The notes under the pieces were generated by a model. That model did not search any database and was not told the origin of the DNA. It saw only the letters and a list, made by a program, of their open reading frames with translations. A stretch of 30,333 nt of DNA from a virus, in IMG/VR virus record IMGVR_UViG_3300032092_001512, positions 1-30,333 of that record; one strand, given 5' to 3'. Shown piece after piece: positions 1 through 30,333 of the stretch. Both the position numbers and the translations under genes were made by a program. Every line of letters starts with the position of its first letter. Position 1 is the stretch's first letter.

Positions 1-86
1 TTGGATGAGCCAATTACTGACGGTGGCTGAGTCAAGCCCAACTCTGCGGACATTTGGTCAACCAATTGCAGTAATGTGTAGCTCAT
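1..86 (-). CDS. Head-tail connector protein, P22 gp4-like (N-terminal fragment)
   Basis: Only the first 28 codons are in the window; the gene runs off the left edge. The visible peptide starts MSYTLLQLVDQMSAELGLTQ and continues PPSVIG, which matches the usual start of phage packaged-DNA-stabilising connector proteins (short helix, then ELGLxQPxSVIG). Such proteins bind under the portal and close the filled head in podoviruses. A GAGGAG ribosome site lies inside the end of the upstream 192-residue gene, whose stop is one base before this start, so translation is probably coupled. The assignment rests on a short stretch and on the P22-type portal elsewhere in the window. Confidence 0.6.
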   Translation of the reverse strand, partial: MSYTLLQLVDQMSAELGLTQPPSVIGSS

Positions 87-87
87 A

Positions 88-666
88 TCACTCCTCTACG
101 GTTTCTTTTTTAGGTCTTCCGGCTCTTTTGTTGATCATCGCACGGAGTTCAGCTAATTCAGCCTCTTGAGCTTCCATTTTCTTATCCATCTCAGCGCGGA
201 TTTTGTCCATCATCTGCGAATCTTGCGCCGCCATAATGAAAGCCCGAGCCTTTGATCTCAAGTCGTTAAAGCCCATGATCTTGTCGCCAGCCACATCTGG
301 CAAGTTGGCAAATTGATCAATGGTGAAAATGTTAAGCGCCTTAAATTCTGCTTTTTGCGTTTCCGAGACCGCCGACCAAGCATCAATGGGTGTGCCAGCT
401 ACTTTTTGTTCTTTCTTTTGCTCGTATCTTGCCCACTCAATTGGGTAATCTTCCATGTCTTGCTCGCGCATGGGGCGGTCAACAACCAAGGTCGAATCGC
501 CTGGCACTAACTTCTTGATAAAGATGCGCTCCTCAAAAATTGGGCGCTTTTCTGCATCTGATTTAAAGTTATTCCGCACCTGCACCGCATGGAAAAACAC
601 CGCCATCTTGCCACGGTTATCTTCCATGAAGCTCTCGTTTGTCCAACCCGCTACTTCGTTTTTCAT
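88..666 (-). CDS. Conserved phage protein of unknown function, 192 aa
   Basis: The product is soluble and charged, with no membrane segment. Its middle part (TPIDAWSAVSETQKAEFKAL, then NIFTIDQFANLPD, about residues 92-125) has the look of a helix-hairpin-helix-like tail seen in other phage proteins that sit among structural genes. The last 40 residues form a Met/Glu/Ala-rich helix followed by KRAGRPKKE, an AT-hook-like basic patch that might touch DNA. It overlaps the upstream DUF115 gene by ATGA and precedes the connector gene by one base, so it is part of the late operon. A minor head or connector role is an inference from position only. Confidence 0.75.
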   Translation of the reverse strand: MKNEVAGWTNESFMEDNRGKMAVFFHAVQVRNNFKSDAEKRPIFEERIFIKKLVPGDSTLVVDRPMREQDMEDYPIEWARYEQKKEQKVAGTPIDAWSAVSETQKAEFKALNIFTIDQFANLPDVAGDKIMGFNDLRSKARAFIMAAQDSQMMDKIRAEMDKKMEAQEAELAELRAMINKRAGRPKKETVEE

Positions 667-1400
667 GCTAATTCCTTGAGTTTGAAAGCAGTTTCCTGCA
701 TTAGACCATCGCCATAAAACACCACTTCTGCATCCTGCGTTTCTATGAATTTCTCCATTTCAATCGCGGCTTGGAGCATCTGCTGTGTAGTTTGGAAAGT
801 TCTCAAACCAACATTGACCATGATTTTAACTTGATCTTTGCCAGTATGAGCACCTGCGTGGCGGTTATTTATGTAAGAACAATCCATGCCATGAATGTCA
901 AACCGGCGAAAACCTAAAGCCGCCGAAACATTCATTGCCCTCATGCCCACACTTGAACCGCCCCCGATCAGGCTTCCCATTCCCTCGGGGTGGTGCTGAG
1001 CTACCCATGCCACCGTCTCGAAATCGTCCCCATTCACCAAATGCCATACCTTAACATTTTTTCCTTTGAGGATTTCCCAAAAGTTTGGATGGCAAACCGA
1101 GGCCATCAGGTACTTAGTAGCTTTCTGTGGTTTCTTCAGCATTTCAGCTTTGTGCGGTCTTGGGTCGCAATCCACATGAAAGTCAGGGATAACCCCTCTT
1201 TCCACCAAATAGTCATGCGCTCCTGAGACGGTCATGATTGGATGCTTGAGCTGCTTCCAAGTGTCTGCAAGGCTCGGGCCATAACACGCAATGGTCATTC
1301 GCCTGTCGTTGAATTTGCCCTTTTTCTTTAGCAGGGGCAAGTGCATTGACTTTGCCATCTGCTCATGGCGCTCGGCGTTACTCAAGACCCCTTTAAGCAT
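663..1400 (-). CDS. DUF115 / MptE-like protein, stand-alone copy
   Basis: This 245-residue protein has the landmarks of the DUF115 (6-hydroxymethylpterin pyrophosphokinase MptE-like, Maf-related) family: a nucleotide-binding-type CYGPSLADTW (39-48), the SGAHDYLVERGVIPDFHVDC block (59-78), a CHPNFWE motif (103-109) and the glycine-rich IGGGSSVGMRA (145-155) followed by GFRRFDIHGMDCSY. In archaea the family includes a pterin pyrophosphokinase; in flagellated bacteria Maf proteins are needed to glycosylate flagellin with nonulosonic acids. Its phage substrate is unknown. It overlaps the SAM methyltransferase gene by 19 bases, and GAGGG four bases before the ATG supports the start. It is the smaller of two DUF115 copies here. 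Confidence 0.8.
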   Translation of the reverse strand: MLKGVLSNAERHEQMAKSMHLPLLKKKGKFNDRRMTIACYGPSLADTWKQLKHPIMTVSGAHDYLVERGVIPDFHVDCDPRPHKAEMLKKPQKATKYLMASVCHPNFWEILKGKNVKVWHLVNGDDFETVAWVAQHHPEGMGSLIGGGSSVGMRAMNVSAALGFRRFDIHGMDCSYINNRHAGAHTGKDQVKIMVNVGLRTFQTTQQMLQAAIEMEKFIETQDAEVVFYGDGLMQETAFKLKELA

Positions 1401-1984
1401 TCGACCCTCATGTCTCGAAATGGGAAATGGTATCTAGGCTCGCAAAATGTAATGTTCTGCATTCCTACGGTTTCCAGCATATCTTGCAATGGGCGTTGAA
1501 ACCAACCCCAATGGTGGCACATTGCCTCAGACTTATATTTGGGGTCACCGTATAACGCATTTAGGGTCATAAAGGGCTGTAAAGGCTCTTTTTTTACCAC
1601 GCAATTGTGAACGTAGGCAAACACCTTATCCATGCAAGGAAGCTCTAGGATCATCTTACCGCCTGGCTTTAACACCCGCTTCCACTCGGTCAGCAGGTCG
1701 TAGACTTCCCACTCGTAGAAGTGCTCTAAAACGTGGATTGCCGCTACCGCATCAGCAGAATCGCTTGCTATCTCTAATTTTCTAAGGTCGCATTTGATGT
1801 CGGAAATATCTGAATGCAGGTCTACGTTTATCCAACCGTCCCATTTCTTTTTTCCGCATCCAAGGTTGTAGGCCGTCTCGTAGCGCTCTTCCACTTGTCG
1901 ATCAATATTGCTGGCGAGAATTCTGCCGTCACGAACCTCTGCGCCTTGGAAATAAGTTTGTTCATGTTTTGCTGTTTTGTCCAT
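1382..1984 (-). CDS. Class I SAM-dependent methyltransferase
   Basis: The 200-residue product carries a methyltransferase-11 type Rossmann fold: AYNLGCGKKKWDGWINVDLH (39-58) as SAM motif I with the acidic residue after strand 2, AIHVLEHFYEWE (82-93) and LKPGGKMILELP (105-116). The target is unknown; the setting between two DUF115 proteins and a glycosyltransferase suggests a sugar or a glycosylated virion or cell-surface molecule. The start at 1984 is chosen because AGAGGG lies six to eight bases upstream; an earlier in-frame TTG at 2062 has nothing to recommend it, and a GTG at 1894 would remove most of the overlap but lacks a ribosome site. With the chosen start it overlaps the upstream gene by 157 bases in another frame. 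Confidence 0.82.
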   Translation of the reverse strand: MDKTAKHEQTYFQGAEVRDGRILASNIDRQVEERYETAYNLGCGKKKWDGWINVDLHSDISDIKCDLRKLEIASDSADAVAAIHVLEHFYEWEVYDLLTEWKRVLKPGGKMILELPCMDKVFAYVHNCVVKKEPLQPFMTLNALYGDPKYKSEAMCHHWGWFQRPLQDMLETVGMQNITFCEPRYHFPFRDMRVECLKGS

Positions 1985-3459
1985 TCGATGCCCTCTTTGA
2001 TGTTGCCGATGTAAATGGGAAAACTCTCTAAGGCTGGGTGTGGCTCTGCAACCACAAAACAACCTTGTCGAATTGCCTCAATTGCCCTGTTTGCGCTCTT
2101 GTAAGGAGCTGTGGCAGGGATCACCACTATATCGGCTCGGGCAAACTCTTTCAGCATGGTCTCATGCGACCAAGGAATTGCCCCATCAAAGTTAGACACC
2201 ACCCGCAAAGGATAACCTTTAAGGTCAGGCAGTATGCGTTGCAGGCTCTCACGGTTGACATGATGCCCATACCATAGCAAATTAACCCCATTGCAATGCG
2301 GAGGCATCTCGGGGTATTCATAAGGGTCAGGAATGACAGTAGCATCCCGCCCTAGCTCTTTAATTCTTTTAGCCATCTCGGTGGTTGAACAGGTCACCGC
2401 ATCCGCAAGGCGCAAAGCCTCTTGGTAGTACATCCAATCAAAATGGTCATCACAGAAGTCCACCACCACCCAAGCGCCTCGGGCTTTGGCTCTCGCCATC
2501 ACCATCAGCTCATTGGCTTGCGGCTTAGCAAATATTAATGTGTCAGCAGCTAGGTCGTTTTGGCTTGCCCAATCCCCAGCAGGTATCTTGGAACGGTAGC
2601 GCCAGCTCGCCGCATTTTTGTCGCCCCAATGAATAAATGATGTCCTATTGTTTAGCTCTCTCTTGTGGTCAATGATGCCGCCCAACTCCATCATGTTTTG
2701 TTTGCGCTTCTTAATAATGGCTTGGATCAGCCCATGCCCATGCCCATTAAATACGGCATCAGGCAAATAATCGTAGTAGGTTTGGAAGTGCTCGGCTTGC
2801 AACGCCATTGCCGTATTGCAATGAAAAATCTCGCCTTGTGGGTCAATCTTGACTTGGATTAGCTTGTCGCCATCTTTTAGCCCCTCGCCGTTAACTCTCA
2901 GCAGCTTGCCGTCATTGCATGAGTCAAACCCAAACAACTCAAACTGGCGGTAGCCAAGGACGTAAAACAACGATATAGCCCTTAATCCCGAGGTTGTGCC
3001 CCCACCTATCAGCATGGAGTTTTTAGGGCGGTCTTGACCCTTTTTAACGTATGGATGCCATAGCGTGACCTGACACCCATTGAGGTTGTCAAACATCGCT
3101 GGATGGCATTGGCTTGCAATCATGTAATGCACATTTGGCTGCGGTTTGTAAAACGCTATTCTGTGCTCTTGCGGATCAATGGCTAATGCGTAATCAGGTA
3201 TTACGCCGTTATCGATTAACCAATCATGTGCGCCCTTGATCGCCACAATAGGCGACCCCGCCGCTTTCATCTTTTTAATAAGCTCTAACTGACCTTTAAC
3301 ACTTGGGGCGCTTGCCACCAACAGAATCGCACCGGTCTTGGCTGACTGTGCTTCTTTGATCTGTGGGTAACCTCTAGCAATCGCCGCATCCATGTTGGCA
3401 AACAATGTCTCATCTTCTGCGACACATTTACCAGTAATTTTTAAAGGCAAAGAACTCAT
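1828..3459 (-). CDS. DUF115 (MptE-like) domain fused to a GT-B glycosyltransferase domain
   Basis: The 543-residue protein has two parts. Residues 40-255 repeat the DUF115 layout of its neighbour: ILLVASAPSVKGQ (45-57), KGAHDWLIDNGVIPDYALAI (75-94), SQCHPAMFD (116-124) and IGGGTTSGLRA (151-161). Residues from about 270 to 520 look like a GT-B glycosyltransferase (family 1/4 type): VVVDFCDDHFDW, VIPDPYEYP, LLWYGHHVN and, near the end, SANRAIEAIRQGCFVVAEP, the usual donor-sugar-binding helix. The joint architecture suggests making and transferring an activated sugar, but substrate and acceptor are unknown. It is the first gene after the terminator behind the capsid genes. Its last 52 codons overlap the methyltransferase gene; the glycosyltransferase fold seems to end near FSPAILIDKWKSA, so the final residues may be dispensable. 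Confidence 0.82.
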   Translation of the reverse strand: MSSLPLKITGKCVAEDETLFANMDAAIARGYPQIKEAQSAKTGAILLVASAPSVKGQLELIKKMKAAGSPIVAIKGAHDWLIDNGVIPDYALAIDPQEHRIAFYKPQPNVHYMIASQCHPAMFDNLNGCQVTLWHPYVKKGQDRPKNSMLIGGGTTSGLRAISLFYVLGYRQFELFGFDSCNDGKLLRVNGEGLKDGDKLIQVKIDPQGEIFHCNTAMALQAEHFQTYYDYLPDAVFNGHGHGLIQAIIKKRKQNMMELGGIIDHKRELNNRTSFIHWGDKNAASWRYRSKIPAGDWASQNDLAADTLIFAKPQANELMVMARAKARGAWVVVDFCDDHFDWMYYQEALRLADAVTCSTTEMAKRIKELGRDATVIPDPYEYPEMPPHCNGVNLLWYGHHVNRESLQRILPDLKGYPLRVVSNFDGAIPWSHETMLKEFARADIVVIPATAPYKSANRAIEAIRQGCFVVAEPHPALESFPIYIGNIKEGIEWTKQQNMNKLISKAQRFVTAEFSPAILIDKWKSATRRPTTLDAEKRNGTVG

Positions 3460-3460
3460 T

Positions 3461-3488
3461 AAAAAGACACCCCACCTTTTGAGTGGGG
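3461..3488 (-). terminator. Rho-independent terminator after the capsid genes
   Basis: Read on the minus strand, CCCCAC (3488-3483) and GTGGGG (3475-3470) form a perfect six-pair GC stem with a seven-base loop. It is followed after a few bases by TTTTT (3465-3461). It lies between the stop of the putative decoration gene (3501) and the start of the DUF115-glycosyltransferase gene (3459), so it would set the high-output capsid genes apart from the sugar cassette and connector. Confidence 0.8.
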
Positions 3489-3500
3489 CATCGTTTCTGA

Positions 3501-4034
3501 TTAGCCTGCGCCAACCATGATCAAGCCTGCATTGTTGACCATACAGAATGGTGCTGATGCAGAAGTAGCGGATGTGTTAGCCACAATACCTTGGATAAAG
3601 CCAGCAGACACGGTTGTGTCGTCCAACGAACCAGCGGTAGAAGTGGTGTACAAAGGCACTTTAGGATTGCATCCAACCAACAAGTTGACCTTGAGCATAC
3701 CGTTCAAGCCAACCCAGCCGTAGTAGCTAGAGGCAATTGCGGTTTGTGCAAAACCAACCATGTTGAAACCCAAAGCCGCAGCGTTTGTGGTGGTTACAGG
3801 CACAGCGCGCATAACAGGAGTGGTACTCGCTGAGTCTGCGTAAGTGCTCATAATTACCGCATCAAATGCGTTAATGGTGGATTCGGCGCGGACAAACATA
3901 TACACGCCGTTGTTGGAGGTGTTCACCCGAGTACCAGGGGTAACAGGGAACAAAGTTGTTGAACCGGCAGAAGTGCTCGCATAAGTAGCGGTCAGATCAA
4001 TACCAATTTTTCCATCGGTGACGTAATCAGCCAT
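3501..4034 (-). CDS. Probable head decoration / capsid-associated protein
   Basis: This 177-residue protein is rich in Ala, Ser, Thr, Gly and Val, with very few charges and a beta-sheet pattern, as in phage decoration or capsid-surface proteins. It follows the major capsid gene by 12 bases on the same strand and is closed by a terminator, the standard place for a cement or decoration protein. GGAG sits eight bases before the ATG. The sequence has no family motif I can name, so the role rests on composition and position; a head-completion or fibre role is the alternative. Confidence 0.6.
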   Translation of the reverse strand: MADYVTDGKIGIDLTATYASTSAGSTTLFPVTPGTRVNTSNNGVYMFVRAESTINAFDAVIMSTYADSASTTPVMRAVPVTTTNAAALGFNMVGFAQTAIASSYYGWVGLNGMLKVNLLVGCNPKVPLYTTSTAGSLDDTTVSAGFIQGIVANTSATSASAPFCMVNNAGLIMVGAG

Positions 4035-4046
4035 GATTTTTGCTCC

Positions 4047-5027
4047 TTATTCAGTCATCACGCCTTGGAACTGGAGTCCCGAGGCGGTCATATTGCCAGC
4101 CCATCCGATCAAGCGCACGATGGCATCTTGGTTGGTGGACATACGCTCATCACCAATCGGAACAAAGTTACGATTTGCATGAGGACGGAAGAAAATGTAT
4201 TTCGTGTTCAAGAAATAACCAGTAGATGTCGGGATGTTGCCGCCAATACCACCGTCAAGAACAACGTCTGCATTCATGTACTTGGAAGCAACAAAGCCGA
4301 GTTCAGCCATTTTGCTTGAGCCAGGGAAACGCTGAATGTTTTGCAGAGACGACATGAAGAAGCCCCACAAATTGTTATCCAACAAAATCAAATCGACTAC
4401 GTCAGAGCCGCGACTTGTCTTTGCATACAGGCGGTTAAAACCGGTCTGAATGTTTGAGCTGGAAGCAGAAGCACCCAAGTCAGAAGAGAAGTCAAAAGTC
4501 TGATTGCGCCAAAATGACCATGTTTGACGATCAATACCGCCAACCACACCAGTACTAGGCGATGCGACCACCATAGCTTGCAAACCTGTGATTTGCTTGC
4601 CGTTGTTGGCTGTACCGTCAGAGTAGATACCGGTAGAGATCAAGTTCTCAATCGATGCCTCAGCAACGTCCAAACGTGCGTCAAACAAATCAATGATCTG
4701 CTCTTCGCCGCTGTTTTGGAGCATCTCCAAGCCATTGATGGTAACTGCCACCGCTGCTTGTTTGATGGGGAACTGAGCCGCAGAGATAACGTCCGCAGGG
4801 CTGATGTCTAACACTTCAGCGCCTGAGTAGTACATAGCGGTTGAGTTTGCTTGGAATGACAATTCTTGCAGAATGGTCGAACCACCTGTGAAAGGCTTGT
4901 AACGGCCTTTCTCACGCAGGCGAGTCAGCAAAGCATTGTTTTTGGTCACGTTATCAGCAACGATGCCGGAACGTGATTCAATGGTGGTTGCTAAAACGTC
5001 TGAGTAATTACTATTGGCGTATGCCAT
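4047..5027 (-). CDS. Major capsid protein
   Basis: The 326-residue product has the length and texture of HK97-fold coat proteins of podovirus-like phages. The N-terminal arm (MAYANSNYSDVLATTIESRS) is followed by a strand-rich region with GGSTILQELSFQ and AEVLDISPADVISAAQFPIK (E-loop region), a helix-rich spine around EEQIIDLFDARLDVAEASIE, and a C-terminal P-domain ending in FVPIGDERM...AIVRLIGWAGNMTASGLQFQ. It directly follows the scaffold gene with a good AGGAG site, and the order portal, scaffold, coat, decoration is the standard head-gene order. It should be the most abundant virion protein. Confidence 0.87.
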   Translation of the reverse strand: MAYANSNYSDVLATTIESRSGIVADNVTKNNALLTRLREKGRYKPFTGGSTILQELSFQANSTAMYYSGAEVLDISPADVISAAQFPIKQAAVAVTINGLEMLQNSGEEQIIDLFDARLDVAEASIENLISTGIYSDGTANNGKQITGLQAMVVASPSTGVVGGIDRQTWSFWRNQTFDFSSDLGASASSSNIQTGFNRLYAKTSRGSDVVDLILLDNNLWGFFMSSLQNIQRFPGSSKMAELGFVASKYMNADVVLDGGIGGNIPTSTGYFLNTKYIFFRPHANRNFVPIGDERMSTNQDAIVRLIGWAGNMTASGLQFQGVMTE

Positions 5028-5040
5028 GATTTACTCCTTT

Positions 5041-6099
5041 TTAATTCACCTGCCGCAGCGCATTGGCAATAACGGCTCGGCGATCCATTTGATTGACTGC
5101 ACCTGAGATGGCAGCGCCTGGCGCTCCCCTAACCTGTACAGCCGCTTGTTTTGCTTTCTGTACCTGATTCTGTGCGGCATAGTTTTGTTGCTGTTGAGCA
5201 TATAAACTTTGTGCCAATTGTGGATCAAGTCTTACAGCGGTTTCATATGCGATCTGCAATTTCTCGCGTTCCGACATATGACTAATGTCCCCTAAAACCT
5301 GCGGCGCTTGGAGAAGCGACAACATACGGTCTTGGACTGCCTCAAAGTGTGCGTTTGCGGGGTCGCTCGCAAACTGCTGGATTACAGAGAGTGCTCTGTT
5401 TTCATTTGTTTTCTGCGCTTCGTACTGGCTCTGCGTGATGTGTGCCGTGAGCTGCTGTACTTGTTGCGCTAATTGATTGTAATGCGAATCCTGCTGTTGT
5501 GGTGGTGCTTCGCCGCCAAAATAAGCCGCCACTTGCTCCAAAGGAATTTGGAACTGCTGAATCATCTGCGCTACCGCTTGGGACTTCTGTTGCGGTGTGC
5601 CTGTTCTCAGCAATGCCGCCGTTTGAAGCAATGGTGCAATTGCTTGCGCGGGTGTGGTGTTCTCGTTACGCAAAATCCACTCATAGGGCGCAAATTGCTC
5701 GGTAATGGCGCGAGCCTCAGCATCCCTTTGTTTGTATGTGCTAATGCCCTTTTCGTAATCGGCATCACGCTGGGCAAAGGCTTGCTGTAGTTCGGCTGGC
5801 GCTTTTTCCCAATGTTCTTTCAGCTCAAGGCGCAAGCTTTTGGGCATCTCAGCTCTAGGCTTGTCTGCCATCTGAGGCGCTTGGGTCTCTGCGGTGGGAA
5901 ACTTAGGTGCAAACTTACCGCCCTCGCGGGGCTGGCTTGCGGCGTGTTTACCACGGTTTGTCGGTGTCTTGGTTAACGCCTCGCGTATCGTATCGGCTCG
6001 GCTTTGCGGCTCTGCTGGCGCTGATTGAGGCGCTTCTACCGCTGGTGTTTCGGGTGCTGGTGTTTCTACTGTGTCGGGTGCGACAACTTCGTTTTCCAT
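5041..6099 (-). CDS. Capsid assembly scaffold protein
   Basis: The 352-residue protein starts with an acidic, Pro/Glu/Ala-rich disordered segment (about 1-40), has a basic stretch around PTNRGKHAASQPREGGKFAP, and then a long Gln/Ala-rich helical region (about 75-330) with many QQ pairs. This is the usual make-up of internal scaffolds that template the procapsid and leave before packaging is complete. It lies immediately before the major capsid gene. The ATG at 6099 overlaps the preceding TGA by one base (TGATG) with AAGGA upstream; a GTG one codon earlier (6102) is an equal alternative. No protease motif is visible, so it probably exits without self-cleavage. Confidence 0.8.
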   Translation of the reverse strand: MENEVVAPDTVETPAPETPAVEAPQSAPAEPQSRADTIREALTKTPTNRGKHAASQPREGGKFAPKFPTAETQAPQMADKPRAEMPKSLRLELKEHWEKAPAELQQAFAQRDADYEKGISTYKQRDAEARAITEQFAPYEWILRNENTTPAQAIAPLLQTAALLRTGTPQQKSQAVAQMIQQFQIPLEQVAAYFGGEAPPQQQDSHYNQLAQQVQQLTAHITQSQYEAQKTNENRALSVIQQFASDPANAHFEAVQDRMLSLLQAPQVLGDISHMSEREKLQIAYETAVRLDPQLAQSLYAQQQQNYAAQNQVQKAKQAAVQVRGAPGAAISGAVNQMDRRAVIANALRQVN

Positions 6100-6521
6100 C
6101 ACTTCATCCTTTTCATTTGTTCCAAAGTCATTTTGATCATCTCCTTGCGCTCGGGCATGGGACGGTTGTGTAGGCGGTTAGCCATCTCTACGTTGAGGTT
6201 AGACATCTTAACAGGGGCTATCGGTGCGCCTGGTCGATCAAACTCTTGCACCATTTGCACCTGACCACGCAATCGGTCTCGGTGCGCCTCTTTCTTTTTG
6301 TTCCATTCGGCTTGAGCATATTTAACGTCAGAATGCCCCATCTCGATTGAATCGGTGCGCTTGAGGTGGTCACGCCATTGCTTGCGACCCTCAATCATTA
6401 CGCCATCAGGTGACATAAAAGGCGCTATGTCACCCATGACCGTTGTATATTCAGCAGAATGACCTGCTGTCTTTTCGTATGGCTCGCTGCCATCTGATGG
6501 GAAAACCCAAGTTCTTCTCAC
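6099..6521 (-). CDS. Conserved head-module protein of unknown function, 140 aa
   Basis: A small, mainly helical, charged protein with a Tyr/Pro-containing N-terminus (MRRTWVFPSDGSEPYEK) and Met-rich helical C-terminus (MTLEQMKRMK). It sits in the chain between portal and scaffold, overlapping the gene before it by GTGA and the scaffold start by one base. The start is GTG: the nearby ATG belongs to the neighbour's last codon, and GGAG lies five bases upstream. I do not recognise a defined family; a minor assembly role is suggested only by its fixed place in the head operon. Confidence 0.72.
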   Translation of the reverse strand: MRRTWVFPSDGSEPYEKTAGHSAEYTTVMGDIAPFMSPDGVMIEGRKQWRDHLKRTDSIEMGHSDVKYAQAEWNKKKEAHRDRLRGQVQMVQEFDRPGAPIAPVKMSNLNVEMANRLHNRPMPERKEMIKMTLEQMKRMK

Positions 6522-6886
6522 ATTAGCTCCAAGATCATTGCTACATCTTCTTCATCACGCTTTAGCTTAACACGCAATTCGAGGTCTTTGACCCTTTGCA
6601 TTAACAAATCATAATCAATTTGTTTTCTGACCGCAACCTCTATTGTTTGCGCTGGTGCGGAGGTGATCTCTTCCCTTGCCTCGGGCGGCAAGCCAAACAG
6701 CGCCTCTTGTAGTTTTAGCTTGCGTTGTGCTTCTAGCTTTCGGTCTTTAGCCCATTGCTCATCGCGCTTTTTTTCGTCAAAACCAAAGTGACCGCCAAGC
6801 AAAATGTCAGCAGGTGGTGGTGGTGGTGGGACTCCATCGCCAACCGTGCTAAATGGTAACTGTGCAAAGGCTGATATGCCAAACAT
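6518..6886 (-). CDS. Conserved small phage protein (MFGISAFAQ type)
   Basis: The N-terminus MFGISAFAQLPFSTVG is a recurring start in phage and prophage proteins found next to portal or tail genes. It is followed by a run of six prolines in VPPPPPPADI and then a charged helix-forming half (about 35-122) with a likely coiled coil near DLELRVKLKRDEED. There is no signal peptide or membrane span. It shares a TAATG junction with the gene before it and GTGA with the one after. Function is unknown; location among head genes suggests a virion or assembly component. Confidence 0.72.
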   Translation of the reverse strand: MFGISAFAQLPFSTVGDGVPPPPPPADILLGGHFGFDEKKRDEQWAKDRKLEAQRKLKLQEALFGLPPEAREEITSAPAQTIEVAVRKQIDYDLLMQRVKDLELRVKLKRDEEDVAMILELM

Positions 6887-7599
6887 TACTCACCCCACTT
6901 GGCGGCTAATCCATCGGCATAGGTTTTGTTGACAATGTCTGTACCGCCTGACGGTGCTGTGGATACCGTGCCGGTTGTTGCGGCTACGTTGACAAATGTG
7001 CCGTTTTTAGGTGTAGCGCCGCCAATAACCAAGTTATCCAACGTGCCTGCATTTGTTGGCGCTATCTCAACCGACCCTGTCCCTGTTGGTTTCATGTGGA
7101 CATGACCTGTACCTGTCGGGCTAATGTCTACTTGGGCGTTTGCGCCATTTATGTTGGTTGAGACGCTTAATGTTAGGTTATCACCACCGCCACCGCCCAT
7201 GCTCAATTGGGTTGTGCCTGCCGAGTTTTTAAGGGATAAACCTGCCGAATTGGTTGCTTGGACTGTAGGCGATGTGACCTTGGTAAACGTGACATCTGTG
7301 CCGCTTGTGACCGCCACGCTTGCTGGTAAGGTGACAAATACATCCTTTGCGCCAGCCGCAAGATCAAGTTTTGAGCCTGTGGATGAAGAGATTATGGTTG
7401 TTCTAGCCAACGTACCGCTAGAGTAAGTCCCAATCCCAACCTCCCATTGAGCGCCGCCCGAGATCGTGTAATAGGTCGTGTTACCGTTACCAATCGCCGT
7501 AAATGACTGAAACCCCTCAACCGAGCCATCTAGCGTGATCGTCCCTGTGCCTGTTGAGGTGGTGGTCTGTCTAACCCGATCAGCTAAGACAAGGCTCAT
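6886..7599 (-). CDS. Virion structural protein, fibre-like, 237 aa
   Basis: The protein starts MSLVLADRVRQTTTSTGTGT and continues with an FQSFTAIGNGNTTYYTI block, a beta-rich N-terminal module that recurs in environmental phage structural proteins. The rest is Gly/Thr/Ser-rich with few charges, repeated TSPTVQATNSAG and PTGTGHVHMKPTGTGSVEIA segments, and a C-terminus with NKTYADGLAA typical of fibre-like repeats. It overlaps the portal gene by ATGA. A short fibre or capsid-surface spike is likely; its place next to the portal rather than the tail fibre (24497-25603) argues for a head-associated role. Confidence 0.65.
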   Translation of the reverse strand: MSLVLADRVRQTTTSTGTGTITLDGSVEGFQSFTAIGNGNTTYYTISGGAQWEVGIGTYSSGTLARTTIISSSTGSKLDLAAGAKDVFVTLPASVAVTSGTDVTFTKVTSPTVQATNSAGLSLKNSAGTTQLSMGGGGGDNLTLSVSTNINGANAQVDISPTGTGHVHMKPTGTGSVEIAPTNAGTLDNLVIGGATPKNGTFVNVAATTGTVSTAPSGGTDIVNKTYADGLAAKWGE

Positions 7600-9896
7600 G
7601 CTGTCTCCACGCCTATCACTAAGCCATCAGCACCCCTAATAATTTTCTTGGGTGCGTTAAGCCTTTGCATGGCAGCGCCAATGTTTTGCATAGACTCACC
7701 ATGTAGGTTTGCCATGTTGTCGTGCAAGGCGGTTATTTTGTCCATTGCCTGAACAATTGTGCCGCCCAACTCGTTGGTTATTTGTGCAGCCGCTGCTTCA
7801 ACAACTGGTAAATCGACACCAGGGTTGCTACCAATCCTTGCCACCATGATCTTAGTCGCTGCGTCAAGTTCTGCTTTCCATCGCTCATATTCTTCCTTTC
7901 CAGCCATTTCTCGGGCTTTAATTTGGAGTTCATTGTTTTGCTTGGCGGCTTCAAAATCCGCTTTCATCTGCGCTAATTGCATATCTGCCTGCGCTTTTGC
8001 CTGTTGCATCTGCATATCAAGCTGTGCCTGTGCTTGCGCCAATTGTGCGTCTGCCTGCATTTTCATTTGTTCAGACTGCGCTTGTGCTTGCATCCGCATT
8101 TGCTCTGCTTGTTGTTCGGCTTGCATTTGTAGCATCTCGGGCGGTGGGCCTGCTGGTTGTTGTTTAGCTTGATCCGCTTTGTCTTGCAAAGCTTTCATTG
8201 CCCTTTCAACCGCGCTCTCCAACCCGCGACCAGCTCTGAATCGGCGCACCAAGAACAGCAACATCTCAGAGGCCATAGGCAAGGTCTCGGGCGCTTGGCT
8301 AATCATAGGGATTGCCTCACGCAAGAATAAGCCAATAGCTTGGATTGCCTCTTGTGCGCCTTGCTTCTCAGCTTGCTCGTCAATCTGCGCCAAACTGTCA
8401 GCTTCTACCGCAATATGGAAGTCGCGGATTGTGCTGTTGGACAACATCTGCAACGCCGCTTGCAACCTTTGTGGGTCTTGACCATCGGGCGTGTTCATCA
8501 CACCTGACATCTCCACAATCAGCTCGGGCGGGTAAAACTTACAAATAACTTGCGCTTTAAGCTTAAAGATGTCTGTAGCAAACTTAGCCACATCACCTTG
8601 ACTACTCTTTAACCGCAAGCTGCCAAAGTTAGCCTTAAGCTGTTGAGCACCGAGGGTTTCTTGAGCTTTGGACGATCCACGCAGGATGTCCGATATGCCC
8701 ATAATTTCATAGATGCTCTGCTTAACTTGTTCTCTTGCGGCATACAACTCTCGCAAGGTCACAATAATCTGCGAGGTGTCCATCATGTCGATAGCGCCTT
8801 TTAAGCCGCCCTTTTCCGACATTGCCGCCCAACCAGTCACAGGGAATAGCTTGTTGTCTACGCCCTCGCTAAACATCCGCGCCAGCTCTTTAAACTCGGC
8901 ATTAAACACGCCAACCGCTTTACAAGCCTTGGTCAACAGGTAAATGCGTTGTGTTAAGTTATCTAACTCTTGCGCCTGATCTTCATACTCGCAATAGTCG
9001 GGTACAGGGATCATCGTGCCGGTGGTAGTGGTTGCCATCAACGGCTTGGGGCATGGGAAGAACTCATCTAGCTCTAGCGGGTCATCCCTCTCATCTAGCG
9101 CCTGTGGATAACCTTTGGCAATCCAACAAACCTTGCCGGTGCGCTTGTTCCAAATCTCATAGACCATCGCCTTTTTGTCGTAGGTCATCTTGGCGGTCAA
9201 TGGATTCTTACCATCCATGTCGGTGTTTTGGCTGGTCAGGCTGACATTTTTGAATATGTCGCCAAAGCGCTCTACGCCCTCTTCCTTGGTCATGTAGACC
9301 GCCCGAGCTACCCACCAAACTTCATCCCATGTTCGAGCTGGTGAATGCAAGAAGTCTGACCAATAGACGTAATCAATAGGGCTGTGAGCTGCATCAATGC
9401 GCTCTGTCGGCTCTTCCACAGAGCTGTAAACCTGCGATTCATCTCGCTCCATTTCGCCCTCAACCTCGGGATTGTCATTAACAATCACAGGCTCATAACG
9501 AATCCATGCCGTACCGCGACCAGGCAACAATCTGTCTTGCACCGCGCCACTCATTGCCGCATCAAAATCCCCAAATTGGGTAGTCTCATACTCCATAACA
9601 CGCTCAAGCATGGTGGATGCAAGGCGACCCACAGGGTCTTGATCCATGTATCGGCGTGACACCTCGGGCTTGGCTTGTCTGCCATACAAAGCAGGAAACA
9701 GCACTTGGATGTTTGACCAAAGGATATTGAACTTCATCCTTGGCATTTCTATCGCATCACGTTCATCCCGATACCGCTTGACAACTTTTAAGCCGCGCTT
9801 TTCCCACTTATCAAATACCTTGATGGCGGTCTCAATTTGGTCATGCCAGTACGGGCCTGGGTCTTCGCCCTCATATGCGCCTGTTTCATCGTACAT
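7596..9896 (-). CDS. Portal protein, P22-like
   Basis: At 766 residues this matches the large P22-type portals of podoviruses (about 700-750). The portal forms the dodecameric ring through which DNA enters and leaves. N-terminal landmarks include PRMKFNILWSNIQVLFPALY (about 51-70), followed by RQAKPEV, and the IDYVYWSDFLHSPARTWDEV block. Helix-rich stem and crown regions occupy the middle. Residues of about 600-700 are almost entirely Gln, Ala, Met, Lys and Glu, a long coiled coil corresponding to the barrel found in P22-like portals. It lies between TerL plus a 91-residue gene and the minor head genes, as expected. Confidence 0.9.
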   Translation of the reverse strand: MYDETGAYEGEDPGPYWHDQIETAIKVFDKWEKRGLKVVKRYRDERDAIEMPRMKFNILWSNIQVLFPALYGRQAKPEVSRRYMDQDPVGRLASTMLERVMEYETTQFGDFDAAMSGAVQDRLLPGRGTAWIRYEPVIVNDNPEVEGEMERDESQVYSSVEEPTERIDAAHSPIDYVYWSDFLHSPARTWDEVWWVARAVYMTKEEGVERFGDIFKNVSLTSQNTDMDGKNPLTAKMTYDKKAMVYEIWNKRTGKVCWIAKGYPQALDERDDPLELDEFFPCPKPLMATTTTGTMIPVPDYCEYEDQAQELDNLTQRIYLLTKACKAVGVFNAEFKELARMFSEGVDNKLFPVTGWAAMSEKGGLKGAIDMMDTSQIIVTLRELYAAREQVKQSIYEIMGISDILRGSSKAQETLGAQQLKANFGSLRLKSSQGDVAKFATDIFKLKAQVICKFYPPELIVEMSGVMNTPDGQDPQRLQAALQMLSNSTIRDFHIAVEADSLAQIDEQAEKQGAQEAIQAIGLFLREAIPMISQAPETLPMASEMLLFLVRRFRAGRGLESAVERAMKALQDKADQAKQQPAGPPPEMLQMQAEQQAEQMRMQAQAQSEQMKMQADAQLAQAQAQLDMQMQQAKAQADMQLAQMKADFEAAKQNNELQIKAREMAGKEEYERWKAELDAATKIMVARIGSNPGVDLPVVEAAAAQITNELGGTIVQAMDKITALHDNMANLHGESMQNIGAAMQRLNAPKKIIRGADGLVIGVETA

Positions 9897-9898
9897 GA

Positions 9899-10174
9899 TT
9901 AATTACCGCTGGCAAAGAAGAATGTCACATCTAGCGCACCGCCCTCGGTTGCATATAGGCTTGTGCCTACATTGGCGGGAAATCGGTGAAACCCAATGGT
10001 AGGGGTAATCGTGCCTGACATGACCGTGCCGCTTGCGCCACCGTCTCTAAGCACCAAAGTGCCTGCGATTGTGCTATTGACGTAAAACCCAAGCAATTGG
10101 CATGGGCCTGTTGTAACTGCGCCTGTTTCGGTGATGTTTTTGTATGCACCTACTTCTGCTACTGGCTGGCTCAT
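9899..10174 (-). CDS. Small beta-rich virion protein candidate, 91 aa
   Basis: The short product is rich in Gly, Thr, Val and Ala with almost no charge after the first 12 residues (for example TLVLRDGGASGTVMSG), which suggests a compact beta-sandwich as in small capsid or fibre accessory proteins. It lies between the large terminase (ATGA overlap) and the portal (two-base gap), so it is made with the packaging and head genes. No named family is recognised. Confidence 0.68.
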   Translation of the reverse strand: MSQPVAEVGAYKNITETGAVTTGPCQLLGFYVNSTIAGTLVLRDGGASGTVMSGTITPTIGFHRFPANVGTSLYATEGGALDVTFFFASGN

Positions 10175-11490
10175 ATTCGCTCCTCTTTATGTTGCATCTC
10201 ATAATCCCACAGCTCATCGAGTGTGATGGTTTGCAGGGTCTTGCCCTTGGGCGGTTTCTGATCTTTTGCTTCTTGTCGATAGGCTACTGCCAACATTCTA
10301 AACGCATCTGCGGGGTGTGAGCACCAATCATGGCGCGGAGTTTGACGAAAAGTTTTCTTATCTTCATCATATTCCCGCTGATATTGCCTTAACGCTTCCA
10401 GCCCCTCATCGCATCTGAAGTCAAAATAACAGATAGGCAAGATCATACGCACCGCTTGGATGCCGTCTTGTATACCTATCTCAGGCACTATTGCCAGCTT
10501 ACTCAAGCCGCCTAGGTGTGCCGCCAATTGCTCAATGATTGACTTGCCGCCCGATGCCAGCGTTTTTGCCCTTGCGTCATGCGGTAGAAAATGGCGGGTG
10601 TATCGGTATCCTTTGGCGTTGACTACGTCTGCCAATTGCTCAATGCTTGCGCCTGACACGGCGTAGTAGTCCATTACCCTAACCTCACCCCTAACCACTT
10701 GATACCACCAAATGGCTGTATCGTCCCGATAACCTAAGTCCCATGCGGTGTAAACAGGCGACTCAGGCTCAAAGGGTAGCTCTCTAATTCTTCCCTCATC
10801 TTGAGCTTGGCGCATCTCTTGACCGTAAAACGCCCCAAGAATAGCGGCATCAAAGCTGCACTCATACTCTTGGTCGTATTGGTCTTGGCTTAACTGAGAC
10901 CTTGCCGCTTGCAATTCTGAGTCGGGCAATATCTTAGACACAGATGCTGGTAGCCTTAACAGAAACCAATCAGGCACTACCTGGCTAACCTTGTAAATGT
11001 CATGAAACTGGTTTTTGCCCTTTGGCGTACCACCAAACACCGCCCAACCTAATCGGTCTGACAATGTAGGACGTATCACGTTACCCCAAACGCTTGGCTT
11101 GAAATCACCGTATTCATCAAGATACACACCGTTAAATCCCAAGCCCCGCATTGCATCTGCATTGTCTGAGCCAAACAGCATGATCTTTGCGCCGTTCACC
11201 AGCTCCACCGACAAGTCAGATTCATTGGTGGCTTTGGTCACCGGTGCTGCGTAATGCTTGAGGTAATCCCATGCCACCCGCTTGGCTTGGCTACGAAATG
11301 GTGCAATGTAAGCATATTGGGCTGATCTATTACCCTCGGTGATGGCTCGCTTGATCAGGTCATTGATTGCCGCTACGGTCTTTCCAGCTCTACGGTGTGC
11401 GACTAAACAAGACCAGCGCTCAGTCCTATTGTGGAATGGCATGAATGCCGCCCTTGGGCTGTAGGGCAAGATTACTTCACGCCGCCCCAT
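10171..11490 (-). CDS. terL: Terminase large subunit
   Basis: The DNA-packaging motor ATPase and nuclease, 439 residues. A Walker A variant AHRRAGKT (31-38) is followed by the Walker B block GVYLDEYGD (121-129) with catalytic glutamate after the aspartate, and a coupling motif FGGTPKGKN (152-160). The C-terminal RNase H-like nuclease starts with AWDLGYRDDTA (249-259; Asp251), with further acidic residues and the closing HDWCSHPADAFRMLA segment. It overlaps the TerS gene by 19 bases. The P22-type portal and scaffold suggest headful packaging, but the packaging site itself is not evident. Confidence 0.93.
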   Translation of the reverse strand: MGRREVILPYSPRAAFMPFHNRTERWSCLVAHRRAGKTVAAINDLIKRAITEGNRSAQYAYIAPFRSQAKRVAWDYLKHYAAPVTKATNESDLSVELVNGAKIMLFGSDNADAMRGLGFNGVYLDEYGDFKPSVWGNVIRPTLSDRLGWAVFGGTPKGKNQFHDIYKVSQVVPDWFLLRLPASVSKILPDSELQAARSQLSQDQYDQEYECSFDAAILGAFYGQEMRQAQDEGRIRELPFEPESPVYTAWDLGYRDDTAIWWYQVVRGEVRVMDYYAVSGASIEQLADVVNAKGYRYTRHFLPHDARAKTLASGGKSIIEQLAAHLGGLSKLAIVPEIGIQDGIQAVRMILPICYFDFRCDEGLEALRQYQREYDEDKKTFRQTPRHDWCSHPADAFRMLAVAYRQEAKDQKPPKGKTLQTITLDELWDYEMQHKEERI

Positions 11491-11795
11491 GTCACCACCA
11501 TTTCTACTGGGCCATCATCTTTGCCAGTTAGCTCTGTCCTTGCCAATTTGGGTACATGGTATTCAACTACCGATTGAAATAGCTCAAAGGCTTTGGCAGG
11601 GTTTGGCTTTGTATCCTCATAGCCATTTGCGACTTGATCTAGCCACTCTGTTAGTCGGTGGGCATTACCATCCACGAACAATGCTATCGCCTCCCTAGCC
11701 TGTGCTGTAGCCTTGTTAGGGATGCCTTTCTTGCGTCCTGCCCTGTTTAAGTTATCCTCAACAGTTTTCGACACTTTATTGGTAGTTTTTCTCAT
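11472..11795 (-). CDS. terS: Terminase small subunit candidate
   Basis: The 107-residue protein has RAGRKKGIPNKATAQAREAI, the basic N-terminal start of many phage small terminase-like proteins, followed by a helical body ending in TELTGKDDGPVEMVVTW. TerS recognises the packaging site and hands DNA to TerL. It directly precedes and overlaps TerL. An in-frame TTG at 11828 gives a TTGA overlap with the upstream gene and eleven extra residues; I prefer the ATG at 11795, though neither has a strong ribosome site. Confidence 0.8.
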   Translation of the reverse strand: MRKTTNKVSKTVEDNLNRAGRKKGIPNKATAQAREAIALFVDGNAHRLTEWLDQVANGYEDTKPNPAKAFELFQSVVEYHVPKLARTELTGKDDGPVEMVVTWGGVK

Positions 11796-11824
11796 GATTA
11801 AAACTTTAGGTTGATTTGTGGAAA

Positions 11825-12505
11825 TCAAACATCGACCAACTCTTTCATCTTTATCAAGCCGTTAAGCATTCTGCTCTTGGTATTAAACCATTGCTTGCTA
11901 AAGTCACAGTTTTGGTAATGGTCAAACTCAGGAATACCTAATGTGAAATGGGCAATCTTGGCGTTCTTGTTCTCTTGTTCACCAACCAATACGTTCCAAT
12001 CTTTCGGTAGCTCACCGATAAGTGAATCGGGCAACCAACCGAATCGGTGTAAGTCTGAGCCGCTATGGTCATCTACATAATCAGGTGTTAGCACTCGGTT
12101 TCTAGGGTGCTCGCTGTTCCAAAGGATTAGGCTTGACCAGTTTTTTCTAGGGTAATCCCTGTTTGGCGCTTCCATTGGTGTACCAATGTATTTCTTTGGG
12201 TGCTTGGTCTGATACTCATGCTTGACCACTTGCACCGCCTTGGTTGGGTCAAATAGCTTGTTAAGGTTATCAATGTTGGCAAGCATCAGCATATCGCTTG
12301 CATCCAAAAATATTGCCTTACCTGTGAACTTGGTGAAGTAGGGAACTAAAAACCGTTGATAGGTAAATGCGTTTGTGCCGTCTCTCTGTGTACCGTATAA
12401 CGGTGTTATGGCTACTGGCTCGCTGGTGCGCTCAATTAGGCTTTGGCAAAACACATGGTAGCCAATAGCCTCTCTTGGGTCATAGCCAGCAAAGATCCTG
12501 ATCAT
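11825..12505 (-). CDS. Phage glycosyltransferase-like protein (GT-A fold)
   Basis: The N-terminal MIRIFAGYDPREAIGYHVFC is the hallmark of a phage-associated glycosyltransferase family related to GT8. AIFLDASDMLML (about 64-75) supplies the DxD-like metal and nucleotide-sugar site, and later IGTPMEAPNRDYPRKNWSSL and RFGWLPDSLIGELPKDWNVL complete the pattern. It would transfer a sugar from a nucleotide sugar to an unknown acceptor. Together with the DUF115-GT gene this gives the phage two separate glycosyltransferase genes, both in the late block. It overlaps both neighbours by four bases (ATGA and TTGA types). Confidence 0.78.
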   Translation of the reverse strand: MIRIFAGYDPREAIGYHVFCQSLIERTSEPVAITPLYGTQRDGTNAFTYQRFLVPYFTKFTGKAIFLDASDMLMLANIDNLNKLFDPTKAVQVVKHEYQTKHPKKYIGTPMEAPNRDYPRKNWSSLILWNSEHPRNRVLTPDYVDDHSGSDLHRFGWLPDSLIGELPKDWNVLVGEQENKNAKIAHFTLGIPEFDHYQNCDFSKQWFNTKSRMLNGLIKMKELVDV

Positions 12506-12858
12506 TTTAATGTGAGCTTGTACAGGGTTGAGTCAATCAGCGCCGCTATCTCGTCCACAATGTTTTGTAGCTGGCTGTCATCAGGCAATGCTTCACGGTT
12601 TTTGTAAACGTAATCTTTAATACTGGTCAGGTACTTGACAGGGTCTTTGGCATTATGGAAGTTTTCAGGGAAATCCTTGATCTTCTCGTAACACCCCGCA
12701 TAAGCCTCGGCGTATGTATCAGCCAGCTCAAGAATCTCTGTGTAGTAAGCCCCAAGCGCCATATGAACTGCAAATGAGTCAGTCGCTAAGTGCATAAAGT
12801 GCGTCACCGTTGAGCTGTGAAACAACGTGGAAATAAAGTCTGCAACGTCTTTTTTCAT
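12502..12858 (-). CDS. DUF5856-like helical protein
   Basis: The 118-residue, all-helical protein begins MKKDVADFISTLFHSSTVTH, followed by FMHLATDSFAVHMALGAYYT, a pattern of spaced histidines and acidic residues (HFMHLAT, HMALGAYYTEILELAD, YAEAYAG) close to DUF5856, a ferritin/Dps-like four-helix family common in phages. Whether it binds metal or merely keeps the fold is unknown. It is the first gene after the 12.88-kb terminator and thus heads the late packaging operon; AGGG lies upstream of the ATG. Confidence 0.7.
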   Translation of the reverse strand: MKKDVADFISTLFHSSTVTHFMHLATDSFAVHMALGAYYTEILELADTYAEAYAGCYEKIKDFPENFHNAKDPVKYLTSIKDYVYKNREALPDDSQLQNIVDEIAALIDSTLYKLTLK

Positions 12859-12867
12859 ATTTACCCT

Positions 12868-12896
12868 AAAAAAAGCAGGGGTGTCAATGCCCCTGC
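12868..12896 (-). terminator. Strong rho-independent terminator closing the leftward early operon
   Basis: On the minus strand GCAGGGG (12896-12890) pairs perfectly with CCCCTGC (12881-12875) around an eight-base loop, and seven T residues follow (12874-12868). It lies between the HNH-type gene (stop at 12911) and the first late gene (start at 12858). Read-through or a late promoter close by is needed to express the head genes. Confidence 0.87.
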
Positions 12897-12910
12897 GAAT
12901 GAGACAACTG

Positions 12911-13237
12911 CTAGTCTATTGTAAACGCTGGAATAGGTACGTCAACAGGCCAAGCGTCTTGATCACAAAGTTTTGCAATTGTGGCTATATGGGCGTGATG
13001 CCATTTTTCTTGTCGTTCTTCCTTGCTTAAATCTTTGCCCTGATCAATCTCATAGTGGCATTTAAGGCACAAAGCCGCCACTAGGTTGTCATCAGCCTTG
13101 ACCCCTCGACCCTTACCGCCACCCCAATTGGTGTGAGCTGCCTGCACCATATTGCCCGACCCGCAAGCCTGGCAATCAAGTCCCGCCACCAGCTTTAGGA
13201 GTTTTTTGCTTCTGATGTATTGGTGTTTTTGGTACAA
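12911..13237 (-). CDS. HNH-type nuclease-like protein (DUF1364/YbcO-like)
   Basis: The protein has a treble-clef zinc site: DCQACGSGN (C22, C25), QAAHTNWGGGKGRGVKADDN (His35 and a following loop) and LCLKCHYEID (C57, C60, H61). The order Cys pair, AH, KxDD, CxxCHxxID matches DUF1364/YbcO-like putative nucleases used in phage recombination. The TTG at 13237 is chosen because GGAG lies seven bases upstream. A GTG at 13276 would add thirteen residues and extend the overlap with the zinc-ribbon gene to 101 bases. It is the last gene before the early terminator. Confidence 0.75.
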   Translation of the reverse strand: MYQKHQYIRSKKLLKLVAGLDCQACGSGNMVQAAHTNWGGGKGRGVKADDNLVAALCLKCHYEIDQGKDLSKEERQEKWHHAHIATIAKLCDQDAWPVDVPIPAFTID

Positions 13238-13361
13238 GTATTGTCTCCAATGTGGTGAATCTGTGCTCGTTAGCACATTCCAAACGCCGCCTGCGTGTGT
13301 TTCCTGTTGAAGTTCTCGTTTCTTTTACGATAGTCCAAGTCCCGCATTCGGGACACTTCAT
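13176..13361 (-). CDS. Small NrdR-like zinc-ribbon protein
   Basis: A 61-residue protein with MKCPECGTWTIVKETR, followed by RRRRLECANEHRFTTLETI. The CPxCG pair, the arginine cluster and the C...RFTTxE segment copy the N-terminal zinc ribbon of NrdR, the repressor of ribonucleotide reductase genes, but the second cysteine pair is reduced to C plus H and the ATP-cone domain is absent. It may bind DNA or nucleotides; regulation of reductase genes is not shown. The start at 13361 overlaps the previous stop by ATGA; the earlier TTG at 13409 is rejected. Its 3' end overlaps the HNH-type gene. Confidence 0.75.
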   Translation of the reverse strand: MKCPECGTWTIVKETRTSTGNTRRRRLECANEHRFTTLETILVPKTPIHQKQKTPKAGGGT

Positions 13362-13687
13362 TGGTGTGCCTTGTCTTGCATTCGATTGGTTGCCTCTCGT
13401 GTTCGCCAAATCTCTATATCAAGCCTTGCCGCCTCAATTTCCCATTTCAGCGTTTCTTCTTTTTCAATTGCCGCTGCCAATCCCCTTAACAGCTTGGCAT
13501 AAACAGGGTCTGCGTATGCTTCCCTCTCTTGTGCGTTTGCCGCCTCAAAGCCCATTTTTAGGGCTTCCCTCATCAGCAAGGCTTTTTGGCTTTTGCGGAA
13601 TTCTTCAAGATAAACCCTTTGGGCCTTGGCTTCACCGTAAGCTGGCGCTTTGTCTCTAATGGCTTGCGCCGCTTCTTCAGGTTTCAT
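13358..13687 (-). CDS. Conserved helical phage protein, 109 aa
   Basis: Almost entirely helical and charged, with MKPEEAAQAIRDKAPAYGEA, followed by KAQRVYLEEFRKSQKALLM, then ANAQEREAYADPVYAKLLRG and a final EAARLDIEIWRTREATNRMQ. This pattern recurs in phage and prophage replication/recombination blocks but has no known function that I can state. The ATG at 13687 overlaps the PP-loop gene stop by ATGA; an upstream ATG at 13726 would add thirteen residues without a ribosome site. Confidence 0.78.
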   Translation of the reverse strand: MKPEEAAQAIRDKAPAYGEAKAQRVYLEEFRKSQKALLMREALKMGFEAANAQEREAYADPVYAKLLRGLAAAIEKEETLKWEIEAARLDIEIWRTREATNRMQDKAHQ

Positions 13688-14409
13688 TTGTAATCCTCTT
13701 CTGCCAATTGACAAAAAATAGAGCATTCAATGTTTTGTTCTGATGGGTAATGTCCATCATCAGGTTTAAGTTCATCTAAATATCGGTCTTTAAATATTGT
13801 TTGGCTTTTAAATCGTTCTAACTTTGCCATACGGTCAAAATGTTCAGGAAAATCAACCTTAATTTTGTTCCAATACCCCATGCCACCTTTCACGCAACCT
13901 ATGCAATTATTATTGTGGTAACCAAGTTGATACATTGCAGGCAACTCAATGTTGGCATTTTTAAGCATTCCCAAACAATCTTCTTTTGACAAACCTTTGT
14001 CTATTAATGGAGTCCAAATGTTAACTTCATTATTTGCATCAATAAATCTATCTAATCGGGCTTGTTCTTCTGCCGTATAGCCAAACACTTGTCTATCATC
14101 TTCCAATTCAAATCTTTGACGTACCTGCTTTTTTAATGCTCTAGTGCATGGTGCGCCTTTGGGGGTGCGAATGTAGTTTTTTTCAAACACTTTATAAATT
14201 GATGCCCCATAAAATTCATTTCGCAAAATTTGAATTTCTTGACCAAACCAATTTTCACAATCTTTAAGAAATCGTTTGTTGTCGGGGTGTTCTTCAATAA
14301 CTTCTGTGTAAGCAATAATTAAACGTAATTTACCGTTATTTTCGGCAATAGCTAGTTTTGTAGCCACAGCACTTGCAGCCCCGCAACTAAACCAACAAAC
14401 AATCCTCAC
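13684..14409 (-). CDS. PP-loop ATPase, PAPS reductase-like
   Basis: The 241-residue protein starts with MRIVCWFSCGAASAVATK, a PP-loop variant (SCGAAS, residues 8-13) that binds ATP in the PAPS reductase/adenine nucleotide alpha-hydrolase superfamily. EEHPDNKRFLKDCENW and GAPCTRALKKQVRQRFE are further landmarks of the phage-borne group. The ECGLH catalytic tail of true assimilatory PAPS reductases is missing; instead NNNCIGCVKGGMGYW and a C-terminal CSIFC offer cysteines for iron-sulfur binding or sulfur transfer. DNA, tRNA or small-molecule thiolation is as plausible as sulfate reduction. GTG start in a GTGA overlap. Confidence 0.8.
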   Translation of the reverse strand: MRIVCWFSCGAASAVATKLAIAENNGKLRLIIAYTEVIEEHPDNKRFLKDCENWFGQEIQILRNEFYGASIYKVFEKNYIRTPKGAPCTRALKKQVRQRFELEDDRQVFGYTAEEQARLDRFIDANNEVNIWTPLIDKGLSKEDCLGMLKNANIELPAMYQLGYHNNNCIGCVKGGMGYWNKIKVDFPEHFDRMAKLERFKSQTIFKDRYLDELKPDDGHYPSEQNIECSIFCQLAEEDYK

Positions 14410-14672
14410 TTTAATACCCCAATCATGCGTAGAGCCGCATTAGGGCTATCAACCCGCGCCAGCGTACCTCCGCTCCAACTTTCAAAAAAATCTCGTTGTA
14501 GGGTCGTTAAACGCTTCTTGGCATCTGTTTTGATCTCCACCAAGAATGTGTGACCTTTGTAGCCAACCAATAGATCAACTGGTAGGCCAATAATCCAAAC
14601 ATAAGCGCCAGCCGCCCTCAATGCAACCACTATTTGGTCTTGGTTTGCGTCAACTCTCGCCGCGTATCTCAT
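14406..14672 (-). CDS. VRR-NUC-type PD-(D/E)XK nuclease
   Basis: The short 88-residue protein fits the minimal phage VRR-NUC fold: an N-terminal helix (MRYAARVDANQDQIVVALR), GLPVDLLVGYKG with the catalytic aspartate, FLVEIKTDAKKRL with the ExK signature, then a QRDFFESW helix. Related domains act as structure-specific nucleases (Holliday junction or flap type), fitting a role in replication or recombination. It overlaps the PP-loop gene by GTGA and the upstream gene by 23 bases. Confidence 0.85.
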   Translation of the reverse strand: MRYAARVDANQDQIVVALRAAGAYVWIIGLPVDLLVGYKGHTFLVEIKTDAKKRLTTLQRDFFESWSGGTLARVDSPNAALRMIGVLK

Positions 14673-14928
14673 TCATTCTCCTGCGTAAATCGTTGGCTAC
14701 CGCTGTTCCACGCCGCCTCTCTATATCTGAGTAAACCTGCCACCACCATGCCGATGCTTTGATTTTCCCAAGGTCTCTCGCTTTCCTGCGGTATCTCGCT
14801 ACCCACTCCCGCGCTTCCATCGTCCTCATAGTCTCCAGTAAGTCTAAGCGCTGCTGTGGTGTCAGCGTAGCTAAGTTGACGGGCTTCTTTGTGTTGGTCA
14901 AGAAGTCTATTTGCTTGTTGTCGGTCAT
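14650..14928 (-). CDS. Conserved small phage protein, 92 aa
   Basis: A basic helical protein whose core (RTMEAREWVARYRRKARDLG, followed by KIKASAWWWQVYSDIERRRG) resembles short phage proteins near replication genes, in which an ExR..W arrangement is followed by an RRG tail; I cannot name a function. The ATG overlaps the methyltransferase stop by ATGA. The second long frame in this stretch (14669-14932) is treated as a shadow because it has no such signal. Confidence 0.7.
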   Translation of the reverse strand: MTDNKQIDFLTNTKKPVNLATLTPQQRLDLLETMRTMEAREWVARYRRKARDLGKIKASAWWWQVYSDIERRRGTAVANDLRRRMNEIRGES

Positions 14929-15659
14929 TCACTTAGGATTCTCCATGCTGTTGCCGCCACAATTGGAATTTGTCCATTTCCAAGGCATTCAGACTGGCCC
15001 ACCCATTCGGCCATCCCATCACCCAATAAATCCATGCCACGCTTGGAATCTTCCCATGATTGGCAGTCATCCAATAAGCTATTGAATTCCTGTGCATTCC
15101 AAACGTGCTTTTTAATACTGATTCCTTGCGAAACCTTAGAAATTTGAAATGATCTGTTTTTAGCGGGGTCGGATGCGACAATCCAAATTCTGTCCCTTGA
15201 ATGTGATGCGCCAAGTTCTTGACCTCCCAAAACTCCCCATTTCGCATCAAACCCCATTGAGGCCAAGTCTCCAAGAACTCGTCCAAGTCCCCTAGAAGTG
15301 AGCATTGGTGAGTTTTCCACAAAGACGTATCTTGGTCGTATTTCCCCAATGATGCGAGCCATTTCTTTCCACATTCCTGATCGTTCTCCATCAATTCCTG
15401 CGCCTTTTCCTGCGGAACTAATGTCTTGGCATGGAAATCCTCCAGATACAACGTCAACAATTCCTGCCCAAGGATTTCCGTCAAAGGTTTGTACGTCATC
15501 CCAAATTGGGAAAGGCGGGAGAATTCCGTCATTTTGTCGGGCGCACAATACGCTTGCTGGGTAGGCTTCCCATTCAACGGCGCAGACTGTTCGCCATCCA
15601 AGAAGTTTTCCCCCAAGTATTCCGCCACCAGCGCCTGCGAATAAAGCCAACTCATTCAA
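14925..15659 (-). CDS. dcm: C5-cytosine DNA methyltransferase (Dcm-like), compact
   Basis: The 244-residue enzyme carries the main m5C motifs: LALFAGAGGGILGGKLLGW (motif I, 4-22), SGGFPCQDIS (motif IV, 72-81; catalytic Cys77), VFVENSPML (motif VI, 112-120), HSRDRIWIV (motif VIII, 153-161) and GNGQIPIVAATAW (motif X, 227-239). The target-recognition region between VIII and X is only about 65 residues, short for the family. It methylates cytosine in phage (or host) DNA, most likely to escape restriction; no partner restriction gene is seen. The start is TTG, in a TTGA overlap; an ATG four bases downstream opens a different frame (see 14933-15655). Confidence 0.88.
   Translation of the reverse strand: MNELALFAGAGGGILGGKLLGWRTVCAVEWEAYPASVLCARQNDGILPPFPIWDDVQTFDGNPWAGIVDVVSGGFPCQDISSAGKGAGIDGERSGMWKEMARIIGEIRPRYVFVENSPMLTSRGLGRVLGDLASMGFDAKWGVLGGQELGASHSRDRIWIVASDPAKNRSFQISKVSQGISIKKHVWNAQEFNSLLDDCQSWEDSKRGMDLLGDGMAEWVGQSECLGNGQIPIVAATAWRILSE
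14933..15655 (-). CDS. Full-length overlapping reading frame inside dcm (WPTP/MGWP-type protein)
   Basis: This 240-codon frame lies on the same strand as dcm, shifted by one, and covers 98 percent of it. It opens with ATG at 15655, eight bases after a GAGGGGG ribosome site, a better start than the TTG of dcm. Its product does not look random: MSWLYSQALVAEYLGENFLD, KYDQDTSLWKT (105-115), ETWPQWGLMRNGEFWE (129-144), HPTP (161-164) and VMGWPNGWASLNALEMDKFQ (212-231) match, from memory, a set of methylase-associated proteins with WPTP and MGWP motifs. It may be a real protein, part of a frameshift fusion, or an echo of dcm constraint. Function unknown. Confidence 0.5.
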   Translation of the reverse strand: MSWLYSQALVAEYLGENFLDGEQSAPLNGKPTQQAYCAPDKMTEFSRLSQFGMTYKPLTEILGQELLTLYLEDFHAKTLVPQEKAQELMENDQECGKKWLASLGKYDQDTSLWKTHQCSLLGDLDEFLETWPQWGLMRNGEFWEVKNLAHHIQGTEFGLSHPTPLKTDHFKFLRFRKESVLKSTFGMHRNSIAYWMTANHGKIPSVAWIYWVMGWPNGWASLNALEMDKFQLWRQQHGES

Positions 15660-15889
15660 AATGCCCCCTCATCATCTTGCCAATGTTTAACAGGTGAAGA
15701 ATTTTTAAAAACTTCTTTTAAGTCGGGCATTTTGTAATCTTCTTTTTGCCATGCGTGTTTTGAACATTTTGGCTTGTTGCCATCCATATGAACAGACCAC
15801 CGGCTTTGGCATCCATGCACACTGCACATCAAACGTTGCACAGCATCAAAACTATCTTCTTTTTTAACATCAGGTTTAGCAAAACTCAT
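15656..15889 (-). CDS. Small zinc-binding phage protein
   Basis: The 77-residue product has MCSVHGCQSRWSVHMDG, followed by NKPKCSKHAW: two Cys/His pairs (CSVHGC and CSKH) that can hold one zinc. The same small-finger layout is common in phages immediately beside DUF1376 replication genes, where its job is unknown. It overlaps the DUF1376 gene by ATGA, and its last codons contain the GAGGGGG site used by dcm and the frame within it. Confidence 0.75.
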   Translation of the reverse strand: MSFAKPDVKKEDSFDAVQRLMCSVHGCQSRWSVHMDGNKPKCSKHAWQKEDYKMPDLKEVFKNSSPVKHWQDDEGAF

Positions 15890-16626
15890 TTTTGGTACTT
15901 TCCATCAATTATCTTGGCGAAATTGGTTGCGTTCACTATCCACACAAGATCAGGTCGCCATGTCCTATCCTTAGTTTCAAACCCTTGTGCCAACTTGGTA
16001 TCGTTGGCAATGTAGCCAAAAAAGGAATCCCACCAAGCTAACCCCTCCGCTTGCGAGGAATACCCCTTTGGGCTAAATATTGATGGCTTGGCGGCTTGTA
16101 ACCACCTTTGCCGTAGGTTGGTTTGCCGTACCCCATCCCATACCCTTGGCTGGGCTAATTGGGGTAAATGCTTTTTGTAAAGATTAAGAATGTCCTGATG
16201 TGGGCAAGTCGGCAATCCTGCCGACAAAGAATCTTTAGATTCTTTAATATGGTTATTGGTTATTGGTTCTTGGTTATTGGTTAGCTGAACGTCCGTTGAA
16301 CCGCCGTTAGACCTACGTTCAGCAGATGCCTTACCCGCCCTAGACGCTTGTTCAATTTTTGCCTTGTAATGTTGAATTTCTACAAGCACTCGATCACAAA
16401 CCCAACCCTCACCATATCGGCTAAAAAACTCGTTTAACACGTCCTTGATGATGGCTGCATGGTCACGCAAACGAATTATTCTTGCAATTTCGTTGGCATC
16501 TAAAGGTAAGGGTTTTTCGTGTAGATAACACCAATCAAGCATTCGGCGGTAAGCCAAATCTTCAAGGGGGTCTAAATGATTTGTGTGACTTTGATAGTCA
16601 CCAATATTAAACTGGTAGTAGTGCAT
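15886..16626 (-). CDS. DUF1376 replication protein (replisome organiser-like)
   Basis: The N-terminus MHYYQFNIGDYQSHTNHLDP continues LEDLAYRRMLDWCYLHEKPL and defines DUF1376, a winged-helix-like domain found in phage replication initiator/organiser proteins. A low-complexity linker (about 110-135, with TNNQEPITNNH) separates it from a C-terminal domain (LRQRWLQAAKPS...GLAWWDSFFGYIAN) usual in phage helicase-loader-like proteins. The linker DNA holds the repeat cluster listed at 16208-16282. It is the second gene of the leftward early operon. No helicase gene is seen, so it probably recruits the host's. Confidence 0.82.
   Translation of the reverse strand: MHYYQFNIGDYQSHTNHLDPLEDLAYRRMLDWCYLHEKPLPLDANEIARIIRLRDHAAIIKDVLNEFFSRYGEGWVCDRVLVEIQHYKAKIEQASRAGKASAERRSNGGSTDVQLTNNQEPITNNHIKESKDSLSAGLPTCPHQDILNLYKKHLPQLAQPRVWDGVRQTNLRQRWLQAAKPSIFSPKGYSSQAEGLAWWDSFFGYIANDTKLAQGFETKDRTWRPDLVWIVNATNFAKIIDGKYQK
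16208..16282. repeat. Two perfect palindromes plus five tandem heptamers: candidate replication origin
   Basis: Two inverted repeats stand head to tail: GTCGGCA-atcc-TGCCGAC (16208-16225) and AAAGAATC-ttta-GATTCTTT (16226-16245). They are followed at 16248-16282 by five tandem seven-base units, read on the minus strand as AACCAAT, AACCAAG, AACCAAT, AACCAAT and AACCATA. All lie within the linker of the DUF1376 gene. Iterons within the initiator gene next to AT-rich DNA are the arrangement of the lambda O gene origin. Origin function is inferred, not shown. Confidence 0.6.
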
Positions 16627-16728
16627 AAAACCTTACGTTGTCGGCCGCCGTTACAAGAAGACTATGGCAGGGCGGTAACGAATCGCCTTTTCCCCCGCTA
16701 AGGGTAGCCAAGTCCACATTCTAAACTA

Positions 16729-16881
16729 TTAAACAAACCACTCAGGGCGCAAATCTCTGAGCTGGCGCATTCTCAATTCAGGCACGATTTTCCACAAACA
16801 CACCGCTGCCCTAGAAATATTTAATAGCCTAGCAAGCTCACTTTGTGAGCCTGCCAACTGAATTAATTCTTGTTTTGTCAT
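16729..16881 (-). CDS. Small Cro-like helix-turn-helix regulator, 50 aa
   Basis: Read from the minus strand: MTKQELIQLAGSQSELARLL, continuing NISRAAVCLWK and ending RPEWFV. SQSELARLLNISRAAVCLWK (13-31) is a clear helix-turn-helix of the Cro/YdaS kind (Q..LA..L.IS..AV..W). It heads the leftward early operon opposite the rightward promoter, the normal place for a Cro/repressor. There is no ribosome site; TACAAT lies six bases before the ATG, which would give a leaderless transcript as for lambda cI from PRM, but no good -35 is visible. About 100 bases between its stop and the DUF1376 gene hold only a 22-codon frame without a ribosome site. Confidence 0.8.
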   Translation of the reverse strand: MTKQELIQLAGSQSELARLLNISRAAVCLWKIVPELRMRQLRDLRPEWFV

Positions 16882-16896
16882 GCGTAGATTGTAAAG

Positions 16897-16923
16897 CCTA
16901 ATTAACAAATAAGCGACATTAGG
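16897..16923. promoter_or_regulatory. Inverted repeat, possible operator between the divergent operons
   Basis: CCTAAT (16897-16902) and ATTAGG (16918-16923) are exact inverted copies with centres 21 bases apart, two helical turns, just upstream of the HTH gene and about 20 bases from the -35 of the rightward promoter. It is a reasonable site for the Cro-like protein, but six-base arms also occur by chance. Confidence 0.35.
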
Positions 16924-16944
16924 GAAAACACCTACAAATAATAC

Positions 16945-16973
16945 TTGACTGTGTGTTTAGTTGGCTTAACAAT
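16945..16973 (+). promoter_or_regulatory. Rightward early promoter (sigma-70 type)
   Basis: TTGACT (16945-16950) and TAACAAT (16967-16973) form -35 and -10 elements with a 16-17 base spacer. Transcription would start near 16980, about 40 bases ahead of the first plus-strand ATG (17020), which has GGAG five bases upstream. It would drive the membrane-protein and recombination genes up to 20295. Confidence 0.65.
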
Positions 16974-17019
16974 ACATCCATGCCCCAGCAATTTCGCATA
17001 GGGTCTTTTAGGAGTAATT

Positions 17020-17136
17020 ATGTTTGAGATAGAAACTTACAAAAAACCCATAAATTGGGCGCAAGTGTGCCTATGGATTGTCTCCATTACAGCTATTGTA
17101 GTGGTTGCTCTTGACGTTTTAGTATGGAGAGCATGA
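17020..17136 (+). CDS. 38-residue single-span membrane protein
   Basis: The first gene after the rightward promoter. MFEIETYKKPINWAQ precedes one hydrophobic helix, VCLWIVSITAIVVVALDVLV (16-35), and the protein ends WRA. GGAG lies five bases before the ATG and the stop overlaps the next start (ATGA), both signs of a genuine gene despite its size. Immediate-early phage membrane peptides often change the host envelope or block a second infection; that role is only a guess here. Confidence 0.7.
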   Translation: MFEIETYKKPINWAQVCLWIVSITAIVVVALDVLVWRA

Positions 17137-17408
17137 TGTTAAATGACGGCGATGAGGGTGAATTTATCACCTACATAATTTGGGATGAGGTCACCGTGCA
17201 ATGGTCTTGGGTTGAGCCTGAAGACTATGAAATGGACGGCTACTTTGACATTTTTGTTTTTAAAGATGGCTTAGACATTACTTACGATATTCCTAAACTT
17301 CACTTTAAATGGATTGAAAAAGAAGTTAAAGAATACGCAGGTTACGAACCACCAAGCCACCAGCGTGTCGCATCTGTCATTAACGGCTACTTTAACAAAA
17401 CTTTTTAA
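17133..17408 (+). CDS. Acidic protein of unknown function, 91 aa
   Basis: The soluble protein is rich in Asp, Glu, Trp and Tyr (for example WDEVTVQWSWVEPEDYEMDG, followed by YFDIFVFKDG) and ends VASVINGYFNKTF. There are ATGs at 17124, 17133 and 17136; 17133 overlaps the preceding stop, while 17136 has the better spacing to GGAG. No family recognised. Second gene of the rightward early operon. Confidence 0.72.
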   Translation: MMLNDGDEGEFITYIIWDEVTVQWSWVEPEDYEMDGYFDIFVFKDGLDITYDIPKLHFKWIEKEVKEYAGYEPPSHQRVASVINGYFNKTF

Positions 17409-17416
17409 GGATAACC

Positions 17417-17656
17417 ATGAAATACGCACTTTTACTCTTAGTGCTGGTCGGTTGCGCCAGCGAGCCAAAAATGGTCGAACAACAGCTCATCATGGATAAA
17501 CAAATCCAATCAATGGGCAGAAGTGAAATCATTGATGCCGTCAAACAATGCGAAACGTCAGGTTTGCGAGCCATTACCGTGTTTGGCAAACGCAAGATCA
17601 ACGGTTACACAGCAGAAACCATCGTGGATGTGACCTGCGCCCCAAAATATTATTAA
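17417..17656 (+). CDS. Small early lipoprotein
   Basis: MKYALLLLVLVGCASEP is a textbook lipoprotein signal: one lysine, a hydrophobic run and lipobox LVGC with cleavage before Cys13. Ala and Ser at the next two positions fail the Asp+2 retention rule, so export to the outer membrane is likely. The 67-residue mature part has two further cysteines (KQCETSG and VTCAPKYY) that could form a disulfide. AAGGA precedes the ATG. An early phage lipoprotein next to a membrane peptide fits superinfection exclusion by receptor masking (as with Llp or Cor), an inference to be tested. Confidence 0.82.
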   Translation: MKYALLLLVLVGCASEPKMVEQQLIMDKQIQSMGRSEIIDAVKQCETSGLRAITVFGKRKINGYTAETIVDVTCAPKYY

Positions 17657-17666
17657 AGGAAAAATC

Positions 17667-18254
17667 ATGGAAACTTTTACACCCATTCAAAAAAACATTG
17701 CTGCGGCATTTGTTAAGGCACAGCGCCAGTTCGGGCCAGCTCTAAAAACCTCTACAAACCCGCATTTTCGATCTAAGTACGCTGACCTATCTAATTGCAT
17801 TGAGGCCGTCATTGACGCTTTAAACAGCAATGGCATCGGTCTTATGCAACGCACCTATGAATGCAAAGATGGTGTAATGGTTGAGACAATTTTTGTCCAT
17901 GAATCGGGCGAGGTAATGGAATGCGGTCTTTTGCACGTTCCTGCCAGTAAACAAGACCCACAAGGTTACGGCTCGGCTTTGACGTATGCCAGGCGTTACA
18001 GCCTTTTGGCAGCCACAGGTTTAGCGCCCGAGGATGACGACGGCAACAGCGCCAGCCGCCGCACCGAGATCAAGTCCACGGTTAATGAAAGCCAAATAGC
18101 TGACCTATTGGCGGCAATGGATGAAGTGACCACCATCAAAGAGCTACAGCAAGCCTACAAAGACGCTTACAAAGCGACAAATGGCGAGCAGGCATGGCAA
18201 GCCAAGGTCATTGCTAAAAAGGACGCTAAAAAAACCATGTTGGAGAGCAAATAA
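17667..18254 (+). CDS. erf: ERF-family single-strand annealing protein
   Basis: The 195-residue protein has the ERF core: NPHFRSKYADLSNCIEAVID (51-70), GLMQRTYECKDGVMVETIFV and the signature DPQGYGSALTYARRYSLLAA with downstream TGLAPEDDDGN (about 96-127). Erf proteins anneal complementary single strands in phage recombination and genome circularisation. The C-terminal 60 residues are helical and basic, as usual. The next gene is its likely exonuclease partner, sharing a TAATG junction. AAAGGA lies before the ATG. Confidence 0.92.
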   Translation: METFTPIQKNIAAAFVKAQRQFGPALKTSTNPHFRSKYADLSNCIEAVIDALNSNGIGLMQRTYECKDGVMVETIFVHESGEVMECGLLHVPASKQDPQGYGSALTYARRYSLLAATGLAPEDDDGNSASRRTEIKSTVNESQIADLLAAMDEVTTIKELQQAYKDAYKATNGEQAWQAKVIAKKDAKKTMLESK

Positions 18255-18859
18255 TGGAACAACGCACAGAGGAATGGTTTGCCGCAAGGTGCGGCAAGGT
18301 CACCGCAAGCCGTGTGGCAGACATCATTGCCAAGACCAAGACAGGTGCAAGCGCCAGCCGGGAGAACTATCTAGCCCAATTGGTCTGCGAAAGGTTAACA
18401 GGCAAACCTGCCGAGTCTTACAGCAACGCCGCTATGCAATGGGGTACAGACACCGAGCCATTTGCCCGAGCTGCTTATGAGGCGCGAATGGACTTGTTAG
18501 TCACCGAGGTGGGGTTTATCGACCACCCTTGGATCACCATGTCGGGTGCGTCACCTGATGGCTTGGCAAATGAAGGTATGGTCGAGATAAAAGCGCCCAA
18601 TACTAGTACACATCTCCAAACTCTGTTAGACCGCAAAGTTCCTGAGAAGTACATCACGCAAATGATGTGGCAAATGGCCTGTGCCAACCGCCCTTGGTGC
18701 GACTTTGTAAGTTTTGACCCTCGGTTGCCCGAGAAACATCAGCTATTCATCAAGCGTATTAACTATGACCCCGAAATGGTTAATTTGCTTGAGAATTCAG
18801 TCATCCAGTTTTTGGGTGATGTAGACCTAAAAATCCAACAACTAGAAAGCCTACCATGA
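18254..18859 (+). CDS. YqaJ-type (lambda Exo-like) recombination exonuclease
   Basis: The 201-residue nuclease has the YqaJ pattern: EEWFAARCGKVTASRVADII (6-25), WGTDTEPFARAAYE (63-76, catalytic Glu68), SGASPDGL (97-104, Asp102) and MVEIKAP (109-115, ExK Glu111/Lys113), then a Gln/Met-rich QMMWQMA helix. It resects double-stranded ends to leave 3' single strands for the ERF protein. Placed directly between the annealing protein and a mini-SSB, it completes a recombination operon. Confidence 0.92.
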   Translation: MEQRTEEWFAARCGKVTASRVADIIAKTKTGASASRENYLAQLVCERLTGKPAESYSNAAMQWGTDTEPFARAAYEARMDLLVTEVGFIDHPWITMSGASPDGLANEGMVEIKAPNTSTHLQTLLDRKVPEKYITQMMWQMACANRPWCDFVSFDPRLPEKHQLFIKRINYDPEMVNLLENSVIQFLGDVDLKIQQLESLP

Positions 18860-19086
18860 AGAAATACAAAAACATTGTTGTCATTACTGGCACATACAAA
18901 GACAAAACAGGTCAAGAAAAAAAACGCTACCAAACCATTGGGTCTGTGTTTTTAGACGACAACGACAACCTAAAGATTAAGATAGATTCAATACCAATTG
19001 TGGATGGAAGCTGGAGCGGATGGGCTAATTGCTATGACTTGGAGGAAAAGACAAATACAGGGGCTAGAGATGACATACCTTTTTAG
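18856..19086 (+). CDS. Mini single-strand DNA-binding protein with SSB-type DDIPF tail
   Basis: The 76-residue protein has a short beta-rich body (YKNIVVITGTYKDKTGQEKK, followed by RYQTIGSVFLDDNDNLKIKI) with several aromatic and basic residues, and ends in GARDDIPF. DDIPF is the C-terminal tip of bacterial SSB that docks repair and replication proteins such as exonucleases and RecO. The body is shorter than a normal SSB OB fold (about 110 residues). It overlaps the exonuclease gene by ATGA, fitting a role in the Erf/YqaJ pathway. SSB function is inferred from tail, size and context. Confidence 0.65.
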   Translation: MKKYKNIVVITGTYKDKTGQEKKRYQTIGSVFLDDNDNLKIKIDSIPIVDGSWSGWANCYDLEEKTNTGARDDIPF

Positions 19087-19372
19087 AGCTAGGGGTCTTG
19101 ACCCCTCAACCAGCCACGCCGCCGCAGATCAATCCATAGACCTTGCCAAGCAGCACTTTGAAAAGATTGTTGAGTGCCTGCGCCGCTTTGGGCCAATGGG
19201 CAAAGATGGCATTGCCGAGCTGGTGGGGCTTGATGGTAATCAAGTCGCTAGGCGCATGAAAGAGCTTGAGAAAGATGGGCGGGTAGAGCTTACAGGGCGT
19301 ACCACCAAGTCCAACTCAGGCAGGTCAGAAAGAGAATGGCAGTTTGTGCCGGTACAGCAGGAGTTAATTTGA
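19070..19372 (+). CDS. Winged-helix DNA-binding protein
   Basis: The 100-residue product starts MTYLFRARGLDPSTSHAAAD, including the DPSTSHxAA phrase frequent in small phage regulators. It continues with FEKIVECLRRFGPMGKDGIA, then ELVGLDGNQVARRMKELEKD and a wing GRVELTGRTTKSNSGRSERE. This is a MarR/DprA-C-like winged helix. The ATG at 19070 is preferred because the family phrase starts just after it; in-frame TTG at 18998 lies wholly within the previous gene. It overlaps the SSB-like gene by 17 bases. It may regulate early genes or take part in replication. Confidence 0.77.
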   Translation: MTYLFRARGLDPSTSHAAADQSIDLAKQHFEKIVECLRRFGPMGKDGIAELVGLDGNQVARRMKELEKDGRVELTGRTTKSNSGRSEREWQFVPVQQELI

Positions 19373-20001
19373 GCTATCTTGTTTCATCATTACCACCCAT
19401 GAAATGCTTTGTAAAGGCTGAGTTTCTCTACAACCACACCAAAAGGCATGGCGAGCTTGTGCCTTGCGTGTGGGTCAGCCTTAAAGCCCTTAGAGGCCAA
19501 GTGTTTAGGATTGAGTCGTTGCTGACCGAATACGGCGCTTTGTATGACAAGCTACCCATCCATGCCTATGTGTGGAAAGAGGGCGCTAGTGACTTGCCTG
19601 TGGACATTCTGCAATTGTGGGACTGCATGGGCTATCGGTTTACCATCATTGAGAAAATTGGCTTGCGTAACTTGGGCGTTAAGTTTCTTGGCAAGGATAA
19701 GCAATGGCACTTTGGTACATACCTGTTTACCGTGGATTTCTGTGCTGATGGCATGGATTTGGATACTGGTTTCACAGAGACCGCCGAGGAGCATAAGAGC
19801 TTTAACTTCATTAAACTTGAGTCAGGTCAGTTTGCTTGCCAGCCCAATAATCGATGTTTGTGGTATGACCAAAGCCTTGTGCCTAGCGAGACCAAGTTTC
19901 CCGATTTCCAAGCCGCGCAACATTTGTGGTCGGTGGATGGCACACGCAAGTGGTCAGCTGGTGACGATTGGTTTTACACAATAGAGGAAAAAAGTGACTG
20001 A
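19369..20001 (+). CDS. Conserved phage protein of unknown function, 210 aa
   Basis: The protein contains PPMKCFVKAEFLYNH, HGELVPCVWVSLKALRGQVF, EYGALYDKLPI, LQLWDCMGYRFTIIEK, KDKQWHFGTYLFTVD and QPNNRCLWYDQSLVP, a set of Trp/Tyr-rich blocks I associate with a widespread but uncharacterised phage family. TTG at 19369 is selected: AGGAG lies five bases upstream and it overlaps the prior stop as TTGA, whereas ATG at 19336 is inside the winged-helix gene without a ribosome site. No catalytic motif is evident. Confidence 0.8.
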   Translation: MSYLVSSLPPMKCFVKAEFLYNHTKRHGELVPCVWVSLKALRGQVFRIESLLTEYGALYDKLPIHAYVWKEGASDLPVDILQLWDCMGYRFTIIEKIGLRNLGVKFLGKDKQWHFGTYLFTVDFCADGMDLDTGFTETAEEHKSFNFIKLESGQFACQPNNRCLWYDQSLVPSETKFPDFQAAQHLWSVDGTRKWSAGDDWFYTIEEKSD

Positions 20002-20191
20002 GCGATTGTTAATGGCTGCGCTTTGTTTTTGGCTTGCTAGTTCTGCCTTGCCCAAGCCGCCATTAACGCCGTCACAGCTTCAGGTAAAGGCAAAAGAGAA
20101 ATCCATCAGCGAGATGTGCGACAGAAAACCTAAAAGCAAAGAAGCAAAAGATTTGTGTAGGAGATGGAAAAAACAACAGGAGTTTTTATGA
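19994..20191 (+). CDS. Small exported protein, 65 aa
   Basis: MTERLLMAALCFWLASSALP reads as a Sec signal peptide with cleavage near ALP; the remaining 40-odd residues are strongly basic with two cysteines (EMCDRKPKSKEAKDLCRRWK) that may form a disulfide in the periplasm. GTG start, eight-base overlap with the previous gene and GAGG upstream. No family recognised. It belongs to the set of envelope-directed small proteins flanking this operon. Confidence 0.68.
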   Translation: MTERLLMAALCFWLASSALPKPPLTPSQLQVKAKEKSISEMCDRKPKSKEAKDLCRRWKKQQEFL

Positions 20192-20295
20192 TTGCAACAA
20201 TCTTCGCTTTAGCCATAGGCGCAGTTATTGGGATCGGTACGATAGTGCTGATTGCATACGTTCTAGCGTTTCTTCAAGACGTTGATAAAAACTAG
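20188..20295 (+). CDS. 35-residue single-span membrane protein
   Basis: MIATIFALAIGAVIGIGTIV continues LIAYVLAFLQDVDKN: one long hydrophobic helix (3-28) with a GxxxG-like motif and a short acidic-basic tail. The ATG overlaps the previous stop (ATGA) and AGGAG lies upstream. It is the last plus-strand gene of the operon, and its TAG overlaps the endolysin stop by four bases in tail-to-tail orientation, leaving no room for a separate terminator. Confidence 0.68.
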   Translation: MIATIFALAIGAVIGIGTIVLIAYVLAFLQDVDKN

Positions 20296-20720
20296 GCGTA
20301 TGCCCTTGTGCCTTGTTTGTCAATGATCAATGCCATTTTGCGTGGCTTGACATTGGCAGAATTGGAGATTGAAACGTGCGTCCAGCGGTCAAATTCGCGG
20401 ATAACTTGATCATAGGGTAAGTCAGATTTAATGATGGCGCTCACCACCTCATTGGGGGTCATGCCTGGCACTCTAATATCAGCCGCGCAAGCACGTCTAT
20501 GTTGTGATTTGTCACTCGAACCCACCGCATCATTTACAGCTTTTGACCTAAATGCGCTATTAATCATGATCGGCTTGCCGCCCAAGACTTTCTTTAATTG
20601 CTCAAGAAACTCAGCTAAACGGCGCAAATTGGCTAATTCTTCATTATTTGGCGTATTGTCAAGCGTACGGTGGTCAGTATGCGTAAGTTCTTCAAGGGTA
20701 AAATTAGGCGTTAAGTTCAT
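20292..20720 (-). CDS. Endolysin, peptidase M15 type
   Basis: The 142-residue protein has the M15_3/VanY-like fold: FTLEELTHTDHRTLDNTPNN, then NSAFRSKAVNDAVGSSDKSQ and the zinc motif SQHRRACAAD (72-81; His74 and Asp81), with WTHVSIS (113-119; His115) as third ligand. Such enzymes cleave peptidoglycan stem peptides (D-Ala or L-Ala-D-Glu bonds). There is no signal peptide, so it needs a holin. The ATG at 20720 has AGGA five bases upstream; an in-frame GTG at 20744 is less likely. It stands apart from the spanin genes, separated by four genes, one of which points the other way. Confidence 0.87.
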   Translation of the reverse strand: MNLTPNFTLEELTHTDHRTLDNTPNNEELANLRRLAEFLEQLKKVLGGKPIMINSAFRSKAVNDAVGSSDKSQHRRACAADIRVPGMTPNEVVSAIIKSDLPYDQVIREFDRWTHVSISNSANVKPRKMALIIDKQGTRAYA

Positions 20721-20737
20721 ATTTTTCCTGTAGAAAA

Positions 20738-20766
20738 TTGTCACAATTTACTTGTAGCATTTTACT
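20738..20766 (+). promoter_or_regulatory. Promoter of the acidic moron gene
   Basis: TTGTCA (20738-20743) and TTTACT (20761-20766) are separated by exactly 17 bases, with the AAGGGA ribosome site and ATG at 20797 following. The sequence TTTACTTG occurs twice (around 20748 and 20761). The -10 is weak (four of six), so the call is moderate. Confidence 0.5.
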
Positions 20767-20796
20767 TGGCAATCACGCCATAACAAGGGAAACATC

Positions 20797-21087
20797 ATGT
20801 ACAAAATTGAAATTAACATTGCAGAGTGGGAATTTGGAGATGACTCAGTAACTATTAAGACAGATGATTTTGACAAGATCGCAATCATTCAAGAATTCAT
20901 CGAATTCCAACAATTGCACGGCTGGTGCGTTGACTATGACGTTACTGATGAGTACGAATACAACCAATGCGATGAAGAAGTCAGCGAAGACGAAGACGAA
21001 ACCGATGAAGACGAAGAATCCGAAGAATACGAAATCGGAGAGACCGTAGAAGACGAAGATGGTATTGTGTGGGAACGTGTGGCATAA
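20797..21087 (+). CDS. Extremely acidic protein (DNA-mimic candidate), lone plus-strand gene
   Basis: Of 96 residues, 37 are Asp or Glu and only four are Lys or Arg. Residues 1-50 look folded (MYKIEINIAEWEFGDDSVTI and EFIEFQQLHGWCVDYDV), while 58-90 is almost continuous acid (for example EEVSEDEDETDEDEESEEYE). No membrane span. AGGGA precedes the ATG. Surrounding genes all point the other way, and the gene has its own promoter and terminator. Charge and size recall DNA mimics that block restriction or other DNA-binding proteins (Ocr, Arn, Gam types), but there is no sequence match I can claim; a packaging or nucleoid role is also possible. Confidence 0.82.
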   Translation: MYKIEINIAEWEFGDDSVTIKTDDFDKIAIIQEFIEFQQLHGWCVDYDVTDEYEYNQCDEEVSEDEDETDEDEESEEYEIGETVEDEDGIVWERVA

Positions 21088-21107
21088 TTTTTATGCAGTT
21101 GTCTTTA

Positions 21108-21133
21108 GGGGGGTCTTCGGACTCCCCTTTTTT
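21108..21133 (+). terminator. UUCG-loop terminator of the acidic gene
   Basis: GGGGGGTC (21108-21115) and GACTCCCC (21120-21127) form an eight-pair stem with one G-U pair, closed by the very stable TTCG tetraloop and followed by six T (21128-21133). It ends plus-strand transcription; the T-run also contains the stop of the converging minus-strand gene. Confidence 0.9.
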
Positions 21134-21344
21134 ATTCAATGTCGTGATCTGCTTCAATGTCCCTAGCTAACTGCCGCCAATCAAGACTGCGGCGGTATAA
21201 CGTGTATATACGTTCTTCACTCAAAGGCTCAGATCGGCGGTTAAGTCTGTCATTTGCTTGCGCTAAAGCAAGCTGCGTTTCATACAATATGTTATGCAGT
21301 TCTTTGATCTCTGATCTTAGATAAGCAACAAGGTCATACGTCAT
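21132..21344 (-). CDS. Small helical phage protein, 70 aa
   Basis: MTYDLVAYLRSEIKELHNIL, followed by YETQLALAQANDRLNRRSEP, is a likely coiled coil; the C-terminal half has a helix with LYRRSLDWRQLARDIEADHD. The ATG at 21344 has AGGGG eight bases upstream and overlaps the metallophosphoesterase stop by 11 bases. A longer frame from 21419 is rejected because it lies inside the previous gene. No function known. Confidence 0.72.
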   Translation of the reverse strand: MTYDLVAYLRSEIKELHNILYETQLALAQANDRLNRRSEPLSEERIYTLYRRSLDWRQLARDIEADHDIE

Positions 21345-22299
21345 AAACCGTACCCCTAAATTCAATTTGATTCTCAGACCATTTATGCACCAGCTCGGGC
21401 CACAGCAGCTTGCCCTCATGAAACGTCAGTACCGCAAACCCTGACCGCCAGTTGGTTGGCGAATCCTCAAGGTAGTTCATAAACTGAGGGCCGCCAGGCT
21501 CTGCCAATGTGCCTGTATCCACGCCAAATCTGTTACCGTTATAGTCGGCAAAGGGCGTTACTTTTAGGCTGTGCAAATGACCTGTGACAATTGTCACTCC
21601 AGCATTTACAGTATTGTTGTGTGTAGCGTGTACACCACCTTTCCAACGATGTTTAACAGCAACATTCTCTGTAGGCCAACATGACCAACATGGCTCCCAC
21701 GCTGGAAAATGATCTTTTAGCGTAAAACCTTTAACAAACTCATATTGCGGTGCGTTGGCAGCTAAACGCGTTTCAAACCGTGCATCGTGATTTCCTAACG
21801 TGAATACTAGCTTTACATTGCTTCTTGCTTTTTTAGCTGTATCTTCAATTTCACCTAAAGCAATTTCGCAAGCCTTTAGCTCTTGGATTACTGATGGCGT
21901 TGAATCCCATCCAATGCGAGGATAGCGAGAAATACTAGCGCCATCAAATATATCTCCATTGGCAATAACGGCCTTTGGCTGAAACTCTTTAATTGCCCAA
22001 AGAAGACCCTTATACGCTGTCGTATGTATGCCTGGCCAAAAGTGAGCATCGCTAAAAACCAAAACAACGCCATTTTCAATCCCCAATTCTTTGCGAGCTG
22101 AATTATTGGGTTTTGCAACCATCTTAACTACGTTTGATTTTTGATGCAAAGTGATGCCATATCTAGCTTCTAAATTGCTTTTGCGTCTGAGAATATTACG
22201 CAAGTCCATGCCAACGGCTTTTGCCATTGCAGCACCTGATTCATACGTATTCCAAAGCTCGACAAACTCTTGATCGCTGTAAACAGGTTTTCCTGACAT
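21334..22299 (-). CDS. Calcineurin-like metallophosphoesterase with N-terminal HTH
   Basis: The 321-residue enzyme has all five metal motifs: FSDAHFWPG (Asp84, His86), NGDIFDG (Asp116), LGNHDAR (Asn170, His171), a later GGVHATHNNT histidine and TGHLHSL. The first 60 residues (YSDQEFVELWNTYESGAAMA, followed by KAVGMDLRNILRRKSNLEAR) look like a helix-turn-helix that picks out a nucleic acid or partner. Phage members hydrolyse phosphodiesters or nucleotides; the substrate here is open. GGAG lies five bases before the ATG. It sits between lysis genes and the moron, an uncommon place for such an enzyme. Confidence 0.87.
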   Translation of the reverse strand: MSGKPVYSDQEFVELWNTYESGAAMAKAVGMDLRNILRRKSNLEARYGITLHQKSNVVKMVAKPNNSARKELGIENGVVLVFSDAHFWPGIHTTAYKGLLWAIKEFQPKAVIANGDIFDGASISRYPRIGWDSTPSVIQELKACEIALGEIEDTAKKARSNVKLVFTLGNHDARFETRLAANAPQYEFVKGFTLKDHFPAWEPCWSCWPTENVAVKHRWKGGVHATHNNTVNAGVTIVTGHLHSLKVTPFADYNGNRFGVDTGTLAEPGGPQFMNYLEDSPTNWRSGFAVLTFHEGKLLWPELVHKWSENQIEFRGTVYDV

Positions 22300-22377
22300 G
22301 ACAACTCCAATAAAGTTGCCTAAAATTAAACTATATCAATGACAACAGCATGAATCTTAATGTAATTTGTTTGCAGT

Positions 22378-22593
22378 TTAATAAATAACGTTGTATTTAT
22401 CTTGTTTTTTCTCTAGCTTAATTTCCATATCTATGCAAATTGCTTCAACTGTATTGCCCTGCTTGGTAATTTCAATTTTTTGTTGAGCTATTTCTTGTTC
22501 GCACTTTTGCTTGTCTAGGGTGTAAATCTCGGATTGAAAAAACTTACATTCCATCGCTATACAGATATAAAGCAATGGAATATAGATGGTCAT
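22378..22593 (-). CDS. Small membrane-anchored coiled-coil protein, 71 aa
   Basis: MTIYIPLLYICIAMECKFFQ is a short N-terminal hydrophobic anchor, followed by a Glu/Lys/Gln-rich helix (CEQEIAQQKIEITKQG, then DMEIKLEKKQDKYNVIY). It overlaps the end of the Rz-like gene by ATGA, so it is co-translated with the spanins and may modulate lysis; no family is recognised. The cysteines at 11, 16, 31 and 53 are unusual for such a small protein. Confidence 0.65.
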   Translation of the reverse strand: MTIYIPLLYICIAMECKFFQSEIYTLDKQKCEQEIAQQKIEITKQGNTVEAICIDMEIKLEKKQDKYNVIY

Positions 22594-23063
22594 TTCATGT
22601 CCCTCATTTCGTTGTATTGGTCAATACAGGCGTTAAGGCTGCGGATGGCTTGGTCGCCTCGGCTGGTGAGATCGATAAGAGATTCAGCAATTCTTGGGTC
22701 AAGCTCGGCTCTTGTTTCTGTATCTCCAACGGCAGGGGTGGCATCTGTGGGGGCTTGTAGGGGGCAGTCGGGGGCTTGGATAGGAACGAACAGCCGTAGC
22801 TTGCTAGACACAATATCATTGCGTAACTTAGCCTCTTTAACCTTTGCAACATCATTGGCCTTTCTTAGTGTTTGTCCATACGTCTGAGCCACTTGCGCCA
22901 TTACTTGCTCAGTTTCCCTAGCCTTGGCGTTTAATGCGGCTATTTCAATCTGCTGACGGTCATGCTCATTATCTTGACCTTTTGTGTACGATACCGCACC
23001 AACGCCCAAAAAAGCACAAATAAGGGCAAGTAATACCCAAGGATTAAATAGGCTTAACATCAT
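22590..23063 (-). CDS. Rz: Rz-like inner-membrane spanin
   Basis: The 157-residue protein starts with a single hydrophobic anchor (LFNPWVLLALICAFLGVGAV, 5-24), then a periplasmic coiled coil rich in Ala, Glu, Gln and Lys (about 30-80), the typical i-spanin design. It joins with the lipoprotein Rz1, whose gene lies wholly inside it in another frame, to fuse inner and outer membranes at the end of lysis. The C-terminal part (CPLQAPTDATP...AIRSLNACIDQYNEMRDMK) resembles DUF2514-type spanins. It overlaps the upstream two-span gene by 20 bases. Confidence 0.82.
   Translation of the reverse strand: MMLSLFNPWVLLALICAFLGVGAVSYTKGQDNEHDRQQIEIAALNAKARETEQVMAQVAQTYGQTLRKANDVAKVKEAKLRNDIVSSKLRLFVPIQAPDCPLQAPTDATPAVGDTETRAELDPRIAESLIDLTSRGDQAIRSLNACIDQYNEMRDMK
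22604..22855 (-). CDS. Rz1: Rz1-like outer-membrane spanin lipoprotein, nested in Rz
   Basis: This 83-residue frame lies entirely within the Rz-like gene, shifted by one, as in lambda. It has a lipoprotein-like start (RLKRLSYAMILCLASYGC, with candidate lipid Cys22; the lipobox is imperfect at -2/-3) and then the proline-rich stretch SKPPTAPYKPPQMPPLPLE that marks Rz1 proteins. It would be anchored in the outer membrane and pair with Rz. The long tail (about 40 residues after the proline region) makes it larger than lambda Rz1. Confidence 0.78.
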   Translation of the reverse strand: MMLQRLKRLSYAMILCLASYGCSFLSKPPTAPYKPPQMPPLPLEIQKQEPSLTQELLNLLSISPAEATKPSAALTPVLTNTTK

Positions 23064-23313
23064 CTGCTTTCATCATGGCTTCAGTTTTGTCCTTGCTGGA
23101 CTTACTCGACCCATAGAAAAACGAAATAATGGTGGCGACTGCTGTACCCAACAAGAAGCCCAAAATTATGTTAGCAAAGTCTCTGCCGCCCTCGGGCAAC
23201 AAAATAAAGGTTACGGCAAAAAAGTAAAGAACAGAAGTTAATGCCCAAAACCACGCATAGTAGTAAATAAAATGCTTGGCTGTTTTGTCATTTGGATCTA
23301 TCGGTGCTTGCAT
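23044..23313 (-). CDS. Two-span membrane protein, candidate holin
   Basis: Two hydrophobic helices (about 15-38, YYYAWFWALTSVLYFFAVTF onward, and 48-68, ANIILGFLLGTAVATIISFF) are followed by YGSSKSSKDKTEAMMKADDV, a charged cytoplasmic tail. The GFLLGTxxATIxxFFYGSSKxSKDKT phrase recurs in phage membrane proteins near lysis genes. Two spans and a polar tail fit a class II holin that releases the M15 endolysin. It lies directly before the spanins. Other membrane genes upstream (24001-24195 and 23288-23596) are rival candidates. Confidence 0.65.
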   Translation of the reverse strand: MQAPIDPNDKTAKHFIYYYAWFWALTSVLYFFAVTFILLPEGGRDFANIILGFLLGTAVATIISFFYGSSKSSKDKTEAMMKADDVKPI

Positions 23314-23596
23314 CTTTTTCTACCTCCGCTTTGTTAATTAACCTTTGCACTATTTCTTGCTGACGTTTGGTTTCTTGCTTTGCCTCAAGAATGTCTAAAT
23401 ACATCATCCCAAGAATTGGCAACAACAACCCAAACACCACCACCATACTCAAGAAAGCAATTAAGAAACCCACTTGAGAATCCTCATTTGTCGAATTGCT
23501 TGAAACAGGAGGTGGAGGTATAGGGTAACTATCATTACCGCCCCGATTATTAGCGCCCTGTCTTGAAGCTGGTTTAGCATTTTTCGCCGTTGCCAT
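23288..23596 (-). CDS. Single-span membrane protein, 102 aa
   Basis: A polar, proline-containing N-terminus (PIPPPPVSSNS near 26-36) precedes one hydrophobic helix (VGFLIAFLSMVVVFGLLLPI, 42-61) and a charged helical tail (AKQETKRQQEIVQRLINKAE). With the ATG at 23596 (AGGG seven bases upstream) it overlaps the gene before it by 136 bases. A GTG at 23473, with AGGA seven bases upstream, would give a 61-residue protein that starts right at the membrane helix and overlaps only 13 bases. I cannot decide between these. It belongs to the lysis-region membrane gene group. Confidence 0.6.
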   Translation of the reverse strand: MATAKNAKPASRQGANNRGGNDSYPIPPPPVSSNSTNEDSQVGFLIAFLSMVVVFGLLLPILGMMYLDILEAKQETKRQQEIVQRLINKAEVEKDASTDRSK

Positions 23597-24000
23597 TGTG
23601 CGACCCTATCCTTTGCTTCTTGCTCTAATCGTTCCTTTTCCTGTTCAGCTTGCAATCTTTCAAACTCATCCTGAAACCTTGTCCAAACCGCACCCAACGC
23701 AGGGTCAACGCCGTAGATCAATAATTCCCTCAATTCGACTGCTTGGCGTTCTAACTCCATCTCTTGAAAGATGTTGTCAAGAGCTTGGGCTTTTAGTGAC
23801 TTACCCTTTGGCGGGTTTTTCTTTTGTTCCGCAGCGGCGGTTTTGACTTGCTCATGTGCATCGAAAAATTTACCGATGTAACTAGAAATCTCCATTGTGA
23901 TGTTGGTGACATCCTTGGAGGTAGCTTTGCAATCCTTGTAAAACGATACGGCCTGCTTGATAGCGGCAATAGCGGCAAGGGCTGCGGTGAACGGATCAAT
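23461..24000 (-). CDS. Phage membrane-associated protein starting at an ATT codon
   Basis: Reading from an ATT at 24000, the product is IDPFTAALAAIAAIKQAVSF, then YKDCKATSKDVTNITMEISS, YIGKFFDAHEQVKTAAAEQK, a charged helix and a C-terminal membrane segment (ALIIGAVMIVTLYLHLLF). The N-terminal (M)DPxxAALAAIxAIK phrase is, from memory, the normal beginning of this phage family, so the usual ATG seems replaced by ATT. The codon before it is the TAA of the previous gene in this frame, so no earlier start exists; GGGG lies six bases upstream. The first ATG (23895) would lose 35 plausible residues. Function unknown, possibly virion internal or lysis-linked. Confidence 0.72.
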   Translation of the reverse strand: MDPFTAALAAIAAIKQAVSFYKDCKATSKDVTNITMEISSYIGKFFDAHEQVKTAAAEQKKNPPKGKSLKAQALDNIFQEMELERQAVELRELLIYGVDPALGAVWTRFQDEFERLQAEQEKERLEQEAKDRVAQWQRRKMLNQLQDRALIIGAVMIVTLYLHLLFQAIRQMRILKWVS

Positions 24001-24195
24001 TTACAGCCCCAATAACTTTTTGACAAAGTCTGCCGCCACGCCTGGGCCAAACAAAACGCACATCATTACAGCGTAAAGCAAGTATTCAATTTTGGTCATG
24101 CGCTTATCGCCGTCTTTCAACGCTAATTGAATAGCATCGTACCTTTGGGCGCATATTGCTTCATGCACAGCAAAGTCTTTTTCTAAGTCACTCAT
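24001..24195 (-). CDS. Small membrane protein (holin-like candidate), 64 aa
   Basis: MSDLEKDFAVHEAICAQRYD and AIQLALKDGDKRMTKIE form an amphipathic helical half; LLYAVMMCVLFGPGVAADFV is one membrane helix near the C-terminus, ending KKLLGL. The layout (soluble helix, one C-terminal span, basic end) is like XhlA-type haemolysin/holin partners. It overlaps the upstream gene by ATGA and ends immediately before the ATT-start gene. Holin function is possible but not shown. Confidence 0.7.
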   Translation of the reverse strand: MSDLEKDFAVHEAICAQRYDAIQLALKDGDKRMTKIEYLLYAVMMCVLFGPGVAADFVKKLLGL

Positions 24196-24452
24196 TTAGC
24201 TTCCAATATTGTTTGGGCGGCAATTTGAGCCTGATAAGCGGCAATGACTTCAGCCGTCCATGCCACGTTGCAAATTGCTACAACATTAGCAGGAACACCT
24301 GTGAGGTCTTGTGCTGGTGTCAGGCTTGTGCGATGGTAGGTCTTGCTCAGTTCGTTACCGTCTTCCATGATGCGAGTTGCCTCACGATAAAGAACAATGC
24401 CGTTTTCAGTCACGGTGATTTGGTCTATTGCTACTTCTTTAGTTAATGCCAT
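24192..24452 (-). CDS. Conserved fibre-adjacent phage protein, 86 aa
   Basis: MALTKEVAIDQITVTENGIV leads to LYREATRIMEDGNELSKTYH, RTSLTPAQDLTGVPANVVAI and a terminal helix. This short family is common right behind tail-fibre genes of environmental phages; a fibre-assembly or minor virion role has been suggested by location only. It follows the fibre gene by 44 bases with no terminator between, so it is in the same operon. Confidence 0.75.
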   Translation of the reverse strand: MALTKEVAIDQITVTENGIVLYREATRIMEDGNELSKTYHRTSLTPAQDLTGVPANVVAICNVAWTAEVIAAYQAQIAAQTILEAK

Positions 24453-24496
24453 TTTGTTTCTCCTATTAAAAATCCGACTAGACTAATCTGTTCTAG

Positions 24497-25603
24497 CTAA
24501 ACTTGATAAACTACATTCATAGCCAAATTTGCACCATTACCAAAAGTAAATGGACTTACATTTGAGTAAGATGTAATTTGCACAGTTGTACTTGACGATG
24601 GAATAAGACCTTTTAGCATTGACCCATTAACATTTGTTTCCATCCCATAACCACCGATTTGCGTTGAATTTGTGGATGTAAAAGGTAAAGTAAAATCACA
24701 AGAGCCACTAGCAGTACCGACTGTTGTTAATAGTATATTAACTGTGGCTTCTACAATATTACCAATTTTTGTATACTTAGCACCCGAAAAACTAGAAGTT
24801 GTAATTGTTCCTCCACCCGAACTAATTGTTGGTGTCCAAGTACCCTCCTCATAATCATCTAGCGTGTTTGCGTCAGATGATGCTGATGCAGTTGCGGGGA
24901 AAGTAATGCCTGCGCCTGAAGTCGATGGGGTGGCGCTACCAACGCTGATAGTCCCAATTGTTTGCAAGTTGCCGCTTGCATTGATACGCATAGCCTCCGC
25001 ACCGCCTTCAGCAAAAGCAATGGTGTCAGCGGCAGGGAAGAAGATGCCTGTGTTTGTGTCGCCTGTAGTGGTGATGGCAGGATCAGAGACAGTTCCAGCA
25101 GCAACAGTTATTGATGTCGCAGATGCCGCACCCAAAATAGGCGTTACCAATGTCGGGCTAGTCGCTAATACATTGTTGCCTGTGCCTGTGTTAGTGACGC
25201 TTACAAGTGCTTTGGACGCATCTGTTGCCACCGCACTTGAAGCAGTCAAGCTAGAGTAAATGGGCGCGGCGCTAAATGTTGCAACGCCAGTAACCGCGAG
25301 AGTACCCGCTACATTGGCGTTTGTACCCACATAAAGCGCTTTAGCTATACCCACACCGCCAGCCGTAATGATTGACCCTGTGGAGGTGCTAGAGGAGTCT
25401 GTTGTTAGGCTTGAGTTAATACCCGCCGCAAACGGTATGCGAGCCGTTGTCGTGGTCTGACCGTCCTTTGTGATAGCCGTAGACAATCCTGTTGCCAAGT
25501 CCGCTGTGAGGGCGTTAAAGGCGGTCGAGGAGATGACCGTGCCGGCGACTACAGGTTGCCCCGAGGTGTTTATTTGGAATGTACCTGAACCGTTGTAACT
25601 CAT
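24497..25603 (-). CDS. Tail fibre / receptor-binding protein
   Basis: The 368-residue protein is Ser/Thr/Ala/Gly-rich with short beta-strand repeats. The N-terminal MSYNGSGTFQINTSGQPVVA and the AFNALTADLATGLSTAITKD block are typical for attaching phage fibres. The middle has triple-beta-helix-like repeats (ALYVGTNANVAGTLAVTGVA and TSPTLVTPILGAASATSITV). The C-terminal part starts DDYEEGTWTPTISSGGG and ends in a beta domain commonly found at fibre tips that meet the host receptor. No depolymerase motif. It is followed by two small conserved genes and the lysis set. Confidence 0.85.
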   Translation of the reverse strand: MSYNGSGTFQINTSGQPVVAGTVISSTAFNALTADLATGLSTAITKDGQTTTTARIPFAAGINSSLTTDSSSTSTGSIITAGGVGIAKALYVGTNANVAGTLAVTGVATFSAAPIYSSLTASSAVATDASKALVSVTNTGTGNNVLATSPTLVTPILGAASATSITVAAGTVSDPAITTTGDTNTGIFFPAADTIAFAEGGAEAMRINASGNLQTIGTISVGSATPSTSGAGITFPATASASSDANTLDDYEEGTWTPTISSGGGTITTSSFSGAKYTKIGNIVEATVNILLTTVGTASGSCDFTLPFTSTNSTQIGGYGMETNVNGSMLKGLIPSSSTTVQITSYSNVSPFTFGNGANLAMNVVYQV

Positions 25604-27357
25604 TTTTTACCTTTCAAAGCATCCACTAAAGCATTGTATTTTGTGGCTTCTTCCACTTGTTTTGTGATTTCTCGATTTTTGACAAGATCAGACGCAGATT
25701 TTGCCAATGGGAATTTTAAAGCCGCTAGTTTTTCTAATCCTCTGAGCACTACGCTACCAGTATTGGAATAGTTAACCGAACCCTCGGGCTTAACCAAGGC
25801 ATCTTGAATAGTGTCTCTCACATCTACCAATGTCTGACGACCTTGCTTGCCAAACATATAGGTCAGTTTTTCTTCTTTGTCTAACGTGTCTATTGCATTT
25901 TTTAGCTTGGCAAATGATAACTGACCACTTGCATTTTTGGTGAGCTGATCTTTTAAATATTGAACTGTTTGACCTTGCAATTCTGCATATGCTTGTTGAC
26001 CTTCAGGCCCACCTTTTTTAAGCAATTTGGTAACTGTCCGCATTTCCTCTAAGCTGCCATCTAAAACAACATGAGAAAAGACATCATCTAACGCCACAGC
26101 GCGGTCTGCGAAGCCGCCTTTAGTGCCAAGCAATTTAGCCACACGGTAAGTGTTCTCAAACTCTCTACCAAGTTCAGCTCGTTGCGCTCTAGCGGCGCGG
26201 TACAAATCACCACCAGCGCCATCAGTCATTTCGTTAATTACGCCTTTGACTTGCTTCATAAACAAACCTGATGGCTTGCCAGGCTCGCCTAGTTGACCCG
26301 CAGATTTATATAGATTTTCAAGATCATCAATTGTTACTTGACCATTTTTTGCTTTTTTAAGTTGTTCTAATTTTGCGCCAATGGTATTGATTGCAGAAAC
26401 AGAAATAGCTTCGGGCGCATTAGTTTCTAACCATTGCTCCAAGGGCGCGGTGCTAACCACTTGTTTGGTTTCGCCAGCATTTCTAGCTTTCTCATAAGCC
26501 TGATTAACTTTAAGCTCTTTGGCATCAAACTCTTTAACCAAAGCCTTGTCAACCAATGAACCAATTTTGCGATATGCCGTTGGGTCGGCATACTCTGCAC
26601 CAGTTTGGTCAGCCAACTGTTGAAAGCGCTTTAAAATCTTTTCTTTTTGGAATTGTTTAAATTCAGTTAAACCTTTTGCCAATTCGGGATTTTCTTTTGG
26701 TAGGTCAGACTCGCGCTTTAACTGTCCAAAATCTTGTAACTGCTCGCCCTTGGTCAAAGGAATATCTTGCCTTAAAGCTCGCTCTTGGCGCATTAAAGCT
26801 GGATTTGTTGATGCCGCACCCATGCCCACCATTTGCGGCTCATTTGAGCTTAAAGCCTGCGCTAATCGTTGTTGTGTGCTAATTGCCGCAGGAGTAACAA
26901 TTGCTTTGGTTTGACTTACAGCGGCAGGCGTTAAAACTGATAATTTGTTGCCCAATGCCCCATAGGTTGGCGGTAAAGCACTTAAAGCCTTGCCCAATTG
27001 ATTAACAATATCAGGGCCTGTTTCTGTGCGTGGTTGGTAAAACTGTTGGCTAGTTACTTGGGCGGCTTTTTGCCCCATCTCTTTACCTTGTGGCGTTCCA
27101 TAACCGCCATACGCCTCGCCAAACATTTGAGCAATAGGCGTAGCCACCATGCGCCCAACTTGACCAGCCATAATTGCAGGGGTTTCAACTAACCCCATAA
27201 CGCGGTCTTGCATGGATGGCGGGGTGTAGGGTTGAACAACTACATTTTCACCGCCAGGAATTTGCATATACGCAGGTTTTTTAGCCGCAAAAGGATCAAA
27301 ATCAACTGCTTTAGGTTGATTAGCAAATGGGTCAAAATCAACAGGTGTGCCAGCCAT
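25600..27357 (-). CDS. Large internal/ejection-type virion protein, 585 aa
   Basis: The N-terminus carries two VDFDPFA repeats (MAGTPVDFDPFANQPKAVDF), a phrase typical of phage and prophage virion proteins. A hydrophobic, glycine-rich segment (about 60-115) and a long helical body with coiled coils and charged repeats follow, in the manner of P22-like DNA-ejection proteins. ATG at 27357 has AGGA five bases upstream; a start at 27423 lies inside the previous gene. It is the third of four consecutive large helical genes before the fibre and overlaps the fibre start by ATGA. Confidence 0.75.
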   Translation of the reverse strand: MAGTPVDFDPFANQPKAVDFDPFAAKKPAYMQIPGGENVVVQPYTPPSMQDRVMGLVETPAIMAGQVGRMVATPIAQMFGEAYGGYGTPQGKEMGQKAAQVTSQQFYQPRTETGPDIVNQLGKALSALPPTYGALGNKLSVLTPAAVSQTKAIVTPAAISTQQRLAQALSSNEPQMVGMGAASTNPALMRQERALRQDIPLTKGEQLQDFGQLKRESDLPKENPELAKGLTEFKQFQKEKILKRFQQLADQTGAEYADPTAYRKIGSLVDKALVKEFDAKELKVNQAYEKARNAGETKQVVSTAPLEQWLETNAPEAISVSAINTIGAKLEQLKKAKNGQVTIDDLENLYKSAGQLGEPGKPSGLFMKQVKGVINEMTDGAGGDLYRAARAQRAELGREFENTYRVAKLLGTKGGFADRAVALDDVFSHVVLDGSLEEMRTVTKLLKKGGPEGQQAYAELQGQTVQYLKDQLTKNASGQLSFAKLKNAIDTLDKEEKLTYMFGKQGRQTLVDVRDTIQDALVKPEGSVNYSNTGSVVLRGLEKLAALKFPLAKSASDLVKNREITKQVEEATKYNALVDALKGKK

Positions 27358-27367
27358 TTCAATCCTT

Positions 27368-28240
27368 TTAATATTGTAAGTATTTGCCAGGTCTAGCAGG
27401 ATCAGGCGCATACCATTTGCCATCAGGTGCTTGTTTGGCGGTAGGAGGTGCGCCTACTGGTGGTGCGTTTGCTGGTGGTGCGCCTAAGTTAGGTATGTTA
27501 TTTCCTGATTGGATGTTCATTGCTTTGATTGCAAGCTCTCTTGCATCTCTTTTTTGTTTAATTACAGCAGGAGCGTCTCCTAATTGCGGAAAATATTTTT
27601 TTTCTTCAGTTGCAAATTCTGCTGGTGAAATAGCAGCACCCGATTCTTTTCTTAAGTTTGCAGTTACAAAATTTCTTCTAGCTTGATCAACTTGTTGCTG
27701 TTCCGCGCTTGGGCCACCTAAAAAAGTTGGCAATACATTCATTGCCGCCGCAGTTTTATCTTCTAATTTTTCTCCAATTAGTGGAGTTATTCCAAGAGTT
27801 CCTGACACAATAGATCGAAAAATTCCTGTATCTGTAACGCCTTTATCTTCCAATTCATTAATTATTTTGTTTGAATCTAGCATTCGCATACCAAAAGCGG
27901 TGGCATTGCTTTGTGTTTCTGTCAAAGATTTTTTATTAGCGTTGCGTTGTTCTTCTTCTAATTTTCGCGTTGCAGCTCGTTCTTCTTGTGCTTTTTGAAT
28001 TTTTGCCGCAGCTATACGATTAGCTTCTGACAATTTAAATTCATTAAGCCCTTTAGGCGATAGACCTGGCGGCGGCTTACTTGGTACAAACTCAGCATCA
28101 ATTGCTTGCGCCGCTGGTGGGACAACAGGCGCAGGTTGGGCAACAGGCGTAAGTGGCTTGTAAACAGGCTTAACTGGCTTTTTAGCAGGTTCAGGCGCTG
28201 GCTCGGGTGTTCCATAAAGATCGTCAAATAATCCCATCAT
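27368..28240 (-). CDS. Virion protein, probable ejection component, 290 aa
   Basis: After a proline-rich N-terminus (PEPAPEPAKKPVKPVYKPLT) a helical central domain runs to ARRNFVTANLRKESGAAISP, followed by AEFATEEKKYFPQLGD, a well-marked phrase (RxFVxAxLRKESGAAIS...YFP..GD) that recurs in podovirus-like internal virion proteins. The C-terminus (about 245-290) is Pro/Ala-rich and ends PDGKWYAPDPARPGKYLQY. It overlaps the previous gene by ATGA and lies ten bases before the next. Its exact position in the particle is not known. Confidence 0.75.
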   Translation of the reverse strand: MMGLFDDLYGTPEPAPEPAKKPVKPVYKPLTPVAQPAPVVPPAAQAIDAEFVPSKPPPGLSPKGLNEFKLSEANRIAAAKIQKAQEERAATRKLEEEQRNANKKSLTETQSNATAFGMRMLDSNKIINELEDKGVTDTGIFRSIVSGTLGITPLIGEKLEDKTAAAMNVLPTFLGGPSAEQQQVDQARRNFVTANLRKESGAAISPAEFATEEKKYFPQLGDAPAVIKQKRDARELAIKAMNIQSGNNIPNLGAPPANAPPVGAPPTAKQAPDGKWYAPDPARPGKYLQY

Positions 28241-29406
28241 TGCACCTTGTAGCCTTTCGCTATTGCATCTTGTGTTACTTGCTCAATTGTCTTTCCTGAC
28301 TTTTTAGCGACTTCTGCAATTTCAGCTTTGGTTGTAATTTTTTGTGCTGGTAAAATTAAAGCATTGGGCGCGGCAGTCAAGCCGATAGGCGCATCAAATT
28401 TTATGCCCTCGTAACCAAGTCTAGCCCGAGCCTCTGCTACTCTTAGCATATAGTTGGCGACATCTTCTTGAGTGACTTGACCAGCTTGCTTGTTCAATTG
28501 TGAACCAACCAAGTTAAGCAATTGAGGGTTATTCATAATTTGCGGTGGCAAATTTTGAGCCTGTGCAATATCTGCAACTATGCCAGTATAAGGAGCTGCA
28601 ACATTTCCTAATCTGCCTAATTCTGTTTTGTTTACATATTTGACAATTGGCAATCCTGTTACTGGATCTCGTGTTTCAACTTTTGTAAATTCCGGCTCTT
28701 TGGGGTTTGTAAAAATAACTTTGCCGCCTCGCACCAAAGCCGCGCCAGGCGCAACGCTTTGAGTTGCTAATTCTGCTTCTTGTCTTCTCAAAGCCGCAGC
28801 TTGCTCTTGTGCTCTTTGTTGCATCAAAGCCTGCGCCAACATTAAGCGACCTGCGCTTGTTTGTGTAAATTTAGGGTCGTTCAACATATCCGCTTTAAGC
28901 ATTGGAACTTGTTGATCGGGAGACATTACTGCTGGCACAGCCGCCGTGCTAGTGGGTAAATTTTGAATCTGTTGTACATCCTGCGGACGCATCAAAGTTC
29001 TGCCAATAGCGGCTTGATTCTCAAAGCCAGCCTCGGGCTGATTTAATCTTGCCAATTCTGCTTGTCGCGCCATATTTTCGGGTATAGGCGCGCTTGGTAC
29101 AGCAGGCGTAATTTCCTTGCCAGGTATGGTTTGGGTTTGACCTGCAAGACCATAAATCTTGGCAAAGTCCGACATTGTGTTAGCTTCAAGTTCTTTTTGC
29201 TGAGTGTCGGCGCGTTCTAAACCTTTACCCGCAATGTAGCCTTGCAATAGCTTGGCAAGACCTTGGTATGGGCTAACTCTTGCCCCTGCCACGTTTGGCA
29301 TATCAATGGGCAAAATAGCCTGTTGTTGCATAGCCTCTGCCATTCTGCGGCGACGGTCTATTGCCGATTGCTCGGCGGTTAGAGGGCTTAAATTAATATC
29401 TGCCAT
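28237..29406 (-). CDS. Virion protein, probable ejection component, 389 aa
   Basis: A helical, Gln/Ala-rich protein (LMLAQALMQQRAQEQAAALR and nearby) with an N-terminal DRRRRMAEAMQQQAILPI and a linker rich in proline. The late part contains PVTGLPIVKYVNKTEL and a terminal IAEVAKKSGKTIEQVTQDAI helix pair. Composition and neighbours (S74 protein before, two further ejection-type genes after) place it with the internal or injected proteins that podoviruses need to carry DNA through the envelope. No enzyme motif is visible. Confidence 0.72.
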   Translation of the reverse strand: MADINLSPLTAEQSAIDRRRRMAEAMQQQAILPIDMPNVAGARVSPYQGLAKLLQGYIAGKGLERADTQQKELEANTMSDFAKIYGLAGQTQTIPGKEITPAVPSAPIPENMARQAELARLNQPEAGFENQAAIGRTLMRPQDVQQIQNLPTSTAAVPAVMSPDQQVPMLKADMLNDPKFTQTSAGRLMLAQALMQQRAQEQAAALRRQEAELATQSVAPGAALVRGGKVIFTNPKEPEFTKVETRDPVTGLPIVKYVNKTELGRLGNVAAPYTGIVADIAQAQNLPPQIMNNPQLLNLVGSQLNKQAGQVTQEDVANYMLRVAEARARLGYEGIKFDAPIGLTAAPNALILPAQKITTKAEIAEVAKKSGKTIEQVTQDAIAKGYKVQ

Positions 29407-30333
29407 TAAAGTCTCCCATAATCAACCATCAAGTACCCACTTGGGTGCTGATGTACCGCCTCGGGCATCACTTCCATTAGCTCTTGCGCCATTACACCAA
29501 TCTGTCGACCGCCAAAAATATCGTACTCATAGATTCCAACGCCAATTGGATGAGTGCCAATTCTGACAATGTTTGATTTCAATCTACGATCAGAGAATGT
29601 TCCAGGCGGCGCACCCAAAGCCGCACCACCCAAGGAATACATACCAGCCGTTTGTGCATTAGCTTGCGAAACCTCTTGGTTATATTTGTTGGCATCAAAT
29701 TGACCTTGCGCTTGAGCGCCTGCAAATATTGGCGCAGCTTGCACCGTAGCACCCGAATACGCCCCAAACTGCGGGTTTTGAATCTGTGAGCCTGACATAA
29801 GCGCCGTGATCTCGTTTAATGGCAATTGACGCAATTGGATAGCTTCTGCCAACGCTTGCTGTTGAGCTGTATTGCCAAACTTGCCCGCCTCGAGCTGCTG
29901 ACCAAACCCTTGTTGATTTGCGCCAATATCAAGGTTAAGACCTTGTAAAACCGCTTGCGTTCTAGCATCAGTTTCTTGTTGCCCAAGTAATTGAATGGCA
30001 TTGTCATAAGCCTCTGAGCCTGGTCGTAAACCCTGATTAATCAACTGCGTTTCGGTGCTTGTGCGTTGCCTTGCCAAAGATGGCTCTAAGCGTTGCATGA
30101 TAGCCTCTTGCCCTGTCATGCCTGCATTAACTGGCATTTTGGCAATACCGCTTAAATCAAGCGAGGTTTGCACTTCAGGCCCACCAAAGCTAAAGGGCTT
30201 ATCCAGCACACCACTAGCCGTATTTGCGCCTTTAGCGCCAAGGTTAGCTAATGATAATTCAACCCCTTGTTGAGCCTCTAGTGTCTTTTGTGCAGTAGGT
30301 GTAAGGGTTTGGCGAATGGTAGGGATGTCGCCG
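29406..30333 (-). CDS. Virion protein with C-terminal S74 (intramolecular chaperone) domain; 5' end cut by window
   Basis: The frame is open to the window edge: codons upstream of 30209 read GDIPTIRQTLTPTAQKTLEA and onward without a stop into FSFGGPEVQ, so the gene begins outside and an internal GTG at 30209 is not its start. The visible 308 residues are helical and Gln/Ala-rich (SLARQRTSTETQLINQGLRP, then GSEAYDNAIQLL). The last about 63 residues form an S74/ICA module: FSDRRLKSNIVRIGTHPIGV (Ser and Lys of the cleavage motif), then IGVMAQELMEVMPEAV and YLMVDYGRL. S74 domains assist trimer folding of fibres and spikes and then cut themselves off; this one is short. Confidence 0.82.
   Translation of the reverse strand, partial: GDIPTIRQTLTPTAQKTLEAQQGVELSLANLGAKGANTASGVLDKPFSFGGPEVQTSLDLSGIAKMPVNAGMTGQEAIMQRLEPSLARQRTSTETQLINQGLRPGSEAYDNAIQLLGQQETDARTQAVLQGLNLDIGANQQGFGQQLEAGKFGNTAQQQALAEAIQLRQLPLNEITALMSGSQIQNPQFGAYSGATVQAAPIFAGAQAQGQFDANKYNQEVSQANAQTAGMYSLGGAALGAPPGTFSDRRLKSNIVRIGTHPIGVGIYEYDIFGGRQIGVMAQELMEVMPEAVHQHPSGYLMVDYGRL

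Follow-up and report, generated by a model that had tools for sequence, protein, structure and literature searches.

What is the role of a small, extremely acidic protein whose gene stands on the plus strand between an endolysin gene and a metallophosphoesterase gene that are both read the other way? The question is raised by one locus in the window, the whole 30,333-nucleotide stretch of viral DNA analysed here. We refer to the gene and its product as AC and to the neighbouring HTH-metallophosphoesterase as MPE; the features of the locus are collected in Table 1. A preliminary description had taken AC for a moron-like, independently controlled unit and its product for a possible DNA mimic. 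The coordinates and composition given there for a single plus-strand open reading frame, with 37 acidic residues (D/E) and 4 basic ones (K/R) among 96, are exact.

Table 1. Positions of the AC unit, the MPE operon and the flanking lysis genes in the window
Feature	Position	Strand	Remarks
M15-type endolysin, left flank	20292..20720	-	PHROG 894, E 2.5e-38
TGTCA box, AC promoter	20739..20743	+	TGTCA present in 104/107 distinct AC leaders
TAnnnT -10-like hexamer, TAGCAT	20755..20760	+	exactly 11 bp past the TGTCA box
AC leader hairpin/dyad, TGGC-AATCAC-GCCA	20767..20780	+	at the expected mRNA 5' end
Shine-Dalgarno of AC, AAGGG	20785..20789	+	unpaired in predicted leader fold; relatives keep AAGGGG
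AC gene, 96-aa acidic protein	20797..21087	+	residues 1-57 conserved, 58-75 variable D/E linker, 76-96 conserved
GCAGTTG motif, AC 3' UTR	21095..21101	+	in 73/96 distinct AC 3' UTRs, distant ones included
Intrinsic terminator of AC	21107..21133	+	from predicted fold; conserved in relatives
70-aa protein	21132..21344	-	start overlaps MPE end; adjoins AC in most loci (identity among these 75-97%)
MPE	21334..22299	-	PF00149, E 7.6e-7; PHROG 221, E 1.2e-29; HTH-like N-terminus
MPE leader hairpin, GGCAACTTTATTGGAGTTGTC	22300..22320	-	pairs the Shine-Dalgarno region
MPE promoter	22323..22344	-	TGTCA (22340-22344), 11 bp, TAATTT (22323-22328)
Rz-like spanin, right flank	22590..23063	-	PHROG 2466, E 1.7e-17

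Comparison with relatives indicates that AC is a true gene and not a chance reading frame, because at least 221 relatives are found in IMG/VR contigs and the gene is under purifying selection (pN/pS 0.33 overall; by part, N-terminal 0.30, linker 0.61 and C-terminal 0.31). The acidity is kept in all 125 distinct relatives, each of which has at least 30% D/E (mean 37% D/E and 4.4% K/R). No relatives were found in named phages (tblastn of 50,697 phage records, E up to 1) or in GTDB genomes, and searches of Pfam, PHROGs, PADLOC, NCBIfam and the sequences of the PDB returned weak, unrelated matches only. As far as these searches show, the AC family is undescribed, and so are two features discussed below, the exchange of MPE subfamilies beside AC and the promoter class that the two genes share.

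The relatives also divide the protein into parts. Residues 1-57 are well conserved (IEI..IETxDFDKIAIIQEFIEFQ..HGWCVDYD), and the D/E-rich stretch that follows is an internal linker, variable in both length and sequence, which leads into a conserved EYEIGEIVEDEDGIVWERV end. In the 83-residue AC of locus L347 the linker is almost gone and both ends are kept; a distant group (L209, L213, L215 and L216) has a different end beyond the acidic stretch. The supposed acidic tail is in fact this linker with its conserved end. An AlphaFold model of AC, of modest confidence (mean pLDDT 71, and 73 for the L347 protein), comprises two strands and a helix (residues 2-7, 17-22 and 25-40); the linker is modelled with low confidence, and the chain ends in a hairpin. 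When two AC models were searched with Foldseek/VIA, the best BFVD match was A0A6J5LQI9 of an uncultured Caudovirales (38-40% identity, E 0.03), which is probably a relative. The top PDB fold match, to protein G B1, is weak (Z 2.5-3.5), and we read it as no more than a common beta-beta-alpha arrangement.

Structure prediction and comparison with known mimics had been proposed as a check on DNA mimicry, and the result is divided. The N-terminal part of the window protein has a net charge of -12, and AC as a whole has the small size and strong net negative charge expected of a mimic; since acidic positions in the N-terminal part are also conserved, nucleic-acid mimicry by this predicted folded part is possible. 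The most acidic segment of the protein is the low-complexity, length-variable one that is nearly lost in L347. Among fold matches the best reached Z 3.5 and none exceeded it; no PDB sequence matched at E below 4, and none of 35 family members matched a PADLOC model. These sequence, PADLOC and fold searches thus did not bear out the proposal of a DNA mimic with an anti-defence function, and together with a search of the literature they gave no evidence of an anti-defence role for AC.

Conserved, predicted transcription signals of its own, a TGTCA-N11-TAnnnT leader and an intrinsic terminator, enclose AC. The gene had been credited with its own -35 and -10; a consensus scan of the plus strand at 20738-20760 found no sigma70 promoter (TTGACA-like -35, 16-18 bp, TATAAT-like -10), and what stands there is the TGTCA element, with TAnnnT at the 11-bp spacer in 102 of the 104 distinct AC leaders that have TGTCA. 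Compared by eye, the consensus sequences for sigma54, sigma32 and FliA do not fit either. Just past the hexamer lies a short stem, found at a distance of 4-7 nt in 76 of 78 AC leaders, against a mean of 3.6 and a maximum of 8 in shuffled sequences. Its arms covary (TGGCA/TGCCA, TGCGG/CCGCA, GTACGG/CCGTAC, ACAGC/GCTGT), as would fit an RNA stem or a DNA dyad alike, and the window's own copy is weak (-5.2 kcal/mol, z -0.9). A repeated, sequence-specific repressor operator is an unlikely interpretation of the dyad, which has one copy in the window and arms that differ between groups. At the other end of the unit, the UUCG-tetraloop terminator noted earlier holds up well: its 9-bp stem, UUCG loop and U-run (-16.5 kcal/mol, z -3.3) are equalled by no shuffle, and a similar terminator, usually with the loop UUAG, is kept 3' of AC in nearly all relatives. 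The unit has no match in Rfam.

The AC unit (20739-21133) fits between the endolysin gene and the MPE operon with a contact of at most a base or two on either side. Transcription only as antisense to the lysis genes, an outcome that the preliminary description had allowed for, is therefore unlikely. The unit had also been placed inside a leftward block; this is right for its immediate neighbours, the endolysin gene and the MPE operon, but genes read rightward come as close as about 500 bp on the left side, where their block ends at 20295. MPE itself has the complete motifs of a calcineurin-like metallophosphoesterase (DAH, GDIFD, GNHD and GHLH), which, like the HTH, were read from the sequence. 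For the 70-aa protein beside AC there is no accepted family match.

How the lysis genes are arranged in other phages helps to define what has been inserted. Among the 80 endolysin relatives that lie closest, AC and MPE occur together in 3, and the examined stretch of the other 77 has neither. In most of the relatives without AC and MPE the endolysin gene abuts Rz with an overlap of a few bases, although some flanks are too short, or some neighbours too diverged, to be named. Because of this overlap, AC, the 70-aa gene and MPE are best described, on comparative grounds, as a cassette that is present or absent between endolysin and Rz. When set against the criteria for phage morons (PMC2920897), AC shares the insertion between endolysin and Rz, its own transcription signals and occurrence in many phages; its GC content is slightly lower (0.409, versus 0.440 for MPE and 0.465 for the window), by a small difference. 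It differs from them in belonging to a cassette of at least two genes with divergently read, matching promoters, so that the extra material between otherwise adjacent genes is the cassette and not AC alone. The moron description is thus apt as regards independent predicted signals and variable presence, and perhaps GC content, but AC is half of an MPE cassette and not solitary.

Two other places in the window are of separate interest. At 14933-15655 and 14925-15659, on the minus strand, a cytosine methyltransferase gene contains almost the whole of a 240-aa open reading frame, read from the same strand in a different frame. Each of the two frames matches a phage family (PHROG 363, E 5e-57; PHROG 1008, E 1e-14), and tblastn with the second gave matches in 40 GenBank phage records, 14 of them over most of its length; this is possibly an overprinted gene, or a pair of genes that are separate elsewhere. 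At 19336-20001 there is a match to PHROG 3704 'ferredoxin' (E 2.6e-73), a name that may be wrong, because Pfam finds nothing in 19399-20001.

Within the cassette, the tie between AC and MPE can be followed across many loci. MPE1, the type in PHROG 221 to which the window's enzyme belongs, adjoins AC in 110 of the 113 distinct AC loci whose sequence extends 1.6 kb or more to the right (109 convergent and one on the same strand). The order is endolysin-AC-MPE in 59 distinct loci and AC-MPE-endolysin in 20; thus the endolysin gene may lie to the left of AC or beyond MPE, while AC and MPE keep together as its position changes. In L215 and L216, AC comes directly past MPE on the same strand, in one operon, and has no box of its own. 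In L213 and L209, MPE1 is absent from the record and AC comes directly past a second HTH-metallophosphoesterase, MPE2 (PHROG 704, 'DNA repair exonuclease', E about 1e-124), which has no BLAST similarity to MPE1 (E 1.6). The adjacency therefore persists through a change of order, a change of strand and the replacement of MPE by a dissimilar HTH-metallophosphoesterase. In L212, a 9.6-kb fragment, AC is present and MPE was not seen. The AC-MPE loci thus show the conserved tie of an acidic gene to an enzyme gene that is expected of an enzyme-inhibitor pair.

Viewed from the side of the enzyme, the association is looser. AC accompanies every MPE1 relative that has at least 73% identity and a context longer than 900 bp; 13 of the 70 MPE1 loci with context are without it, and there the identity of MPE is 72% or less. 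Most members of PHROG 221 and PHROG 704 are without AC, and MPE2 occurs in 2047 GenBank phages, in three of which the neighbourhood was inspected and had no acidic gene. Since both MPE1 and MPE2 genes without AC exist, AC is, judged from gene content, accessory to MPE, and MPE does not appear to require it; such relatives weaken any strict dependence of the enzyme on AC. Some of the adjacency may also come from a shared insertion spot and common descent, because MPEs often lie near endolysins anyway. Literature searches combining metallophosphoesterase with moron or with anti-defence found nothing relevant.

Other genes were noticed at or near the place of AC. In L369, a sequence-unrelated acidic open reading frame (6057-6389, minus strand; about 110 aa, ~38% D/E, 1 basic residue) occupies the place of AC, convergent with an MPE1 relative and with a -10-like hexamer followed by a similar hairpin leader. 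Its alignment with AC by hhalign is not significant, and we regard it as a look-alike at the same place and not as a relative. In the distant AC group, a GNAT acetyltransferase-like gene is found near AC (L213 4357-4779, L215 4583-5011, L212 5200-5628), where it adjoins endolysin or MPE.

The promoter element of AC recurs in front of MPE. TGTCA is present in 83 of 106 distinct MPE1 leaders, and 70 have TAnnnT at 11 bp. In 3.04 Mb of phage DNA, a sample that is centred on AC, MPE and endolysin loci and covers other genome regions more thinly, TGTCA-N11-TAnnnT is found 268 times before AC (103 distinct), 188 times before MPE (70 distinct) and about 50 times elsewhere. A first-order Markov null leads one to expect 98-110 occurrences in total, and so the remaining ~50 are at or below background; in the window, the other two hits fall inside coding sequence. 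When leaders were sought by pattern, all 91 of AC type preceded AC; among the 80 of MPE type that were listed, 62 stand before MPE, 2 belong to truncated copies of the MPE leader, and the other 16 look like chance matches. This comparison shows that AC and MPE share one putative promoter class, separate from the lysis genes. In its geometry the element resembles the middle promoters of T4, in which the role of the -35 is taken by a MotA box lying 12 +/- 1 bp before the -10 (PMC2988021): in both, a conserved box sits in place of the -35, at about 11-13 bp on the upstream side of a sigma70-like -10. The boxes differ, however (TGTCA versus TGCTT in T4), and only AC and MPE carry the TGTCA element. 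MPE1 is unlikely to be the reader of the box, as L213, L214 and L209 keep TGTCA before AC and have no MPE1.

Downstream of this common element, the two leaders differ in design. In the predicted folds the Shine-Dalgarno of AC is open, whereas that of MPE lies inside a 9-bp stem (GGCAACTTC/GGAGTTGTC) whose arms show compensatory substitutions across relatives; translation of MPE is probably regulated, because its Shine-Dalgarno is folded away in this manner.

From the conserved neighbourhood and the common promoter we consider a functional link between AC and MPE probable. The explanation we favour, to which we give about an even chance, is that AC serves as the accessory protein in a small phage cassette centred on the HTH-metallophosphoesterase. 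Carrying a stem-loop close to either end and leaving its Shine-Dalgarno open, the mRNA of AC would yield abundant protein, and MPE, with its Shine-Dalgarno in a stem, would be made sparingly. AC would bind MPE, its negative surface standing in for a nucleic-acid or phosphodiester substrate, and once bound it would restrain or direct the enzyme in the manner of small acidic inhibitors. Barstar, the Im proteins and Ugi are inhibitors of this kind, small and acidic, that hold their enzymes. Direct binding of AC to MPE is a guess that we rate somewhat below an even chance, and inhibition of MPE is a more doubtful guess. The fullest form of the proposal, in which AC is a dedicated nucleic-acid-mimic inhibitor of two HTH-metallophosphoesterase subfamilies within a mobile two-gene regulon marked by the TGTCA promoter class and opposite leader designs (open versus buried Shine-Dalgarno), seems to us rather improbable.

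AC might instead be directed at the host, as a nucleic-acid mimic that is abundant after infection and blocks a restriction enzyme, RecBCD, RNA polymerase or a nucleoid protein; its place beside MPE would then reflect a moron cassette in which the two genes each serve fitness during infection. We think this unlikely, in about the same measure as the dedicated inhibitor just described. The strong acidity of every relative and the independent transcription unit agree with a host target, and so does the layout of a folded-looking N-terminus followed by a disordered acidic middle, which recalls Gp44 of SPO1, a small phage protein with a folded N-terminal part and, after it, a disordered and strongly acidic region by which it inhibits RNA polymerase (PMC8208478). 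Gp44, however, has 237 aa and a DNA-binding N-terminus, whereas AC has 96 aa, an acidic beta-beta-alpha N-terminus, a conserved C-terminal hairpin and the tie to MPE; any sequence relation between the two was judged from the family and PDB searches. T7 gp5.9 and lambda Gam, which inhibit RecBCD by DNA mimicry, are like AC small, very acidic phage proteins without family, and, as gp5.9 illustrates, mimics need share no sequence or fold (PMC9836394). They too differ from AC, gp5.9 being a parallel coiled coil and both being helical dimers, where AC is predicted to be mainly beta-beta-alpha with a disordered middle. A host target is also harder to reconcile with the lack of matches to solved mimics in sequence or to PADLOC models, with a variable acidic linker that is nearly absent in L347, and with the steady tie to HTH-metallophosphoesterases and the shared promoter, which call for a more specific partner.

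It is a little less probable again that AC and MPE are separate morons, brought together by a common insertion spot beside the lysis genes and by a promoter type that the host recognises, with AC in an unrelated role. MPEs do lie near endolysin genes in phages without AC, the gap between endolysin and Rz is clearly a variable site, and there are the 13 MPE1 loci that lack AC; yet the adjacency of the two genes survives a switch of the endolysin to the other side or a change of strand, and the promoter class that they share is not a feature of the other DNA sampled. Finally, the unit could be mainly RNA, its leader hairpin and 3' GCAGTTG forming a regulatory RNA that might, for example, open the MPE leader, with the protein secondary. 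The AC leader and 3' UTR are strongly conserved, and the latter is similar to the arm of the MPE leader that holds the Shine-Dalgarno, but predicted pairing between them is hardly better within the same locus (-9.90) than between swapped loci (-9.42). With the coding sequence under purifying selection and Rfam silent on the unit, we regard an RNA function of this kind as very improbable.

If the favoured explanation of AC as an accessory to MPE is right, its interest extends beyond this locus. AC is an orphan acidic family that is common among phages of fresh water and, it seems, missing from the databases searched, and MPE gives it a concrete candidate partner. The TGTCA-N11-TAnnnT promoter of the two genes suggests a transcription factor or type of sigma for which one can search. 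HTH-metallophosphoesterases related to MPE2 are present in about two thousand sequenced phages, and we found no proven role for them here; a natural accessory or inhibitor, if AC is one, would provide a handle on these enzymes.
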